From Quinella sp. 2Q5 (lineage in GTDB: Bacteria > Bacillota > Negativicutes > Selenomonadales > Selenomonadaceae): a stretch of 64,000 nucleotides of DNA. A model generated the notes under the pieces. That model did not search any database. It was not told the origin of the DNA and worked only from the letters and a program-made list of their open reading frames with translations. The stretch covers positions 1-64,000 of the forward strand of contig JADEZQ010000006.1 of the NCBI GenBank assembly GCA_015206785.1. Reading direction: 5' to 3'. This document shows positions 1 to 64,000 of the stretch, piece after piece. The first letter of the stretch is position 1. Each line of letters starts with the position of its first letter. A program made the position numbers and the translations under genes.

Positions 1-404
1 TCAACGATCTTGTCCTGCCAATTGAAGACCGCGCTGTCGCTCGTGATGTCGAGGCTGTCCTTGCCGCTGAAGGTGACGGCACCGACGACCTCAGCGGTTT
101 TCGTCTGCCACTGCAGATAGGCGCGCGAGCAGCTGAAGGTTATGTTCTCCTGCGTGAGCTTGACGTTGCCGGTCGCCCAACACTTCTGCTTGACGACGCT
201 GACCTGAGCCTCGTCGGCAGTGACGATGGCGCGGAAGCCGTGGTTGTTCGCCGCGACGTAGACATTGCCCTTTAGGACGTAGCAACCGCGGAAGACGTCG
301 AAGTACATCTCGCCCGCGGAAATCTCCGGCATCTCGGCGAAGGCGACGGCCGGCGCGAACAGAATCATCAGCAATGCCGCCGCGAAAAATTTAAAGACTC
401 TCAT
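1..404 (-). CDS. LptA/OstA-like periplasmic protein, N-terminal part (runs off the left edge)
   Basis: Reading leftward from ATG at 402-404, preceded by GGAGG, an open frame continues without a stop to position 1. It starts with a signal peptide (MRVFKFFAAALLMILFAP, then AVAFA-E). The mature part has beta-strand repeats of the OstA/LptA type: YVLKGNVYVAANN, then CWATGNVKLTQENITFSCSRA, then VVGAVTFSGKDSLDITSDSA. Such proteins carry lipopolysaccharide across the periplasm or form the N-terminal part of LptD-like proteins. The likely role here is lipopolysaccharide handling, which suits the outer-membrane genes further right. About 134 codons are visible and the full length is unknown. The family assignment rests on the repeat pattern only. 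Confidence 0.6.
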   Translation of the reverse strand, partial: MRVFKFFAAALLMILFAPAVAFAEMPEISAGEMYFDVFRGCYVLKGNVYVAANNHGFRAIVTADEAQVSVVKQKCWATGNVKLTQENITFSCSRAYLQWQTKTAEVVGAVTFSGKDSLDITSDSAVFNWQDKIV

Positions 405-467
405 CGGACAATCCTCCCGAAGTGTGATACAATTCCCCCGCAAAAAATTTTGAGGAGGCTCAACGTT

Positions 468-1418
468 ATGACGTGGAAAAAATTTTTGTCGTCGGTGCTG
501 TTGACGGGCGTGTTGCTGTCGGGCTCGGCAGGGGACGCCGCAAAATTTTCGCCGCCCGAACTGACCGCCGAGTTTGAGCAGATGGACTTCATGCAACTTT
601 ACCCGACGTACTCTTGGTCGCCGATTGTCGGCACGGAATTTTATGGCGTGCAAGTCGTGCGCGTCGACACCAACCAAATCGTGCGCGAGCTGAAAAATTC
701 CGAAGCGTTCAATCGCGTGACGGACACGACGCCTTTCATTGAACCCGGCGAATATTTTTGGCGGGTGTGCGTTGTCGACAAGCGCGGCCGTCAGCTGTCG
801 GACTGGTCGGAGAAAAAATTTTTCACGGTGACTGCGCCCGTTGAAGTTGCCGTCCTCGGCGACTCAATCAGCCACGGCGGCGCGGCCTACATTCCCGCCG
901 GTCAGCTCGCTTGCCAATGGGAGACGTATTCGCCTGTGCCCGTCAAGAACCTTGCACGTAGCGGCGACACGACTCAAATGATGCTTGCCCGCTTCGAAAG
1001 CGACGTGTTGCCGTTCGCGCCGAAGGTGCTGATAATTTTCGGCGGAATAAACGACATTCGCACGGGCGCGACTGCCGAAGCCGTCATCGCCAACCTGCAA
1101 GCCCTGCGCGACAAATGCATCGCCAACAACATCACGCCCGTCTTTTGCACGCTGACATCAATGAACCCCGACATCATGAGGAGCCGCGGTATTCCGCTGA
1201 CTGACGGCGATTGGCAAGCTCAACGCGAACGAATCAACGCGTGGATTATGCAGACGCCGCACTTCATCGACGTTGCGGACGCGCTCACCGACCAACAGGG
1301 TTACCTCGCCGCGCACCTCACGCCCGACGGACTGCACCCAGCCCAGCGCGGCAAAATGATTCTCGGCAAAATCATCGGCGATTACCTGACGACGTCGCCT
1401 TTGAGCAGGAACGTTTGA
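468..1418 (+). CDS. Secreted SGNH/GDSL-family hydrolase
   Basis: A 316-residue protein with an N-terminal signal peptide (MTWKKFLSSVLLTGVLLSGS). A fibronectin-like stretch (residues about 30-125, with EYFWRVCVVDKRGRQLSDWS) precedes an SGNH esterase domain. The blocks are visible: block I VAVLGDSISHGG with the nucleophile Ser, block II ARSGDTT with the oxyanion Gly, block III FGGINDIR with Asn, and block V DGLHPAQRG with catalytic Asp and His. These enzymes de-esterify lipids or acetylated sugars, and the substrate here is unknown. ATG at 468 is chosen because GAGGAGG lies 9 bases upstream; an in-frame TTG at 450 overlaps that site. A weak promoter (CGGACA, 17 bases, TACAAT at 405-433) could serve it. 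The last codons lie in a 28-base repeat shared with the 3' end of miaB. Confidence 0.85.
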   Translation: MTWKKFLSSVLLTGVLLSGSAGDAAKFSPPELTAEFEQMDFMQLYPTYSWSPIVGTEFYGVQVVRVDTNQIVRELKNSEAFNRVTDTTPFIEPGEYFWRVCVVDKRGRQLSDWSEKKFFTVTAPVEVAVLGDSISHGGAAYIPAGQLACQWETYSPVPVKNLARSGDTTQMMLARFESDVLPFAPKVLIIFGGINDIRTGATAEAVIANLQALRDKCIANNITPVFCTLTSMNPDIMRSRGIPLTDGDWQAQRERINAWIMQTPHFIDVADALTDQQGYLAAHLTPDGLHPAQRGKMILGKIIGDYLTTSPLSRNV

Positions 1419-1520
1419 GGCAACGTGACGTTGCATCCAATTTCGCGAATGACGTTGCGACGACCGAAGTTGTTTCGCCGCGCATTCAGCAAACGTCGCC
1501 TTTGAGCAGGAACGTTTGAG
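1392..1520. repeat. 28-bp direct repeat at the 3' ends of the SGNH gene and miaB
   Basis: An identical 28-base sequence occurs at 1392-1419 and 1493-1520, offset by 101 bases. The right copy encodes, on the minus strand, the end of MiaB (QTFLLKGDV), which fits a TRAM-domain end. The left copy, read in the other direction, supplies the last residues and stop of the SGNH hydrolase (SPLSRNV). The intervening DNA holds a 15-base palindrome at 1420-1434 (GCAACGT-G-ACGTTGC). Confidence 0.9.
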
Positions 1521-2784
1521 CTTGCTCGACGCGGACGTTGACGAGATCACCTGCGCGTTCGGTGCCGTGAGCAAACAGGACGAGCTTGTTGGAGCGCGTG
1601 CGTCCCGTGAAAATTTTTTCGTCGGTCTTACTTGCGCCTTCAACGAGGACTTCGACCGCCTTGCCGACCAGCGCAGAATTTTTCGCGAGGCTGATCTCGT
1701 TTTGCACGTCCATCAAAATTTCCAGGCGGCGGTGCTTGACGGCATCGTCGACTTGATTCGGGAAGGTTGCGGCGGGCGTGCCACTGCGTCGCGAATAAAT
1801 GAACGTGAACGCCGCATCGAACTTGACTGCGCGAACGAAATCCAACGTCGCGGCAAAATCGTCGTCGGTCTCGCCGGGGAAGCCGACAATCAAATCCGTC
1901 GTCAAGCTGATGTTCGGAACGGCGGCTCGGATTTTTTCCACGAGGCGCAGATATTTTTCGGCGGTGTAGACGCGATTCATGCGGCGGAGAATGTCGTCGC
2001 TGCCGTGCTGAACGGGCAGGTGAATGTGTTCGCAGACGCCGCGCCCGTCGGCAATGGCGGCAATCAATTCGTCGGACAAATCCTTCGGGTGGCTGGTCAT
2101 GAAGCGCAACCGTTCGACGCCCAAATTGTCCACGGCACTCAACAGCTCGGCGAAGGTCATGCCGCCCGCGTAAGAATTGACGTTCTGTCCGAGGAGCGTG
2201 ATCTCCTTGAAACCCTCGGCAATTGCCCGGCGAACCTCGGCGAAAATTTCTTCGGGCTTGCGGGAGCGTTCACGGCCCCTGACGTGCGGCACGATGCAAT
2301 ACGTGCAGAAGTTGTCGCAACCGTACATAATCGGCACGAACGTCGAGACCCGTCCGCCGCGCAGAGGGAAAACCTCCGCGGGAATTTCGCCGCTGACATT
2401 CGACGTGTCGACGACGTGTCGGCGTTCAAGTTCAAGGCTCCGGACGACGCGGGCGACTTCTGAACTTTGCCCCGTGCCCAGGACGAAATCGACATGCGGC
2501 GCACGCTTGATGAGATTCGCTCCTTCCTTCTGCGCCATGCACCCGACCACGCCCAATATCAGCGACGGCTTGAGCCGCTTGAGAGCCTTGAACCTGCCGA
2601 TTTGCCCGAAGACTTTGTCCTCCGCCGTGGCTCGCACGCAACACGTGTTGATCAGCACCAAGTCCGCCTCGTCGGCGTCATCGGTCAACGTGTAACCAAT
2701 CTGCCCCAGCAGACCCGCCATCCGTTCCGAGTCCGCGACGTTCATCTGGCAACCGTAGGTTAGAAGTTTGAGTTTCTTTTTCAT
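1486..2784 (-). CDS. miaB: tRNA-2-methylthio-N6-dimethylallyladenosine synthase MiaB
   Basis: Radical-SAM methylthiotransferase, 432 residues, which adds the 2-methylthio group to i6A37 of tRNAs reading U-starting codons. The N-terminal UPF0004 domain has its three auxiliary cluster cysteines (YGCQMN, NTCCVR, VVGCMAQ). The radical-SAM core follows with CDNFCTYCIVP (CxxxCxxC, residues about 150), then a C-terminal TRAM domain ending FLLKGDV. The ATG at 2782-2784 matches the family start (MKKKLKLLTYGCQMN). No Shine-Dalgarno sequence precedes it. Instead, -10-like hexamers (TATGAT at 2797-2802, TACAAT at 2792-2797) lie only a few bases upstream, so the message may be leaderless or nearly so. Confidence 0.96.
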   Translation of the reverse strand: MKKKLKLLTYGCQMNVADSERMAGLLGQIGYTLTDDADEADLVLINTCCVRATAEDKVFGQIGRFKALKRLKPSLILGVVGCMAQKEGANLIKRAPHVDFVLGTGQSSEVARVVRSLELERRHVVDTSNVSGEIPAEVFPLRGGRVSTFVPIMYGCDNFCTYCIVPHVRGRERSRKPEEIFAEVRRAIAEGFKEITLLGQNVNSYAGGMTFAELLSAVDNLGVERLRFMTSHPKDLSDELIAAIADGRGVCEHIHLPVQHGSDDILRRMNRVYTAEKYLRLVEKIRAAVPNISLTTDLIVGFPGETDDDFAATLDFVRAVKFDAAFTFIYSRRSGTPAATFPNQVDDAVKHRRLEILMDVQNEISLAKNSALVGKAVEVLVEGASKTDEKIFTGRTRSNKLVLFAHGTERAGDLVNVRVEQAQTFLLKGDVC

Positions 2785-2847
2785 GCGGCGTATTGTATCA
2801 TATCGGGCGAACGCTAACCAGAAAATTTTTTCGGAAGGAGACTCGAC

Positions 2848-4056
2848 ATGGAAGAGATCGTTGGCAAGTTCAACACGGCGATATCGTTTGCCAAGACCAT
2901 TGAGCCGACGGCTCGCGAACAGATTCGGCGCATGTGCAACTACGACTTCACCGCCGGCAGCAAGATTCGCATCATGCCCGACGTCCACGCGGGAGCCGGT
3001 TGCACCATCGGCACGACAATGACCGTCGTCGACAAAGCCGTCCCCAACATCGTCGGCGTCGACATCGGCTGCGGCATGTACACCGTCCGCCTCGCCGAAA
3101 CGTCAATCGACTTCGCGCGGGTGGACGAAGCGGCTCATTACATTCCGTCGCGCAAAGACGTCTGGGATTTTCGGCAGGAGCGATTCGACTTGCCCGACCT
3201 TAAATGTTTTCGTGAGCTGAAAGATTCGCGGCGACTGGAACGAAGTTTGGGCACGCTCGGCGGCGGCAATCACTTCATCGAAATTGATCGCGCCTCCGAC
3301 GGCACGAACTACTTGGTCATTCACACGGGCAGCCGCAATCTCGGCAAGCAGGTCGCCGAAATTTATCAGCGGCTGGCAATCGATTTGGCTCGCGGCAAAG
3401 ACAAATACTTCGCCCAACGCGACGAGATCATCGCCGTATATAAATCGCTCGGCCGCAAAACCGAAATCAAATCCAAGCTCGACGAACTGGAACGGGAATA
3501 TCGCGGGCGCAAGGCTTCCATGCCCGAAGACCTGTGCTACGTCCACGGAAAATATTTTCATCAGTATCTGCACGATATGGAACGTTGTCAGGAATTCGCG
3601 CGGCGCAACCGTGAACTCATCGCAAAGATTCTGCTCGGCAAGGCGGGCTTGACGGCCGTTGACGCCTTCCACACGATTCACAACTACATCGACGTCGGTG
3701 AAATGATTATCCGCAAGGGAGCCATCGCCGCGCACGAAGGCGAACGCGTGCTCATTCCCATCAACATGCGCGACGGATCAGTCCTCGCTGTCGGCAAGGG
3801 CAACGCCGAATGGAACTTCTCCGCGCCGCACGGTGCCGGACGAATCATGTCCCGCTCCGACGCAATGAACCGCCTGAGCCTCGACGAATACGCCGCGACT
3901 ATGGCTGGCATCTACACCACGTCGGTGAACGCCGGCACGCTCGACGAATCGCCTATGGCTTACAAATCCCTCGACGACATCATCGACGTCATCGGCGACA
4001 CCGTGGACATCGTCGAAGTTATGAAGCCCGTCTACAACTTCAAGGCTCAATCATGA
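2848..4056 (+). CDS. rtcB: RNA-splicing ligase RtcB family protein
   Basis: A 402-residue RtcB ligase, which joins 2',3'-cyclic phosphate (or 3'-phosphate) and 5'-hydroxyl RNA ends using GTP and Mn2+. Visible signatures are MPDVHAGAGCTIGTTM, VDIGCGMYTVR (metal-binding Cys), LGTLGGGNHFIEI, VIHTGSRNLGKQVAE and APHGAGRIMSRSDA with the guanylated His. It begins at ATG 2848 behind GGAAGGAG. Maf follows 12 bases after the stop, with its ribosome site just past the stop codon, so the two are co-transcribed. In bacteria the RtcB role is RNA repair after stress or ribotoxin damage; no archease gene is in the window. Confidence 0.94.
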   Translation: MEEIVGKFNTAISFAKTIEPTAREQIRRMCNYDFTAGSKIRIMPDVHAGAGCTIGTTMTVVDKAVPNIVGVDIGCGMYTVRLAETSIDFARVDEAAHYIPSRKDVWDFRQERFDLPDLKCFRELKDSRRLERSLGTLGGGNHFIEIDRASDGTNYLVIHTGSRNLGKQVAEIYQRLAIDLARGKDKYFAQRDEIIAVYKSLGRKTEIKSKLDELEREYRGRKASMPEDLCYVHGKYFHQYLHDMERCQEFARRNRELIAKILLGKAGLTAVDAFHTIHNYIDVGEMIIRKGAIAAHEGERVLIPINMRDGSVLAVGKGNAEWNFSAPHGAGRIMSRSDAMNRLSLDEYAATMAGIYTTSVNAGTLDESPMAYKSLDDIIDVIGDTVDIVEVMKPVYNFKAQS

Positions 4057-4068
4057 GGAGGCAACGCA

Positions 4069-4632
4069 ATGATCATTCTGGCATCGGGCTCGCCGCGCAG
4101 GCATGAGCTCTTGCGAAAGCTTTGCACCAATTTCGTCGTGGAAGTCAGCGACGCCCAAGAGATTCAGTCCGCAGAAAATCCCGCGGCTCTCGCCGTGTTG
4201 AACGCCGTGCACAAAGCTCAAGCCGTCGCCGCAAAACATTCGGACGCTGTCGTCATCGGCGCGGACACAATCGTTGTGCTCGACGGAAAAATTTTCGGCA
4301 AACCCGACGGCGCGAGCGGTGCGTTCGAAATGCTCACTCAGCTGGCGGGTCGCAGGCACGAAGTCATCACGGGCGTGGCAATCTGCGCGGGCGGCAAGAC
4401 TTTCACCGCGGCGGAGACCACGGAAGTTTTCTTCGGCGCAATGACGGCGGCGGACATCCGCGAATACGTTGCCACCGGCGAACCGCTCGACAAGTCCGGC
4501 TCGTATGCTCTGCAAGGCGGCGCGACGAAGTTCATCGAAAAAATTCACGGCGACTGGTCAAACGTCGTCGGGCTGCCCGTCTATCGACTGCGGCGGCTGG
4601 CTCAATCGGCGGGCATCGACCTCAACCAATAA
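4069..4632 (+). CDS. maf: Maf-family nucleoside triphosphate pyrophosphatase
   Basis: A 187-residue Maf protein, which hydrolyses non-canonical or excess nucleoside triphosphates (dTTP/UTP-type) to monophosphate and pyrophosphate. Signatures are IILASGSPRRHELL at the N-terminus, GADTIVVLDGKIFGKP (catalytic Asp region), HEVITGVAI, and SGSYALQGGATKFIEKIHGDWSNVVGLPV. It starts at ATG 4069 behind GAGGAGG, 12 bases downstream of rtcB, and ends at the strong terminator at 4639-4677. Confidence 0.95.
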   Translation: MIILASGSPRRHELLRKLCTNFVVEVSDAQEIQSAENPAALAVLNAVHKAQAVAAKHSDAVVIGADTIVVLDGKIFGKPDGASGAFEMLTQLAGRRHEVITGVAICAGGKTFTAAETTEVFFGAMTAADIREYVATGEPLDKSGSYALQGGATKFIEKIHGDWSNVVGLPVYRLRRLAQSAGIDLNQ

Positions 4633-4677
4633 AAAAATCCCCGACGGTCACGGTGACTGTCGGGGAAAATTTTTTTG
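4633..4677. terminator. Bidirectional intrinsic terminator between maf and the aldo/keto reductase gene
   Basis: A stem CCCCGAC (4639-4645) / GTCGGGG (4659-4665), extended by an inner GTCAC/GTGAC pairing, has an A-run on its left and AAAATTTTTTT on its right. It sits between convergent genes, so it can stop transcription from both sides. Confidence 0.88.
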
Positions 4678-4688
4678 TCGTCAGCGAA

Positions 4689-5813
4689 TCATTTGCCGAA
4701 GGCTTTGGCGACTTTGACGAGCTCGGCGCGAATCTTGATGTGTTGCGGACAAACTCTCTCGCACGCGCCGCACTTGATGCACTCTCCGGCGTTGCGTCTG
4801 TCGTGCCGTTCGACGAGCCAATTGTATTGCCCCGCGGCGAACTTCGGATTGTTGTAGAGCGTCAGGACATTGTACGCCGTGAACGAGCCGCTGATACCGA
4901 TTTGTTGCGGGCAGACCTTCGCGCAGTAATCGCAGGTGGTGCACGGAATGATTGGGATGCTCGCCAAAACTTTGCGTGCCTCGTCGACTGTCGCCCGTTC
5001 GGAATCGTCCAGCCGCTTGAAATTTTCCATGTAGCCGACGTTGTCTTTCATCTGGTTCAGCGTGCTCATACCCGAAAGCACAGCGATGACTCCGTCCAGA
5101 CTTGCGGCGAACCGAATCGCCCACGAAGCAAGCGACGCGTCTGGATTGGCGTCCGTGAAAACTTTGGCGACTTGTTCGGGCGGATTTGCCAACAAGCCGC
5201 CTTTGATGGGTTCCATGATGACGATGGGCTTTCCGTGGCGACGGGCGACTTCGTAACAGCCGCGCGATTGAATGGCGGGATTTTCCCAGTCCGCGTAGTT
5301 AATCTGCAGCTGAACGAATTCCGCTTCGGGGTGCGCCGACAAAATTTCTTCGAGCTCTTCGGGCGTGGAATGGAACGAAAACCCGACGTGCTTGATGAGA
5401 CCCTCGCGCTTCTTTTCGGCGACGAAATCCCACATCTTGAAGTCGTCGAAGAAGTGCGTGCGCGTCTCGCCGAGATTGTGCAGAAGGTAGAAGTCGAAGT
5501 AGCCTGCGCCCGTGCGAGAGAGTGACGTCTCGAACTGCGCAATGGCGTCATCGCGGCTCTTGCAGTTGATCCAAGCGGCGTTCTTCGTTGCCAACGTGAA
5601 ACTGTCGCGCGGGTGCCGTTCGATAAGTGCCTGACGAATCGCGTCCTCGCTGCCGGGATATGCCCACGCCGTGTCAAAGTAGGTGAAGCCCTTCGACAGG
5701 AACAGATCGACCATCTGTTTGACTTGCTCAAGGTCAATGGTCTCGTCTGCCAGCCGCGGCAGTCTCATCAGCCCGAAGCCGAGCTTTTTGATGTCCTCAC
5801 CGAGATAAGCCAT
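4689..5813 (-). CDS. Aldo/keto reductase with C-terminal 4Fe-4S dicluster domain
   Basis: A 374-residue protein. Residues about 1-280 form an aldo/keto reductase barrel with GFGLMRLPR at the start, the DTAWAYPGSED segment containing the Tyr-type active-site region, and LLHNLGE. Residues about 285-374 hold two ferredoxin-like cysteine sets, CTTCDYCAKVCPQ and CIKCGACERVCPQ. This architecture is frequent in anaerobes and suggests ferredoxin-linked reduction of a carbonyl substrate. The substrate cannot be read from sequence. ATG at 5811-5813 follows GGAGGG. It lies 22 bases after aroH and probably ends that operon at the 4639-4677 terminator. Confidence 0.92.
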   Translation of the reverse strand: MAYLGEDIKKLGFGLMRLPRLADETIDLEQVKQMVDLFLSKGFTYFDTAWAYPGSEDAIRQALIERHPRDSFTLATKNAAWINCKSRDDAIAQFETSLSRTGAGYFDFYLLHNLGETRTHFFDDFKMWDFVAEKKREGLIKHVGFSFHSTPEELEEILSAHPEAEFVQLQINYADWENPAIQSRGCYEVARRHGKPIVIMEPIKGGLLANPPEQVAKVFTDANPDASLASWAIRFAASLDGVIAVLSGMSTLNQMKDNVGYMENFKRLDDSERATVDEARKVLASIPIIPCTTCDYCAKVCPQQIGISGSFTAYNVLTLYNNPKFAAGQYNWLVERHDRRNAGECIKCGACERVCPQHIKIRAELVKVAKAFGK

Positions 5814-5835
5814 GTTGAACCCTCCAAAAAAATTT

Positions 5836-6204
5836 TCACGCCGTGTTTAGGTCGGGGCGCAGATGTTTTGCTCCGCCCAGGTAGACGTGTCGGATATCGG
5901 TTTGTGTTTTGTCGATGTTCGCCAAAATCAGCACGCGCACACACATCGGCAACGCGCCTTCGACTGCGGGCTCGCGCGTATCGAACAGCGGCACGCACCT
6001 GAACGCGGGCAACTGACGTATCGCCGAGCTTGGGAACGCCGCCGTCAAATCCTCTGTCGTGGAAAAAATTATCGCGCCGATGTCTTGGGCGTGCAGTTCG
6101 TTCGCCGACATTATCTGCGTGACCAGATGCCGCGCCGCCTGCCAAATGTGTTCCTGTGAATTTTCGTCGGCAGTCACCGCGCCGCGAATTCCACGCATTG
6201 CCAT
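5836..6204 (-). CDS. aroH: Monofunctional chorismate mutase, AroH class
   Basis: A 122-residue AroH-type chorismate mutase, which converts chorismate to prephenate for Phe/Tyr synthesis. MRGIRGAVTADENS carries the N-terminal active-site Arg. IIFSTTEDLTAAFP holds the conserved Glu region, RCVPLFDTREPAVEGALP and MCVRVLI the rest of the pocket, and HVYLGGAKHLRPDL closes it. ATG at 6202-6204 is 8 bases after a GAGG; a second ATG lies at 6198. It is 10 bases downstream of the ABC-F gene and 22 bases upstream of the aldo/keto reductase, in one operon. Confidence 0.93.
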   Translation of the reverse strand: MAMRGIRGAVTADENSQEHIWQAARHLVTQIMSANELHAQDIGAIIFSTTEDLTAAFPSSAIRQLPAFRCVPLFDTREPAVEGALPMCVRVLILANIDKTQTDIRHVYLGGAKHLRPDLNTA

Positions 6205-6214
6205 CGCTACCACC

Positions 6215-7297
6215 TCAAAGCTTGTACTTGGTCTTAATCTGCAGGCGCACCGACTCGTTAGCAAGGAAGTCTTCGTAGGTTGCGATTCGGTCAACGGTGC
6301 CCTGCGGGGTGATGTCCATGATTCGGTTGGCTATCGCTTGAATGAACGCGCGATCCTCGTCAACGAAGATTATCGTGCCGGGGAAGCTGACCAAACTTTT
6401 TTCCAGAGCCTCAATCGTCGGCAAGTCCAGGCAAGCCGTCGGGTTGTCGAGCAGGAGAAAGTTTGCCGCGCCGAACGAAAGCTTGTCGAACTCGGTTTTC
6501 GCCGCGGCAGGTGTGTAAACTCTCGGCAGGGAAAAAACTTTCACGCCGTCGGAAAATTTTATCTGCCCTTGAGAGCAACCGCCCTTTTCGTCGCCCGTCT
6601 GGAACGCCTGCGCCAAAGCCTTGAGCAGTTTGGATTTACCGCGTTCGTTGCGCCCGACGAAAGCGATCTTCTGCCCCTGGCGGATGGTGAAGCTCACGTC
6701 GCGGAAGAGCGGTTCGCCGTCGCGGGTTTTGAACAAGTCATTCGCCTCCAAGACAACGGGCACCGCGCCTGACGGCATTTGCGGCAGAAGCTGTGCGCAG
6801 TCGATTTTTATCGGCGGGACGTGTCCATCACCGAGCTGAATCGTCCTTGAGCAGGTGTGGCGCAGAAAATATCTGTCGCTGCTGACTATGACCGCGGTCA
6901 AGTGTTCGTGGTTGCGCAGAAAACTTATCAGCCAATCGATTCCGTCGGCGTCCAGATTCTTCGTCGGCTCGTCCAGGAGCAAAATTATTTCGTCGTCGTT
7001 TAGCCCGCGCAGAGCCCGCTTGAGTTTGTCGACGGCGGACATTTCAGCCATGCGCAGTTCGGAAAAATCCGCGTAGACGCTGCCGTTGACGGAGAGCACC
7101 TCGCCAAAGATTTTCACGGAGCCCGCCGAAGGCAATATCCTGCCCGCCATGATGTCGAGGAGGGTAGACTTGCCCGCGCCTTCGCCGCCGATGATGCCGA
7201 CTTTTTCGCCGCGATTGACCGTCAAGCTGAAGTCCGAAAAAATTTCGCGCCTGCCGAGCATCAGCCCCAAATGTTCTATCTGAATCAAGTTGTTCAC
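6215..7297 (-). CDS. Short, degenerate ABC-F-type ATPase
   Basis: A 360-residue protein with two ABC domains and no membrane segments, resembling ABC-F proteins (usually over 500 residues). Domain 1 has Walker A GGEGAGKST and Walker B ILLLDEPTKNLD but no recognisable LSGG signature. Domain 2 has an altered Walker A (GRNERGKSK), a weak signature (KLSFGAANF), and LLLDNPTACLD where the catalytic Glu is Asn. The switch His region reads VDEDRAF instead of SHDRxF. The inter-domain linker is short. The second site is therefore probably inactive for hydrolysis. ABC-F proteins act on ribosomes, but a function here is not established. The start is GTG 7297, with TTG 7288 equally possible because AAAGGA is better spaced from it. 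Confidence 0.75.
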   Translation of the reverse strand: MNNLIQIEHLGLMLGRREIFSDFSLTVNRGEKVGIIGGEGAGKSTLLDIMAGRILPSAGSVKIFGEVLSVNGSVYADFSELRMAEMSAVDKLKRALRGLNDDEIILLLDEPTKNLDADGIDWLISFLRNHEHLTAVIVSSDRYFLRHTCSRTIQLGDGHVPPIKIDCAQLLPQMPSGAVPVVLEANDLFKTRDGEPLFRDVSFTIRQGQKIAFVGRNERGKSKLLKALAQAFQTGDEKGGCSQGQIKFSDGVKVFSLPRVYTPAAAKTEFDKLSFGAANFLLLDNPTACLDLPTIEALEKSLVSFPGTIIFVDEDRAFIQAIANRIMDITPQGTVDRIATYEDFLANESVRLQIKTKYKL

Positions 7298-7340
7298 ATC
7301 CTTTGGATTGCAGAATATAACAACGCCCGCAAGCTGTCAA

Positions 7341-7363
7341 CAAAAAACGGACCCGCAGGTCCG
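7341..7363 (-). terminator. Intrinsic terminator downstream of the phosphodiesterase gene
   Basis: The stem CGGACC (7348-7353) / GGTCCG (7358-7363) has a CGCA loop. On the minus strand it is followed by six T. It sits 20 bases after the stop of the gene at 7385 and closes the long envelope gene block. Confidence 0.85.
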
Positions 7364-7384
7364 AATTCGATTGCGCTGTCAACG

Positions 7385-7954
7385 TTAGAGTTCGCATTGC
7401 ATGAGCACTTCGCCCGTGTCTAGGTCGAAGACTTGAATCTTGTCGTCGGTGATGACTGCGACGCCGGTCTTCTTGTCGGGGCGGTTGCTAAGGTGCGGGC
7501 TGACGGTGCCGGGGTTGAGGAAGACGGTTGAGCCGCGGCGTTCGAGAACTGTTTTGTGGACGTGACCGGTGATGAATATATCCGCGTGCAAGTGAGCCGC
7601 CATACGATCTTTGTCGGCGTCGGTGGGGAGCAGGTGCCCGTGATTGACGACGATTCGTTTGCCGCCCGCGAAGACGTGGCTGTAGGGAACTTGCACAGGC
7701 GTTTCGAGGACGTCGGCGTCAAGTTCGCTGTCGCCGTTGCCGCGGCAGATGACGAAGGGGATCTTGCTGCCGTTGATGAGCTGAACCAATTTTTGCGGGT
7801 TATAATCTTCGCCGCGGAAGTTGGGGTTGCGTGCGCCGTGATTGAGGACGTCGCCCGCGTGCAGAATCAAATCGGCGTCGGCGAAAAATTTTTCCATCGC
7901 CAATGCCACGCGGTCTGCGTAGCCGTGCGTGTCGCTGATAACTCCAATCTTCAT
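7385..7954 (-). CDS. yfcE: YfcE/MJ0936-family metallophosphodiesterase
   Basis: A 189-residue calcineurin-like phosphoesterase. Metal-ligand motifs are in order: VISDTHG near the N-terminus (D, H), HAGDVLNHG (D), CRGNGDSE (N), VNHGHLLP (H), and ITGHVHKTVLER (H, H). The family hydrolyses phosphodiesters in vitro and the natural substrate is not known. ATG 7954 follows GAGGAGG. It is the last gene of the envelope block, 12 bases after bamA. Confidence 0.9.
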   Translation of the reverse strand: MKIGVISDTHGYADRVALAMEKFFADADLILHAGDVLNHGARNPNFRGEDYNPQKLVQLINGSKIPFVICRGNGDSELDADVLETPVQVPYSHVFAGGKRIVVNHGHLLPTDADKDRMAAHLHADIFITGHVHKTVLERRGSTVFLNPGTVSPHLSNRPDKKTGVAVITDDKIQVFDLDTGEVLMQCEL

Positions 7955-7966
7955 GTGATGACCTCC

Positions 7967-9952
7967 TCAGAACGACGTGCCGACGGAGAAATGGAACCTG
8001 CCGCCCTGAGAGCCGCGCCCGTAATCCAGACGCAAAGGTCCCATCGGCGTGTTCAACGCGACGCCAATGCCCACGCTCGCCTTGAAGTTGTGCGGGCTAA
8101 AGCCGCCGTCCCACGCCGTGCCGAAGTCCGTGAACAGCGCACCCTGAATTTTCTTCGCCAGCGGGAAGCGATATTCAATCGAGCCGAGAATCATTCGGTT
8201 GCCGCGGAATTGGTCGTCGCGGTAGCCGCGCAAGGAGCCTTGACCGCCGACGCGAAACTGGTTGAATTCCGTCAAGTCGCCGCGTCCATAGCCGACCATG
8301 CCGCGTATCGCCCAAACCTGATCGTGGTCGCCCGCCCTGCGATAATTTTGGTGGTCGAGCGAAATTTTCTGGAAGTCAAAGTCCCCGCCGAAAGCCCCAA
8401 TCTCCAGCGCGATGTTGACCTTGTTGCCTTCGGTGGGCATGTAAATATTGTCGCGGGTGTCGGTGATATGTTCGAGGATAATTGAGCGCGTGAGCCCGAA
8501 ATTTTTCCTGCGCCAATCGTCGTATGCCGAGCCTTCGCGGTTGCCGGCGTTGCCGCTGGAGACGTGGCGGACGTACTTGTCCTTGCGGTTGCGGAAGGTG
8601 ATGTAGTTGGTGGAATATTCGCTGACGGGTCGGCTGAACGTGAACTCACCGCCCGAATATTTGCGCATGTATTCTTCCTTGAAGTCGCCGTGCGTATCGT
8701 AGTCGTTGTAGGAATACGTGCGGTTGTAAAGCTGGATGCGGAAGGCGGTCTCGTGGCGATCCATCCACGGGTGGCGATAGGTGAAGTTGTAACCATGAGC
8801 GTCGGTCTCGTCGCCGCTCTTTTCGTAGATGACTTGAATCAAGTCGCCGCGCCCGCGGAAATTCGTATCGCTCACTGAAACCATGCCGATGATGCCGTCG
8901 GACGTTGAGTAGCCCGCGCCAATGCCGAAGGTGCCTGTGCGTTTCTCTTTGACGTTGACCTCCATGATGACGGCGTTGGGTTCAATGCCGGGGTTCATCT
9001 TGATGTTGACGTCCTCAAAGAAGCCGAGATTGTAAACGCGTTGCATTGAACGGCGGGCGAGCTTGGCGTTGAACGGCGTGCCTGGCTCTTGACGCATTTC
9101 GCGCAGGATAACCTTGTCCTTGGTCTTCTTGTTGCCCTTGACGGCGTAGCCTTCCAAAATGCCTTCGCTGATCTTGAGCGTGATCACGCCGTCGGCGTCC
9201 ATGTTCATATCGGTGACCTTCATGAGGATAAAGCCTTCGTTGTGATAATCCTCCTGAATCTTGGCGATGTCGTCGTGCAAGGTGTTGCTGTTCAAAATCT
9301 CGCCGCGTTTCATCGTGATGAACTCGTCAAGCTCCTCGTTGGTGTAGAGCGTGTTGCCCGTAAAGACGACGTCCTTGAGTATGGCGTTTTCCATGACGTG
9401 GAAGGTGATAACCACGCCTTCGGGTATAGTCTCGAACGTCTGATAGACTTCGTAGAAGTAGCCCGTGTTCATCAAGGCGTTTCTGTCGCGCAGTGCAGCC
9501 GACGCGCTGAAGGTGTCGCCGACGTTCTCAGTGACCGCCATTTTGACTGTGGGGAGCGTCGCGGGACCCGCGCCTTCGAACTCGATATCGACGATGGTCT
9601 TGCCTTCGAATTGGCGCATGTAATCCAAGAGGACGTAGTCGGTCTGCGAACGATAGGGTTCGGGCGGCGGAGTCTTCGGCTTAGCAGTTTCCGTCGTCGG
9701 TGCAGATGTTTCCGTCGGTGCAGATGTTTCCGTCGGCTTAGATGTTTCCGTCGGCTTAGATGTTTCCGTCGGCTTAGATGTTTCCGTCGGCTTAGATGTT
9801 TCCGTTGTCGGCGTGGAAGTTTCCGTTGAAGTCTCGAATGGTTTGCCGACTTCGGGAGCCGCTTCACCAACACCGAACCCGAATATCACAGGCATCGCCA
9901 TAGCCGCCGCAATCAGTGTTGCACGCCGCCGCGAAATTTTTTTTGCTCTCAA
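7967..9952 (-). CDS. bamA: Outer-membrane protein assembly factor BamA (Omp85 family)
   Basis: About 660 residues: a signal peptide (ATLIAAAMAMPVIFGFGVG), a Thr/Pro/Glu-rich tandem-repeat linker, three POTRA domains (from about YVLLDYMRQFEGKTIVDIEF, AILKDVVFTGNTLYTNEEL, and ILEGYAVKGNKKTKDKVILR), then the 16-strand barrel with the VRGYRD-like lid motif (SLRGYRDDQFRGNRM) and a C-terminal Phe (HFSVGTSF). It inserts beta-barrel proteins into the outer membrane. Start choice: GGAGG at 9961-9965 points to TTG at 9950-9952 (8-base spacing). The upstream in-frame ATG at 9970 lacks a ribosome site and overlaps that GGAGG. It lies just downstream of tamB, as in other diderm Firmicutes. Confidence 0.94.
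   Translation of the reverse strand: MRAKKISRRRATLIAAAMAMPVIFGFGVGEAAPEVGKPFETSTETSTPTTETSKPTETSKPTETSKPTETSKPTETSAPTETSAPTTETAKPKTPPPEPYRSQTDYVLLDYMRQFEGKTIVDIEFEGAGPATLPTVKMAVTENVGDTFSASAALRDRNALMNTGYFYEVYQTFETIPEGVVITFHVMENAILKDVVFTGNTLYTNEELDEFITMKRGEILNSNTLHDDIAKIQEDYHNEGFILMKVTDMNMDADGVITLKISEGILEGYAVKGNKKTKDKVILREMRQEPGTPFNAKLARRSMQRVYNLGFFEDVNIKMNPGIEPNAVIMEVNVKEKRTGTFGIGAGYSTSDGIIGMVSVSDTNFRGRGDLIQVIYEKSGDETDAHGYNFTYRHPWMDRHETAFRIQLYNRTYSYNDYDTHGDFKEEYMRKYSGGEFTFSRPVSEYSTNYITFRNRKDKYVRHVSSGNAGNREGSAYDDWRRKNFGLTRSIILEHITDTRDNIYMPTEGNKVNIALEIGAFGGDFDFQKISLDHQNYRRAGDHDQVWAIRGMVGYGRGDLTEFNQFRVGGQGSLRGYRDDQFRGNRMILGSIEYRFPLAKKIQGALFTDFGTAWDGGFSPHNFKASVGIGVALNTPMGPLRLDYGRGSQGGRFHFSVGTSF
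9705..9806 (-). repeat. 18-bp tandem repeat in the bamA linker
   Basis: Five 18-base units run from 9705 to 9794, followed by a degenerate sixth. They encode alternating KPTETS and APTETS hexapeptides between the BamA signal peptide and POTRA 1. Four units are nearly identical, so copy number probably varies by slippage in steps of six residues without breaking the frame. Confidence 0.93.
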
Positions 9953-9986
9953 CAATGAATCCTCCTTCATCAGTGGCCGCGTGCCA

Positions 9987-12900
9987 CTAGAATTTATATC
10001 GCGCTTCGAGGCTGAAGATGTAATCCTTGCCTTCGCGTTCGATGGTGAAACCGAGGTTGTCGTTGAAGTCGTATTGCAGACCATAGCGATTGACTTTGTG
10101 GCTGCCGAAGCCGCGAGTATAGCGAACCATGAGTTTGTCGTTGATGTATTTGCCGATAGTGACGTTGTAGTCGTATTCGTCGTGCTTGCCCTGTTCGGCG
10201 GGGCTGTGGCTTTCGAACATGGAACCGGAGCCGCGGGCAACCTTGAGCTGGTCGATGCCGAGCGAACGTTTCAAGGCGTCTTCGATTTCGGAGATTATGG
10301 TCATCTGCAAACCGATTGCCAGGGCGTCTGCGGCGGACAGATTGTTTCCTCCGCGGGAATACGCCTCGCGCAGTGTCAGCAACCGCAAAATTTCCGTCTC
10401 GTTCATTTCGGGGCTGGAGGTCAGCTTGAAGGTCATCTTGTCGGGCGGACCGTCCACGTACAGGAAAATTTTCGTGCGGTCAATCTTCGTCTCTGCCAAA
10501 AGGTGCAACGACGGCATGAAGGTGCCAAATTGATTGAAGTACGCCTCGCCCTCCCGAATATTAAACACTGATTCAAGATAAGTCAAGGTGCCGCCGCGTT
10601 TGGCAGTGATGGTGCCCGAAGTCTTTGGATGGTCGCTTGTGCCTTGGAAGGTCGCCGAGCCGGTCAGGTACAAGTCGAAGAGCCGCGAGCTGTAGAAATG
10701 AACTTTGTCGCCGAGATTAACCGTGACGTCAAGTATCATGTTGGGCATGGAGCTGTCGTCGTCGGGCAGGCTCGGCAGACCGATGCGGCAGTGATCCAAA
10801 TCGACTTGCCCGGAAATTTTCGGCAGGTGCCAATGCATAAGTTCGCCTTCGGTGAAGTTGAACGTGGCGTTGAGCTTGCCGCGGAAAAGGTCTTCGTAAT
10901 CGATGTCCAGTTCGCGCGCGACGAAGTCGAAATTGTAGTTGGTCAGTTCCAACGCGGGGAAGCTGAAGCCGCCCGTCAGGTCGAAGGTGCCCGCGCCGAT
11001 GTTGCCCGAAAATTTTTCGATGTCGAATCTGTCGCCGCGGAAGACCGTCGCGATGTTGATGTGTTCGATGAGCTTGCGCATGCCCTTGATTTTGACGGAG
11101 CCGTCGATGAGAGAAATTTTCCCGTCAACGAGAGGATGCGCCGCGGTGCCGGTGATTTTGACGGAGCCTTCGAGATTGCCCACGCCGAAAGAAACTTGCT
11201 TGCTCATCACGGGCAACAGGCTCAAGTCCGCGCCGTCGAGCGAAACCGTAACGTTCAGCTGTTCGTCGTCGGGCAGAGCCTCTTTCGTGCGGGCAGTCAA
11301 CGCTTTCAACGGGACGAAGCCTTGAGCGCGTGCGCCGTAAATTTTTCCGCTGAGCTCGCGCTGAACAACCAGTTCCTCGATGTTGACGCGCCAATTGCGC
11401 AAAGTGAAATGCCCGCGCAGAAGATCGAACGTGGAGCCGCGAATGCCGCCCGTCGCCGTCAACATGACGGAGCCCGCGGGATTGTCCACGGTGCCGCCGA
11501 TTTGAGCGTCGATGTTGCTCGTGCCGACCATGTCGACATCAAAGCCCGCCGCCTTGCTGAAAATGCCCAGAGCAATTTCCCGCGCTTCAAGCTTCATGTT
11601 CAACGCGCCGCCCAAGTCCGCCGTGCCGAGCAGATTAATCGTGCCCTTGTCGCCCTGGTGACCGTTGAGCTGATTGACGGTGATGACGTTGTTGGCAAGA
11701 CCGGCGTCGATGATGATGTCGTGGATGTCGTAGCCTGCGAAGGTGCCGCGCAGAATCTCGCCGCTCAAAGAGCCGGTCGGACGCGCGAAGGTGCCGCTCA
11801 AAAAAATTTGGCTGTTGAGCGTGCCGGTGATGAGGTCGGTTTCTTTGTCCGCCATAGTCAGCAGATGAGAGATGTCCGCGCCCGTGACTTCGACCGTGCC
11901 GTTGATTGCTTCGCTGTCCAAGTTCGTCGCCACGTGAACTTTGTAGGAGGCGTCGCCGTCGCGGAAGCTGAAGTTATCCAACCAAACGTCGGAGCCGCGG
12001 CTCGTCAGGTGCCCGTAGACGTCGGTTATCGTCACACCGTTGAGATTGATCGTGTCGGCTTTGAGTTCGCCGTCGAAGAGCGGGACGTCGGGCGTGCCGC
12101 GAATCAACCCCTCAAACGTCGTGTGACCTTCGGCAATGTAGCCTTCGGGGAACTTTGCCTTGAAGCGTTCGAGCCGAATGTCCTTGCCGCGCACGACGAA
12201 GTTCATCTCGCGCGTGGTCTTGTCAATGGTGCCGTCCAGAACCATATCGACCATCGGCGAGGTGATCTCGAAGTCCTGAAGGCGCAGCGTGTCTCCTTCC
12301 AGAAAATAATCGCCGTGCATGTCCGTGAGCAGGAAGCCGCGATAGCTGCCACGGTTGAACTTGATGTTGCCGACGAGCTGTGGATTGTCGAGCGTGCCGC
12401 TGACGGTGACGGTGTTGCTGACGTTGCCGGTAATCGGTTGGTCGGGAGCGACGAGCGCGGCAATATCCTCGGCGCGGACGTCGGTGGTGTCGAGCTTGAT
12501 GTTAACGCGGCGTTCGCCCGTCAAACCGACAGAGCCTTCGACGACCGTCCACTTGAGCTTGCCGTCGCGTTCAAGGTTGAATTTGTCGATGTGCACGCCG
12601 TCGAGACTGCCGGAGGCGACAAGCTGAATCGAATCGAACGGTTGCTTGAAAATTTTTCCCGCGAAGTGTGCGCTGTCTTCCACGCGATCAACAGCGGACA
12701 GTTCCAGCGCGACGGCGGGATTGGCGGCGTCGCCGTGCACCGTGCCCTTGAAGTCGGCTAGCCCGCTCATGTCCAGCGCGTCGTCAAAATTCCGCAGGAT
12801 AGACATATCGACGTGCGCACCATAGAAATCCAGATCGAGTTGGCTCAATTTGCTGACGGTGCCTTCCAAACCGAGCGTGCCGCCGTGTGGAAGGTTCGCG

Positions 12901-14378
12901 GTCAAGTAATCGATGGTGATGTCTTCGTCGCGGAAATAAAAAGAGGCGTTCGCCTCGTTGACGTGCAGACCTTCGACGTCGAGATTCGTCGCGCGGGCGT
13001 TGCCGTAAAGTTTGATGTGTTTGACGTCGCCGCCGATGCCGTTGACGCCGATGTCGGCAGAAATTTTTCCGCTGATATTCTGTTCGGCGTCGGCAAAGGC
13101 ACACAAAGTCGCCGCGTCCAATCCGTTCGCCTTGATGTTGGCATTGAACGACAGATCGCCCGTACGGATCTCCGCGGTGCCGGTGACGTTGCCGCCGAAA
13201 GTTCGCGCACTGGTATCGAACAGGTAAATCATGTCGCCGACGAAACGCAAGCGAGTGCTGATGTTAGTGGCGGACAGTTCACCGTAGCCGAGCCGGTCAG
13301 AAAAAATTTCCGCGTCGACCTGGGGATTGGTTGCGGTGCCGACGAGATGAGCGCGAACGGAGCCTGCGCCTTCTATGCCGATGTCGGTGAGGATGGCGGC
13401 GGGCGCGAAGTCGTCGGCGGTGGCGTGAACATCAAAAAAAACTTCGTCGGTGTCCAGGCGCACGGTGCCCGATGCCGCGGCGTGCTGAGCGTTGGCGGCG
13501 GCGGTTGCGTCGAAGATGATTTCGCGTTCGCTGAAGGTGACGAGCCCGTTGATGTCGGTGACGTCGGTCTGTTCCACGTGAACGGAAGCGTCGGCGATTT
13601 GGGTCGTGCCCGTGAACGTCAAAGCTTCCCCGCGGCGCAAAAGATGAATCGATGCGTCACGAGCTTTGCCGCCGAGAATTTCCACGCCGTCGGGAATTTT
13701 GTCGGGGGGCAGGAACGGCAACACCTTGGCAAAAAAAATCTCGTCGACCGCGGCGTTGATGAACTGACTGTCCTTGCCGAGCGTGCCCGAAACTTTCACG
13801 GACGAGCCGAGAGTTTTGGCGGTGGCTTCGGCGGCGATGGCGTTCATGTCGGCGCAGTCGGCGGCGGCGGAAATTTCTTCGACCGAAATATTTTTCCCGT
13901 CGAACGCGGCGTTCAACGTGCCGTCGTGCAAAAAAATTTTCGCGCCGAAAGTTGATTCGCCTTCGCTCTCGACGCTGATGTCGTCCACGTTCCATGAGCT
14001 TTCGTCGCGCTGAGTGATGTTGACGGTCGCGCCGTTGACGTGAATCTCATCCAACGCGGCAACCGGGTCGTCGGTCAGCGTCAGCAGTTTGAACTTAATC
14101 TTCGCTTCGTCTGCGCGGGCAATGAGTTCGTCGCGCTTGTCGAAAATTTCCACGTCGCGAATGGTGATGTCGCTGTCTTCGTTCGATTTGAGGAAACGAA
14201 CTTCGCCAACTTCAACGCCGCCGATTTTGACGGGCACACCGAGCTTTTGCGTGGCAATTTCCTCCGCGCGGGTCATGGCGTGTTCAATGATTGTCGCCCG
14301 CTGTGAATTTATGTAAAGCCCGCCGCCGACTGCCAAGACGGTCAACGCGCCGCCGAGGATCTTGAAGAGTTTGAGCAC
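9987..14378 (-). CDS. tamB: TamB-family inter-membrane transport protein (DUF490)
   Basis: A 1463-residue protein with one N-terminal membrane anchor (LKLFKILGGALTVLAVGGGLYI), a long run of beta-rich AsmA/TamB repeats, and the C-terminal DUF490 domain (about 1100-1463; TFKLTSSPEMNETEILRLLTL, ending FSLEARYKF). TamB proteins span the periplasm as a hydrophobic groove and are linked to phospholipid transport and outer-membrane protein assembly. GTG at 14376-14378 is chosen because GGAGG lies 8 bases upstream; the longer frame would start inside tolC without a site. It sits between tolC and bamA in one transcription unit. Confidence 0.93.
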   Translation of the reverse strand: MLKLFKILGGALTVLAVGGGLYINSQRATIIEHAMTRAEEIATQKLGVPVKIGGVEVGEVRFLKSNEDSDITIRDVEIFDKRDELIARADEAKIKFKLLTLTDDPVAALDEIHVNGATVNITQRDESSWNVDDISVESEGESTFGAKIFLHDGTLNAAFDGKNISVEEISAAADCADMNAIAAEATAKTLGSSVKVSGTLGKDSQFINAAVDEIFFAKVLPFLPPDKIPDGVEILGGKARDASIHLLRRGEALTFTGTTQIADASVHVEQTDVTDINGLVTFSEREIIFDATAAANAQHAAASGTVRLDTDEVFFDVHATADDFAPAAILTDIGIEGAGSVRAHLVGTATNPQVDAEIFSDRLGYGELSATNISTRLRFVGDMIYLFDTSARTFGGNVTGTAEIRTGDLSFNANIKANGLDAATLCAFADAEQNISGKISADIGVNGIGGDVKHIKLYGNARATNLDVEGLHVNEANASFYFRDEDITIDYLTANLPHGGTLGLEGTVSKLSQLDLDFYGAHVDMSILRNFDDALDMSGLADFKGTVHGDAANPAVALELSAVDRVEDSAHFAGKIFKQPFDSIQLVASGSLDGVHIDKFNLERDGKLKWTVVEGSVGLTGERRVNIKLDTTDVRAEDIAALVAPDQPITGNVSNTVTVSGTLDNPQLVGNIKFNRGSYRGFLLTDMHGDYFLEGDTLRLQDFEITSPMVDMVLDGTIDKTTREMNFVVRGKDIRLERFKAKFPEGYIAEGHTTFEGLIRGTPDVPLFDGELKADTINLNGVTITDVYGHLTSRGSDVWLDNFSFRDGDASYKVHVATNLDSEAINGTVEVTGADISHLLTMADKETDLITGTLNSQIFLSGTFARPTGSLSGEILRGTFAGYDIHDIIIDAGLANNVITVNQLNGHQGDKGTINLLGTADLGGALNMKLEAREIALGIFSKAAGFDVDMVGTSNIDAQIGGTVDNPAGSVMLTATGGIRGSTFDLLRGHFTLRNWRVNIEELVVQRELSGKIYGARAQGFVPLKALTARTKEALPDDEQLNVTVSLDGADLSLLPVMSKQVSFGVGNLEGSVKITGTAAHPLVDGKISLIDGSVKIKGMRKLIEHINIATVFRGDRFDIEKFSGNIGAGTFDLTGGFSFPALELTNYNFDFVARELDIDYEDLFRGKLNATFNFTEGELMHWHLPKISGQVDLDHCRIGLPSLPDDDSSMPNMILDVTVNLGDKVHFYSSRLFDLYLTGSATFQGTSDHPKTSGTITAKRGGTLTYLESVFNIREGEAYFNQFGTFMPSLHLLAETKIDRTKIFLYVDGPPDKMTFKLTSSPEMNETEILRLLTLREAYSRGGNNLSAADALAIGLQMTIISEIEDALKRSLGIDQLKVARGSGSMFESHSPAEQGKHDEYDYNVTIGKYINDKLMVRYTRGFGSHKVNRYGLQYDFNDNLGFTIEREGKDYIFSLEARYKF

Positions 14379-14397
14379 GGCGAGCACCTCCGAGCAA

Positions 14398-15903
14398 TTA
14401 TTGGAACGCGGCGTTGCGTTCGCCGTGGTCAACGCTCTCTGACGGCAACGGCGAATCGTTTTCGAAATCAATCATCACAACCGGAGCGACTTCTTCGGCT
14501 TCGGGCACGGCGGAGGCTTCGGCAGTAAGCGCGGCGTCTTCGCGGCTCTCGGCGGCCTTCTTGCCCTTCTGTTCGCTTTCAATGTAGCGCACGACATCAA
14601 TTTCGACGGGCACGCCCATATATCTATCGAGCGAGGCTTTGGCGGTGTTGTAGTTGTAAAGCGCGGTGAAGTAATTTGAACGGGCCTCTGTGAGTTTGCG
14701 GGAAGCGTCCATGACGTCTAGGTTGGTGCCGACGCCCGCGGCGTAACGAACCTGCGCAATCTTGTAGTTCTCTTCGGCAAGAGTAACGGACGCTTGGGTC
14801 GTGCCGATATTTTTTTCGGCGGCGTGCAGTTGCAGGAAGTATGATTGCACTTCGAGCTGAATTTGTTCGCGGGTCTGCGCGGCGACTTCCTTTGCGCGGG
14901 TCAGTGCGGCATCCGCCTGATTGACTTGTGCGCTGGTTATGCCGCCGTCAAAAATATTCCAGCTCATGCTCAAGCCCGCAGTCCATTGGTCGGTTGTCTT
15001 GCCGCTTGCGAAGTGTTCAGTGGTGAGCCCCTTGCTTATCTCGGCGTTGATGCTCGGACGCCAGCCTGCCTTGGCGGATTTTTTGGCGGACTCTGCCTGC
15101 TTGACGGCGTAATCTGCCATAGCGGCGTCAGCTCGGTTTTCCAAAGCGTAGGCGGTGCAGTCACCCAACTTCAAATCGTAGCGGCGATAGGTCAGCGTGT
15201 CTTGCGGGCGGATAATCGTGTCGGCGGGCAAGCCGATGTAATTGTTCAGCTCGGCGACGGCGACATCGTAGCGGTTTTGAATGTTGACGAGATTCTGCTG
15301 AGCGTTGGCAAGCTCAACCTGCGATTCGAGGACGTCAACCTTGGCGACGGTGCCGACGCGGAATTGAGCGTTGACGTTGCGCAGATGTTCCTGCAACGTG
15401 AGAACTTCCTCTTCGTAGACGTTGATGAGGTTGCGATATTGCAGCACGTCGAAATAATAAACCGTGGACTGCAAGCGGACGGTCTGCATCGTGTTTTCCA
15501 ACGACAGATCGGCCGAGCTCAAAGCGTAGCGTGCCGCGCGACGACCTTCCTTGAGCCGCCCGCCCTGATAGATGGGCATGGTCAGCGAGCCGCTGTTGGA
15601 GAAGGCGTTGTTGTCTTCGCCGCCGTAATAAATACCGCCGCGACGCATAGCACTCAAGCTCCACGACAGGCGCGGGTTTGTTTGACGGCGCGCTTCGCTC
15701 AAGTTCCAATAAGCCTGTTCGCGTTCGGCAATGGATTCTTTAATTGTGCGGTTGTTTTCAAAGGCGCGTTGAATCGTTTCGTCGAGCGTGACGTTGACGA
15801 TGTCGGCCGCCTCCGCCGCCGCAGTAACCGCCGTCATCCCCGCCACGAGCAGAGCCGCCAGCTTTCTGCGAAAATTTTTCTTGATGCGGTTGGAAATTCT
15901 CAT
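14398..15903 (-). CDS. tolC: TolC-family outer-membrane efflux protein
   Basis: A 501-residue protein with a signal peptide (LAALLVAGMTAVTAAAEAA) and two outer-membrane-factor repeats, each with long helices (ERFASERE-like IKESIAEREQAYWNLSEARR; and SYFLQLHAAEKNIGTTQASV, then VRYAAGVGTNLDVMDASRKL). It forms the trimeric outer-membrane duct of tripartite pumps. The C-terminal about 60 residues form an acidic Ala/Glu-rich tail. ATG 15903 follows GGAGGAG. It lies directly downstream of the RND pump genes, so it probably completes that pump. Confidence 0.93.
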   Translation of the reverse strand: MRISNRIKKNFRRKLAALLVAGMTAVTAAAEAADIVNVTLDETIQRAFENNRTIKESIAEREQAYWNLSEARRQTNPRLSWSLSAMRRGGIYYGGEDNNAFSNSGSLTMPIYQGGRLKEGRRAARYALSSADLSLENTMQTVRLQSTVYYFDVLQYRNLINVYEEEVLTLQEHLRNVNAQFRVGTVAKVDVLESQVELANAQQNLVNIQNRYDVAVAELNNYIGLPADTIIRPQDTLTYRRYDLKLGDCTAYALENRADAAMADYAVKQAESAKKSAKAGWRPSINAEISKGLTTEHFASGKTTDQWTAGLSMSWNIFDGGITSAQVNQADAALTRAKEVAAQTREQIQLEVQSYFLQLHAAEKNIGTTQASVTLAEENYKIAQVRYAAGVGTNLDVMDASRKLTEARSNYFTALYNYNTAKASLDRYMGVPVEIDVVRYIESEQKGKKAAESREDAALTAEASAVPEAEEVAPVVMIDFENDSPLPSESVDHGERNAAFQ

Positions 15904-15965
15904 CTCGATCTCCTCCTTAGGAACTAGGAACCAGGAACCAGTTGCCGGTTCCCGTTCGCTAAAAT

Positions 15966-18900
15966 TTATTTTGTTGCCGCCGAATGCTGACTGGCTTCCA
16001 AAACTTTATCTTTCTTGCCGAAAAGTTTCTGCACGATCTTCTGAACGATTACGAAGAACACGGGTATCAAAAATATCCCCAGGAAGGTCGCGACAGTCAT
16101 TCCGCCGACGACCGCCACGCCCATGGAGTTGCGAGCAGCCGAGCCCGCGCCGGAGGCTGTCGCCAGGGGAAGGCAGCCGATTATGAACGCGAACGACGTC
16201 ATCAGTATCGGGCGCAGACGCAAGCTTGCCGATTCCAGAGCCGCCTTGATTGCATCCATGCCCTTATCGGTGCGGACTTTGGCGAATTCGACGATGAGTA
16301 TTGCGTTTTTCGCCGCCAACCCCATGATCATTATCACGCCGATTTGCATGTAAATGCTGTTCTGAAAGCCGGGGTTGCCCACGCCGAGTGTGTTCGTGTA
16401 GACGTTCAAGACGAATTCCGACAACAGCGCGCCGAAGACTCCCGTCGGCACCGTCATCAACACCGAGAACGGCACCGACCAGCTTTCGTAGAGCGCGGCG
16501 AGGCACAGGAATACGAACACCAACGCCAACGCCATAACCTGACCCGTGGAGCCCGAAGCTTTCTGCTCTTCGCGAGATTGCCCCGACCATTCCACAGCGA
16601 AACCCGTCGGCGCGACTTGGTAGACGACTTCAGTCAACGCCGCCATCGCCTGCCCCGATGAGTAGCCATCAGCCGGTTGCCCTTGAATCAGCACGGAGCG
16701 TTTGCCGTTGAAGCGAGTGACCTGCGTCGTGCCGGTGTTGAGCTTGTGACTTATCAGCGTGTCGAGCGGAACGATTTGACCACTCGCGCTCTTGACGAAC
16801 ATGAACTTGAGCATGTCGACTTCGCCGCGGAAGTAAACGTCCGACTGCATGACGACTTTGTACGTGCGACCGAACCTGTTGTAATCGTCGACTTCCATGC
16901 CGCCGAAGTTGACTTGCAACGCGCTGTAAACGTCCGACAGCTGTACGCCGAGCATTTCGATTTGTTCCTGATCAATGTCGTATTTGTAGCTGGGCGAAGT
17001 CACGTTGAACGTCGTCATCACGCCTTGCAGTTCGGGGCGAGTGTTCGCCGCCTTGACGATTTTGTCGGTTATGTCGGAGAGTTCGCCGTCAGAGTGGCTT
17101 TCCAAATCGATCAGTTGCATTGTGAGCCCGCCGACTTGACCGAGCCCCGGCAGCGCCGGCGGATTGAACGGGATGACAAACGCTTCGGGCGCGACGCCGT
17201 TGCCGACGACGAAAACATTTTGAAGCGCAACCTGCACTGATTCTTCGACGGCGGTACGTTCAGCCCAGGGGTGCATGCTAATGAACAGTGCCGCGGCAGA
17301 AGACTTCGTGCCGTTGGAAATTACGTCGTAGCCAGCGACTGAGATGACGTTTTTTATACCGGGCACGTTCTCACGAATGGCGGCGGCTACCCTGTCCGTC
17401 GTCATTGACGTGCGGTTGAGCGACGTGCCTTCGGGCAACATAACGCCGGCGACGAAGTAGCTTTGATCCTCGTCGGGCACGAAAGTCGACGGCAAAACTT
17501 TGAACAGCAGACCCGTCAGCCCGCAGACAATCAGCATGAAGATTACCGCGAGCTTTGAACCGGAGATGACCTTGGCGACGACACCGACGTAAGAATTTTT
17601 CGTGCGGTCGAACCAGTTGTTGAAGGCGTCAAAAAACTTGCTGAAGAAATTTTTCTTGCCGTGCTCGTGTGGCTTGAGGATTATGGCGCAAAGTGCCGGT
17701 GTCAACGTCAACGCCACGAACGCCGACAAGCCCATTGACACCGCGATTGTCAGGGCGAACTGCCGATACAAAATGCCGGTCATGCCGCCGAGGAAAGCTA
17801 TCGGAATGAACACCGCAGACAAGACAAACGCTATCGCCACGACGGGACCTTGCACTTCTGCCATTGCGACTTCGGTTGCTTCAACGGGATTGAGCCCGCG
17901 TTCCATGTGCTGTTCGACGTTTTCTATGACGACGATTGCGTCGTCGACAACCAGACCGATTGCCAAGACCATTGCGAACAAAGTCAGCGTGTTGATTGTG
18001 AAGCCGAGCACCGTGAACGCCGCGAACGTCCCCAGCAATGACACAGGCACCGCCAAGAGCGGAATTATTGTCGCGCGGAAACTCTGCAGGAAGATGAAGA
18101 TGACCAGCACGACGAGCACCAGAGCCTCAAAGAAGGTGTGAGCGACCTCCTCAATCGAGGCTTTGATGAACTCTGTGTTGTCGAGGACTTGACCGTACTT
18201 TATGCCTTCGGGCAAATTTTTTTCTGCCGCGGCGAGGATTTGTTTGACTTCGCCGATTGTCTCAAGGGCGTTGGCGTCGCTCGTCAGGTTGATTATGAAC
18301 GGCACCGAAGTATGCCCGTTGAACTTGCCGACGTAAGTATTCGACTTTTGACCGATTTCGACACGCGCCACGTCTTTTAAGCGAACGAACGCACCTGCGA
18401 CGCCGGTCTTCAAGATGATGTTCTCGAATTGTTCGGGCGTCTCCAGTCGTCCTTGAATTTGACCGGTGTATTCCTTCTCTTGACCTTGAGCCACGGGAAG
18501 CTTGCCGATTGCACCCGCCGCGGCTTGAGCGTTCTGCGTCTTGATGGCGTTCTGAACGTCGGCGACAGTCAAGCCGAAGTTTGCGAGCTTTTCGGGATTG
18601 ATCCACACGCGCAAGGCGTAATCCGCGCTCAAGACTTGAACTTGCCCGACGCCCTTAACGCGCTTGAGATCGTCGGCGATGTAGATGTCTGCGTAGTTCT
18701 TGATGAACGCCGTATCGTAGAGCCCGTTGTCGCAGTAGAACGCGAAGATCATTGACATATCCTGCGAAGACTTTGCGGTCGTCACGCCGGAGGCGATAAC
18801 GGTTTCGGGCAGGTTGGCGTTGGCGGAGGCGACGTTGTTCTGAACTTTGACGGAATCCATGTCGCCGTCCGAGCCGACTTCAAAATAAACGCTGAGCAAG

Positions 18901-19163
18901 TAGCTGCCGTCGTCGTTGGAATTGGAGCTCATGTAGTCCATGCCCTGCGTGCCATTGACGCGGTTCTCTATGATTTGCGCGACTGCCTGGTTGACGACGC
19001 TGGCGTTGGCACCCGCATAGTAGGCATTGACGTTAATCGTCGGCGGTGAGATGTTTGGATATTGAGCGACAGGCGTGTTGAGCCCCGCGATAATTCCGAT
19101 GAGACTGATTATGATTGCAATGACGATGGCGAAAATCGGTCGGTGAATAAAGAACTTTGCCAT
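15966..19163 (-). CDS. acrB: RND efflux pump inner-membrane transporter (AcrB/HAE1 family)
   Basis: A 1065-residue resistance-nodulation-division transporter with twelve membrane segments and two large periplasmic loops. The proton-relay residues are present: Asp-Asp in GLVVDDAIVVIENVEQHM (TM4) and Lys in GLAAKNAILIVEFAK (TM10). The N-terminus (MAKFFIHRPIFAIVIAIIIS) matches the hydrophobe/amphiphile subfamily, whose substrates are drugs, bile salts and detergents. It starts 13 bases downstream of the adaptor gene and precedes tolC, giving a full adaptor-transporter-duct set. Confidence 0.95.
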   Translation of the reverse strand: MAKFFIHRPIFAIVIAIIISLIGIIAGLNTPVAQYPNISPPTINVNAYYAGANASVVNQAVAQIIENRVNGTQGMDYMSSNSNDDGSYLLSVYFEVGSDGDMDSVKVQNNVASANANLPETVIASGVTTAKSSQDMSMIFAFYCDNGLYDTAFIKNYADIYIADDLKRVKGVGQVQVLSADYALRVWINPEKLANFGLTVADVQNAIKTQNAQAAAGAIGKLPVAQGQEKEYTGQIQGRLETPEQFENIILKTGVAGAFVRLKDVARVEIGQKSNTYVGKFNGHTSVPFIINLTSDANALETIGEVKQILAAAEKNLPEGIKYGQVLDNTEFIKASIEEVAHTFFEALVLVVLVIFIFLQSFRATIIPLLAVPVSLLGTFAAFTVLGFTINTLTLFAMVLAIGLVVDDAIVVIENVEQHMERGLNPVEATEVAMAEVQGPVVAIAFVLSAVFIPIAFLGGMTGILYRQFALTIAVSMGLSAFVALTLTPALCAIILKPHEHGKKNFFSKFFDAFNNWFDRTKNSYVGVVAKVISGSKLAVIFMLIVCGLTGLLFKVLPSTFVPDEDQSYFVAGVMLPEGTSLNRTSMTTDRVAAAIRENVPGIKNVISVAGYDVISNGTKSSAAALFISMHPWAERTAVEESVQVALQNVFVVGNGVAPEAFVIPFNPPALPGLGQVGGLTMQLIDLESHSDGELSDITDKIVKAANTRPELQGVMTTFNVTSPSYKYDIDQEQIEMLGVQLSDVYSALQVNFGGMEVDDYNRFGRTYKVVMQSDVYFRGEVDMLKFMFVKSASGQIVPLDTLISHKLNTGTTQVTRFNGKRSVLIQGQPADGYSSGQAMAALTEVVYQVAPTGFAVEWSGQSREEQKASGSTGQVMALALVFVFLCLAALYESWSVPFSVLMTVPTGVFGALLSEFVLNVYTNTLGVGNPGFQNSIYMQIGVIMIMGLAAKNAILIVEFAKVRTDKGMDAIKAALESASLRLRPILMTSFAFIIGCLPLATASGAGSAARNSMGVAVVGGMTVATFLGIFLIPVFFVIVQKIVQKLFGKKDKVLEASQHSAATK

Positions 19164-19176
19164 AGAAGGTCTCCTG

Positions 19177-20376
19177 TCACTTAGCCGCCGTCGCGTTGTG
19201 TTCGACGTCGAAAACTTTATCGCTGGGGTTGAACGAGAAATCCATATCGTTGGCGGTGACCTGCGTCACTTCCAAAGGCATGCCGTCGCGCAGATTTGTC
19301 AGCCCCTCAACGATGACCCAATCGTCAGCCTTCAAGCCGCTCTTGACGACGTAGTAGGAGCCGATTTTTTCGCCGAGCGTGACTTTGCGGATGGCGGAGG
19401 TGTTGTCGGATTGAGCGACGATAACCATAGTTTCGCCGAGCAACTGTTGAAGAGCGCGTTCGGGGATGAGCATTGCGTTGGGGATTTTGATTCCCGTGAT
19501 TTCGACGCGGGTGTACATGCCGGGAACGAGCAGACCTTCGGGGTTGTTGAATACCGTGCGAACCGTAAGCGTGCCGGTCTCGTTGGCAAGCGTGCGGTCA
19601 ACTTCGGCGAACTGCCCTTGATACGGATAGCTTGAGCCGTCAGCAAGCGTCAACGAGATTTTGAAATCCGGTTGAGCTTGACCGCGTTCCTTTGCCTCAC
19701 GCTCTTCCCTGGACAGGCGCAGATATTCCTGCTCGGAAACGGCGAACTGCACGTATACGGGATCAACCAAGCCGATTGTCGCAAGGGCGGTATTGCCGGC
19801 GGTGGAGAAGGTGCCGACAGGAACGTCGTCAATGCCGAGCCGCCCGCTCATCGGCGCATAAACTATGGTGTCCGCCAAATCGTCTTCAGCCTTCTTGAGC
19901 AGAGCTTGCTGCGCGGCAACTTCGGATTCCTGCGATTCGACCGCCGCGCGTTGATTGGTGAGCGTCTGTTCGGAGATGGCGTTTGATCTCAAAAGTTCTT
20001 CGTCGCGCTGAAGGTCGACGCGTTCTTTCGCCAGGGTCGTCATTGACTTGGCGAGATTTGCCTTCGCTTGCAAGACGGCGGATTCATATTGGCGGTCGTC
20101 GATTTTGAACAGCATTTGACCTTCGACGACGTCTTGCCCGCCTTTGACGTATTTCTCGACGACGTTGCCGCTGACTTTGGATTGAACTTGCACCTCGTCG
20201 CGGTCAACGACTTGCCCGCTGTAAGAGAGTGTCAACGGCGCGTCGGTCGACAGGACTTTGATCGCCTTGACGCGGGTCGGCATACCGCCGGACATATCGT
20301 CAGAGGCAGCTTCTTCGCCGCCACAGCCCGACATCAGCAGAGCCGCCGCGCAGATTGTCGCCAAAAATTTTTTCAT
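19177..20376 (-). CDS. acrA: RND efflux periplasmic adaptor lipoprotein (AcrA/MFP family)
   Basis: A 399-residue membrane-fusion protein. The lipobox (AALLMSGC) predicts lipidation at Cys19. Then come the barrel-sandwich half motifs (VQVQSKVSGNVVEKYVKGGQDV and DTIVYAPMSGRLGIDDVPVG) flanking an alpha-hairpin (about 90-165), and the beta-barrel and membrane-proximal domains. It links the RND transporter to TolC. The start at 20376 is set by the signal peptide; frames extending upstream run into mlaD. Confidence 0.94.
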   Translation of the reverse strand: MKKFLATICAAALLMSGCGGEEAASDDMSGGMPTRVKAIKVLSTDAPLTLSYSGQVVDRDEVQVQSKVSGNVVEKYVKGGQDVVEGQMLFKIDDRQYESAVLQAKANLAKSMTTLAKERVDLQRDEELLRSNAISEQTLTNQRAAVESQESEVAAQQALLKKAEDDLADTIVYAPMSGRLGIDDVPVGTFSTAGNTALATIGLVDPVYVQFAVSEQEYLRLSREEREAKERGQAQPDFKISLTLADGSSYPYQGQFAEVDRTLANETGTLTVRTVFNNPEGLLVPGMYTRVEITGIKIPNAMLIPERALQQLLGETMVIVAQSDNTSAIRKVTLGEKIGSYYVVKSGLKADDWVIVEGLTNLRDGMPLEVTQVTANDMDFSFNPSDKVFDVEHNATAAK

Positions 20377-20413
20377 CACGATACCCCATTCCGTGTGCGC
20401 GTCGCGCATAATT

Positions 20414-21718
20414 TTAGAATTCTTGTTTGAGCCCGAAGTAGAAAGCGCGGTCTCGTTTGTGATTGACGTCGTGCATTTCGCCCAAGAGCCACGTGGCGTC
20501 GGCGATGCGGTATTGAGACTTGAGGCGCAACTTGCCGTCGTTGGGGTCGTAGGCTTCGGCGGAGAATTTAAATCGGCTGCCAACGTAAGCGTCGAGCCCA
20601 ATGCCAGGCTTGCCCGCGAAGATTCCTGCACGTGCGCCGAAGTCGCTGCCGAATTTGTGACCGCCTTGCAGATTCCATTTGGTGTGGTCGCCGATGTCTT
20701 CCGCGCCGAGAATCAGAGAGTTCGCGCCGCTCGTCACGTCCAAGTTGAAGTTCGTGTTCCAATCGTGCGCCTTGCCGCTGTATAGTATATCAACGGACGG
20801 GGTTACGTCAATCTTTGCAACCTTGTCGGCGGTGCCCTGAACCTTGCCCAAAAGTTTGTCGGCGCGTTCGGTTATGGAGCGGGCGTTGCTGACCGTGGCT
20901 TTGAGATCTTCGGAAACTTTGGGGTCGCCGGCGAACTTGTTCATGTTGTCGGCAATGTTGGCGACGTCGGCGGAAGTTTTTGCAATGTTGTCCAGCGTGG
21001 TCTTTAAATCGGCGGCGGTTTGAGGGTCGCCTGCAAATTTGTCGATGTTCGCCGACATGTGCTCGACGTTCGCCATTGTGCGATTCATGCCTTCGATTGC
21101 GCCGTTCATCTGCTGAATCATGTTGTTGAAAGTTTCTTCGTTGCCGGCCGCCGTCCGCTCCAAGGTGCCCATCATGTTCTTCACGCTCTCGGAGGATTGG
21201 CGCATATTGTCGCTCATCTCAACGACAGACTGCTTGAAGACGTCGTCGCCGATAATCGCGTGCACGTCCTTTAACAGAGCTTGAACCTCGTCCAAAACCT
21301 TGCTGAGCCCGTCGAACATTGCGTCCATGCCCGCTTCGTCCACGCCGTGCAGATAGTCGCCGTTCTTGAGATATTCGCCGTTGTCCACTTTGGGTTGAAA
21401 GTTGATGAACTTCTCGCCCATCACGCCGCTGGAGGCAATGGAAACTTTGGACTGCTTGGGGATTTGCACATCCTGATTGATATCCATAGTGACGGTGACG
21501 CCCGTGCCTTCGTTGGCGATTTTGGTGACCTTGCCGACGAGCACGCCACTCAATCGAACGTCGGACTGCGGCTGGAGCCCGACCACCTGCTTAAAGCCCG
21601 CGTACAAAGTGTAATCGTTGCTCGGACCGAAATGGAAATTGCCAAGCCCCGCTGTGGCAGCTCCCAACATCATCAGCCCGCCAACGGTGAATGCCCCTAC
21701 CTTTGCTTCAACTGACAA
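20414..21718 (-). CDS. mlaD: MlaD-like MCE protein with C-terminal outer-membrane barrel-like region
   Basis: 434 residues: an N-terminal membrane segment (VGAFTVGGLMMLGAATAGL), one MCE domain (about 35-115, YAGFKQVVGLQPQSDVRLSG), a long coiled-coil region (about 120-290, with two copies of ADNMNKFAGDP-like helices), and a C-terminal beta-rich region (about 300-434) ending YFGLKQEF, which looks like an outer-membrane barrel. A fused MlaD of this kind is known from Veillonella, where it is proposed to bridge both membranes and replace MlaA/MlaC. TTG start at 21718 behind GAGGAGG. It is encoded directly after mlaF. Confidence 0.88.
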   Translation of the reverse strand: MSVEAKVGAFTVGGLMMLGAATAGLGNFHFGPSNDYTLYAGFKQVVGLQPQSDVRLSGVLVGKVTKIANEGTGVTVTMDINQDVQIPKQSKVSIASSGVMGEKFINFQPKVDNGEYLKNGDYLHGVDEAGMDAMFDGLSKVLDEVQALLKDVHAIIGDDVFKQSVVEMSDNMRQSSESVKNMMGTLERTAAGNEETFNNMIQQMNGAIEGMNRTMANVEHMSANIDKFAGDPQTAADLKTTLDNIAKTSADVANIADNMNKFAGDPKVSEDLKATVSNARSITERADKLLGKVQGTADKVAKIDVTPSVDILYSGKAHDWNTNFNLDVTSGANSLILGAEDIGDHTKWNLQGGHKFGSDFGARAGIFAGKPGIGLDAYVGSRFKFSAEAYDPNDGKLRLKSQYRIADATWLLGEMHDVNHKRDRAFYFGLKQEF

Positions 21719-21731
21719 AAGTTTCGCCTCC

Positions 21732-22457
21732 TCAATCTATCATGCGGAAGAACGCGCGGACGCGCTCGTCTTGAATGCGTTTGAAGTTGTCGGGCGTGTC
21801 GACTGCAATCAAATCGCCGTTGTAGACCATAGCGATTCTGTCGGCGATTCGGCACGCGCTGACCATGTCGTGAGTGACAACAACGCTCGTGACCTTGAGG
21901 GCGCGTTGCGTCTCGATAATCAGATCGTCAATCTTCGTGGTAGTCACGGGGTCAAGCCCGCTTGAAGGCTCGTCGTAGAAAATAATTTCGGGACCGAAGG
22001 CAATTGCCCGCGCCAAGGATACGCGCTTCTTCATGCCGCCGGAAAGCTCGTTGGGCATGCGGTTTTCCACGCCATCTAAGCCGACCTGATGGAGCTTCTC
22101 GCGGACGATGGATTGAATTTTGTCGCGGCTAAAGTCGGTGTGTTCGACCAGCCCGAAGGCAACGTTCTCGCCGACGGTCATCGAGTCGAACAGCGCGCTG
22201 TATTGGAAGACCATGCCCATGCGCAGGCGGATACGCATCATCTCGCGTTCGTCCAGGCGGGAAATTTCGTCGTTGCCAATCCAAATCTCGCCTTGCGTCG
22301 GCTGAATCAAACCAATCATCAGCCGCAGCAGCGTGGACTTGCCGGAACCCGACCCGCCAATAATCGCCAGGGTCTCGCCGTCGGCAATAGTCAGATTTAT
22401 GTTGTTGAGCGCGACCTTCTTGCCGAAAGTCTTGGTCACATTAACAATTTTAATCAT
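21732..22457 (-). CDS. mlaF: Mla-type phospholipid ABC transporter ATPase
   Basis: A 241-residue ABC ATPase. Walker A GGSGSGKST, Q-loop MVFQYSALFDSM, signature LSGGMKKRVSLARA and Walker B IIFYDEPSSGLDP are all intact, with the switch His in VVTHDM. The KKRV after the signature is typical of MlaF. It powers phospholipid movement with MlaE and MlaD. ATG 22455-22457 has an AGGTG site just upstream that lies in a short sequence duplicated at the mlaE stop (see the 22460-22705 element). Confidence 0.94.
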   Translation of the reverse strand: MIKIVNVTKTFGKKVALNNINLTIADGETLAIIGGSGSGKSTLLRLMIGLIQPTQGEIWIGNDEISRLDEREMMRIRLRMGMVFQYSALFDSMTVGENVAFGLVEHTDFSRDKIQSIVREKLHQVGLDGVENRMPNELSGGMKKRVSLARAIAFGPEIIFYDEPSSGLDPVTTTKIDDLIIETQRALKVTSVVVTHDMVSACRIADRIAMVYNGDLIAVDTPDNFKRIQDERVRAFFRMID

Positions 22458-22459
22458 GT

Positions 22460-22705
22460 GTCACCTGCAGAAAAATTTCGGATGGAAAGGCCGACGTGAT
22501 GTCGGCCCGCCGCCGTATGACGGCCATGGATGGCGTCATAGGCGGCACGATCGGTTTCGGGTAGCGCGGACGTTTCGTTGGTGGACGGTATCCGCCCCAC
22601 GCGCAGTGGCGAGTTTCTTTGCTACTTTCTTTCCTCGGTGAAAGAAAGTAGATCCTGAAACGTAAAAGTAGATCACAACAACGCAAAAATTTACGTCACC
22701 TGTAG
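22460..22705. repeat. Multi-hairpin intergenic element inserted between mlaE and mlaF (copy R1)
   Basis: This is a divergent member of the multi-hairpin family. The 12-bp perfect stem CTACTTTCTTTC (22622-22633) / GAAAGAAAGTAG (22640-22651) and GC-rich inverted repeats (about 22487-22540) are present. The element is flanked by GTCACCTGCAG (22460-22470) and GTCACCTGTAG (22695-22705). On the minus strand these contain the mlaE stop (right copy) and the mlaF ribosome site (left copy), which looks like a target-site duplication. Confidence 0.75.
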
Positions 22706-23469
22706 ATAACAAACGTCAGCAGCGCGTTGAGAATGAATATAACGATAATCGACATTACGACGGTTCTGGTTGTGGCAATGCCGACGCCCTCCGCGCCGTC
22801 TGGGCAGTTCAATCCGTAATAGCAACCGAGCACCGCGATGACATTGCCGAAGAAAATCGCCTTGATCATTCCGCCCGTCAAGTCGTAAATCTCCGCGAAC
22901 ATCTTGATCGAGTTGATATATACATAGGAACTTATGCCGGCGTATTGCGTGGCGACGACCCAGCCTCCGACGACGCCGATGATATCGCCGAAAACCGTCA
23001 ACAGCGGCACGGCTATCATGCAGGCAATCATTCGCGGGACGATGAGATAATTGACGGGGCTGACCGCCATAACCTTGAGCGCGTCGATTTGTTCGGTGAC
23101 TTTCATGGTGCTGATCTCGGCGGTGATTGCGGCACCGACCCTGCCGGCGCACACAACGCCGACCAGCACCGGTCCGAGTTCCCTGCCTATGGCAATGGCG
23201 ACAATCCCGCCGACAGTCGATTGCGCACCGAAGCGAATAAATTCGTGCGCCGTCTGCAACGTGAACACCACGCCCGTGAACAGCAACGTCAACGAAACGA
23301 TTGTCAATGAGTCCACGCCCAGGTGCGCCATCTGCGCGATGATGTGTTTGAACCGTGGCTTGTGCTTAAGTTGCTTCATCGTGTCGGCATAGAGCAAAAC
23401 TATCGTGCCGAAGCCCTCGAAACATCGAATCACGAACGCGCCAATCGTCTCCAAAAATTTCGTCAGCAA
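22696..23469 (-). CDS. mlaE: Mla-type phospholipid ABC transporter permease
   Basis: A 257-residue MlaE-family permease with about five membrane segments and the conserved family region GRELGPVLVGVVCAGRVGAAITAEISTMKVTEQIDALKVM. It forms the membrane core of the phospholipid transporter with MlaF. TTG start at 23467-23469 behind GGGGGCGG. It is the first gene of the envelope block, behind an extended -10 promoter at 23492-23500. Confidence 0.94.
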   Translation of the reverse strand: MLTKFLETIGAFVIRCFEGFGTIVLLYADTMKQLKHKPRFKHIIAQMAHLGVDSLTIVSLTLLFTGVVFTLQTAHEFIRFGAQSTVGGIVAIAIGRELGPVLVGVVCAGRVGAAITAEISTMKVTEQIDALKVMAVSPVNYLIVPRMIACMIAVPLLTVFGDIIGVVGGWVVATQYAGISSYVYINSIKMFAEIYDLTGGMIKAIFFGNVIAVLGCYYGLNCPDGAEGVGIATTRTVVMSIIVIFILNALLTFVIYR

Positions 23470-23491
23470 TGCGCCGCCCCCTTTCGCGCAG

Positions 23492-23500
23492 ATTATAGCA
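23492..23500 (-). promoter_or_regulatory. Extended -10 promoter for the mlaE-led envelope operon
   Basis: On the minus strand TGC-TATAAT ends about 22 bases before the mlaE start. There is no good -35 hexamer, but the TGn extension compensates. It is the only strong promoter-like sequence seen upstream of the block. Confidence 0.6.
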
Positions 23501-23558
23501 CAAAGTTTCCGCGTACATGGATAGCGGCTGAAAAAAATTTTTGCCGCCCGCCGAAGAT

Positions 23559-23587
23559 TTGACAGCCGCGAATCAATCAGCTAAAAT
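23559..23587 (+). promoter_or_regulatory. Sigma-70-type promoter for the lytic transglycosylase gene
   Basis: TTGACA (23559-23564), 17 bases, TAAAAT (23582-23587), placed about 30 bases before the start codon and divergent from the mlaE promoter. Confidence 0.8.
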
Positions 23588-23617
23588 TCATTCAAGACAT
23601 TGGGCGGAGGTGAACTG

Positions 23618-24250
23618 ATGCGAAAGAAATTTTTGGCAGTCTGCGCGGCGGTGCTGGCGATGTATTTCATGATGAGCGCGGGCTGCGTGCAGAAAAAATT
23701 TTTGTATCCGTTCCCGTATCGCACGACGGTTGAGAGCTATTCGGCGCGTTGGAAGGTCGACAAGTTCCTGGCTGTGGCGGTGATGAAGGTCGAGAGTAAT
23801 TTTTCCGAGTCGGCTCACTCACACAGCGGCGCGGTTGGGTTGATGCAGATTATGCCGGAAACCGCCGCGTGGATTGCCTATCAGCTCGGCGAGTCCCCCG
23901 ACGAAATTGCCGACGACATCAAACACCTGCGCGAGCCCGAAACGAACATTCGCTATGGCACGTGGTATTTGGCGGAGCTTGAGGACGAGTTTGGCGGCAA
24001 TGACGTTTTGGCTTTGGCGGCGTACAATGCCGGGCGCGGAAATGTTCGCGAGTGGATGGAGCGCAATCATTGGGGCGAAAATTTTTCTGACGTCGACAAA
24101 ATTCCTTACGCCGAGACCCGCGACTACGTCAAGCGCGTTCTGCATTGCCGCGAAAAATATTCCGAGCTCTACGGCGCACACGAATTCATCGCCACGCCCA
24201 TTGCCCTGCACGAGCTGCGCTTTGCCCGCCTGAAAAATCTTTCGCTGTAG
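23618..24250 (+). CDS. Lytic murein transglycosylase (SLT domain), lipoprotein-like
   Basis: A 210-residue protein with an N-terminal hydrophobic segment and possible lipobox (MMSAGC). It has a soluble-lytic-transglycosylase domain: KVESNFSESAHSHSGAVGLM with catalytic Glu, MQIMPETAAWIA, then NIRYGTWYL and ALAAYNAGRGNV. It cleaves peptidoglycan glycan strands to 1,6-anhydro ends in the periplasm. ATG 23618 follows a GGAGG. It precedes the small secreted protein by 11 bases. Confidence 0.92.
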   Translation: MRKKFLAVCAAVLAMYFMMSAGCVQKKFLYPFPYRTTVESYSARWKVDKFLAVAVMKVESNFSESAHSHSGAVGLMQIMPETAAWIAYQLGESPDEIADDIKHLREPETNIRYGTWYLAELEDEFGGNDVLALAAYNAGRGNVREWMERNHWGENFSDVDKIPYAETRDYVKRVLHCREKYSELYGAHEFIATPIALHELRFARLKNLSL

Positions 24251-24261
24251 GAGATGTTGAC

Positions 24262-24777
24262 ATGAGAAAAATTTTTGCCGCGCTGATGATGTGTTCGGTG
24301 CTTTGGTTGACGGCGACGGCTCAAGCCGCGAAACTCACGCCGCTGGCGGAAATCGATGCCTACGGTTTCTATCAGAACATGGGCTACGAGGTCGATTGCA
24401 GTCACTTCGAACGCATTGATCGCAAAATGGTTTTCCGCACCATCTTGCCCGAAGAGCCGCTTGCGCTGTCGAAGGAGCTGCCAAACGTCGTGGTTCACGT
24501 TGATCCGCGCAGCAATCACGTCGTCGAGGTTGATCTGTATCTGGACGCCGACGCCGAAAAAAATTCGCAGGCAACCTTCGTCGCTAAGGTCATTGCCGCA
24601 CTGGACGAAGCCGCCTTCCAAAAGAATCAGCCCGCCATTGAACGCGGCATCGGTCAGTTCGTCGACGCGCCCACCTACAAGGACATCGTCGTCACCATAG
24701 ACGAGACCCGACGCTACAAGCTCTACAAGGAAATCGAAGCCAAAGTTCTGGCGATTTATATCGAGGCCGCCGATTGA
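24262..24777 (+). CDS. Small secreted protein of unknown function
   Basis: A 171-residue protein with a clear signal peptide (MRKIFAALMMCSVLWLTATAQAA). The mature part is mixed alpha/beta with no motif I recognise (AEIDAYGFYQNMGYEVDC, then VVVHVDPRSNHVVEVDLYLD, ending in a helical tail). It is 11 bases downstream of the lytic transglycosylase, so the two are probably co-expressed in the periplasm. The terminator at 24799-24826 closes the unit. Confidence 0.8.
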   Translation: MRKIFAALMMCSVLWLTATAQAAKLTPLAEIDAYGFYQNMGYEVDCSHFERIDRKMVFRTILPEEPLALSKELPNVVVHVDPRSNHVVEVDLYLDADAEKNSQATFVAKVIAALDEAAFQKNQPAIERGIGQFVDAPTYKDIVVTIDETRRYKLYKEIEAKVLAIYIEAAD

Positions 24778-24798
24778 CGACGCGCCGATAAAAAATTC

Positions 24799-24826
24799 CC
24801 GCGACACGAACGCCGCGGTTTTTTTT
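24799..24826 (+). terminator. Intrinsic terminator after the secreted-protein gene
   Basis: CCGCG (24799-24803) / CGCGG (24814-24818) with a 10-base loop, followed by eight T. Confidence 0.85.
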
Positions 24827-24827
24827 G

Positions 24828-24836
24828 TGGTATAAT
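24828..24836 (+). promoter_or_regulatory. Extended -10 promoter for rbfA
   Basis: TGG-TATAAT (24828-24836) directly follows the terminator T-run. No clear -35 is present. It lies about 28 bases before the rbfA start. Confidence 0.7.
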
Positions 24837-24864
24837 CGCGGAAAATTTTTTGCGAGGTGTAAGC

Positions 24865-25254
24865 ATGGCAAAGCAACTGCGAATCGAAAAGCTTCAAGAA
24901 CTTATCAAGCAGGAGATGAGCAAGATGCTCTTGACTGACCTGAAAGACCCGCGCATCGGTTTCGTCACGGTGACCGGCGTGGAGATGACAGGCGACCTGC
25001 GCGAGGCGAAAATTTTCGTCAGCGTGATGGGCGGCGCGGATAAAGTTCAAAGCTCGCTCGACGGATTGAACAGCGCGCTGGGTTTCATTCGCCGCGAGAT
25101 TGGTCAACGCATTCGTCTGCGCTTCACGCCGGAAATTTCTTTCGCGCTCGATACGTCGCTTGATTATGGCGACCACATTCAGAAGCTTTTGTTGCAAGTG
25201 GAAGGGGAACGTAAAGATGTTGATAACGCTCCGACAGGCGGCGACGAAAATTAA
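24865..25254 (+). CDS. rbfA: 30S ribosome-binding factor RbfA
   Basis: A 129-residue RbfA, a KH-like protein that matures the 5' end of 16S rRNA and helps 30S assembly. Motifs are RIEKLQELIKQEMSKML, LTDLKDPRIGFVTVTGVEMT and IRLRFTPEISFALDTSLDYG. ATG 24865 follows GCGAGG. It overlaps nrnA by 38 bases, and truB follows: the usual rbfA-nrnA-truB order, here with its own promoter. Confidence 0.95.
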   Translation: MAKQLRIEKLQELIKQEMSKMLLTDLKDPRIGFVTVTGVEMTGDLREAKIFVSVMGGADKVQSSLDGLNSALGFIRREIGQRIRLRFTPEISFALDTSLDYGDHIQKLLLQVEGERKDVDNAPTGGDEN

Positions 25255-26167
25255 TTCCGCCGAAAAAATTTTGGTGACCGCGCACATTCAGCCCGACGGC
25301 GACGCAATCGGCTCGACGCTGGCGATGATGATGATTCTGCGTTCGTTGGGGAAGACCGTCAGCGTTTACATCGACGACACCGTTCGACGCAACCTGCACG
25401 CCCTGCCGAACTTTGACGAGATTCGCCGACCAGCTGAGGGCGAGACCTTCGACGCCGACCTTCTGCTTGTGCTCGATACGTCGATTGACAGGATTGGCAA
25501 CGTCCGCCGCATGACCGACGCGCCGATTTTGAACGTCGACCATCACGTCACCAACCGCGGCGAAGGCATCGAACTCTACGACGAACCCAAAGCTGCCGCC
25601 ACCTGCGAAATCGTCTACAAGCTTGCCCGCGAACTCGACGCCGACATCACGCCCGACATCGCCACGTGCCTCTACACCGGTCTGGCGACGGATACGGGCT
25701 TCTTCCAATTCAGCAACACCCGCGCCGAAACCTTGGCAATCGCTTCCGAACTCATAACGCTCGGCGTGAGCCCGAACTTCATTTCCGAACAGATGGAGAG
25801 CAAGACGCTGGCGGAAGTCATCGGTCTTCGCGACGCCCTCAACACGTTGAAGATGCATTGCGGCGCAAAAGTTGCGGGCATGACCATTGACCACGCCACC
25901 GCGAAAAAGTTCGAGTCCACCGAAGGAATTATCGACGAGATTCGAATCATTGACACCGTGGACGTCGCCTTCCTCATCACGGAAAAATCGCCGAACGTCT
26001 GCCGCGTGAGCATGCGTTCCAAATCAACCGACGTGTCGAAGGTTGCCGCTCAGCTCGGCGGCGGCGGACATGTTCGCGCGGCGGGTTGCACGCTGAAGAT
26101 GTCATTGCCCGACGCAGAAAAAATTTTGGTCGACGCAATCTGCGCGGCGGTCGGTTGCAAGCAATGA
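25217..26167 (+). CDS. nrnA: DHH-family bifunctional oligoribonuclease/PAP phosphatase NrnA
   Basis: A 316-residue DHH/DHHA1 phosphoesterase. Motifs are HIQPDGDAIGSTLA, LVLDTSIDRIG, NVDHHVTNRGEG (the DHH), and C-terminal GGGGHVRAAGCTL of DHHA1. It degrades nano-RNAs from the 3' (or 5') end and can dephosphorylate 3'-phosphoadenosine 5'-phosphate. ATG 25217 has AAGGGGA upstream, inside rbfA. Its stop overlaps the truB start (ATGA). Confidence 0.94.
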   Translation: MLITLRQAATKINSAEKILVTAHIQPDGDAIGSTLAMMMILRSLGKTVSVYIDDTVRRNLHALPNFDEIRRPAEGETFDADLLLVLDTSIDRIGNVRRMTDAPILNVDHHVTNRGEGIELYDEPKAAATCEIVYKLARELDADITPDIATCLYTGLATDTGFFQFSNTRAETLAIASELITLGVSPNFISEQMESKTLAEVIGLRDALNTLKMHCGAKVAGMTIDHATAKKFESTEGIIDEIRIIDTVDVAFLITEKSPNVCRVSMRSKSTDVSKVAAQLGGGGHVRAAGCTLKMSLPDAEKILVDAICAAVGCKQ

Positions 26168-27045
26168 GCGACGGTTTCGTCAACGTCAACAAGCCCGCGG
26201 GAATGACCAGCCACGACGCCGTCAATCGTCTGCGGAAAATTTTCGGCACGCGCAAAGTCGGTCACGCCGGCACGCTCGATCCGCAGGCTTCGGGAGTTTT
26301 GCCCGTCGCCGTCGGCTCAGCGACCAAGTTCATCGAATATCTTGCCGCCCGCGAAAAAAGTTACCGCGCCCAAATTCTCTTCGGCATATCCACAGACAGC
26401 GGCGACCTCGAAGGCGAAGTCATTGCCCGCGCAGAAAATTTCATCCCGCCGACGAATGAACAGCTTGCCGACGTTCTGTCGAATTTCGTCGGGGAGATTG
26501 AGCAGCGGCCGCCGAAGTTCTCCGCGATAAAAATTCACGGGCGCAAAGCCTACGACCTGGCGCGGAAAAATTTGCCGTTCGAGATGCCGACGCGTCGCGT
26601 GAAAATTTTTCGGCTCAGTCTCGTCGCGCTGACCGATTCAATTGCAACGGTCGACGTCGAATGCGGCGCGGGCACTTACATCCGCAGCCTGGCAATCGAT
26701 ATCGGCGAGAGCCTCAACCTTCCGACGACGCTCAAGAGTTTGATTCGCACGCGCGTTGGCGACTTCAAGTTGACGGACGCGCTGACCTTCGACGCCATAG
26801 AAAAAATCGGCGGGAGTTGCCTCCTGCCGATTGATGTTTGTTTGAATCACTTGCCGACGTTCGAGTTGCCCGCCCATCGAGTTCGCGCCTTCATGAACGG
26901 TTTGCCGACGACGGTTGCCGCGGCGGACGAGCCGATTGTTCGCGTCAAAGCCGACGGAAAATTTCTCGGCGTCGGGCGGATTGAACGCGGCGAGTTGAGA
27001 TCGTCGAAGATTTACAGCACGCCGCAGGACGAAGCGACGGCGTAA
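26164..27045 (+). CDS. truB: tRNA pseudouridine-55 synthase TruB
   Basis: A 293-residue TruB, which makes pseudouridine 55 in the T-loop of all tRNAs. GFVNVNKPAGMTSHDAVNRLR, then KVGHAGTLDPQASGVLPVAVG with the catalytic Asp, RPPKFSAIKIHGRKAYDLAR, and CGAGTYIRSLAIDIG. Start ATG overlaps the nrnA stop. The 3' end overlaps the convergent glpF gene by 34 bases, with no terminator visible between them. Confidence 0.95.
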   Translation: MSDGFVNVNKPAGMTSHDAVNRLRKIFGTRKVGHAGTLDPQASGVLPVAVGSATKFIEYLAAREKSYRAQILFGISTDSGDLEGEVIARAENFIPPTNEQLADVLSNFVGEIEQRPPKFSAIKIHGRKAYDLARKNLPFEMPTRRVKIFRLSLVALTDSIATVDVECGAGTYIRSLAIDIGESLNLPTTLKSLIRTRVGDFKLTDALTFDAIEKIGGSCLLPIDVCLNHLPTFELPAHRVRAFMNGLPTTVAAADEPIVRVKADGKFLGVGRIERGELRSSKIYSTPQDEATA

Positions 27046-27737
27046 GCGAGCAGAGCACCGACGAGCGGTCCGACCACGGGCACCCAGGCATAGCCCCAAT
27101 CGGAGCCGCCTTTGCCGGCGATGGGCAGAATTGCGTGAGCGATGCGCGGACCGAGGTCACGGGCGGGGTTCATTGCGTAACCCGTCGGACCACCGAGCGA
27201 CAGACCCAGTGCCCAAATCAACACGCCAACCAGATACGGACCTGAGCCGGGCGGCAGCGTGCCAATCGGCTTGCTGAAGATCATCCAGATGACGAACATC
27301 AGGAAGAACGTCGCAATCATTTCGCACAGGAAGTTTGCACCCGCGCTACGGATTGCCGGAGCCGTGGCGAAGACGCCGAGCTTGGTTGCGGGGTCAGGAG
27401 TCTCTTCCCAATGCGGCAGATAGGCGAGCCAGACGATTGCCGCACCGACGATTGCGCCGACCATTTGCGCGGCAGATGTCGCGACGAACTGCCCGAAGGT
27501 GTAGATGCCCGCCATAGTCTTTGCCAACGTGACTGCGGGGTTGAGGTCGCCTTGCGGTGCGCCGAGCGTTGTAGCGGTGAAGACGCCGAGCGTGACTGCG
27601 AATCCCCAGCCGACAGCTATGCATATCCAGCCGCCGCCTTGACCTTTGGATTTGTTCAGGGACATGTTCGCGCAGACGCCCGCACCGAAGACGATCAGCA
27701 CCATCGTGCCCATGAATTCGCCAAACAAGTTATCCAT
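27012..27737 (-). CDS. glpF: Glycerol uptake facilitator (aquaglyceroporin)
   Basis: A 241-residue MIP-family channel with six membrane segments and both pore motifs: LNPAVTLAK and MNPARDLGPR. It admits glycerol through the inner membrane by facilitated diffusion. ATG 27737 follows AAGAAGG. It is the last gene of the glp operon, 92 bases downstream of glpK. Its 3' end overlaps truB. Confidence 0.95.
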   Translation of the reverse strand: MDNLFGEFMGTMVLIVFGAGVCANMSLNKSKGQGGGWICIAVGWGFAVTLGVFTATTLGAPQGDLNPAVTLAKTMAGIYTFGQFVATSAAQMVGAIVGAAIVWLAYLPHWEETPDPATKLGVFATAPAIRSAGANFLCEMIATFFLMFVIWMIFSKPIGTLPPGSGPYLVGVLIWALGLSLGGPTGYAMNPARDLGPRIAHAILPIAGKGGSDWGYAWVPVVGPLVGALLAYAVASSCGVL

Positions 27738-27829
27738 AATGATACCTTCTTTCGGGAATGAATGATTGCAAATCGGCGAGCAGACGACGTGACGTTGACT
27801 GCCCGCCGAAAATTTTGCGCCGAATAAAA

Positions 27830-29329
<1,500 letters not shown>

Positions 29330-29383
29330 TCAAATACCCCTCCTCAAAATGTTAACAACTGCCGCGGAAAAAATATCACCCCC

Positions 29384-30583
29384 TCAATAAGCCTGCGCGA
29401 GAATTTCAATCGGGTGAACTGGCTTGATGTCGGTGCCGTGATGAATCTGCATGCGGCACGTCCCGCAGTCGCAGATGACCTTGTCGAAGTCGTGTTGCTT
29501 GACGCGCTCGAAAAGTTTCGCGCCAATTTTCATGGAGATTTCGTACTTGTCCTTGCGGAAGCCGTAGTTGCCGGAGATGCCGCAACAACCCGCGTCAGCG
29601 AGATTGACTTTTGCTCCGGCTTCTTCGAGTATGTCCTGCGCGGGCAAGCCGATAGCTTGCGACTTGAGATGACACGGCACGTGATACAGCAAGCGTTGAT
29701 TGAGCGTCTTGAAGTTGTCGTTGAATTCGCCGTGCTCCTGCAACATTTCCAAAAACTCGAAGGCGTCGTAGACATTGGTCGCCGCCTCGTGAAATTTGTC
29801 GTCGCCGAAAAGTTCGTGATACTCCTCCTTGAGCATGAGCGAACAGCTTGTGCACGGCGTGACGACCGGAATACCCTGCCGCTTCCAATCCAAAATCCGA
29901 GCGACGTTGTTATCGGCGTGTTGATGAGCCTCGTCCAGGAAGCCGGTGACGACCAACGGTGAGCCGCAACATTTGAACCGGCGGTCAATCAAAACTTCGT
30001 AGCCGTTGGCGTTCATGACTTTGACGAAAGCATTGCCGACTTGCGGCTCGTTGTCGTTGATGAAACAGCCGGTGAACAGCACGACTTTTTTGGCAGAGGA
30101 CGTTTGCTTGATTGAGCTGAACGCGTCTTTGAAAGGCGTCGCGGCGTAAGCGGGCATGTTGCGTTCGCCGGCGATGCCCAGCGCGCTGAAAACTCCGAGA
30201 GCCTTGCCGATACTCATGCCGAGATTGGAGAACGTCGCACCGAACGGAATTTTGCGGATCAAATTCGCCATGCGTTCGCCGTGAGCCAACATATCTTCGG
30301 AGCGCAGGTGCGGATGATTTTTGTAGTACTCGGCGCGTTGCAACATGTTGAGCGTCGAAACTGCCACGCCCGAAGGACAAGCGCGGTCGCAGCTTTTGCA
30401 GTTCGAACAGTAGTTCAAACTCTCTTCGACGTCCTCCTGAGAAAAATGCATTCGACCATGCGCAGGACCGACAAGTTTGGGACCGCGGTAATCTTTAATC
30501 GCCGCCATCACGGGACAGTTCGCCATGCACGACGTGCACGACAAACAGCGGTCGCCGGTGAAAATTGCTTTGGTGTCGCTCAT
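29384..30583 (-). CDS. glpC: Anaerobic glycerol-3-phosphate dehydrogenase subunit C
   Basis: A 399-residue iron-sulfur subunit. The N-terminus has two ferredoxin-type cysteine sets (CLSCTSCMANCPV and CSNCKSCDRACPS). The C-terminal half has two CCG domains (LFTGCFINDNEP with CCGSPLV; CCGISGNYGF). It anchors the GlpAB dimer and passes electrons to the quinone pool. Its start overlaps the glpB stop by 4 bases. Confidence 0.94.
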   Translation of the reverse strand: MSDTKAIFTGDRCLSCTSCMANCPVMAAIKDYRGPKLVGPAHGRMHFSQEDVEESLNYCSNCKSCDRACPSGVAVSTLNMLQRAEYYKNHPHLRSEDMLAHGERMANLIRKIPFGATFSNLGMSIGKALGVFSALGIAGERNMPAYAATPFKDAFSSIKQTSSAKKVVLFTGCFINDNEPQVGNAFVKVMNANGYEVLIDRRFKCCGSPLVVTGFLDEAHQHADNNVARILDWKRQGIPVVTPCTSCSLMLKEEYHELFGDDKFHEAATNVYDAFEFLEMLQEHGEFNDNFKTLNQRLLYHVPCHLKSQAIGLPAQDILEEAGAKVNLADAGCCGISGNYGFRKDKYEISMKIGAKLFERVKQHDFDKVICDCGTCRMQIHHGTDIKPVHPIEILAQAY

Positions 30584-31767
30584 AATGTCGCCCCCTTGTA
30601 AGCCGAAGCGATTGCGATGCCGCCCGCAGAACGCTCGAAAATTTTGTCGACGCCGCCGAGATTGTTGCCGACGACGTGAAGATTGTCGAACAGAACATTG
30701 CCGTCCGCGTCAATCGGATTGAGCCGCTCGTTCGTGAAAATGCCCGTCGTCGCAAAACCTTGCGGCTTGTCGCTGAAAAGTTGCGCGTTGCTCCAATTCT
30801 CCGCGCCCGTCGGGAAAAACACCGGCAAATCAAAAATCGGCTCGCGTGGATTATCGAAGTCGCGCATTGTGATTCCGCTGCTGTAAAAGCCGCCCGTCGC
30901 GAGGATAATTTTTTTTGCGCGGAAGATTTTTTCGCGGACGACGTTCTCAACGACGACGCCCGTGACTTTGCGCCCTTCAACGACGCCGCGCACGACCTTG
31001 GTGTTCTCGAAAAACTTGACGCCCGAACTTTGCAGAAACTTCATGAACGCGCGTTGCAGTCTGATCCCCGGCGGCGAAGGCGGCAAGCAAGTTGTCTCGA
31101 TGATTTGAGCTTTGATTTGCGTTTGAACGGTTGAGCGCGAAAAATTCCCCATCACACCAAAAATCGGCGGCAGGATAATCGCGTCGTCGGCAGTGGCGTT
31201 GAGCGTTTTGAGTTCATTGGCGAGCGGTTGTTCGTTGTCGGCGATGAGCTGGGCGGCGTCCATGCAGGTGATATCGCGCCCGCCGAGCAGGTGCAAATCA
31301 ATTTTGGCGGTCTCGAAAGTTTTGTCGGGGAAAAATTTTTTGAGATTGTCGGCAAGCATCGGCGCATAGAAATCCTTCAGACCCGCGAGCTCCACGACGA
31401 AAATTTTCTTCTTGCCGGCAAGTTGAGAGGCGTCCATACTTTCCGGCACAAGCGCGGAATATTTGAGCGTGCCGACAGCGGTCACGACCGGAATTTTTTC
31501 GCCGACGACGTAAGGCAAATTAGCCTGCGCAGTTATGTCGACCAAAAATTTCGCGGCGGCGTTGAGATTGCTCACGCCGATTTTTTTGTACGGGTGGTGA
31601 GCCGGCAAATTCTTGAGCGAGCCGAAATCAATCGTGCCGCTGGCCAACGGCAACGAGCCGGAGCCGTACGTCAGCACAGTGACGCTTTGCTTGCGAGAGG
31701 CCGCAACTGCCGCCGCCATCAAGCCCGCGAGTCCGCCGCCGACAACGATCACATCGGAAATTTTCAT
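30580..31767 (-). CDS. glpB: Anaerobic glycerol-3-phosphate dehydrogenase subunit B
   Basis: A 395-residue flavoprotein subunit. An N-terminal Rossmann dinucleotide site (DVIVVGGGLAGLMAAAVAAS), then SGTIDFG, and a C-terminal FAD segment (IILATGGFYSSGI; LHVVGNNLGG). It pairs with GlpA in the membrane-associated complex. It overlaps both glpA and glpC by ATGA, showing translational coupling. Confidence 0.93.
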   Translation of the reverse strand: MKISDVIVVGGGLAGLMAAAVAASRKQSVTVLTYGSGSLPLASGTIDFGSLKNLPAHHPYKKIGVSNLNAAAKFLVDITAQANLPYVVGEKIPVVTAVGTLKYSALVPESMDASQLAGKKKIFVVELAGLKDFYAPMLADNLKKFFPDKTFETAKIDLHLLGGRDITCMDAAQLIADNEQPLANELKTLNATADDAIILPPIFGVMGNFSRSTVQTQIKAQIIETTCLPPSPPGIRLQRAFMKFLQSSGVKFFENTKVVRGVVEGRKVTGVVVENVVREKIFRAKKIILATGGFYSSGITMRDFDNPREPIFDLPVFFPTGAENWSNAQLFSDKPQGFATTGIFTNERLNPIDADGNVLFDNLHVVGNNLGGVDKIFERSAGGIAIASAYKGATL

Positions 31768-33377
31768 CGCGCATCGCCTCCCGTCACGTTCATGGACAGC
31801 TCATAAATCGAACGCGTCATTTCCGTTTCACGCAGCGTCCGTCCCAGAAGTACGGGACGAATACCTTTCCAACGTCCTTGCAGAAATTCTTTCATGCGTG
31901 CCAAAGAATCTTTTGCGGAAGGTTCGGTGCCCAGCTCCGCGAAGAGAGCCGCCGCTCTCAACGCGCAGAAATTTCCTTGGCAGGTGCCCATGCCGATACG
32001 AGTTCTGCGTCTGACGTCGTTGACGATAAAGCTGGTGTCGTCCTTGCAAATTTCCTCGACCTCTGCGCGGGTGACGTTTTCGCATTCGCAAACAAGTTCG
32101 CGGCTTTCGGGGTCAGCTTCCAGACGTTCGACAACTTTTTTGAAACGGTCGACGCCTAAACGAGTTGCCGCAAGGTTCGTACCATAAGACGGGAAAAATT
32201 TTCTTGCGCGGTCTTTGTCGGCTTGCGAAACTTCTTCGACGAGCGGCTCATCAGCAGTCCGGCAAGGTGTATTGTTGCCGAGCTTGGCGCAGATTTGGTC
32301 GCACATCTTCTCCGCCATCAGCCGATACGTCGTGAACTTGCCGCCGACGATTGTGAACAGACCTTTGAGCCCGTCTTGCTCATGGTCGACGATTGCGAAG
32401 CCGCGAGACGCTGAACGCCCAACTGCACCGCCGGGCGGAATGTAAAGCGGTCTTGAGCCGGCGAACGTCCGCAGAATTCTAAAGTCGCGCAAGTCCTCAA
32501 ATGTCTGTTCGCCGATTTTAATCAGGCTTTCGACTTCGGCGCGGGAAGTTGAAGTGTCTTCGGGGTCGGGCACACTCATTGACGACGTGCCGAGGATTGT
32601 GATCGAGCCGTGCGGAACAAAAATATCGCCGTCGGAAGACTTGTGCAACCGATTGACGACATGATTGACAATGCGCTGATTAAACGCAATTAAAGTTCCC
32701 TTGTCGGGTTGAACGCCGATTTCGACGCCCGCGAGTTTGCCGACGAAGCCGGCCCAGCCGCCCGCCGCGTTGACCGCGATGTCACAGCCGATTTCGTACT
32801 CTTCGCCGGTGAATTGGTTGCGAACTTTGACGCCGCGCAGTTCGCCGTTGACGGTATCGAAGCCGATAACTTCTGTGTAAGTCTTGAGCTGACCGCCGTA
32901 ACGTTTCGACGAATCAATAAGTTGCCAAGCCATTCGGAAGCCGTCAACCGCCGCGTCGGGCACAAGATACGCGCTCTTGACGTGTTTGCGGGAAAGTCGC
33001 GGCTCCAGCCTGAAAGCCTCGTCCAAAGTTATCGGCGTCGCCTCAATGCCGCTGTCAGCGCAACCTTTGACCCAAAGCTCCTCGTAAGCGGGGTCGTCAA
33101 TGTCCAGGCGCGTGAACATTCCGCCGCAAGGTTCGACGCACGACTTGCCGATTTTGCGCATGATTTGGTTTTCGATGATGCATTCTTTGGCGGCCTCTTG
33201 ATCTTTGACGGCATAACGTCCACCGCTGTGTAGCAGCCCGTGATAGCGGGAGCTTGCGCCGTTGACCAAATCGTTTTTCTCGACGAGCAGAGCCTTCACG
33301 CCGCGCATGGACAAATCGCGCAGGATTCCAAGTCCGGTAGCTCCGCCGCCGATGACAACGACCGTAGTTTTCTCCAT
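31764..33377 (-). CDS. glpA: Anaerobic glycerol-3-phosphate dehydrogenase subunit A
   Basis: A 537-residue FAD-dependent DAO-fold catalytic subunit. VVVIGGGATGLGILRDLSMRG binds FAD; SRYHGLLHSGGRYAV and AVNAAGGWAGFVG continue the fold. A C-terminal BFD-like [2Fe-2S] region has CECENVTRAEVEEIC and GMGTCQGNFC. It oxidises sn-glycerol 3-phosphate to dihydroxyacetone phosphate. ATG 33377 matches the family start. It is the first gene of glpABCKF, behind the promoter at 33421-33449. Confidence 0.95.
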   Translation of the reverse strand: MEKTTVVVIGGGATGLGILRDLSMRGVKALLVEKNDLVNGASSRYHGLLHSGGRYAVKDQEAAKECIIENQIMRKIGKSCVEPCGGMFTRLDIDDPAYEELWVKGCADSGIEATPITLDEAFRLEPRLSRKHVKSAYLVPDAAVDGFRMAWQLIDSSKRYGGQLKTYTEVIGFDTVNGELRGVKVRNQFTGEEYEIGCDIAVNAAGGWAGFVGKLAGVEIGVQPDKGTLIAFNQRIVNHVVNRLHKSSDGDIFVPHGSITILGTSSMSVPDPEDTSTSRAEVESLIKIGEQTFEDLRDFRILRTFAGSRPLYIPPGGAVGRSASRGFAIVDHEQDGLKGLFTIVGGKFTTYRLMAEKMCDQICAKLGNNTPCRTADEPLVEEVSQADKDRARKFFPSYGTNLAATRLGVDRFKKVVERLEADPESRELVCECENVTRAEVEEICKDDTSFIVNDVRRRTRIGMGTCQGNFCALRAAALFAELGTEPSAKDSLARMKEFLQGRWKGIRPVLLGRTLRETEMTRSIYELSMNVTGGDAR

Positions 33378-33420
33378 ACTGCTCACCCTTCGTTGAAATT
33401 CTCCTGAAAACATTTCGGTC

Positions 33421-33449
33421 ATTCTATATCACATTTGTTTGCGGGTCAA
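33421..33449 (-). promoter_or_regulatory. Sigma-70-type promoter for the glp operon
   Basis: On the minus strand, TTGACC (33444-33449), 17 bases, TAGAAT (33421-33426). Transcription would begin about 35 bases before the glpA start. No palindromic operator for a GlpR-like repressor is obvious. Confidence 0.75.
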
Positions 33450-33477
33450 TGGCGTGTGAAAGTTTTCCATCATAAAA

Positions 33478-33505
33478 AAAAATCCCCGCCGCCGCGAGGA
33501 TTTTT
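33478..33505. terminator. Intrinsic terminator between the glp promoter and the 117-residue protein gene
   Basis: Inverted repeat AAATCCCCGCC ... GCGAGGATTT with A-rich and T-rich flanks. On the minus strand it ends in nine T and closes the gene at 33510. Confidence 0.8.
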
Positions 33506-33509
33506 CGTG

Positions 33510-33863
33510 CTATTTGAACAGCCGCCTGGAAATCATTTCGCCTATGCACCAGCCGACGATTGCCGCAATCAGCCCCTTCCAGCCGTGGTAGTAAACGCAC
33601 GTCGCCGCGACGGGCAAGCAGATTACCGCCTGGCAGAGCAGCCGCAGTTGGAAGTGCGTCAGCCGCCGCAGAAATTTTATGACGCGACGTTTGCTCTCCT
33701 TCCAATTGTACAGGACGCTGCCGAGCCACCAGCCGAATAGCCAGCCGACAACCGAGCCGACGAAGCCACGTACGCCGTTGAAGTAGAAGCCGCAGACGCC
33801 GAACGGAATAAAGCACAGGACGATCCATTGCGTCTTAGTCAGTTTGCGGAAGAATTTTTTCAT
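33510..33863 (-). CDS. Small membrane protein with an internal duplication, unknown function
   Basis: 117 residues with four hydrophobic segments. The two halves align: FRKLTKTQW...GVRGFVGSVVGWLFGWWLG in the first, FLRRLTHFQL...GWKGLIAAIVGWCIGEMI in the second. Each half has a basic segment with LT, then two hydrophobic stretches and a G-(V/W)-(R/K)-G...GW pattern. Members of this kind are not known to me. ATG 33863 follows GAGGTG. The neighbouring 61-residue membrane protein is 9 bases upstream and likely co-transcribed. Confidence 0.7.
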   Translation of the reverse strand: MKKFFRKLTKTQWIVLCFIPFGVCGFYFNGVRGFVGSVVGWLFGWWLGSVLYNWKESKRRVIKFLRRLTHFQLRLLCQAVICLPVAATCVYYHGWKGLIAAIVGWCIGEMISRRLFK

Positions 33864-33872
33864 GGCGACACC

Positions 33873-34058
33873 TCATCTCAAGTTGCGGGTCTTGCGGTTG
33901 CGGTCGCGATAGATTATCAGCAGAGACCAGAACGTCACGCCCATCACAAAGCCCGTGAACAGGTCGAGCCAGCTTTTGACTTTGCCGAAGCCGAAGATCA
34001 GAATGACCATAATGAGCAGATAGATGATGCTCCAGATTACGAAAAACTTTTTGCTCAT
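33873..34058 (-). CDS. Small two-segment membrane protein, unknown function
   Basis: 61 residues (MSKKFFVIWSIIYLLIMVIL, then a second segment LFTGFVMGVTFWSLLIIY) ending in a basic tail (RDRNRKTRNLR). ATG at 34056-34058 follows AAGGGGGG. Longer readings start without a ribosome site. It is transcribed away from the binding-protein cluster. Confidence 0.65.
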   Translation of the reverse strand: MSKKFFVIWSIIYLLIMVILIFGFGKVKSWLDLFTGFVMGVTFWSLLIIYRDRNRKTRNLR

Positions 34059-34114
34059 GACGAATCCCCCCTTGCGAATTGTAACATATCGCGCGTTTTC
34101 GGTCGACAAATTTT

Positions 34115-34143
34115 TTGACAAGCATGCAGCGGGCAAATATAAT
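34115..34143 (+). promoter_or_regulatory. Consensus sigma-70 promoter for the binding-protein cluster
   Basis: TTGACA (34115-34120), exactly 17 bases, TATAAT (34138-34143): a perfect match to consensus, 47 bases before the first binding-protein start codon. Strong constitutive transcription is expected. Confidence 0.92.
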
Positions 34144-34190
34144 GCAATTTAGACTTCGGACGAATCTTCGGTACTTGGGAGGTTTTGCGC

Positions 34191-34994
34191 ATGAGGAAGA
34201 TTTTTCTGCCGCTACTGTTGGCGATTGCGTTGTTGACGGGTTGCGGCGCGGACAATGACTCCGAAAACGTCAACAGCATGAAACAAACGCATACACTGGT
34301 TGTCGGGCTGGACGACCATTATGCGCCGATGGGCTTTCGCAACGACAAGGGCGAGCTTGTCGGCTTTGATGTCGACTTGGCGAAAGAAGTAGGCAAACGT
34401 CTGGGCATAGTCTTCGAGTTCAAGCCGATTGACTGGGACAAGAAGCGCGAAGAGCTTGAGAGCGGCAACGTCGATATCATCTGGAACGGCACGGACGTCA
34501 CCGAAGAGCGCAAGGAGTACATGACCTTCAGCAAGCCCTACATGGACAACCGCCAGATTCTCCTGGTCAAGCGCGGCAACATCGACCGCATTCGCACCGT
34601 CGGCGACCTTGAGGGCAGAGTTGTCGGCACGCAGGCGGGCTCATCGTCCGAAAACTACGTCAACGCCACGCCGAGCTTGAAGAACACCTTCGCCGCGTTC
34701 AAGACCTATCGCAACTTCGTTGATGCCTTCAAGGAGCTGGACAACGGCGACGTGGACGTGCTCATCTGCGACGAAATTCTTGCCCGCTACGAGATGAGTA
34801 CCATTCCGCCGAGATTTTACATCGTCGAGGCGACCGTTGGACCCGTCACTGAAATCGCCATCGGCTTCCGCAAGAACGACACCGAGCTTCGCGACCAAGT
34901 CCAAAAAGTTTTTGACGAGATGATTGCCGACGGCACCGCGGGAAAAATTTCCGAGCATTGGTTCCAAGCCGATTTGATTAAACGCAGACGATAA
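34191..34994 (+). CDS. Amino-acid ABC transporter substrate-binding lipoprotein 1
   Basis: A 267-residue family-3 solute-binding protein with lipobox LLTGC. LVVGLDDHYAPMGFRNDKGEL, then GFDVDLAKEVGKRLG, WNGTDVTEERKEYMTFSKPYMDNRQ, and GTQAGSSSENYVN are ligand-pocket segments; the Arg/Asp pattern suits polar amino acids. ATG 34191 is preferred to the in-frame TTG at 34185 because GGGAGG is 8 bases upstream of the former. It is the first of four paralogues in a row. Confidence 0.93.
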   Translation: MRKIFLPLLLAIALLTGCGADNDSENVNSMKQTHTLVVGLDDHYAPMGFRNDKGELVGFDVDLAKEVGKRLGIVFEFKPIDWDKKREELESGNVDIIWNGTDVTEERKEYMTFSKPYMDNRQILLVKRGNIDRIRTVGDLEGRVVGTQAGSSSENYVNATPSLKNTFAAFKTYRNFVDAFKELDNGDVDVLICDEILARYEMSTIPPRFYIVEATVGPVTEIAIGFRKNDTELRDQVQKVFDEMIADGTAGKISEHWFQADLIKRRR

Positions 34995-35016
34995 TTCACC
35001 AGGGGAGATCTTTACG

Positions 35017-35790
35017 TTGAAGAAAATTTTTTTGCTGTTGATGATTGCTCTGTTCGTGACGGGTTGCGTGGCTTCGGGCAAGACACCGAAACTCGTGGTG
35101 GGTGTGGACGACGAATTTGCACCAATGGCGTTCCGTGACGAACAAGGCAAGCTTGTCGGCTTTGATATCGACCTTGCCAAGGAGGTTGCGCGGCGTATGG
35201 GCGTCGATATCGAATTCAAACCGATCCTTTGGGACAACAAGCGCGAGGAAATCACAAGCGGCAATGTCGATATCATCTGGAACGGTCTGGATATCACCGA
35301 CGAAAGCAGGGATTACATGATCTTCAGCAAGCCCTACATGGACAACCGCCAAATTCTCCTGGTCAAGCACGGCAACCCGTTGGGCATTCATTCCGACAGC
35401 GAGATTGCCGGCAAAGTCGTCGGCACGCAAGCGGGTTCCAATTCCGCCGAATACATCAACGCCACGCCGAGCTTGAAAGACTCCTTCGCGGGTTTCAAGA
35501 CCTATCGCAGTGTCAAGACCGCCTTCGAGGATTTGAGCCTCGGCGGCGTGGACGTTCTTATTGTCGACGAGATTGCCGCCCGCTACGAAATTGCCGCGCA
35601 CCCCGGAAAGTTCGAGGCAGTGGAGGCGACGATTGGTCCCGTCACGAAAATTGGCATCGGCTTCCGCAAGGACGACACCGAGCTTCGCGACCGCGTCCAA
35701 AAAGTTTTCGATGACATGGTTGAGGACGGCACCGCCAAGAAAATTTCCGAGCATTGGTTCCAAGCCGACCTCATCAAACTCAAACGCTGA
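35017..35790 (+). CDS. Amino-acid ABC transporter substrate-binding lipoprotein 2
   Basis: A 257-residue paralogue with lipobox FVTGC. LVVGVDDEFAPMAFRDEQGKL, WNGLDITDESRDYMIFSKPYM and GTQAGSNSAEYIN align with the first copy. It starts at TTG 35017 behind AGGGGAG, 22 bases downstream of copy 1. The hinge region (VDVLIVDEIAARYE) differs from copy 1 (VDVLICDEILARYE). Confidence 0.92.
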   Translation: MKKIFLLLMIALFVTGCVASGKTPKLVVGVDDEFAPMAFRDEQGKLVGFDIDLAKEVARRMGVDIEFKPILWDNKREEITSGNVDIIWNGLDITDESRDYMIFSKPYMDNRQILLVKHGNPLGIHSDSEIAGKVVGTQAGSNSAEYINATPSLKDSFAGFKTYRSVKTAFEDLSLGGVDVLIVDEIAARYEIAAHPGKFEAVEATIGPVTKIGIGFRKDDTELRDRVQKVFDDMVEDGTAKKISEHWFQADLIKLKR

Positions 35791-35829
35791 CCCATTCCAA
35801 AAAATTTTGCTGAAAGGAGTTTTTCTGTC

Positions 35830-36615
35830 GTGAAGAAAATTTTTATGTCGATGTTAATGATGTTGCTGTTCGCGCTGTTTATGACGGGCTGCGGCAACGA
35901 TTCAAGCAAGAAGATTGTAGTCGGGCTGGACGACCAATTCCCGCCGATGGGTTTCCGCGACGAGCAGGGCAACCTTGTCGGCTTCGACGTCGACCTTGCC
36001 AAGGAAGCCGCCAAACGCATGAATGTCGACATTGAATTCAAGCCCATTGACTGGGACAAGAAGCGCGAAGAACTCACCGGCGGCAATATCGATATCATCT
36101 GGAACGGGCTGGACATCACCGAAGAGCGCAAAGAGTACATGATCTTCACCAAGCCCTACATGCAGGACCGCCAAATTCTTCTGGTCAAGCACGACGACGA
36201 TCAGCAAATCCATTCCGAAGGCGACCTTGAAGGCAAAGTTGTCGGCATGCAATCGGGCTCCACTGCGGAAAATTATTTCAACAACAACAAAGACCTCAAG
36301 AGCAACCTTGCGGGCGTCAAGCTCTATGAAAAACTCGACAGCGGGCTCGACGCTCTCAAGGGCGGCGAAGTCGACGTCTTCATCTGCGACGAAATGATCG
36401 CCCGCTACGAAGTCAAGACCAATCCCGACCGGTTCGACATAATCGACGTGACGACGGGCTTCCTGACCGAAATGGCTGTTGGCTTCCGCAAGGACGACAC
36501 CGAGCTTCGCGACCGTGTCCAAGAAGTTTTCGACGATATGGTTGAGGACGGCACTGCCAAAAAAATTTCCGAGCAGTGGTTCCAAGCCGACCTCATCAAG
36601 TACGTTCACAAATGA
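35830..36615 (+). CDS. Amino-acid ABC transporter substrate-binding lipoprotein 3
   Basis: A 261-residue paralogue with lipobox FMTGC. IVVGLDDQFPPMGFRDEQGNL, WNGLDITEERKEYMIFTKPYM and GMQSGSTAENYFN. Starts at GTG 35830 behind AAAGGAG, 39 bases after copy 2. It is more divergent in the ligand cleft (YMQDRQ instead of YMDNRQ; TTGFLTEMAVGF), so its ligand may differ. Confidence 0.92.
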   Translation: MKKIFMSMLMMLLFALFMTGCGNDSSKKIVVGLDDQFPPMGFRDEQGNLVGFDVDLAKEAAKRMNVDIEFKPIDWDKKREELTGGNIDIIWNGLDITEERKEYMIFTKPYMQDRQILLVKHDDDQQIHSEGDLEGKVVGMQSGSTAENYFNNNKDLKSNLAGVKLYEKLDSGLDALKGGEVDVFICDEMIARYEVKTNPDRFDIIDVTTGFLTEMAVGFRKDDTELRDRVQEVFDDMVEDGTAKKISEQWFQADLIKYVHK

Positions 36616-36656
36616 TGCACGATTCTTCAGCCCGTTTTCAAAATTTCAAACCGCGC

Positions 36657-36685
36657 TTGCAATGCCGTTGTCGGTAAAGTATAAT
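36657..36685 (+). promoter_or_regulatory. Internal sigma-70 promoter for binding protein 4 and the permease
   Basis: TTGCAA (36657-36662), 17 bases, TATAAT (36680-36685), 45 bases before the fourth binding-protein start. It lets copy 4 and the permease be expressed separately from copies 1-3. Confidence 0.82.
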
Positions 36686-36730
36686 GCAACGCGGTTTATT
36701 TCATTTTCAGCGAAAGGAAGTTTTTGGCGT

Positions 36731-37543
36731 ATGAGAAAGATTTTTGTGGCAGCGTTGCTTCTGGTGACGATGTTGTTGACGGCGTGTGGCGGCGGCGATA
36801 AACCCGCCTCTAATGACAAGCCCGCACCTTCCGCCGACGTCAAGAAGATCGTTATCGGTTTGGACGACGAATATCCGCCGATGGGCTTCAAGAACGAGAA
36901 GAATGAAATCGTCGGCTTCGACGTTGACCTTGCCAAAGAGGCCGCCAAACGTCTCGGCACCGACGTCGAATTCAAAGCCATTGACTGGAGTTCCAAGGAG
37001 GCTGAGCTCAAATCGGGACGCATTGATATCATCTGGAACGGTCTGGACATCACCGACGAACGCAAGGAAAACATGCTCTTCAGCGATCCCTACATGGACA
37101 ACCGCCAAATCGTCTTCGTCAAGGCGGGCAACGACCAGGGCATCAAAGCAGAGGCTGACCTGGCAGGCAAGAAAGTCGGCACGCAAGCCGGCTCCACCGC
37201 CGAAACCTACATCGACAGCAAAGCCGACCTCAAAGGCAGCTTCGCCGAATTCAAAACCTATGGCGATTACGTTGCCGCCTTCATGGATCTGGAGAACGGC
37301 AGGATTGATGCGCTGGTCTGCGACGAAATTGTCGGGCGCAACGCAATGAGCAAGCAGGAAGGAAAATTCAACGCCCTTGATGTCACTGTCGGTCCCGTGA
37401 GCGAATTTGGTATTGCCTTCCGCAAAGACGACACCGAGCTGCGCAACAAAGTTCAGGGTGTCTTCGACGAGATGGTCAAGGACGGAACCGCCGGAAAAAT
37501 TTCCGAGCAGTGGTTCGGTGCCGACCTCATCAAACGCAAATAA
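36731..37543 (+). CDS. Amino-acid ABC transporter substrate-binding lipoprotein 4
   Basis: A 270-residue paralogue with lipobox LLTAC followed by a Gly/Pro/Lys/Asp linker, longer than in the other copies. IVIGLDDEYPPMGFKNEKNEI, WNGLDITDERKENMLFSDPYM and GTQAGSTAETYID follow. ATG 36731 has AAAGGAAG upstream. It is the copy nearest the permease (63 bases) and has its own promoter, so it is the most likely partner of that permease. Confidence 0.93.
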   Translation: MRKIFVAALLLVTMLLTACGGGDKPASNDKPAPSADVKKIVIGLDDEYPPMGFKNEKNEIVGFDVDLAKEAAKRLGTDVEFKAIDWSSKEAELKSGRIDIIWNGLDITDERKENMLFSDPYMDNRQIVFVKAGNDQGIKAEADLAGKKVGTQAGSTAETYIDSKADLKGSFAEFKTYGDYVAAFMDLENGRIDALVCDEIVGRNAMSKQEGKFNALDVTVGPVSEFGIAFRKDDTELRNKVQGVFDEMVKDGTAGKISEQWFGADLIKRK

Positions 37544-37606
37544 TCGACGGTTAACATCTCGACAGTGACCGCCGTCAAACGCGACGGGAGTTAGGGAATA
37601 CCTGTT

Positions 37607-38251
37607 ATGGAAAAATTTTTCGATATGGCGTTGCTCATTCTGGAGGGCGCCGAAGTCACGTTGGAAATTTTCTTCGTGACTTTAATTTTGAGCCTGCCCA
37701 TAGGTGCGCTGGCGGCCTTGGGCAGAATTTCAAGCTTCGCGCCGATTCGCTGGCTGATGGAATTTTACGTGTGGATCATGCGCGGCACGCCGCTGATGTT
37801 GCAACTGTTGTTCGTGTACTTCGCCTTGCCTATGGTTGGGATCATGTTGCCCGACGTGGCGGCGGCACTTCTGGCGTTCACGCTCAACTACGCGGCGTAC
37901 TTCGCAGAAATTTTCCGCGCGGGCATTCAGGCAATCCCCCGCGGTCAATACGAAGCGGCTAAGGCTCTCGGGCTCAAGCATTGGCAGATGATGCGCTACA
38001 TAATCTTCCCGCAAGTGCTGCGCGTCGTGTTGCCGCCGATATCCAACGAGACCATCAACCTCGTCAAGGACACGTCGCTGATTTACATCCTCGCGATGAA
38101 CGACCTGCTGCGCGTCGCCCGAACGATTGTCCAGCGCGAATTCGACATGACGCCGTTCGTCATAGCCGGCGCGTTCTATCTGGTGATGACCGCGCTGTTG
38201 ACGTGGCTGTTCAAGAAGCTCGAACAACGTTACGGCTCATACGAAACTTGA
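37607..38251 (+). CDS. Amino-acid ABC transporter permease (HisM/ArtQ family)
   Basis: A 214-residue polar-amino-acid permease with about five membrane segments. The cytoplasmic EAA loop that contacts the ATPase is clear: YEAAKALGLKHWQMMRYIIF. A further signature is NETINLVKDTSLIYILAM. One permease gene would act as a homodimer. No ATPase gene follows, so the ATPase must be encoded elsewhere. ATG 37607 has an imperfect ribosome site (GGGAG, TTAGGGA). Confidence 0.93.
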   Translation: MEKFFDMALLILEGAEVTLEIFFVTLILSLPIGALAALGRISSFAPIRWLMEFYVWIMRGTPLMLQLLFVYFALPMVGIMLPDVAAALLAFTLNYAAYFAEIFRAGIQAIPRGQYEAAKALGLKHWQMMRYIIFPQVLRVVLPPISNETINLVKDTSLIYILAMNDLLRVARTIVQREFDMTPFVIAGAFYLVMTALLTWLFKKLEQRYGSYET

Positions 38252-38272
38252 ATCAACAGAGGAGGCTTTGAG

Positions 38273-39745
38273 TTGATTAGAAAAATTTTGCTGAGTCTCC
38301 TCATTTTATTTGCGGCGACATCGGCAGCGCACGCGGAACCCGACTTCAACGCGCGCAAGGCAAACCTCACCGAGATCGGCGGCATTCGCGTCGGCTACGG
38401 CAAAGAGATGGTGCGCATCGTCTTGGACGTCGGTAAGGTTGTCGAATACACCGAAAGCTACGCCGAGTACCCTTCGCGCATGATTCTCGACTTCAAGGAC
38501 ACATGGCTCAATCCTACCGTTCAGCGCGAGCTCACGCTCAAATCCGTCGTCGCGACCAAAGTTCGTATCGCGCAATTCAACCCGACGACCGTGCGTCTGG
38601 TCATCGAGACTATGGGCGAGACGAAGCTGTTCTTCCTGGACGGCGGTCCCAAAGGCAAACGATTCGTCATCGACCTTGGCAAGAACGACGGCAAGGGCGC
38701 GACCATCAAGCAAGCCGACATCGAACGTCAGGAACGCGAACTTAAAGAACGTCAGGAACGCGAGCTTAAGGAACGTCAGGAACGCGAGGCTAAGGAACGT
38801 CAAGAACGCGAGCTTAAGGAACGTCAGGAGCGCGAGCTTAAGGAACGTCAGGAACGCGAACTTAAGGAACGTCAGGAACGCGAACTTAAGGAACGTCAGG
38901 AACGCGAACTTAAGGAACGTCAGGAACGCGAACTTAAGGAACGTCAGGAACGCGAACTTAAGGAACGTCAGGAACGCGAGCTTAAGGAACGTCAGGAGCG
39001 CGAGGCTAAGGAGCTCAAGAAGCAACGTGAGCGGGAGGAGAAGGAACGTCGCGAGCGGGAGAAGAAGGAGCGTCGTGAACGCGAGAAGAAATCCAAATCC
39101 AAAGACGACGACAAAGATAAGCAGCCCGTCACCGAAGTCGACAAGGATCTAAACGAGATCACCGCGCTCAGCGGGCGGCGCATCGTCATCGACCCCGGTC
39201 ACGGCGGCAATGACTCGGGTGCAATCGGTCCGACGGGCGTCATGGAGAAAACCGTCACACTGCGCGTGTCGTTGGCGTTGAAAGATTTGCTCGAAGCCGA
39301 AGGTGCCGACGTCATCTTGACCCGCTACGACGACCGAACCGTTTCCGAAAAGGGCGCGAAGGCCTCCGACATCGAAGAGCTCGGTGCACGTTGCGACATC
39401 GCTAACCGTGCGGGCGCGGACATCTTCCTGTCGATTCACGCCGACAGTTTCACCCGACCCGAAGCACGCGGCACCACCGGCTACTACTACAGCAAGAGCA
39501 CAACCGGTCACGGGCAACGCCTTGCCGACTGCATACGCCGCAATCTCGTCGAACAGCTCGGCACGCCCAGCCGCGGTACTCAGCCTTGCAACTTCTACGT
39601 CGTCAAGAACACCGACATGCCCGCCACGTTGATTGAGCTCGGCTTCATCTCCAACAAGGACGAAGAAAAACTCCTCAACAGCGAAGACGGCGTTAAGCGC
39701 GCGGCTCAGGGCATCCTTGACGGCATCGAAGATTATTTCGGATAA
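38273..39745 (+). CDS. N-acetylmuramoyl-L-alanine amidase with AMIN domain and long charged repeat
   Basis: 490 residues: signal peptide (MIRKILLSLLILFAATSAAHA), AMIN targeting domain (about 30-135, MVRIVLDVGKVVEYTES), a twelve-unit octapeptide repeat ERQERELK (151-246), a Lys/Arg/Glu linker (247-290), and a zinc Amidase_3 domain (about 300-488). The latter has IDPGHGGNDSGAIG (His), VMEKTV (Glu), SIHADSF (His) and TLIELGFISN (catalytic Glu). It cuts the lactyl-amide bond between MurNAc and the stem peptide during division. TTG start at 38273 behind GAGGAGG. The repeat is expected to form a single long helix that spaces the AMIN and catalytic domains. Confidence 0.93.
   Translation: MIRKILLSLLILFAATSAAHAEPDFNARKANLTEIGGIRVGYGKEMVRIVLDVGKVVEYTESYAEYPSRMILDFKDTWLNPTVQRELTLKSVVATKVRIAQFNPTTVRLVIETMGETKLFFLDGGPKGKRFVIDLGKNDGKGATIKQADIERQERELKERQERELKERQEREAKERQERELKERQERELKERQERELKERQERELKERQERELKERQERELKERQERELKERQERELKERQEREAKELKKQREREEKERREREKKERREREKKSKSKDDDKDKQPVTEVDKDLNEITALSGRRIVIDPGHGGNDSGAIGPTGVMEKTVTLRVSLALKDLLEAEGADVILTRYDDRTVSEKGAKASDIEELGARCDIANRAGADIFLSIHADSFTRPEARGTTGYYYSKSTTGHGQRLADCIRRNLVEQLGTPSRGTQPCNFYVVKNTDMPATLIELGFISNKDEEKLLNSEDGVKRAAQGILDGIEDYFG
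38723..39010 (+). repeat. 24-bp tandem repeat (12 units) in the amidase gene
   Basis: Twelve in-frame 24-base units encode ERQERE(L/A)K. Units 6-10 are nearly identical at the nucleotide level, and units 3 and 12 share the Ala variant. The repeat is long enough for replication slippage to change helix length by eight residues at a time. Confidence 0.96.
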
Positions 39746-39757
39746 AAAATTTTTCAC

Positions 39758-39796
39758 GCGACGTCGTGTCTGTGATGCAGCGTCGCAATTTTTTTT
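39758..39796 (+). terminator. Intrinsic terminator after the amidase gene
   Basis: GCGACG (39758-39763) / CGTCGC (39781-39786) with a long loop, followed by AA and eight T. The rfbB ribosome site starts just after the T-run. Confidence 0.65.
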
Positions 39797-39809
39797 GGGA
39801 GGAATTCAC

Positions 39810-40826
39810 ATGACCATCATCGTGACGGGCGGCGCGGGTTTCATCGGCGCAAACTTCGTCTATCATCAGCTCAAGCACCACGACGACAAAATCGTTTGCG
39901 TGGACAAGCTCACATACGCCGGCAACCTTGAGACTCTCGACGCCGCGTTAAAGTCCGCGCAGTTCAGTTTCATTCGTGCAGACATCGCCGACCGCGACGC
40001 CGTCTACAAAATCTTCGCGGACGTCAAGCCCGACGTCGTCGTCAATTTCGCGGCGGAAAGTCACGTTGATCGCTCGATTGAAGATCCGGAACTTTTCCTG
40101 CGCACCAACATCATCGGCACGAGTGTTTTGCTCGACGCCTGCCGCAAGTTCGGCATTAAACGTTTCCATCAAGTTTCGACCGACGAAGTTTATGGCGACC
40201 TGCCGCTCGACCGACCCGATCTGTTCTTCACCGAGACGACCAACTTGCACACCTCAAGCCCGTATTCGGCGAGCAAGGCTGCCGCCGATTTGCTCGTGCA
40301 GGCGTATCAGCGGACGTATCAAATTCCCGCGACCATCAGCCGCTGCTCGAACAACTACGGGCCGTTCCACTTCCCCGAAAAGCTCATTCCGCTCATGATT
40401 ATCAACGCGCTCAACGATAAGCCGTTGCCCGTCTATGGCACGGGCGACAACGTTCGCGATTGGCTTTACGTCGAAGATCACTGCGCGGCGATTGATTTGA
40501 TTATCAGGCGCGGAACCGTCGGCGAAGTCTACAACATCGGCGGGCACAACGAACGCACCAACCTCGACGTCGTCAAGACCATCGTGCATATTCTCGGCAA
40601 GAGCGAAGAACTGATTCAATTCGTCACCGACCGCAAAGGGCACGACCGCCGCTACGCCATTGACCCGACAAAAATTTCCACGGAGCTCGGTTGGACGCCG
40701 CAGACATCTTTCGACGACGGCATCAGGCTCACGGTTGATTGGTACCTGTCGAACCGCGCGTGGTGGGAAAAAATTATCAGCGGCGAGTATCAGACGTACT
40801 ATGCCCGCATGTATGGCGACCGATGA
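39810..40826 (+). CDS. rfbB: dTDP-glucose 4,6-dehydratase
   Basis: A 338-residue short-chain dehydrogenase/reductase. IVTGGAGFIGANFVYHQLKH (NAD site), VNFAAESHVDRSIEDPELF, STDEVYGDL (Asp/Glu catalytic pair), YSASKAAADLLVQAY (catalytic Tyr-Lys) and SNNYGPFHFPEKLIPLMI are typical of RmlB. It makes dTDP-4-keto-6-deoxyglucose for rhamnose-type sugars in lipopolysaccharide or capsule. ATG 39810 follows GGGAGG. No other rml genes are in the window. Its stop overlaps the cbiD start (ATGA), an unusual partner. Confidence 0.93.
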   Translation: MTIIVTGGAGFIGANFVYHQLKHHDDKIVCVDKLTYAGNLETLDAALKSAQFSFIRADIADRDAVYKIFADVKPDVVVNFAAESHVDRSIEDPELFLRTNIIGTSVLLDACRKFGIKRFHQVSTDEVYGDLPLDRPDLFFTETTNLHTSSPYSASKAAADLLVQAYQRTYQIPATISRCSNNYGPFHFPEKLIPLMIINALNDKPLPVYGTGDNVRDWLYVEDHCAAIDLIIRRGTVGEVYNIGGHNERTNLDVVKTIVHILGKSEELIQFVTDRKGHDRRYAIDPTKISTELGWTPQTSFDDGIRLTVDWYLSNRAWWEKIISGEYQTYYARMYGDR

Positions 40827-41929
40827 AAAAAATCCTTCGCGGCGGCTGGACGACGGGAGCTTGCGCGGCGGCCGGCGTCAAGGCGGCACTGACACTGCTG
40901 ACGGCGGGCAAGGCTGTCGACGCGGTGGAACTGACTGCGCTGGACGGAACGCGGCTGACGATTCCGATTGCACGCGTGGAAAAAATTTCCGACGGCGCAA
41001 CGGTTGAAGTCATAAAATTTTCGGGCGACGACCCCGACATCACAAACGGCGCGTCCGTCATCACGACGGTGAAAATTTTTGGCGACGAGATAATTTTTCG
41101 CGCGGGCATCGGCGTCGGGCACATCACCAAGGCGGGGCTTCAGCTGCCAATCGGTGAACCCGCCATCAATCCCGGTCCGCGGCAACTGATTCGCAACGTC
41201 GCGGCTGACTTCAACGTCCGCGGTCTCGTCGTGGAAATTTCCATCCCCGCGGGCGTCGAGCTTGCCAAGCGCACGCTCAACCCCGTGCTCGGCGTGGAAG
41301 GCGGACTGTCGGTCATCGGCACGACGGGCGTCTTGCGACCAATGAGCGAGGACGCGTTCAAGAATTCTCTGGTGCCGCAGATTGACGTCGCACTTGCCGC
41401 GGGACATCGCACGCTGATCTTCGTGCCCGGCAAAATCGGCGAGACCATCGCCCGACGGCTGGGCTTCGAGGTCAGCGCGATTATCCAGACGAGCAACTTT
41501 ATCGGCTTCATGTTGGAGGCGGCAGCTGACAGGAACGTCGAACGCGTGATTCTTTGCGGGCACATCGGCAAACTCGTCAAGGTCGCCGCGGGAATCTTCC
41601 ACACGCACAATCGCATTGCCGACGCCCGATTGGAGACGCTCGCCGCATATTCCGCCGCAGAAGGCTTGCCCGCCGCCGACGTGCAAAAAATTTTGGACGC
41701 CAACACTGCCGAGGACGCCGCGCAAATCATCAACGCCAACGGTCTGCAGCGCGTCTACAAACAAATCGCCCGACGCGTGAGCTTGCGCGCCGAACGATTT
41801 GTTTTCGGGAAGATCAAGGTCGCCACGATTCTCGTCGATTACGCGGGCAATGTCCTTGGTCTCGACGAGGCGGCGGAAAATTTTATCGGCGCATCACCTG
41901 AACAGTTTGCTCAGCCCGAACGCAATTGA
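40823..41929 (+). CDS. cbiD: Cobalt-precorrin-5B (C1)-methyltransferase CbiD
   Basis: A 368-residue CbiD, the enzyme that methylates C1 of cobalt-precorrin-5B in the anaerobic cobalamin pathway. LRGGWTTGACAAAGVKAAL at the N-terminus, GVGHITKAGLQLPIGEPAINPGPRQ, and GVEGGLSVIGTTGVLRPMSEDA. ATG 40823 overlaps the rfbB stop. It is the only cobalamin gene in the window. Its 3' end overlaps the convergent gene at 41894 by 36 bases. Confidence 0.94.
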   Translation: MKKILRGGWTTGACAAAGVKAALTLLTAGKAVDAVELTALDGTRLTIPIARVEKISDGATVEVIKFSGDDPDITNGASVITTVKIFGDEIIFRAGIGVGHITKAGLQLPIGEPAINPGPRQLIRNVAADFNVRGLVVEISIPAGVELAKRTLNPVLGVEGGLSVIGTTGVLRPMSEDAFKNSLVPQIDVALAAGHRTLIFVPGKIGETIARRLGFEVSAIIQTSNFIGFMLEAAADRNVERVILCGHIGKLVKVAAGIFHTHNRIADARLETLAAYSAAEGLPAADVQKILDANTAEDAAQIINANGLQRVYKQIARRVSLRAERFVFGKIKVATILVDYAGNVLGLDEAAENFIGASPEQFAQPERN

Positions 41930-42322
41930 CATCAGCCCCAGCGTCGTGCCGATAATCAAAGCCGGCGTGCGATATCGGCGGGCGCGTTCGAGGGAGTATG
42001 AATTGTTCAGCCGCGAAAGTTTTTCGTCGTCGATGTTGGCGAACGCATACGTGAACATCAGAAACAGACTCCCGTCGACGAAGTATTGAAGATTCCAGTT
42101 GCGGTAAGCTTGTTTGATTTCGAGCGCGAGGTCGGGGGCGGAGGATTTGATTGCCAGATAGACGAAACCGAGGGCGAACATTATCGCGCACAGTGCCGTG
42201 CAGATGAACGCCAAGACGTTGCCGTTGACCATGTCGAGCATACGCTTTCGCGCGGACGTCAACATCATGAACAGCCCGACGACGAAGAACATTGCGCACG
42301 CCAGCCAGAAGATTGCCGTCAA
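41894..42322 (-). CDS. Four-segment membrane protein, unknown function
   Basis: 142 residues with hydrophobic segments at about 3-20, 36-60, 80-96 and 118-138, and a charged loop (NIDDEKLSRLNNSYSLERARRYRT). No family recognised. TTG start at 42320-42322 behind GAGGAGG. The 3' end overlaps cbiD. It is separated from the GH1 gene by a terminator. Confidence 0.65.
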   Translation of the reverse strand: MTAIFWLACAMFFVVGLFMMLTSARKRMLDMVNGNVLAFICTALCAIMFALGFVYLAIKSSAPDLALEIKQAYRNWNLQYFVDGSLFLMFTYAFANIDDEKLSRLNNSYSLERARRYRTPALIIGTTLGLMSIAFGLSKLFR

Positions 42323-42339
42323 AATAAAATCGCCTCCTC

Positions 42340-42366
42340 AAAAAAAATTCCCGCCGAGGTGACGGG
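42340..42366 (-). terminator. Intrinsic terminator at the end of the thi/GH1 transcription unit
   Basis: On the minus strand CCCG (42363-42366) / CGGG (42350-42353), followed by AA and a run of eight T. It lies just after the GH1 stop. Confidence 0.7.
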
Positions 42367-42387
42367 ATTGAAGCTTCGTGCCGATGT

Positions 42388-43818
<1,431 letters not shown>

Positions 43819-44415
43819 TCAACACCTCCGTAAACTTTTGAACAGACCCGCGACGTGAGCGCACGTCATAAAGCCGCTCATCACGCACGCGCCATTGACG
43901 CCGACCGATTGAACCTGCGCGATGTTCGCCGCGTTGATACCACCGATAGCGTAAACGGGAACGGACGCCGCGTCAACCATCTGCGCCAAAAATTTCAGCC
44001 CGCGCGGCGCGAGATTTTTTTTGCAGTCCGTGGCGAAGACGTGACCCGCCGTCGCGTAGGTGCAGCCGAGATTTTGCGCCTCGATGAGTTCAGCGACACT
44101 GTGACACGACGCGCCGATCACGTCGAAAAAATTTTTGTCCGTCAACGTCCGCAACACCGTCAACGGCAAATGAATCCGCCGCACGTTCAGAGCCTTTGCC
44201 GCGCCGATGAAATTGTGCAGGACGCAATCGACGCCGTGTCGTTCGCAGATGTCGACGACGTCCGCCGCCAGCCGCAGATAATTTTCGGGCGACAAATCTT
44301 TTTCGCGCAGGACGATGGCTGACGGTCGGCAAGCGGCAATTTCTTCCACACGCGACAAAAAATTTTCCGCGCACAACCGTCGGCTCGTCACGCAGACGAT
44401 TTCAAACGTAGACAT
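43819..44415 (-). CDS. tenI: Thiazole tautomerase TenI (ThiE-like fold)
   Basis: A 198-residue ThiE/TenI barrel. GHVFATDCKKNLAPRG closely follows the Bacillus TenI motif, and VRRIHLPL, SCHSVAEL, YAIGGINAANIAQV and CVMSGFMT also match TenI. Thiamine-phosphate synthase would instead have a GPxFxTxTK motif. TenI aromatises the thiazole product of ThiG. Start at ATG 44413-44415, 14 bases inside thiH. Confidence 0.8.
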   Translation of the reverse strand: MSTFEIVCVTSRRLCAENFLSRVEEIAACRPSAIVLREKDLSPENYLRLAADVVDICERHGVDCVLHNFIGAAKALNVRRIHLPLTVLRTLTDKNFFDVIGASCHSVAELIEAQNLGCTYATAGHVFATDCKKNLAPRGLKFLAQMVDAASVPVYAIGGINAANIAQVQSVGVNGACVMSGFMTCAHVAGLFKSLRRC

Positions 44416-45649
44416 AGTCGTTGAGCACGGGCTGAAGTCCGCGCCGCTCCATGTCGTCATACATCGCCGCGAAACTTCTGCCGTCGCTGATGACGAACTG
44501 TTCGTCGCCTTCGTGCTCGGAGGTCTTGCCCGTGTATTTCTTCTCGTGGTCGCCGATGCCGGTGGAGACGCCCGCAGAAATTTTCGTCGCCGCGATTTTG
44601 ACGATGCCGTTGCGGAAGTTCGCGTTCTCGCGTGAAGAAACCGTTATCCCCACGAACGGCAGGAAGATTCGATACGCGCAAAGGACTTGGCACAGCTCGC
44701 GCTCGCCGATGTCGGTCGGACGAATCTTGTCGTTGTTGATGATGGGTCTCAGCCGCGGGCACGACAGCGAAAACTCCGCGTGAGGATATTTGCGTTGCAG
44801 ATAGTAGACATGCAGAGCCGAAGCCAAAGCGTCACGCCGAAAGTCCGTCAGCCCCAGCAGAGCCGAGAATCCCACGCCGCGCATGCCGCCCATCAACGCA
44901 CGCTCTTGGCTGTCGAAGCGATACGGGAAAATTCTTTTGCGCCCCTGCAGATGAAGCCGTTCGTAAGCCGCCGCGTCGTATGTCTCCTGAAAGACCGTGA
45001 CGTAATCCGCGCCGCATTCGTGCAGGTAGCGATATTCGTCGACGTTGACGGGATAAACTTCCAGCCCGACCATGCGAAAATATTTCCGCGCAAGCTTGCA
45101 CGCCTCGCCGATGTATTCGACGCTGCTTGCCGTGGGGCTCTCGCCCGTCAAAATCAAAATCTCCTCAATGCCGCTGTCAGCGATGATCTTCATTTCGCGT
45201 TCAATCTCGTCGGGGGATTGGCGGACGCGGCGAATCTTGTTGTAGCGGTTGAAGCCGCAGTAGACGCAGTAGTTGTCGCAGTAGTTGGCGATGTAAAGCG
45301 GCGTGAAGATGTAGACGGTGTTGCCGAAATGTTTGGCGGTCTCGAACTTTGCGCGTTGAGCCATTTGCTCAAGATACGGTGCGGCGGCGGGGCTGAGCAG
45401 TGCCATAAAATCCTCAACGGTGCAGCGTTCGTGGTCGAGAGCGGCTTTGACGTCTCGTGCGGAAAATTTTTCGGCGTCGAAGGATTCTGCCTGCGCCAAA
45501 ACTTTTTCGCGAACGTCGGAAGTGATTTGCTCCATGCCCGGCAAAAATTCCATGTGGTTCGTCCGAGCCGACGGATCGTTTTCCAGCCGATGCTTAAGCT
45601 CCAAGACCGATTGCGGTAAGTCCGCGTCGAAAATGAATTGATTGTCCAT
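44402..45649 (-). CDS. thiH: 2-iminoacetate synthase ThiH
   Basis: A 415-residue radical-SAM tyrosine lyase with cluster motif CDNYCVYCGF (CxxxCxxC). It splits tyrosine into p-cresol and dehydroglycine for thiazole formation, the anaerobic alternative to ThiO. EEILILTGESPTASSVEYIG and SLSCPRLRPIINN are conserved. The start ATG 45649 follows the thiG stop by 9 bases. The presence of ThiH fits an anaerobe. Confidence 0.95.
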   Translation of the reverse strand: MDNQFIFDADLPQSVLELKHRLENDPSARTNHMEFLPGMEQITSDVREKVLAQAESFDAEKFSARDVKAALDHERCTVEDFMALLSPAAAPYLEQMAQRAKFETAKHFGNTVYIFTPLYIANYCDNYCVYCGFNRYNKIRRVRQSPDEIEREMKIIADSGIEEILILTGESPTASSVEYIGEACKLARKYFRMVGLEVYPVNVDEYRYLHECGADYVTVFQETYDAAAYERLHLQGRKRIFPYRFDSQERALMGGMRGVGFSALLGLTDFRRDALASALHVYYLQRKYPHAEFSLSCPRLRPIINNDKIRPTDIGERELCQVLCAYRIFLPFVGITVSSRENANFRNGIVKIAATKISAGVSTGIGDHEKKYTGKTSEHEGDEQFVISDGRSFAAMYDDMERRGLQPVLNDYVYV

Positions 45650-45658
45650 GTTCGCCCC

Positions 45659-46435
45659 TCAATCGTGCAAGAAACCGGTCAACGGGTCTGAAGCCGCCGC
45701 GCCGCGTGAAAGCACTCGTCCGAGCCCCGACAGGTAAGCTTTGCGTCCGGCTTCGATTGCCTGACGGAAAGCCGCCGCCATCAACGGCAGGTCGCCCGCC
45801 GTCGCCAGAGCCGTGTTCGCCATGACCGCCGCCGCGCCCATCTCCATCACTTCGCACGCCTGAGACGGTCTGCCGATTCCCGCGTCGACGATGATTGGCA
45901 AGTCGATTTCGTCGATGAGAATTTGTATGAAGTCACGCGTCGCCAAGCCCCTGTTCGAGCCGATTGGTGACGCCAGAGGCATAACGGCGGCCGCGCCCGC
46001 GTTGACCAGGTCGCGTGCAATGTTGAGGTCGGGATACATGTACGGCAGCACGATGAAATTTTCTTTGGCGAGAATCTCCGTCGCCTTGACGGTCTCGGAG
46101 TTGTCAGGCAACAGATACTTCGAGTCGCGCATAATTTCGATCTTGACGAAGTTTCCGCAACCGAGCTCACGAGCCAGCCGCGCGATTCTCACCGCCTCCG
46201 AAGCGTTGCGTGCGCCGGAAGTGTTCGGCAAGAGAGTGACGCCCTTGGGAATGTAGTCGATGATGTTTTCGTGTTCGCGGGTATTTGCACGGCGCACCGC
46301 CAGCGTGATGATTTGTGCGCCGGCGTCTCGAACGGCAGCTTCAATCAGCCGCATCGAATACTTGCCGGAGCCGAGTATGAACCGCGAGGTGAACTCGTGC
46401 CCGCCGAGTGTGAATTTGTCTTCCAATGTTACCAT
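45659..46435 (-). CDS. thiG: Thiazole synthase ThiG
   Basis: A 258-residue TIM barrel. [21 protein letters not shown], the Schiff-base Lys in [40 protein letters not shown] and [13 protein letters not shown] are all family blocks. It condenses deoxyxylulose phosphate, dehydroglycine and ThiS-thiocarboxylate. ATG 46435, 4 bases after the thiS stop. Confidence 0.96.
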
Positions 46436-46439
46436 CCTT

Positions 46440-46634
46440 TCAGCCGCCGCCCATCAAGCCGATAATCTCGACGATGTCGCCGTCTCGCAAGACGACTTCG
46501 GCGAAATTTTTTTTGGGGACGATCTCTTCGTTGATTTCGACTGCAACCTTGCGCGCGTCAAAATTTTCGCGAGCGAGATATTCAGCCACCGTGAGCCCTG
46601 CCGCGTCCGCGGGCTTGCCGTTAATCTTCAGCAT
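46440..46634 (-). CDS. thiS: Sulfur carrier protein ThiS
   Basis: 64 residues of ubiquitin-like fold ending in the required diglycine (IIGLMGGG). [20 protein letters not shown] at the N-terminus. ThiF adenylates its C-terminus, which then carries the thiocarboxylate. ATG 46634 shares one base with the thiF stop (TGATG) and has GGAGGTG upstream. Confidence 0.92.
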
Positions 46635-47356
46635 CAGGTCACCTCCTTGCACGCCGCGCAGATTTTGTTGCGGGCGAATTTTATTCGGCGGAACGTTGAC
46701 GTCAACGCGTCGAAGGTCAGCATTTGGTTGGTCAGCAGCTCGCCGACGTCCAGCAAAAATTTCAGAGCCTCCGCCGCTTGCAACGTGCCGATGACTCCGG
46801 CGACGACGTTGAAAATTTCTGCGCGGGTTTGAATCGACGGCGGCTCTTCGAACACACAACGAAGACACGCGCTCCTTCGCGGCAGACACGTCATGAGCTG
46901 CCCGCCGTAACCTTCAACGCCCGCATGCACGAACGGCTTGCCCAGCGCGACGCACACGTCGTTGATGAGAAATTTTGCGGCGAAGCTGTCCGTGCAATCG
47001 AGGACGATGTCGAAGTTGCGGTCGCGGACGATGTCGGCGAGATTGTCGGCGGTGGCGCGTTCGGCGTAGGTTATGACTTCGACTTCGGGATTGAGCGCGG
47101 TCAACGTGTCGCGTGCGGAAAAAACTTTCGGGCGATTGATGTCGTCGGTGGCGTGAAGAATTTGGCGTTGCAGGTTGGAGATGTCCACGCGGTCGCCGTC
47201 AACGATGCCGAGCATTCCGACGCCGGCCGCCGCCAGATACATTGCCGCGGGTGAGCCGAGTCCGCCGGCACCGACGATGAGCACTTTGCCCGCGAAAATT
47301 TTTTTCTGGTCGAAGCCGGTCAACATCCTCTGCCGCCGATAACGTTCAGCGTCCAT
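46634..47356 (-). CDS. thiF: ThiS adenylyltransferase ThiF
   Basis: A 240-residue E1-like enzyme. MDAERYRRQRMLTGFDQ, nucleotide site VLIVGAGGLGSPAAMYLAAAG, DGDRVDISNLQRQILH, VLDCTDSF, and zinc Cys pairs CLRC and CAAC at the C-terminus. It activates ThiS. ATG 47356 overlaps the thiC stop by one base (TGATG). Confidence 0.93.
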   Translation of the reverse strand: MDAERYRRQRMLTGFDQKKIFAGKVLIVGAGGLGSPAAMYLAAAGVGMLGIVDGDRVDISNLQRQILHATDDINRPKVFSARDTLTALNPEVEVITYAERATADNLADIVRDRNFDIVLDCTDSFAAKFLINDVCVALGKPFVHAGVEGYGGQLMTCLPRRSACLRCVFEEPPSIQTRAEIFNVVAGVIGTLQAAEALKFLLDVGELLTNQMLTFDALTSTFRRIKFARNKICAACKEVT

Positions 47357-48663
47357 CAGTCGGCGCAGGGGCAAGCGGGCGCGTCGAAGTATTTGCTGAC
47401 GATCTTCACCGCGCAATATTCGCCGCACATACTGCAAGCGGTTTCGTCGGCTTTGTTGCGGGCACCGCGTTTGCGGCGGGCAAGGTCGGGATCAATCGCC
47501 AGGTTCAGTTGCGCTTCCCAATCCAAAACTTTGCGGGCGCGAGCCATCTGCAAATCCCAGTCGCGTGCGCCGTTGATTCCCTTGACGAGGTCGGCGGCGT
47601 GCGCGGCGATTCGGCTGACGATAACGCCGTCGTGCACGTCCTCAATCGTCGGCAGGCAAAGATGTTCGGCGGGCGTGACGTAGCACAGAAAATCCGCGCC
47701 GCTGACTGCCGCCAGAGTCCCGCCAATCGCCGCAGTGATGTGGTCGTAGCCCGGCGCAATGTCCGTGACGAGGGGGCCGAGCACGTAGAACGGGGCGTTG
47801 CGGCAAAGACGCTTCTCCAGCTTCATGTTCGCTTCAATCTGGTCGTAGGGGACGTGACCGGGACCTTCAACCATGACTTGAACGCCGCGCCGCCACGCAC
47901 GGTCAACGAGGTCTCCCAACGTAATCAGCTCCGTCAGTTGAGCGCGGTCGGTGGCGTCGGCAATGCAACCTGGCCGCATTCCGTCGCCGAGGCTGATCGT
48001 CACATCGTACTTGGCGCAGATGTCCAGCAGGTCGTCGTAGCGTTCGTACAGCGGATTTTCGCGTTCGTTGTGAAGAATCCAGCCCGCGATGAAACTTCCG
48101 CCGCGGCTGACGATGTCCATCTCCCGCCGCTGTGTGCGAAGTTTTTCAATCGCCGCGCGTGTCACTCCGCAATGCAACGTCATAAAGTCCGCGCCGTCTT
48201 TGGCTTGAGCTTCAATCGTGTGCAACAGGTCGTCCTCGGTCATCGCAACGATTGCGCCGTGATTCCTGATGGCTTCGACAGTTGCTTGATAAATCGGAAC
48301 GGTGCCGACCATTATCGGCGAGTGCTCAATGATTTTGCGCCGCGACACGTCGATATTGTTGCCCGTGCTCAAGTCCATGACCGAATCCGCGCCGCATTTG
48401 ACAGCCTCGTCCAGCTTGAGCAGTTCGGGCTCAATGTCGGGGAAGGTGCTTGACGTGCCGATGTTGGCATTGACCTTCGTGCGCAAGCCGCTGCCGACAC
48501 CGCAAGGTTTCAACGCGGCGTGATTGATGTTGGCGCAGATTGCGACGGTTCCGTTGGCGACGCGAGTGCGAATCTCTTCGGCGGGAATTTTTTCCTGCGC
48601 GGCGACGAGTTTCATTGCGTCGGTGATTTTGCCTTCGCGAGCCAGTTGCATTTGTGTTGCCAT
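47356..48663 (-). CDS. thiC: Phosphomethylpyrimidine synthase ThiC
   Basis: A 435-residue radical-SAM enzyme that converts aminoimidazole ribotide to hydroxymethylpyrimidine phosphate. VANGTVAICANINHAALKPCGVG, SVMDLSTGNNIDVSR, YQATVEAIR, RPGCIADATDRAQ, EGPGHVPYDQIE and the C-terminal cluster motif CSMCGEYCAVK (CxxC....C). ATG at 48663 follows GGAGGAATGTTT, directly after the riboswitch terminator; the upstream frame would start inside the terminator. Confidence 0.97.
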   Translation of the reverse strand: MATQMQLAREGKITDAMKLVAAQEKIPAEEIRTRVANGTVAICANINHAALKPCGVGSGLRTKVNANIGTSSTFPDIEPELLKLDEAVKCGADSVMDLSTGNNIDVSRRKIIEHSPIMVGTVPIYQATVEAIRNHGAIVAMTEDDLLHTIEAQAKDGADFMTLHCGVTRAAIEKLRTQRREMDIVSRGGSFIAGWILHNERENPLYERYDDLLDICAKYDVTISLGDGMRPGCIADATDRAQLTELITLGDLVDRAWRRGVQVMVEGPGHVPYDQIEANMKLEKRLCRNAPFYVLGPLVTDIAPGYDHITAAIGGTLAAVSGADFLCYVTPAEHLCLPTIEDVHDGVIVSRIAAHAADLVKGINGARDWDLQMARARKVLDWEAQLNLAIDPDLARRKRGARNKADETACSMCGEYCAVKIVSKYFDAPACPCAD

Positions 48664-48678
48664 AAACATTCCTCCAAT

Positions 48679-48707
48679 CAAAAAGAAAGACCCCCGATTC
48701 GGAGGTC
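48679..48707 (-). terminator. Riboswitch-controlled intrinsic terminator upstream of thiC
   Basis: On the minus strand an 8-bp stem, GACCTCCG / CGGGGGTC (48689-48707) with one G-T pair and a 3-base loop, is followed by TTTCTTTTT. It lies between the TPP aptamer and the thiC ribosome site, the usual place for the expression platform. Confidence 0.85.
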
Positions 48708-48719
48708 TTCCCGTGTTGT

Positions 48720-48806
48720 CGTTTTCCTACGTCGGCATTATCCGAATCAGGTGTGCGGGTCGACGTGCTCAACGTCCTCTCAGCCTGTTTGCAAGCTCCC
48801 CGATAT
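48720..48806 (-). ncRNA. TPP riboswitch (thi box)
   Basis: Read on the minus strand: GGGGAGCTTG with CAGGCTGAGA (pyrimidine-binding arm, CTGAGA conserved), then a hairpin arm GGACGT/ACGTC, then ACCTGATTCGGATAATGCCG and ACGTAGGAAAA (pyrophosphate arm). These are the diagnostic blocks of the THI element. TPP binding should favour the terminator at 48679-48707 and shut the thiC-F-S-G-H-tenI operon off. Confidence 0.95.
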
Positions 48807-48894
48807 TCAGTTGCGGTCAACAGTAGTGACCGAGATAGACGGTGAGGCGATTGCGTGCCTCATTATGATCGATCTTCACTTCGCCGCTTTGTGT

Positions 48895-48999
48895 CTACAG
48901 ATAATACTTGTCGTCATAGGTCTGTTCGTGAACACCGCCCACCACGTTTTCAAGTTGATCTTCGGTGAGCTGTTCGCTGACAATTTTTTCTTCTGCCAT
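48895..48999 (-). CDS. Double-glycine leader peptide 1 (short form)
   Basis: 34 residues: leader MAEEKIVSEQLTEDQLENVVGG and a 12-residue remainder VHEQTYDDKYYL. The leader has the LTxxxLxxVxGG pattern of bacteriocin-type peptides cut and exported by C39-peptidase ABC transporters. ATG 48997-48999 follows AAGGAGA. The gene duplicates the neighbour at 49086, whose first residues after the GG are the same (HEQTYDD). The frame after its TAG (48895-48897) stays open for 25 further codons (to 48817), so this may be a shortened copy. No transporter or immunity gene is visible. Confidence 0.72.
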   Translation of the reverse strand: MAEEKIVSEQLTEDQLENVVGGVHEQTYDDKYYL

Positions 49000-49085
49000 G
49001 ATTGTAGTCTCCTTGCTGCCGACTGAAACCTTCGGATTCATTATACGCCGGCTGTCAAGTTTCGTTGCCGCCGCGGAAAATTTTT

Positions 49086-49385
49086 TCAGTGACGGCGAAC
49101 GTAGTCGCACAGGATATCAAAGGCCTCTCCGTGGCCGATGTATTTGCGCCGGTAGTTGTCGTAGTAGGTGTTGTCGTGCCTTTCGCTGGTGTCGAGCTTG
49201 ATGCCCGCGCGGTTATACATCTCGCCGAGCTGCCCGACGGCTCTGTCCCAATTCTGCGGCCACTGAACGCCGTAGCGTCTGTACAGGCGATCCATGTCGT
49301 CATAGGTCTGTTCGTGAGTGCCGCCCGCCACGTTTTCAAGCTGCTCTTCGGTGAGCTGTTCGCTGATAATTTTTTCGTCTGCCAT
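49086..49385 (-). CDS. Double-glycine leader peptide 2 (long form)
   Basis: 99 residues: leader MADEKIISEQLTEEQLENVAGG (22 residues), then a 77-residue polar core rich in Tyr, Arg and Asp with one Cys (THEQTYDDMDRLYRRYGVQ at its start, ending CDYVRRH). ATG 49383-49385 follows AAGGAGA. Leader, ribosome site and an upstream stretch (ACGAAACTTG...CGTATAA) are shared with peptide 1. The core has no hydrophobic run like a class II bacteriocin, so it may be another kind of exported peptide or a substrate for modification enzymes. Confidence 0.75.
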   Translation of the reverse strand: MADEKIISEQLTEEQLENVAGGTHEQTYDDMDRLYRRYGVQWPQNWDRAVGQLGEMYNRAGIKLDTSERHDNTYYDNYRRKYIGHGEAFDILCDYVRRH

Positions 49386-49505
49386 GATTATCGTCTCCTT
49401 GGTGTAGGTTTAAATGTCTTTCTGCACGTTATACGACGGGCGGCAAGTTTCGTTACAAAAAATTTTTTCGCTGTGCTAAAATGTCGCCGAAAGCGAGTTG
49501 ATACG

Positions 49506-50603
49506 ATGAAACGGATACTGGTTAGCCACAAGAACAATTTGACGCGGGCGGCGGTTGTCGTCGACGGTGAGCTCGAAGCGATTTACTCCGAGCAACTCGA
49601 CGCGCCGCATCTGGTCGGCAACATTTACAAGGGTCGCGTGCAAAATTTTTTACCGGGAATGCGAGCGGCGTTCGTGGACATCGGTCGCGATAAAAATGTT
49701 TTCCTGCAGTTCGGCGCGGAGCAAAAATTTTCCACGGGGCAGAGCGTGCTGATCCAAATCGACAAGGACGCGGTCGGCACGAAAGGCGCACGCGCCACGC
49801 TCAACATCAGCTTGGCGGGGCGGCTGCTGATTTTTTTGCCGGCGTCGAATTATATCGGCGTGTCGAACAAAATCTTCGGCGAAGAACGTTTGCGCCTGCA
49901 TGCCATCGCCAAAAGAATTCGCCCGCAAAGTTCCGGTCTCATCGTTCGCACGGCGGCAGAGGCTTGCGGCGAAGAGGAACTGCTTGCCGACCTTAAGGGC
50001 TTGCAGAAACTTTGGGCGAAGATCTCCGAACGCAACAGCAAACGTAAACCGCCCGCGCTACTGCTGAGCAACAACGACATCATCGAAAAAATTTTCCGCG
50101 ACGAATTCACAGCCGAGACCGTTTTCATCGTCGACAACCTCAAGATTCGTCGGCGGCTGGAAGAATTTGTTCCGTCCGAAAAAATTTCCTTCCACGAGAG
50201 CACCGAGCCGCTGTTCGAGGCTTTTGACGTGGCGGCGGAAATTTCTGCGACGAGCGAACGCGAACTGCCCTTGCCCGGCGGCGGGCGCATCGTCATCGAC
50301 AAAACCGAAGCCCTCACCGCCATCGACGTCAACACCGCCAAATTCGTCGGGCGCACGGACTTTGACGAGACCATTTTGCAGACGAATCTGGAGGCGGCCG
50401 CCGTCATCCTCAAGCAACTGAAACTGCGCGACGTCGGCGGCATAGTCATCGTGGACTTTATCGACATGGAAAGCGACGCGCACCGTCAACAGCTGATGGA
50501 CTTCCTGCGCGAGAGCGCACGCTTCGACCGTAACCAAACGAAAATTGTGGACATGACGCCGCTTGGGCTCGTGGAGATTACCAGACACAGTTCGCGCCAT
50601 TGA
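49506..50603 (+). CDS. rng: Rne/Rng-family ribonuclease, short form lacking the zinc-link and C-terminal domains
   Basis: 365 residues, against about 415-490 for RNase G. S1 domain (VGNIYKGRVQNFLPGMRAAFVDIG), 5' sensor/RNase H-like region (SGLIVRTAAE), and the DNase-I-like catalytic part with metal Asp in AIDVNTAKFVG and VDFIDM. It then stops right after TPLGLVEITR, before the CPxCxG zinc link that holds the dimer together. ATG 49506 behind GCGAG. It may act as a monomer, or be truncated by a frameshift; radA begins 91 bases later. Confidence 0.85.
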   Translation: MKRILVSHKNNLTRAAVVVDGELEAIYSEQLDAPHLVGNIYKGRVQNFLPGMRAAFVDIGRDKNVFLQFGAEQKFSTGQSVLIQIDKDAVGTKGARATLNISLAGRLLIFLPASNYIGVSNKIFGEERLRLHAIAKRIRPQSSGLIVRTAAEACGEEELLADLKGLQKLWAKISERNSKRKPPALLLSNNDIIEKIFRDEFTAETVFIVDNLKIRRRLEEFVPSEKISFHESTEPLFEAFDVAAEISATSERELPLPGGGRIVIDKTEALTAIDVNTAKFVGRTDFDETILQTNLEAAAVILKQLKLRDVGGIVIVDFIDMESDAHRQQLMDFLRESARFDRNQTKIVDMTPLGLVEITRHSSRH

Positions 50604-50694
50604 ACAGTTCAATCTCGCCGGCATTCACGACGGCAAAGCCTATCGATTGACGGTGCGGAATTTTGTCGCTAACATGGGCGCGGAGGTGAGCTCA

Positions 50695-52062
50695 ATGGCG
50701 AAGAAGAAGACTCGTTACGTTTGCCAAGAGTGCGGTGCGGAATTTGTCAAGTGGATGGGCAAGTGTCCGACGTGCGGCAACTGGAACACGCTTGTCGAAG
50801 AGGACGACGCACCCGAAGTCGACAGTGCACATGCGCTGACCGCCTTCGAGACGCCGCGCAGGATTGCCGACGTGGACATGGAAGATTTGCCGCGGTTCGC
50901 GACGGGCTCCGGTGAATTGGATCGCGTGCTTGGCGGCGGATTGATTCCAGGTTCGATAATTTTGATTGCGGGCGACCCCGGCGTCGGCAAGTCGAGCTTG
51001 ACGCTGGCAGTCTGCGCGAACGTGGCACGCGGCGGCAAAAAAGTTCTCTACATCACCGGCGAAGAAAGTTCGCGGCAGATACGAATGCGCGCCGAAAGAT
51101 TGAATGCCCTTGCCGACGAGCTGTACATCTGCGCGGAAAATAATTTCGAACGAATCACGCGCCACGTCGAAAAGATTCAGCCCGAACTGCTCATCGTCGA
51201 TTCGATTCAGACGATTTACCGCAGCGAGATTGAAAGTGCGCCCGGCAGCGTGTCGCAGGTGCGCGAGTGTTCGGCGGGGCTGATGCGGCTGTCGAAGTCT
51301 TTGGGCGTGACGACCTTCGTCATCGGGCACGTGACCAAGGACGGTTCATTGGCGGGACCGCGCGTGCTTGAACACATCGTCGATACCGTGCTGTTCTTCG
51401 AAGGCGAACGCACAGCCGACTTCCGCGTCCTGCGAGCCATCAAGAATCGTTTCGGTGCCACCAGCGAGATTGGGCTCTTCGAAATGCGCGACACGGGTTT
51501 GATTGATGTGCCCGACGCGTCGAAATTGTTTCTGCCCGAACGTGCCGACGACATCGGTTCAGTCATCGTGCCCACCGTCGAAGGCACACGCCCGCTCCTC
51601 GTCGAAGTGCAAGCCCTCGTCGCGCCGACGCCGTTCATGCCGCCGCGCAGGACCTCCGACGCCGTCGACATCAAGCGCATTCAGCTGCTACTTGCCGTGC
51701 TGGAGAAACGCCTTCACCTGTCGATTGGCGCGAGCGACGTCTACGTCAAGACCGCCGGTGGAATCAAAATCGACGAGCCCGCCACCGATCTGCCGCTTGC
51801 AGTTGCGTTGGCGTCGAGCTTCGCGAATCGGAAACTTTTGGGGCAATGCGTCATCTTCGGCGAGGTCGGCTTGAGCGGCGAAGTTCGTGCCGTGAGCAAG
51901 TGTCGTCAGCGCGTGGACGAATCCGTTCGCATGGGCTTCACCAACATCGTCCTGCCGAAAAAAAATTTCGCGGAGGTCGCCAAATCTCACGCGGGCAAGG
52001 CAAACTTCCTGCCCGTCGACAATCTCCGCGACGCCCTGAAAATTTCTATGCCGAGAACATAA
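50695..52062 (+). CDS. radA: DNA repair protein RadA (Sms)
   Basis: A 455-residue RadA. C4 zinc finger (YVCQECGAEFVKWMGKCPTC), Walker A GDPGVGKSSL, RadA-specific KNRFG (in IKNRFGATSE), and a C-terminal Lon-like S16 domain (about 300-455). It promotes branch migration during homologous recombination. ATG 50695 follows GGAGGTG. The frame is open upstream to 50563 but lacks a ribosome site there. Confidence 0.96.
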   Translation: MAKKKTRYVCQECGAEFVKWMGKCPTCGNWNTLVEEDDAPEVDSAHALTAFETPRRIADVDMEDLPRFATGSGELDRVLGGGLIPGSIILIAGDPGVGKSSLTLAVCANVARGGKKVLYITGEESSRQIRMRAERLNALADELYICAENNFERITRHVEKIQPELLIVDSIQTIYRSEIESAPGSVSQVRECSAGLMRLSKSLGVTTFVIGHVTKDGSLAGPRVLEHIVDTVLFFEGERTADFRVLRAIKNRFGATSEIGLFEMRDTGLIDVPDASKLFLPERADDIGSVIVPTVEGTRPLLVEVQALVAPTPFMPPRRTSDAVDIKRIQLLLAVLEKRLHLSIGASDVYVKTAGGIKIDEPATDLPLAVALASSFANRKLLGQCVIFGEVGLSGEVRAVSKCRQRVDESVRMGFTNIVLPKKNFAEVAKSHAGKANFLPVDNLRDALKISMPRT

Positions 52063-52086
52063 ACCACTTCTGCTTGACCGCCGCGC

Positions 52087-52250
52087 TCGTCACCCGTTGA
52101 AGTCAGCGATAACACGGCCGCCCATGGACGGGCGGCCGCCGGCATACGACGTCGTGATGCGTCGTTGCCGGCTCGGAGGTCCTTTCTTTTGCTACTTTTC
52201 TTTGGACCGGCAAAGAAAAGTAGATCTAAACGCAAACGCAGTGAGCAGAC
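52087..52250. repeat. Multi-hairpin intergenic element, copy R2
   Basis: Three adjacent inverted repeats: GGCCGCCC/GGGCGGCC (52116-52137), GCCGGCA...TGCCGGC (52138-52172), and the 13-bp perfect stem CTACTTTTCTTTG (52192-52204) / CAAAGAAAAGTAG (52211-52223). Its tail ATCTAAACGCAAACGCAGTG is the reverse complement of the head of R3, so R2 and R3 are in opposite orientation. It fills the radA-ybaK gap. Confidence 0.92.
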
Positions 52251-52302
52251 ATGACGACATAACGACAGCCGCCGCGTGAAAAATCCTGAGGAGGAGATAA
52301 TT

Positions 52303-52770
52303 TTGTCCATCGAAAAAGTTCGCGCACACTTCTCCGCCATCGGCGAGCCCGAACGCATCATCGAGTTCGAACAATCCACCGCCACCAGTGAACTTGCCGC
52401 CGAAGCTCTCGGTTGCGAAGTCGGGCGCATAGCCAAAACTATTTCCGTCTTCGTCGACAAGAAGCCCGCGCTGATTCTGATGTCTGGCGACATGAAGATC
52501 GACAACCGCAAGTTCAAAGCGCAGTTCAATTGCCGCCCGCAAATGATTCCCGTCGACAAGGTGGAAGGTTTCATCGGTCACGCGGTCGGCGGAGTCTGTC
52601 CCTTCGCCGTCAACGAGGGCGTGCCCATCTATCGCGACGCGTCGCTTGAAAGGTTCGACACGGTCTTTCCCGCCGCGGGCAACGACAAAAGTTGCGCACG
52701 CTTCCGCACCGACGAGCTGGACGGTTACATAAACTTCGCGGGGCGCGTCGACGTTGCCAAGCCGAAATAA
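52303..52770 (+). CDS. ybaK: YbaK/ProX-type aminoacyl-tRNA deacylase
   Basis: A 155-residue YbaK/EbsC domain that removes wrongly attached amino acids from tRNA in trans. AAEALGCEVGRIAKTISVFVD and FIGHAVGGVCPFAVNEGVPIY (the conserved GxxxGGxxP loop) mark the family. TTG at 52303 is chosen because GAGGAGGAG lies a few bases upstream; the frame upstream begins with the GTG at 52276 without a site. Confidence 0.88.
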   Translation: MSIEKVRAHFSAIGEPERIIEFEQSTATSELAAEALGCEVGRIAKTISVFVDKKPALILMSGDMKIDNRKFKAQFNCRPQMIPVDKVEGFIGHAVGGVCPFAVNEGVPIYRDASLERFDTVFPAAGNDKSCARFRTDELDGYINFAGRVDVAKPK

Positions 52771-52799
52771 TTGCGCCGCCCGCCGACAGATGTTATAAT
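52771..52799 (+). promoter_or_regulatory. Sigma-70-type promoter for the exported protein gene
   Basis: TTGCGC (52771-52776), 17 bases, TATAAT (52794-52799). It directly follows the ybaK stop and lies 24 bases before the next start. Confidence 0.72.
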
Positions 52800-52822
52800 T
52801 GCCGCGGAAAGGATGAACGGTC

Positions 52823-53458
52823 ATGAAATTTAACCGACGCAAAAAATTTTTCGCGGGACTGGCTGCGGCCGCTATTCTCTTCAGCACGACGCCGACCCTT
52901 GCAGCTTACGAAGACGACGGCGAAATTATCCGCGAGGTGCCGACCGATATCTACATGTGGGTTCAGTCCACGCCGCGCGGCAATTATTGGTTCAACCACA
53001 AACACTGCGGCTATCGCGTCCGCGAAGACGGCACGCTCGACCTGAACACGCTGATGGTGCCGACCGTGTGCATGTACGACAACGTTCAGATTCAAGACGT
53101 CATTCAGAAACGCCGCTGGAAGAAACTTTCCGTCAAGGGTTACGACCGTCTTGCCGGCCGCGCAGATTTCCTCAAGTTCGACCTGTCCAAAGGCACCGTG
53201 CAAGTCGTTGAGCGCGTCGACCTTGACGACACCTGGGCGCACCTGGATACCGACACTTCGGGCGAGCCCGTCGAACTCAAGAACATTCCCGTCAAAGACA
53301 TCCGCTACAAGTTCTATCGCACGATTTTGGAATGGGCGCGCAAGAACAACGAGCTTATCATTGGGCGTTCGCGTGGACATTTGAGCGAGGAGGACGGCAA
53401 TCTTCCTCTGGACGAGGTGCCGATCAACAAGATGTTCATTCCGCCCGCAACCGAGTAA
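52823..53458 (+). CDS. Exported protein of unknown function
   Basis: 211 residues with a signal peptide (FFAGLAAAAILFSTTPTLAA). The mature domain has aromatic strands (DIYMWVQSTPRGNYWFNH), a single Cys pair candidate (HCGYRV, TVCMYD), and a C-terminal segment with VKDIRYKFYRTILEWARKNNE. No motif is recognised. ATG 52823 follows GAAAGGA. It has its own promoter and is followed by the tRNA-Ser promoter. Confidence 0.82.
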   Translation: MKFNRRKKFFAGLAAAAILFSTTPTLAAYEDDGEIIREVPTDIYMWVQSTPRGNYWFNHKHCGYRVREDGTLDLNTLMVPTVCMYDNVQIQDVIQKRRWKKLSVKGYDRLAGRADFLKFDLSKGTVQVVERVDLDDTWAHLDTDTSGEPVELKNIPVKDIRYKFYRTILEWARKNNELIIGRSRGHLSEEDGNLPLDEVPINKMFIPPATE

Positions 53459-53465
53459 AATTTTC

Positions 53466-53494
53466 TTGACAGCAACCGTTGCGAATGGTAAACT
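53466..53494 (+). promoter_or_regulatory. Promoter for tRNA-Ser
   Basis: TTGACA (53466-53471), 17 bases, TAAACT (53489-53494). The predicted start, about 53501, lies just before the mature tRNA at 53507, so the same transcript may read into the SRP RNA. Confidence 0.85.
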
Positions 53495-53506
53495 GCGCAA
53501 TGTCGC

Positions 53507-53598
53507 GGAGAGTTGTCCGAGCGGCTTAAGGAGCACGACTGGAAATCGTGTGTTACGTTGATAGCGTACCGAGGGTTCAAATCCCTCACTCTCCGCCA
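53507..53598 (+). tRNA. tRNA-Ser (anticodon GGA)
   Basis: Acceptor GGAGAGT (53507-53513) pairs with ACTCTCC, followed by G-CCA encoded at the 3' end. Anticodon stem CACGA/TCGTG with loop CTGGAAA places GGA at 53541-53543. A long variable arm (around TTACGTTGATAGCGTA) marks it as class II. The T-arm carries GGGTTCAAATCCC. Confidence 0.97.
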
Positions 53599-53609
53599 TA
53601 AATTTTTTC

Positions 53610-53756
53610 GGTTTCAGCCGTGAACGCAGAGACTTGGTTTCGCCGAACACTAACTGTACTGACAATCTCGCCAGGGCATACGCAGCAACGAGAGGTTATT
53701 GTAGCGCAGCTTCGGATCGAGATTGAGTCTCTGCGTTGACGGCTGGAATTTTTTTC
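53610..53756 (+). ncRNA. ffs: Signal recognition particle RNA (4.5S-like), variant apical loop
   Basis: A rod-like RNA. A 19-pair outer stem (53616-53634 with 53726-53744, one G-G mismatch) continues through CCGAA/TTCGG and ACAAT/ATTGT to an apical CTCG-CCAGG-GC-ATAC-GC-AGCAA-CGAG. CAGG facing AGCA is the symmetric loop that binds Ffh. The hairpin is followed by seven T. Position between tRNA-Ser and dnaX-ybaB-recR is the usual Firmicutes site for this gene. The apical loop is not the common GGAA tetraloop, so the call rests on shape and synteny. It is about 130 nt. Confidence 0.72.
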
Positions 53757-53814
53757 GGGCGTTATCGGTTGCGTCTCTAATGACGGTGTCGGCGGTTGAC
53801 AGCGGCTGTTGCGG

Positions 53815-53946
53815 TTGCTCACTGCGTTTGCGTTTAGATCTACTTTCTTTTGCTGGTCCAAAAGAAAGTAGCAAAGAAAAGGACCTTCAGCCGGCAACGA
53901 CGCATCACGTCGTCGTATGCCGGCGGCCGCCCATCCTTGGGCGGCC
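53815..53946. repeat. Multi-hairpin intergenic element, copy R3
   Basis: In the opposite orientation to R2: the 13-bp stem CTACTTTCTTTTG (53840-53852) / CAAAAGAAAGTAG (53859-53871), then GCCGGCA...TGCCGGC, then GGCCGCCC/GGGCGGCC (53925-53946). It lies between the SRP RNA and dnaX. Confidence 0.92.
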
Positions 53947-53989
53947 TCATGATTCGCGACTGGAATTTTTTTCGGAGGGGAAAGCTTTT

Positions 53990-55447
53990 ATGGCATACGA
54001 GGCACTTTATACCCGCGGCAGACCCAAAACGCTCTTGCAGCTCGTTGGGCAGGAACACATCTCCAACGCGCTGGCGCGGGCGATTTCCGGCGACAAGCTC
54101 TCGCATGCCTATTTGCTGGTCGGCACACGCGGCACCGGTAAAACTTCCACGGCGCGGCTGCTTGCCAAGGCGATGAACTGCGATACCGTGCACGAGGCAC
54201 AATCGGCAGGGCGTCCACTCGAAAAGAAGGAGATTCCCTGCAACAAGTGTGATTCGTGTTTGAATTTCGATTCGTCGCCCGACAATGTTGAGTTCGACGC
54301 CGCAAGCAACCGTTCCGTCGAGGACGTCAACCGCCTGCTGTCCACGGCGTATCTGGCTCCGTTGCGGGCGCGCGTCAAGACCTTCATCATCGACGAAGTT
54401 CACATGCTCTCGTTCGAGGCGGTCAACTCAATCCTCAAGCTCATCGAAGAGCCGCCGCCCAACGTTGCGTTCTTTTTGGCGACGACCGAAATCAACAAGG
54501 TGCCAATGACAATTCGTTCGCGGTGCCAGGTTTTGAACTTCCGACTGATTCCGCAACAGACAATCGCGCCGTATCTGATGAAGCTGGCTCGGCGGCTGGA
54601 AGTCGACTTGCACGAGGACGCGGCGAAAAAAATTGCGCGGCTGGCTGAAGGTTCCATGCGAGACGCCCTGACATGTCTGGATCAGTGTTATGCGATGGCT
54701 GACGGGCAAATCACGCTCGACGACGTCAACGAAACGCTTGGGCTCATCAGCGACGAGAGGCTCGACGAAGTTATTGCCGCCGTCCGTGCCAAAGATCGCG
54801 CCGCCGTCGCCGCCGCCGTCACCAACGCGTTCAGTTCGGGGCTCGGAGCCAACGCCATTGCCGAAGCTCTGATAACTCGTCTGCGCGATATCCAGTTCGA
54901 GATGATTGCACGCGGCGAGAAAAATTTTTCCGAGCAAGACAGACTCATTGACGCGCTGCGAAAATCCGTCGGCGAGATGTACGGCTCCGGCATTCCCGAA
55001 ATAATTTTGGAGATGACGCTGATGAAGCTGGTCGCGCCCGCACAGAACTTCGCCGCGCCCATTCCAACCGTGCAACCGACGTCGACGCCCGTGCCCGAAA
55101 ATCTTGACGCGGGTCAAAAAATTTTCTATGATGTTGTGACTTCTGACGGGACCGACGCCGCGTTGAGGTCGATGCTCCAAAAGGCAGTCGTCACCAATTT
55201 CAGCGACGACACCTTGACGTTGACTTTCAAGACTTCGGCGATGGCCAGCACGTTCAAGAGCACACAGCTGACGAATTTCGAACGGGAGGCTTCTCAAGCG
55301 GCGGGGCGTGCGATAAAAATTTCCGTCGCCGTCGATGAGAACTTGCCGCCGCCCATTCTGAACAACATGGCAGAACCGGACCGAACCCATCTGTTAAACG
55401 CGATGAATATTTTTCGGGCGTCCGACGCCACCATAATCAACGAGTGA
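53990..55447 (+). CDS. dnaX: DNA polymerase III subunit gamma/tau
   Basis: A 485-residue clamp-loader ATPase. Walker A GTRGTGKTST, zinc ligands CNKCDSC, Walker B with sensor IIDEVHMLS, and SRCQVLNFR (Arg finger/sensor). Domain III and a C-terminal region follow. Length is intermediate between gamma- and tau-type products. ATG 53990 follows GGAGGGG. Downstream ybaB and recR are 13 and 3 bases apart. Confidence 0.96.
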   Translation: MAYEALYTRGRPKTLLQLVGQEHISNALARAISGDKLSHAYLLVGTRGTGKTSTARLLAKAMNCDTVHEAQSAGRPLEKKEIPCNKCDSCLNFDSSPDNVEFDAASNRSVEDVNRLLSTAYLAPLRARVKTFIIDEVHMLSFEAVNSILKLIEEPPPNVAFFLATTEINKVPMTIRSRCQVLNFRLIPQQTIAPYLMKLARRLEVDLHEDAAKKIARLAEGSMRDALTCLDQCYAMADGQITLDDVNETLGLISDERLDEVIAAVRAKDRAAVAAAVTNAFSSGLGANAIAEALITRLRDIQFEMIARGEKNFSEQDRLIDALRKSVGEMYGSGIPEIILEMTLMKLVAPAQNFAAPIPTVQPTSTPVPENLDAGQKIFYDVVTSDGTDAALRSMLQKAVVTNFSDDTLTLTFKTSAMASTFKSTQLTNFEREASQAAGRAIKISVAVDENLPPPILNNMAEPDRTHLLNAMNIFRASDATIINE

Positions 55448-55460
55448 GGAGATGTTTTCT

Positions 55461-55841
55461 ATGGCACAACAGGGATTCGACATCAACGCGATTCTCAAGC
55501 AGGCGCAGGCTTTGCAACAGAGCTTCGAGGCGAACAAGGCGAAACTCAAGCAGGAGACAGCCACGGCTCAAGTTGGCGGCGGCATGGTCTCTGCCACGGT
55601 GGACGGCGAGAAGGTCGTCAAGGAAATTAAAATCGCGCCCGAACTCGTTCAAGACGGCGACGTCAATGCGATTGAAGATTTGGTTGTCAGCGCGGTCAAT
55701 GCCGCCAACGCTCAGATCGACAAGAAGGTCGCGGCGAACATGGGTGCCTTCGCAAGCAACGCGCTCGGCGGGCTCAACCTCGGCGACATGGGCAACGTCA
55801 ACGATTTGCTCGGCAAGTTCCTCGGCGGTCCCAAAGCCTGA
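55461..55841 (+). CDS. ybaB: YbaB/EbfC-family nucleoid-associated protein
   Basis: A 126-residue protein with a helical N-terminus (MAQQGFDINAILKQAQALQQ) and the YbaB fold (AQVGGGMVSATVDGEKVVKE). The extended Gly/Asn/Leu C-terminus (ALGGLNLGDMGNVNDLLG) is atypically long. It binds DNA as a dimer. ATG 55461 follows GAGGAG, 13 bases after dnaX. Confidence 0.93.
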   Translation: MAQQGFDINAILKQAQALQQSFEANKAKLKQETATAQVGGGMVSATVDGEKVVKEIKIAPELVQDGDVNAIEDLVVSAVNAANAQIDKKVAANMGAFASNALGGLNLGDMGNVNDLLGKFLGGPKA

Positions 55842-55844
55842 CGC

Positions 55845-56444
55845 ATGAGTTCCAAAGCTATGGCGGCTCTGGTGGAGTCGCTGACAAAATTGCCGGGCGT
55901 CGGTGCCAAGACCGCTGCTCGGCTTGCTTATCATATCGCGGCGATGAAGTCCGACGACGTGGAGGAGCTTGCCTCGGCAATCCGTTCGGTCAAGCTCGAC
56001 ACGCACGCCTGCGAAATTTGCTTCAACACCATAGACGCCGACAAAACCGTCTGCGACATCTGCGCCTCAACCAAACGCGACGGCAAGATTATCTGCGTCG
56101 TCAAGGACGCCAAAGATCTCGACGCCATTGAACGCGCGGGAACTTTCAACGGCAAGTATCACGTCACGGGCGGGCTGATATCGCCGTTGGCGGGCGTTTC
56201 GCAGAATGATATCCGTCTGCGCGAACTGGTCAACCGCGTCGGCACCGACAGCATAGAAGAAGTCATCATCGCCTTTGAACCGACGGTTGAGGGCGACGCG
56301 ACGTCGCTGTTCATTGCGCGGCTGCTAAATCCTGTCGGCGTCAAAGTCACCAAGCTTGCGCGGGGTCTGGCGGTCGGCGCAGACTTCGCGGGCACAGACT
56401 CGTTGACGTTGGCGAAGGCGATTGAAAACCGCGTACCCATCTGA
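55845..56444 (+). CDS. recR: Recombination protein RecR
   Basis: A 199-residue RecR. Helix-hairpin-helix (LTKLPGVGAKTAARLAYHI), C4 zinc finger (CEICFNTIDADKTVCDIC), Toprim domain (IICVVKDAKDLDAIER), and a C-terminal Walker-like segment. It acts with RecF/RecO in gap repair. It starts 3 bases after ybaB. Confidence 0.96.
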   Translation: MSSKAMAALVESLTKLPGVGAKTAARLAYHIAAMKSDDVEELASAIRSVKLDTHACEICFNTIDADKTVCDICASTKRDGKIICVVKDAKDLDAIERAGTFNGKYHVTGGLISPLAGVSQNDIRLRELVNRVGTDSIEEVIIAFEPTVEGDATSLFIARLLNPVGVKVTKLARGLAVGADFAGTDSLTLAKAIENRVPI

Positions 56445-56450
56445 AATTTT

Positions 56451-56518
56451 GCCGCAGACAGCGGCGGGTCTTACGTCATTGCTCGCGGTCGTGTTGTCGG
56501 CTAAGGTGACGGGTGACG
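56451..56518. repeat. Internally deleted copy of the multi-hairpin element
   Basis: It begins with the element's 24-base left end (GCCGCAGACAGCGGC...) and closes with the right-end sequence GTTGTCGGCTAAGGTGACGG, but the three hairpins are replaced by a short GC-rich spacer. It sits directly upstream of a full copy (R4). Confidence 0.85.
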
Positions 56519-56558
56519 CGTCAGTAATTCAATGCGATAATCTCCTTTAAGTTTTTTT

Positions 56559-56715
56559 GCCGCAGACAGCGGCGGGTCTTACTTTTCTTTGCTGGTCCAA
56601 AGAAAAGTAAGCAAAAGAAAGGACCTCCGAGCCGGCAACGACGCATCACGTCGTCGTATGCCGGCGACCGCCCATCCTTGGGCGGTCGTGTTGTCGGCTA
56701 AGATGACGGGTGCGT
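56559..56715. repeat. Multi-hairpin intergenic element, copy R4
   Basis: The left end GCCGCAGACAGCGGCGGG is followed by the 13-bp stem TTACTTTTCTTTG (56579-56591) / CAAAGAAAAGTAA (56598-56610), then the GCCGGC and GACCGCCC/GGGCGGTC repeats, and the GTTGTCGGCTAAGATGACGG right end. With the deleted copy it fills the 325-base recR-aminotransferase gap; no gene is seen there. Confidence 0.93.
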
Positions 56716-56725
56716 TCGGCAAATC

Positions 56726-56762
56726 AAAAACCTCTCGGCGAAATTCGTCGGGAGGTTTTTTC
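56726..56762. terminator. Bidirectional intrinsic terminator after recR and the aminotransferase gene
   Basis: AAAAACCTC ... GGAGGTTTTT around a 16-base inner segment, with A/T tails on both sides, between convergent genes. Confidence 0.82.
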
Positions 56763-56769
56763 GTGTCGG

Positions 56770-57936
56770 TCACTTGTGGGATTTCATGAAGTGTTCGATT
56801 CGATTCAGAGCCTCGGAAATTTTTTCGACGCTCGTGGCGTATGAACAGCGCACGTGCCCCGCACCGCATTTGCCGAACGCCGTGCCCGGCACCAGAGCCA
56901 CGTGCTCGGCTTGAATCAGTTGTTCGGCAAAAGCTTCGCTCGTGAGCCCGCTCCTCGTGATGTCGGGGAAGATGTAGAACGCGCCGCGCGGCTCGAAGCT
57001 GTCCATGCCCAAAGTTTTGAAGCCGTCGTAAATCAGTCGGCGTCGCCGGTCGTAATCGGCAACCATCTTGAGCATGTACTTTTCGCCGCGCTTGAGAGCC
57101 TCGACCGCCGCCATCTGCGCGGTTATCGGTGCGCAAAGGATCGTGTACTGGTGAATCTTGGTCATCGCGGCAATGAAGTCGGGGTTCGACAGCGCGTAAC
57201 CGATTCGCCAGCCGGTCATGGCGTACGCCTTGCTGAAGCCGTTGAGCAGAATGGTACGGTCTCGCATCTTCGGCAGGGCGGCAAAACATTCGTGAACGGA
57301 GCCATAAGTCAGGTCGCCGTAAATCTCGTCGCTGATAACAACCAGGTCGTGAGCCTCGGCGAAGTCGGCAAGCTTAAGCAAATCGTTGCGTTCCATAATC
57401 GCGCCCGTCGGGTTGTTCGGGTAGCCGATGAGCAGAACTTTGGTGCGCGGCGTGATGAACGGTTCCAATTCCTCCGGCGTAATGCGGAATTCGTTTTCGA
57501 TTTTGGCGGGCACGCTCACGGGCACACCGTTCGCCAAAAATGTGCAAGCCTGATAGGAGACGTAGCAGGGTTCGGGAATCAGAACTTCGTCGCCGGGGTT
57601 GAGTATGGCTCTGAGCGCAATGTCAAGGGCCTCGCTCACGCCGACGGTCACCAAAATTTCCGTGTCGACGTCGTAGCTGATGTTGAACTTGTCGGCGTAG
57701 TGGTTGGCAATCTCCGTGCGCAGCTTGAGCATGCCGCGGTTGGCTGTGTAGCTGGTGTAGCCGCGTTCCAAACCGTAGACGCAACTCTCACGAATCGGCC
57801 AGGGCGTCACGAAGTCAGGTTCACCCACGCCCAATGAGATGACGTCTTGCATTTTGGCGGCGATGTCGAAAAATTTTCTGATGCCGCTCGGCGCGACAGA
57901 CTTGACCGATTGCGACAGCTTGTCAGCCCACGTCAT
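56770..57936 (-). CDS. PLP-dependent aminotransferase, class I (aspartate-type)
   Basis: A 388-residue fold-type I aminotransferase. GVGEPDFVTPWPIRE, YNPTG-like IGYPNNPTGAIM, SDEIYGDL and the PLP-lysine in NGFSKAYAMTGWRIGY. C-terminal Arg in HVRCSYATS. The substrate is not certain. The start overlaps the stop of the Lrp-type regulator (ATGA), so the two genes are coupled and the regulator may control this enzyme. Confidence 0.92.
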   Translation of the reverse strand: MTWADKLSQSVKSVAPSGIRKFFDIAAKMQDVISLGVGEPDFVTPWPIRESCVYGLERGYTSYTANRGMLKLRTEIANHYADKFNISYDVDTEILVTVGVSEALDIALRAILNPGDEVLIPEPCYVSYQACTFLANGVPVSVPAKIENEFRITPEELEPFITPRTKVLLIGYPNNPTGAIMERNDLLKLADFAEAHDLVVISDEIYGDLTYGSVHECFAALPKMRDRTILLNGFSKAYAMTGWRIGYALSNPDFIAAMTKIHQYTILCAPITAQMAAVEALKRGEKYMLKMVADYDRRRRLIYDGFKTLGMDSFEPRGAFYIFPDITRSGLTSEAFAEQLIQAEHVALVPGTAFGKCGAGHVRCSYATSVEKISEALNRIEHFMKSHK

Positions 57937-58412
57937 GGCGCAACCACCAGCCTGCGGTCTCGTTCGGTGTCTTCCATAATCACGCCGTCTTTCTTGTACG
58001 CCTTCAACATGAAGTGACTGCGCGTCTGCGTTACCCCTTCAATCGGTGCCAGCCGCGTCGCCACGAAGTTTGCCACGTCCTTTAGCGATTTGCCTTCGAT
58101 GATGACCAGCAGGTCGAAGTTGCCGCTCATAAGATAAACCGTGCGCACCTCGTCGAAGCGATAAATCCTCTCGGCAATGGCGTCGAAGCCGACTTCACGT
58201 TGCGGCGTCAAATTGATCTCGATGACCGCCGTGACGATGTCGTCGCCGAACTTTTCCCAGTTAATCAGCGCACCGTACGAGAGAATAATTTTCTCCTTCT
58301 CCAGAACGTCGATGTCCTTCTCGATTTCGTACTCGGACTTCTGCAACATGCTCGCCAGCTCGCCCGTCGACAGGCGCGCGTTGTGCTCAAGCAGTTCCAA
58401 AATCTCTTTCAT
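57933..58412 (-). CDS. Lrp/AsnC-family transcriptional regulator
   Basis: 159 residues: N-terminal winged helix (LLEHNARLSTGELASMLQKSEYEIEKDI), then an alpha/beta RAM ligand-binding domain (TAVIEINLTPQREVGFDAIA, VYLMSGNFDLLVIIEG). These proteins sense amino acids and regulate neighbouring genes. ATG 58412, 9 bases after the FliB-like gene; the stop overlaps the aminotransferase start. Confidence 0.94.
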   Translation of the reverse strand: MKEILELLEHNARLSTGELASMLQKSEYEIEKDIDVLEKEKIILSYGALINWEKFGDDIVTAVIEINLTPQREVGFDAIAERIYRFDEVRTVYLMSGNFDLLVIIEGKSLKDVANFVATRLAPIEGVTQTRSHFMLKAYKKDGVIMEDTERDRRLVVAP

Positions 58413-58421
58413 GTGACCACC

Positions 58422-59435
58422 TCATTCCATCATCAGCGCATAAAAAATTTCCGCGTCGTGCAGCTCGGCGAAGGTTCTGATTGCCGACATTCCGCCGCGG
58501 CTGTGATCAAGTTTGTCGCTCAGCATGCACAGCAGTTCAAAAAAATTTTCGACGGTCAGCCGCGACTTAGCCACCGCCGTCAACACCGCCGCGAACTCAG
58601 CCACGCGCCACGCCGTCACGAAGACGCGAACGTTGAGCCTCACATCGCCGACGAACGCGCACGGATAGAGCCGCATGAAAAATTCGTTGACGAGATAATT
58701 TTCCGGCATGGGCGCGAAGGTCTGCAGGTTCGGCAAAATTTTTTCGCGGGCAGTCAGATACGTTTCGACCAGCCGCGATTTTTTTTCGACGGTCAGGTTC
58801 GCGTCGTACGTCTCGCCAAAAATTTCGACCACAGCGGCGGCATGGCTCTCGGCGTCGAATTCCACGGGCGCGGATTTTTCGCCGAAGTGCTCGCAAAGTT
58901 TTCGCAACCGCTGATTAATCGACAGCTCCCGCCGCTGAAGGATGTCGATTGCCGCTCGCTGTTCGGATAAAAATTTTTCGGCGGGCATTGAGAGTTTCGT
59001 CGTGAAGTCGAAGATCATTCGCGCGGTCAAACTGTCGACGGTCTCGAAGGCAATCGGGCGCAGGAGAATTTCCGTCGCCGCCAACGGGCAAGTCAGCGTC
59101 ATTGCCTGCAGAAAAATTTCGTCGGTCAGCTTGTATGTCACCCGCGGGAAACTTTGACAGACCGCCGCCAAAAAATCTTCGCCGCGCTTGAGCTGCAGTC
59201 CGCACAAAAAATTTTCGTCCAGGAACGGACACGTGCCCGAAGGTTTCATCTGCAGGACGCACTTGCCGTCAAGTTCGGTGACGTGGCGCAGGAACTCATC
59301 GCCGTCGGGCAGCTCGGAATATTTTTGCCGCGTATCCTCATCAACGACGACGTTCCAATCGTGGCAACAGCGCGCGTCGCAAAGTCGTCCGTCGCAACGA
59401 AAATCCTTGACGTAAGTCGGGCGCAGAACTTTCAT
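58422..59435 (-). CDS. FliB-family protein (flagellin lysine N-methylase-like)
   Basis: A 337-residue protein with a cysteine-rich N-terminus of the FliB type: FRCDGRLCDARCCHDWNV, GKCVLQMKPSGTCPFLDENFLCGL and AAVCQSFPR, suggesting an iron-sulfur or metal site. The rest is helical. FliB methylates flagellin lysines in Salmonella, but no flagellar gene lies in this window, so the substrate may be different. The start ATG 59433-59435 overlaps the oxidoreductase stop (ATGA); a GTG 24 bases upstream is a weaker option. Confidence 0.8.
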   Translation of the reverse strand: MKVLRPTYVKDFRCDGRLCDARCCHDWNVVVDEDTRQKYSELPDGDEFLRHVTELDGKCVLQMKPSGTCPFLDENFLCGLQLKRGEDFLAAVCQSFPRVTYKLTDEIFLQAMTLTCPLAATEILLRPIAFETVDSLTARMIFDFTTKLSMPAEKFLSEQRAAIDILQRRELSINQRLRKLCEHFGEKSAPVEFDAESHAAAVVEIFGETYDANLTVEKKSRLVETYLTAREKILPNLQTFAPMPENYLVNEFFMRLYPCAFVGDVRLNVRVFVTAWRVAEFAAVLTAVAKSRLTVENFFELLCMLSDKLDHSRGGMSAIRTFAELHDAEIFYALMME

Positions 59436-60052
59436 CGGATAAAGTGCGTGCCGATCCACTCTTCCTTTTCGGGCAGACCGAACTGTTCACGACCGAGCGC
59501 AATCGACTTCATCAGGAAGATCATGTTTCGGGCGAGGGTTCGCATCGTCTGCAAGCCTTCGGCGTCTTGATTCGCGTCGCCCGGTTCCATGCCGTAAACC
59601 ATATTCCAATATTGGCTGGAGACGACGGGCATGTTCGTTATCGTGAAATACTTGTTGAGCACATCGAACGACGAGCTTGCTCCGCCGCGCCGACATATGA
59701 CGACACTTGCGCCGACCTTCATGGTCTTGTCGACGTTGAACGTGCTGAAGAACAATCTATCCAGAAACGCGAGCACCGTGCCGTTGGGAGAGCCGTAATA
59801 GACGGGCGCACCGACGACGAGCCCATCAGCCGCGGCGAACTTTGGCGCAGTTTCGTTGACGATGTCGTCGAAGGCGCACCGACCAAGCTTGAAGCATTGT
59901 CCGCAGCCGACGCACCCGCGGATAATTTTGTTGCCGACGTGAACAATCTCCGTTTCAATCTGCGCGGCGTCAAAAATTTTCACCATCTCGTTGAGCGCGA
60001 CGGCGGTGTTGCCCTTTGTGTGTGGCGAGCCGTTGATCATCAGAACTTTCAT
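59432..60052 (-). CDS. NADPH-dependent FMN reductase / flavodoxin-like oxidoreductase
   Basis: A 206-residue flavodoxin-fold protein. MKVLMINGSPHTKGNTAVALNEM (phosphate loop), CVGCGQCFKLGRCAFDD (four-Cys motif typical of iron-sulfur flavoproteins), and APVYYGSPNG. It likely binds FMN and perhaps one 4Fe-4S cluster. The reaction is not known. ATG 60052 follows AAAGGAG. It heads the set with the FliB-like, Lrp and aminotransferase genes. Confidence 0.88.
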   Translation of the reverse strand: MKVLMINGSPHTKGNTAVALNEMVKIFDAAQIETEIVHVGNKIIRGCVGCGQCFKLGRCAFDDIVNETAPKFAAADGLVVGAPVYYGSPNGTVLAFLDRLFFSTFNVDKTMKVGASVVICRRGGASSSFDVLNKYFTITNMPVVSSQYWNMVYGMEPGDANQDAEGLQTMRTLARNMIFLMKSIALGREQFGLPEKEEWIGTHFIR

Positions 60053-60145
60053 GTTGAGCACTCCTTTCACGCCAAATATTTTGACGCGAGCGACGAAAAT
60101 CCTTCGCCAAGCGGAATATCTTGTCGGGCAAGTCGTCCGCCGTGT

Positions 60146-60174
60146 TTGACTTTGACGGGCTTGCAATGTAAAAT
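60146..60174 (+). promoter_or_regulatory. Sigma-70-type promoter for the P-loop/Asp23 gene
   Basis: TTGACT (60146-60151), 17 bases, TAAAAT (60169-60174). It lies 43 bases before the start and is divergent from the oxidoreductase gene. Confidence 0.78.
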
Positions 60175-60216
60175 TCTACGCGGCGAATGGTTACGAGCAA
60201 AGAGGAGAAAATTTTC

Positions 60217-61077
60217 ATGGACGTTATAGCATTGGTTGGACCGAGCGGCACCGGCAAGAGCCATCGAGCGTTGCAGGTGGCGCGTGAACACGGTGCCGAC
60301 GCCATCATCGACGACGGCATCCTGATTAAGGACGGGCACATCGTCGCGGGCGAAAGTGCTAAGACCGAGAAGAGCCGAATCATGGCGGTGCGCCGAGCGA
60401 TTTTCGTTTTGCCAGGTCATGCCGACGACGTTCGCAACGCCATCCAACGCATTCAGCCGCACAGGATTTTAGTCATCGGCACATCGGAAAACATGGTGCA
60501 CAAAATCACCAAGACGCTGCGTCTGCCGTCCATTCAACTCATCGTTCGCATAGAAGACATCGCCTCGCGTGCGGAAATTGCCACCGCGCAGTTCCATCGC
60601 CTTAAAGAGGGCAAACACATAATTCCCGTGCCGACCATCGAGCTCAAGCCGCATTTCAGCGGTTACCTCGTCAATCCTCTGCAGTCCATCTTCAAGCAGT
60701 CCAACGTTCGCAGACGCAAGCTCGGCGAAAAGTCCATCGTGCGCCCGGTCTTCAGCTACTACGGCAAGCTCATCATCGACGATACGGTTATCCGCTCCAT
60801 CGTCGAGAAAATCGTCAAGGCGCGTGAATTCGTCAAGACGCTCAAGAATGTCACCGTCAAACACCTGCGCCGCGGCGAAGAGGATCGCGGGCTGACCATC
60901 TCTTGCGAAGTCGTCTTGAGCTACGGCAACCACATTCCCACGCTGATTCAGCAGACGCAGAGCAAAATTCGTGAGGCAGTCGAATTCACCACGGGCATGA
61001 TCGTCCAAGCGGTGGATATCAGCGTTCGCGCGCTGTATGTTGAGCCGCGACAGCCCCTGCGTGCAAAACTCTGGTGA
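60217..61077 (+). CDS. P-loop ATPase fused to an Asp23/Gls24 domain
   Basis: 286 residues: an N-terminal nucleotide-binding domain (MDVIALVGPSGTGKSHRALQ, Walker A; HRILVIGTSENMV), then an Asp23-family envelope-stress domain (about 165-270; YYGKLIIDDTVIRSIVEKIV and VDISVRALYVEP). Asp23/Gls24 proteins occur in many Firmicutes, often associated with the envelope. The role of the fusion is not known. ATG 60217 follows AGAGGAG 9 bases upstream; an earlier ATG at 60187 has no site. Confidence 0.88.
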   Translation: MDVIALVGPSGTGKSHRALQVAREHGADAIIDDGILIKDGHIVAGESAKTEKSRIMAVRRAIFVLPGHADDVRNAIQRIQPHRILVIGTSENMVHKITKTLRLPSIQLIVRIEDIASRAEIATAQFHRLKEGKHIIPVPTIELKPHFSGYLVNPLQSIFKQSNVRRRKLGEKSIVRPVFSYYGKLIIDDTVIRSIVEKIVKAREFVKTLKNVTVKHLRRGEEDRGLTISCEVVLSYGNHIPTLIQQTQSKIREAVEFTTGMIVQAVDISVRALYVEPRQPLRAKLW

Positions 61078-61089
61078 CCGAAAAAATTT

Positions 61090-61124
61090 AACCGCCCGAA
61101 AAATTTCGAGCGGTTTTAAATTTG
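61090..61124 (+). terminator. Intrinsic terminator after the P-loop/Asp23 gene
   Basis: AACCGC (61090-61095) / GCGGTT (61110-61115), then TTAAATTT. It is imperfect but well placed, 12 bases after the stop. Confidence 0.7.
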
Positions 61125-61134
61125 CGGATTCATT

Positions 61135-61291
61135 GCCGCAGACAGCGGCGGGTCTTACTTTTCTTTGCGGGTCCAAAGAAAAGTAAGCAAAAGAAAGGAC
61201 CTCCGAGCCGGCAACGACGCATCACGTCGTCGTATGCCGGCGGCCGCCCGTCCATGGGCGGCCGGGTTGTCAGCTAAGGAGACGGGTGACG
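61135..61291. repeat. Multi-hairpin intergenic element, copy R5
   Basis: Nearly identical to R4: the 24-base left end, the 13-bp stem TTACTTTTCTTTG (61155-61167) / CAAAGAAAAGTAA (61174-61186), the GCCGGC and GGCCGCCC/GGGCGGCC repeats, and the right end GTTGTCAGCTAAGGAGACGG. It fills the gap between convergent genes and ends 6 bases before the lonB stop. Confidence 0.94.
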
Positions 61292-61297
61292 AAAGCG

Positions 61298-63331
61298 TCA
61301 AGATTTCTCGACACCCGTCAGCATTTCCAGTTCCTCTGCAGTGACGGTCGTGGCGGAAATTTTTTTTACGGTGTCGACCTTGTCGGTGGCGGGGAAAAAT
61401 TTTTTCTCGTCGGCAAATTCCACGGCGTCGGCGAAAATTTTCTTGAAGGCGTCTTCAGCCGTCTCCACCGGAAAAATTTTCAAGCCCAGGTGTGCGCGCG
61501 GAATGTCCTTGGCGTTTTCCTTGGGGATGACGAGAATTTTGATGCCCGCCTGCTTCGCGCCGTAAGCCTTCTCGAAGACGCCGCCGACGGGACGAACTCG
61601 CCCTTGCAAAGAAATTTCGCCGGTGACTGCCACGTCTTGACGAATGCGTTTGCCGGTGACTGCGCTGACCAGGGCCGCGAGGATAGCCGTGCCCGCGCTG
61701 GGGCCGTCGATGTTGCCGCCGCCGATAACGTTGATGTGGACGTCGAAGTCGTGAATGTCCTTGCCCGTCACTTGCCGCAGAACACTCGCCGCGTTGAAGA
61801 CCGAATCCTTCGCCATGGAGCCGGCAGTCTCGTTGAAGCGAATGGTGCCCTTGCCCTTTTCGGCGGGGAAGACGACGGCTTCAATCTCAATCACCGAGCC
61901 GAGGAAACCACTGACGCCGAGCCCGAAGATGTGACCGACGGCGGGTTTGCTGGACGCCTTGCGCGTGACGAACTGATAGAGCCGGCTGACCTGCGCCACT
62001 TCGTAGACGTCGTTGCGTTCGATTCGCACGGGAAGATTTGTGTGCAGAGCCCTATCTTCGTCGCGGTCAAGAGCCAGACTGTAAGCGTCGGCGAGGATGT
62101 TGATTGCCTTGCGCCCTTCGATTGTGTATTCGCTGATGATTTCGGCAAGCCCGTCTTCCAGCTCGACGTTCAATTTCTGCGCGGCGTTGTTGACGATGTC
62201 GACGATGTGCGCGGGCGTGAGCGGCTCGAAATAAATTTCTGCACAGCGCGAACGTAACGCAGGGTTCAACGCGGAGGCTTCGCGGGTGGTGGCACCAATC
62301 AACACGAAGTCGGCGGGAGCACCCTTCTCGAAAAGCATCTTCACATACGGCGGGACGCGTTCGTCGGCGGGGTCGTAGTAGCTCGACTCGAAGAAGACGC
62401 GTTTATCTTCCAGCACCTTGAGCAGCTTGTTCTGCAACATGATGTCCATTTCGCCAATCTCGTCGATGAAGAGAATGCCGCCGTGTGCGTCGGTGACGAG
62501 ACCGGGTTTGGGTTCGGGGATTCCGCTGTCGGCAAGCTGTTTGTGTGCGCCCTGATAAATCGGGTCGTGCACGGAGCCGAGCAACGGATTGGTCACGTCG
62601 CGGGGATCCCAACGCAATGTCGTGCCGTCGGTCTCAACAAACGGCGCGTCTTTAGCGAACGGACTAAGCAACGTTCCGCGCACCGCTTCCAACACCAGCC
62701 GCGCAGCTGTCGTCTTGCCGACGCCTGGCGGTCCGTAAAGAATCAGATGCTGTGGATACGGCGATGCCAGCTTTGAGCGCAGGGACTTGACGGCGCGTTC
62801 TTGCCCGACGATTTCTTCGAGCGATTGCGGCCGCAAAAGTTCCATCACCGATTGCGTCAGGTGCACGCCATCCAAAGCTTCAAGTTCCTCGCGCTTCTTC
62901 TGGTCGTGAGGAGTTTCGGCGGCGGGGTCTTCTTCCTTGAGCACCTGCAAGCGAATGTCCTTGACGTAGTCTTGATGTTCGCGTTCAAGCTTCTCGTTTA
63001 TCTTGCGTTCGATTTTGTCTTCGACTTGACGGCGCGCCATGATGTCTGCGATGAGTTCCGACAGCGCGACGACCTGCTGATGAATTTCGTTTGGCTTGGG
63101 CGGCGGATTGAGCGTCGGGTTTTCTTCCAGGATTCGCCGCAGAGCCAGAACCCTTTCGGCGGGGTCAGCCGAGCGCATATATCGCAGGGCGTCCATCTTG
63201 CCCGCCTGCAAGACCAATCGGTCCGAGCCCATAACGTCGACCAGAATGTTATACAGCGCGGAAATTTCCCGTTCGATGTCGGTTTCCTGTCGCGGCGGAT
63301 TTTCTCTGCCGCCAAAAAATTTCCTGAACAT
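61298..63331 (-). CDS. lonB: Lon-type ATP-dependent protease (LonB)
   Basis: 677 residues. A helical N-terminus without the substrate domain of LonA, an AAA+ domain (Walker A GPPGVGKTTA; Walker B ILFIDEIGEMD), and a Lon protease domain with catalytic Ser in DGPSAGTAIL and Lys in TGKRIRQDVAVTG. It lacks a membrane insert, as in the Bacillus-type LonB. It degrades regulatory or damaged proteins. ATG 63331 is 1 base after the rplI stop, so the two are translationally coupled. Confidence 0.94.
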   Translation of the reverse strand: MFRKFFGGRENPPRQETDIEREISALYNILVDVMGSDRLVLQAGKMDALRYMRSADPAERVLALRRILEENPTLNPPPKPNEIHQQVVALSELIADIMARRQVEDKIERKINEKLEREHQDYVKDIRLQVLKEEDPAAETPHDQKKREELEALDGVHLTQSVMELLRPQSLEEIVGQERAVKSLRSKLASPYPQHLILYGPPGVGKTTAARLVLEAVRGTLLSPFAKDAPFVETDGTTLRWDPRDVTNPLLGSVHDPIYQGAHKQLADSGIPEPKPGLVTDAHGGILFIDEIGEMDIMLQNKLLKVLEDKRVFFESSYYDPADERVPPYVKMLFEKGAPADFVLIGATTREASALNPALRSRCAEIYFEPLTPAHIVDIVNNAAQKLNVELEDGLAEIISEYTIEGRKAINILADAYSLALDRDEDRALHTNLPVRIERNDVYEVAQVSRLYQFVTRKASSKPAVGHIFGLGVSGFLGSVIEIEAVVFPAEKGKGTIRFNETAGSMAKDSVFNAASVLRQVTGKDIHDFDVHINVIGGGNIDGPSAGTAILAALVSAVTGKRIRQDVAVTGEISLQGRVRPVGGVFEKAYGAKQAGIKILVIPKENAKDIPRAHLGLKIFPVETAEDAFKKIFADAVEFADEKKFFPATDKVDTVKKISATTVTAEELEMLTGVEKS

Positions 63332-63332
63332 G

Positions 63333-63779
63333 TTAGCCCGCGACGACCTCGACTTTGATTTTGGTGGTAACTTCGGGGTGGAGCTTGACGACCGCCTCGA
63401 AAACGCCGAGCCTCGTCACTTCGCCCGCAATGGAAATTTTGCGCTTGTCGACGTTGAGGGAATGAGCCTCCTTGAGGACTTTGGCGATGTCCGCGCCGCC
63501 GACCGACCCGAAGAGTTTGCCGTCCTTGCCGATCTTGACGGGGATCTTCACGGAAATTTTTTCCAGCTGCGCACCGAGGAGCTTAGCTTCGTCGGCTTCC
63601 TGCTGAAGTCTGCGAGCTTTGTTCTCGGCGTTGACCTTGGCGGTGTTAAGATTGACGGCGTTGGCTTCCACAGCCAGCTTCCGCGGCAAAAGATAATTGC
63701 GCCCGTAGCCGTCGGAGACCTCGACGATATCGCCCTTGACGCCGAGTTTTTTCACGTCCGCCTGCAAAATAACTTTCAT
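63333..63779 (-). CDS. rplI: 50S ribosomal protein L9
   Basis: A 148-residue L9. MKVILQADVKKLGVKGDIVEV, DGYGRNYLLPRKLAVEAN in the N-terminal domain, a connecting helix, and the C-terminal domain (LFGSVGGADIAKVLKEAH). It binds 23S rRNA and limits translocation slippage. ATG 63779 follows GGAGGA. Promoter at 63816-63844. Confidence 0.97.
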   Translation of the reverse strand: MKVILQADVKKLGVKGDIVEVSDGYGRNYLLPRKLAVEANAVNLNTAKVNAENKARRLQQEADEAKLLGAQLEKISVKIPVKIGKDGKLFGSVGGADIAKVLKEAHSLNVDKRKISIAGEVTRLGVFEAVVKLHPEVTTKIKVEVVAG

Positions 63780-63815
63780 GTCGATTAAATCCTCCTGTCA
63801 TAAATTTCGCGTGCA

Positions 63816-63844
63816 AGTCTATCAAAATTCGCGCGGATTGTAAA
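63816..63844 (-). promoter_or_regulatory. Sigma-70-type promoter for rplI-lonB
   Basis: On the minus strand TTTACA (63839-63844), 17 bases, TAGACT (63816-63821). It is 37 bases before the rplI start. Confidence 0.75.
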
Positions 63845-63976
63845 CGGCGGTCATCGGCTGAAAAAAATATGACGCAAAGTCTTTCGCTGTGAAATTTTTT
63901 ATAGTACAATGGCGGCAAGCTTTCGACGGGAAATTTCCTCTTCGGAGACGGAATAAATTTTATGGAGGCAAGAACC

Positions 63977-64000
63977 GTGTTTGAACTGGACGATAACACT
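63977..64000 (+). CDS. Start of an unidentified gene (runs off the right edge)
   Basis: GTG at 63977 lies 8 bases after GGAGG (63964-63968); the eight visible codons read VFELDDNT. A TACAAT hexamer at 63905-63910, with TTTCGC 17 bases upstream, may be its promoter. Too little is visible to name it. The alternative ATG at 63962 overlaps the ribosome site. Confidence 0.5.

Follow-up and report, generated by a model that had tools for sequence, protein, structure and literature searches.

The window, a stretch of 64,000 nucleotides from the genome assembly of Quinella sp. 2Q5 (1.82 Mb, 42 contigs, 79% complete), contains two neighbouring small genes, pepA and pepB. Upstream of pepA, on the opposite strand, lies rng, whose translation reads as ribonuclease G-like; past pepB, thi-like genes follow beyond a TPP riboswitch (Table 1).

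Table 1. Features of the pepA/pepB locus in the window.
Feature	Position	Strand	Description
pepA	49086-49385	-	ATG start, 99 aa; 22-residue double-glycine leader (49320-49385) and 77-residue core
pepB	48895-48999	-	ATG start, 34 aa; leader and 12 residues after GG
pepA promoter, GTAACGAAACTTGCCGCCCGTCGTATAA	49429-49456	-	ECF type; -35 GTAAC, 16 nt, -10 CGTATAA; exact pattern match
pepB promoter, GCAACGAAACTTGACAGCCGGCGTATAA	49041-49068	-	GCAAC-N16-CGTATAA; exact pattern match
TPP riboswitch upstream of thi-like genes	48707-48812	-	RF00059, 59.1 bits; about 83 nt past the pepB stop

As the original prediction stated, the genes form a tandem pair with a common 22-residue leader (MADEKIISEQLTEEQLENVAGG in pepA, MAEEKIVSEQLTEDQLENVVGG in pepB), followed in both by HEQTYDD and preceded in both by a G-rich ribosome site, and the 77-residue core of pepA is Tyr-rich, with nine Tyr and a single Cys. 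The upstream block ending in CGTATAA is also present before both genes, but it is larger than had been noted: together with the bases before it, it constitutes a full ECF-type promoter. A sigma-70 reading of this block was dropped, as its GTAAC and CGTATAA boxes are 16 nt apart and vary with the sigma clade.

In the ORF list, pepB is part of a 71-aa frame starting with GTG. The two proteins are similar (E=2.7e-11), and the DNA of the genes is alike from approximately position -95 to approximately codon 31, with no likeness beyond; the pepB stop lies four codons past the end of this likeness. Since the likeness is lost near codon 31, pepB is probably a truncated tandem copy of pepA and not the equal partner that it was taken for, although its promoter and leader are intact and ORFs with short cores are also known elsewhere. 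No immunity gene was found beside the window genes in the gaps between pepA and pepB (approximately 86 nt) and between pepB and the riboswitch.

The leader of pepA has V19 (-4), L16 (-7), L11 (-12) and G21-G22, and the same residues occur in pepB. In the available part of the LahT150 study, V-4, L-7 and L-12 are leader residues in the groove of the C39 domain (PMC6363468), in agreement with the C39-directing role proposed for this leader. The leader is short and appears suited to C39 recognition; cleavage after GG and export are predicted. The bacteriocin leader model TIGR01847 is only just reached by pepB (15.8 bits, cut-off 15.7, E=0.016), and pepA is not among its matches. With the NHLP leader model TIGR03793 pepA scores 14.1 bits, below the cut-off of 50.9, and the best Nif11 leader score among seven relatives is 19.8, below the cut-off of 32.3.

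In a comparison of five stretches of the same genome we also observed a dispersed intergenic repeat, found in the window at 52081-52300, 53816-53946, 56580-56696 and 61156-61292 and on other contigs at L039 2644-2817 and L041 1499-1669; the pieces of 117-178 bases are 89-93% identical to the copy at 52081.

Promoters, sigma factor and exporter

The pair had been described as a possible orphan system. This description no longer holds, because the leader and the promoter are common to other family members and to the leading ORF of an exporter. Further peptides with the same leader, which the original prediction had proposed to look for, are encoded in the same genome on contigs C19 (two) and C36, and one more double-glycine ORF, on C42, was found via its promoter. 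The motif GTAAC-N16-CGTATAA precedes pepA and its relatives, and the genome has twelve exact GYAAY-N16-CGTATAA sites versus two in the reversed control. Six sites are upstream of double-glycine ORFs (C14 and C19, twice each, C36 and C42). Another lies before an ORF of 141 aa that resembles the leaders (with NRVNGS where NVAGG is expected) and stands immediately ahead of the C7 export operon. A further site, on C36, shares bases with the stop codon of an ECF sigma gene and is followed by a small ORF, and one, on C15, has no clear gene.

The remaining three sites, on C11 (L045), C17 (L049) and C41 (L054), are located before small ORFs with apparent Sec signals. Envelope proteins may accordingly be part of the regulon in addition to the double-glycine peptides; going by the reversed control, two sites are to be expected anyway.

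Among 32 family members selected on protein similarity (33 loci, no leader ORF being parsed in L031), 23 have an exact promoter of type A, B or C upstream, compared with 6 of 6400 shuffled upstream stretches. As the motif was partly read from the same loci, genome-wide promoter counts provide a stronger test. The sigma gene on C36 is of the ECF type (TIGR02937, 127 bits, cut-off 42.9), and a close homologue (E<1e-80) is present in 27 of the 66 genomes examined from the genus. Five or more GTAAC sites were found in 26 of these 27 genomes versus 6 of the 39 others (Fisher test, 1.5e-11), p values here overstating independence as the genomes are related. In five genomes (G005, G014, G016, G021 and G101, 60-98% complete) GTAAC sites number 10-20, but the search at E<=1e-20 gave no homologue of the sigma factor; G012 has the sigma factor and one site.

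Two further promoter types occur in the genus. TTAAY-N16-CGTATAA has 4-29 sites each in G002, G019, G023, G026, G034, G051 and G099, all seven with a clade B sigma factor; G011 has six such sites and its detected sigma factor belongs to another clade, and none of the 58 others has more than one site. GTCAT-N16-CATATA has 17-24 sites in G013, G033 and G057 and three in G038, all four with a clade C sigma factor, and at most three in any of the other 62. In the sigma tree (43 rows), support is modest for clade B (85/78) and 99/93 for clade C. As read from the 66 genomes, the promoter type (GTAAC, TTAAY or GTCAT) tracks the sigma clade, with exceptions. Immediately past the sigma gene, a matching promoter is present in 17 of the 21 loci of clade A and in one of the four of clade C; in two of four scanned clade-B loci it precedes the small ORF and the sigma gene. 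These observations suggest that the promoters would be transcribed with this sigma factor.

The genome check proposed for a C39-peptidase transporter with a HlyD partner found both, and a transporter distant from the pair, as had been supposed, is encoded by an NHLM-type export operon on C7. It consists of genes for a periplasmic adaptor, an NHLM HlyD protein, an NHLM ABC1 protein with a C39 peptidase domain, an NHLM ABC2 protein and a TolC-like protein, all but the last scoring above NCBIfam cut-offs (for ABC1, 975 bits with TIGR03796, whose cut-off is 853.3). ABC1 contains the Cys and His/Asp stretches typical of a C39 domain, including the residues that we take to be catalytic. Inspection of ORF starts and a scan of five ORFs in the 19.5 kb around this exporter revealed no recognisable modification enzyme.

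The C39 family PF03412 has four matches in the genome. Contig C23 (L040) carries two HlyB-type, C39-like ABC genes (TIGR01846) on either side of a HlyD-like ORF; more ORFs follow downstream in the same orientation, and the whole reads as a second type I export locus. This pair is a less likely exporter than the NHLM operon, as no promoter shared with a leader ORF was found there. The match on C40 belongs to no NCBIfam family and was set aside.

A full-length NHLM ABC1 gene is present in 46 of the 66 genomes of the genus, several of which have extra NHLM copies. At least five type-A or -C sites, type B being left out of this test, were found in 28 of these 46 genomes versus 7 of the 20 others (p=0.065, a weak association). 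The association with at least three peptides is moderate (30 of 41 versus 7 of 19, p=0.010; 60 genomes). Sigma factor and exporter are unlinked in the genome studied here. Among 60 sigma homologues, 22 have an NHLM ABC1 gene at most 9 kb away, a partial one in two cases. In sister genera, ABC1, sigma factor, small ORF and double-glycine peptides occur together in 5 of 13 loci, chosen for sigma or peptide matches there, and in four of eight genomes; two of the five loci form one run on one strand.

The ORF that adjoins the sigma gene encodes approximately 60-100 residues and has no NCBIfam family (three examples scanned). It is represented by 37 distinct sequences, 36 of them in a fetched locus with a sigma homologue, a co-occurrence that is partly by design, many loci having been fetched for sigma. 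A motif like DFSxFSKVKxSLL is followed by the ending LxxxELDxVAAAG, compared with LxxxELDxVA-GG in the exported peptides. Of the 35 sequences that could be parsed, 34 have AA at the GG position and one has AG; a GG appears two residues later in one of the parsed and both of the unparsed sequences. One speculative and rather improbable reading is that the small ORF is an anti-sigma factor based on a double-glycine leader whose cutting site is disabled. It would vie with real leaders for docking on the C39 domain and in this way sense whether the exporter is present, busy or idle. These sequences would also suit an ordinary exported peptide with a cut at AA or AG. Secretion is coupled to transcription in the case of FlgM; if the anti-sigma reading is true, the small ORF would be a FlgM-like coupling for a peptide exporter. 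The leader-like ORF beside the sigma gene suggests one way, open to test, in which a cell could match expression to export.

Distribution and divergence of the peptide family

Quinella sp. 1Q7 has a relative of pepA with 52% identity, syntenic beside rng (L005), the sole match in one contig scan, and the same protein occurs in G044 of the same genus. Downstream of this relative (L005, ~7890-8140) there is a short tandem repeat, readable as repeated FTACEDVARFM.

The family profile A1 was built from 51 members; GG and position -7 are nearly invariant in it, partly due to the choice of ORFs with such a motif, a GG-like motif having been required for ORF collection. At a genome threshold of E<=1e-4, A1 matches 90 of 380 genomes of the class, of which 48 belong to the genus (66 genomes in all) and 42 to other genera; the matches fall into 12 of 102 genera, all from one bacterial family. 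Copy numbers per genome are lower bounds, as scoring covered no more than about 12 candidates in each. Neither Pfam nor NCBIfam nor PHROGs contains a family that the pepA core matches above cut-off, and the A1 search of Pfam, NCBIfam, PHROGs and PDB sequences found no relative of the core, yielding weak matches mostly over the leader, the best from PDB being the Nif11 protein 9zn4_A (E=0.15, over the leader).

Cores are mostly 74-104 residues long; among 100 collected double-glycine ORFs, 18 have cores of less than 60 residues and 61 have Cys in the core. The 82 long members (core of at least 60 residues) have a C-terminal half with the pattern G...N-x-Y...G..I.R.EA, conserved at 98% (G), 96% (N), 99% (Y) and 93% (second G). 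The conserved G...N-x-Y...G part suggests a folded domain.

Upstream regions and leaders are more constant than cores within the family. For three tandem arrays in G044, median identity is 86-89% in the 100 bases before the start, and identity is 84-92% in the leaders and 58-80% in two core stretches. Over A1, the mean pairwise identity is 0.56 for leaders, a value raised a little by the use of GG as a selection criterion, and 0.24 for cores. The syntenic pair of pepA and its 1Q7 relative shows no such leader advantage (11 of 22 leader and 40 of 77 core residues identical), and the view of a constant leader therefore depends on the paralogues and on the profile of the family. The pepA core evolves faster than the neighbouring rng: in the comparison with L005, dN is 0.46 and dS 0.72 for the core, while for rng they are 0.19 and 0.97. 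Members of the three arrays are separated by 139-237 nt, which therefore leaves no room for an immunity gene between them.

Proposed mechanism and comparison with known systems

These data probably describe a large, fast-changing family of exported peptides in a group of rumen and related bacteria, apparently under a common genetic switch and served by a common export machine. The ECF sigma factor encoded on C36 would read the GTAAC-N16-CGTATAA promoters of a dispersed regulon including pepA (and pepB, if still functional), and would switch on the scattered double-glycine precursors, the leader-like first ORF of the C7 operon and the small ORF beside the sigma gene itself. In the NHLM ABC transporter, the C39 domain would bind the leader helix through V-4, L-7 and L-12 and cut after GG; together with the HlyD and TolC-like proteins, the pump would release the 77-residue core, apparently unmodified, outside the cell. 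We consider it likely that pepA is a member of such an ECF-sigma-driven, C39-cleaved and NHLM-exported regulon. The role of the cores is the weakest step: competition of a microcin-like kind, suggested by repeated duplication with diverging cores, is our leading guess, held with slightly less than even confidence.

Somewhat less probable is that the exported cores serve as signals or in other interactions, such as adhesion or contact with the host or protozoa, and are not weapons. An immunity gene fits neither beside the window genes nor between the array members, and the charged, Tyr-rich pepA core and the pattern of a possible folded domain also agree with such roles; however, signals rarely come as many divergent members per genome, and the faster change of the pepA core relative to rng argues against a signal. 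That the double-glycine motif is no export leader and the proteins stay inside the cell is very unlikely. The window genes do stand alone, and export and cleavage are predicted from sequence only, but the leader pattern fits C39 recognition and the peptides share loci with NHLM C39 transporters in sister genera.

We also regard it as unlikely that the peptides are RiPP precursors of the NHLP/Nif11 kind, with cores modified before export. The conserved leader, the variable cores and the frequent Cys would fit, as would the exporter families TIGR03794, TIGR03796 and TIGR03797, tied to NHLP precursors in the available text of PMC2887384; against this, both leader models score below cut-off, the cores are long and the surroundings of the C7 exporter contain no recognised modification enzyme. 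A comparably small chance is given to another regulator reading the shared promoter, the ECF sigma factor being a passenger. The five genomes with numerous GTAAC sites and no detected sigma factor, and G011 with TTAAY sites and no detected clade-B sigma, are what a passenger would produce, but three promoter types follow three sigma clades, and a matching promoter adjoins the sigma gene in most clade-A loci, half of the scanned clade-B loci and one clade-C locus.

The system of ECF sigma factor, shared promoter and NHLM exporter resembles several known ones in part. Class II microcins and bacteriocins are exported by C39 transporters with HlyD and TolC-like partners and have an immunity gene beside the peptide gene. 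As far as the consulted sources describe them, they share with the present system the double-glycine leader, the C39 ABC exporter and the HlyD and TolC-like partners; unlike them, it has no immunity gene in the window or the arrays, a soluble charged core and a dispersed, sigma-linked regulon. The three NHLM cluster families named above all score above cut-off in this genome, and the portion of PMC2887384 available describes NHLP/Nif11 precursors with conserved leaders and variable cores, sometimes in large numbers, as here. However, the leaders here are short and below model cut-offs, no modification enzyme is recognised near the exporter, and the present system also has an ECF sigma factor, a shared promoter and a small ORF resembling the leader. 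As its genes read, the system falls outside the NHLP/Nif11 leader definition and lacks the immunity-gene feature of bacteriocins.

Prochlorosins likewise comprise many double-glycine precursors per genome with conserved leaders and diverse cores (excerpts of PMC10783134 and PMC6363468), but are lanthipeptides made by one synthetase, whereas the present cores are mostly in the range given above and no synthetase was recognised. In the microbisporicin cluster, the accessible sections of PMC4973701 describe MibX/MibW, where an ECF sigma factor drives exported-peptide genes via GAACC-N15-GCTAC promoters. Control of an exported peptide by ECF promoters would be common to both systems. MibX/MibW are encoded in a single compact cluster of an actinomycete, which includes a membrane anti-sigma factor (PMC4973701, same sections), unlike the many scattered promoters found here and the small ORF, with no recognised membrane anti-sigma factor, beside the sigma gene. 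No paper on this system was found among the open-licence PMC papers within reach of our search, and a term search of the retrievable text of the Quinella genome paper (PMC9585023) found no mention of "bacteriocin", "sigma factor" or "double-glycine".

The apparent orphan pair would thus be part of a defined system in a mostly uncultured rumen genus and its relatives, comprising a single sigma switch, a single type of exporter and as many as about thirty matching promoters per genome before rapidly changing, probably secreted proteins. Promoter and leader together provide a search rule for the entire set, which would be relevant to rumen ecology if the cores act on neighbours.

Double-glycine ORFs of another kind were seen near the NHLM loci of G047 and G037 (L114 9338-10447 and L119 ~1500-1700); their cores are very basic or Lys/Arg-rich, unlike the pepA type.
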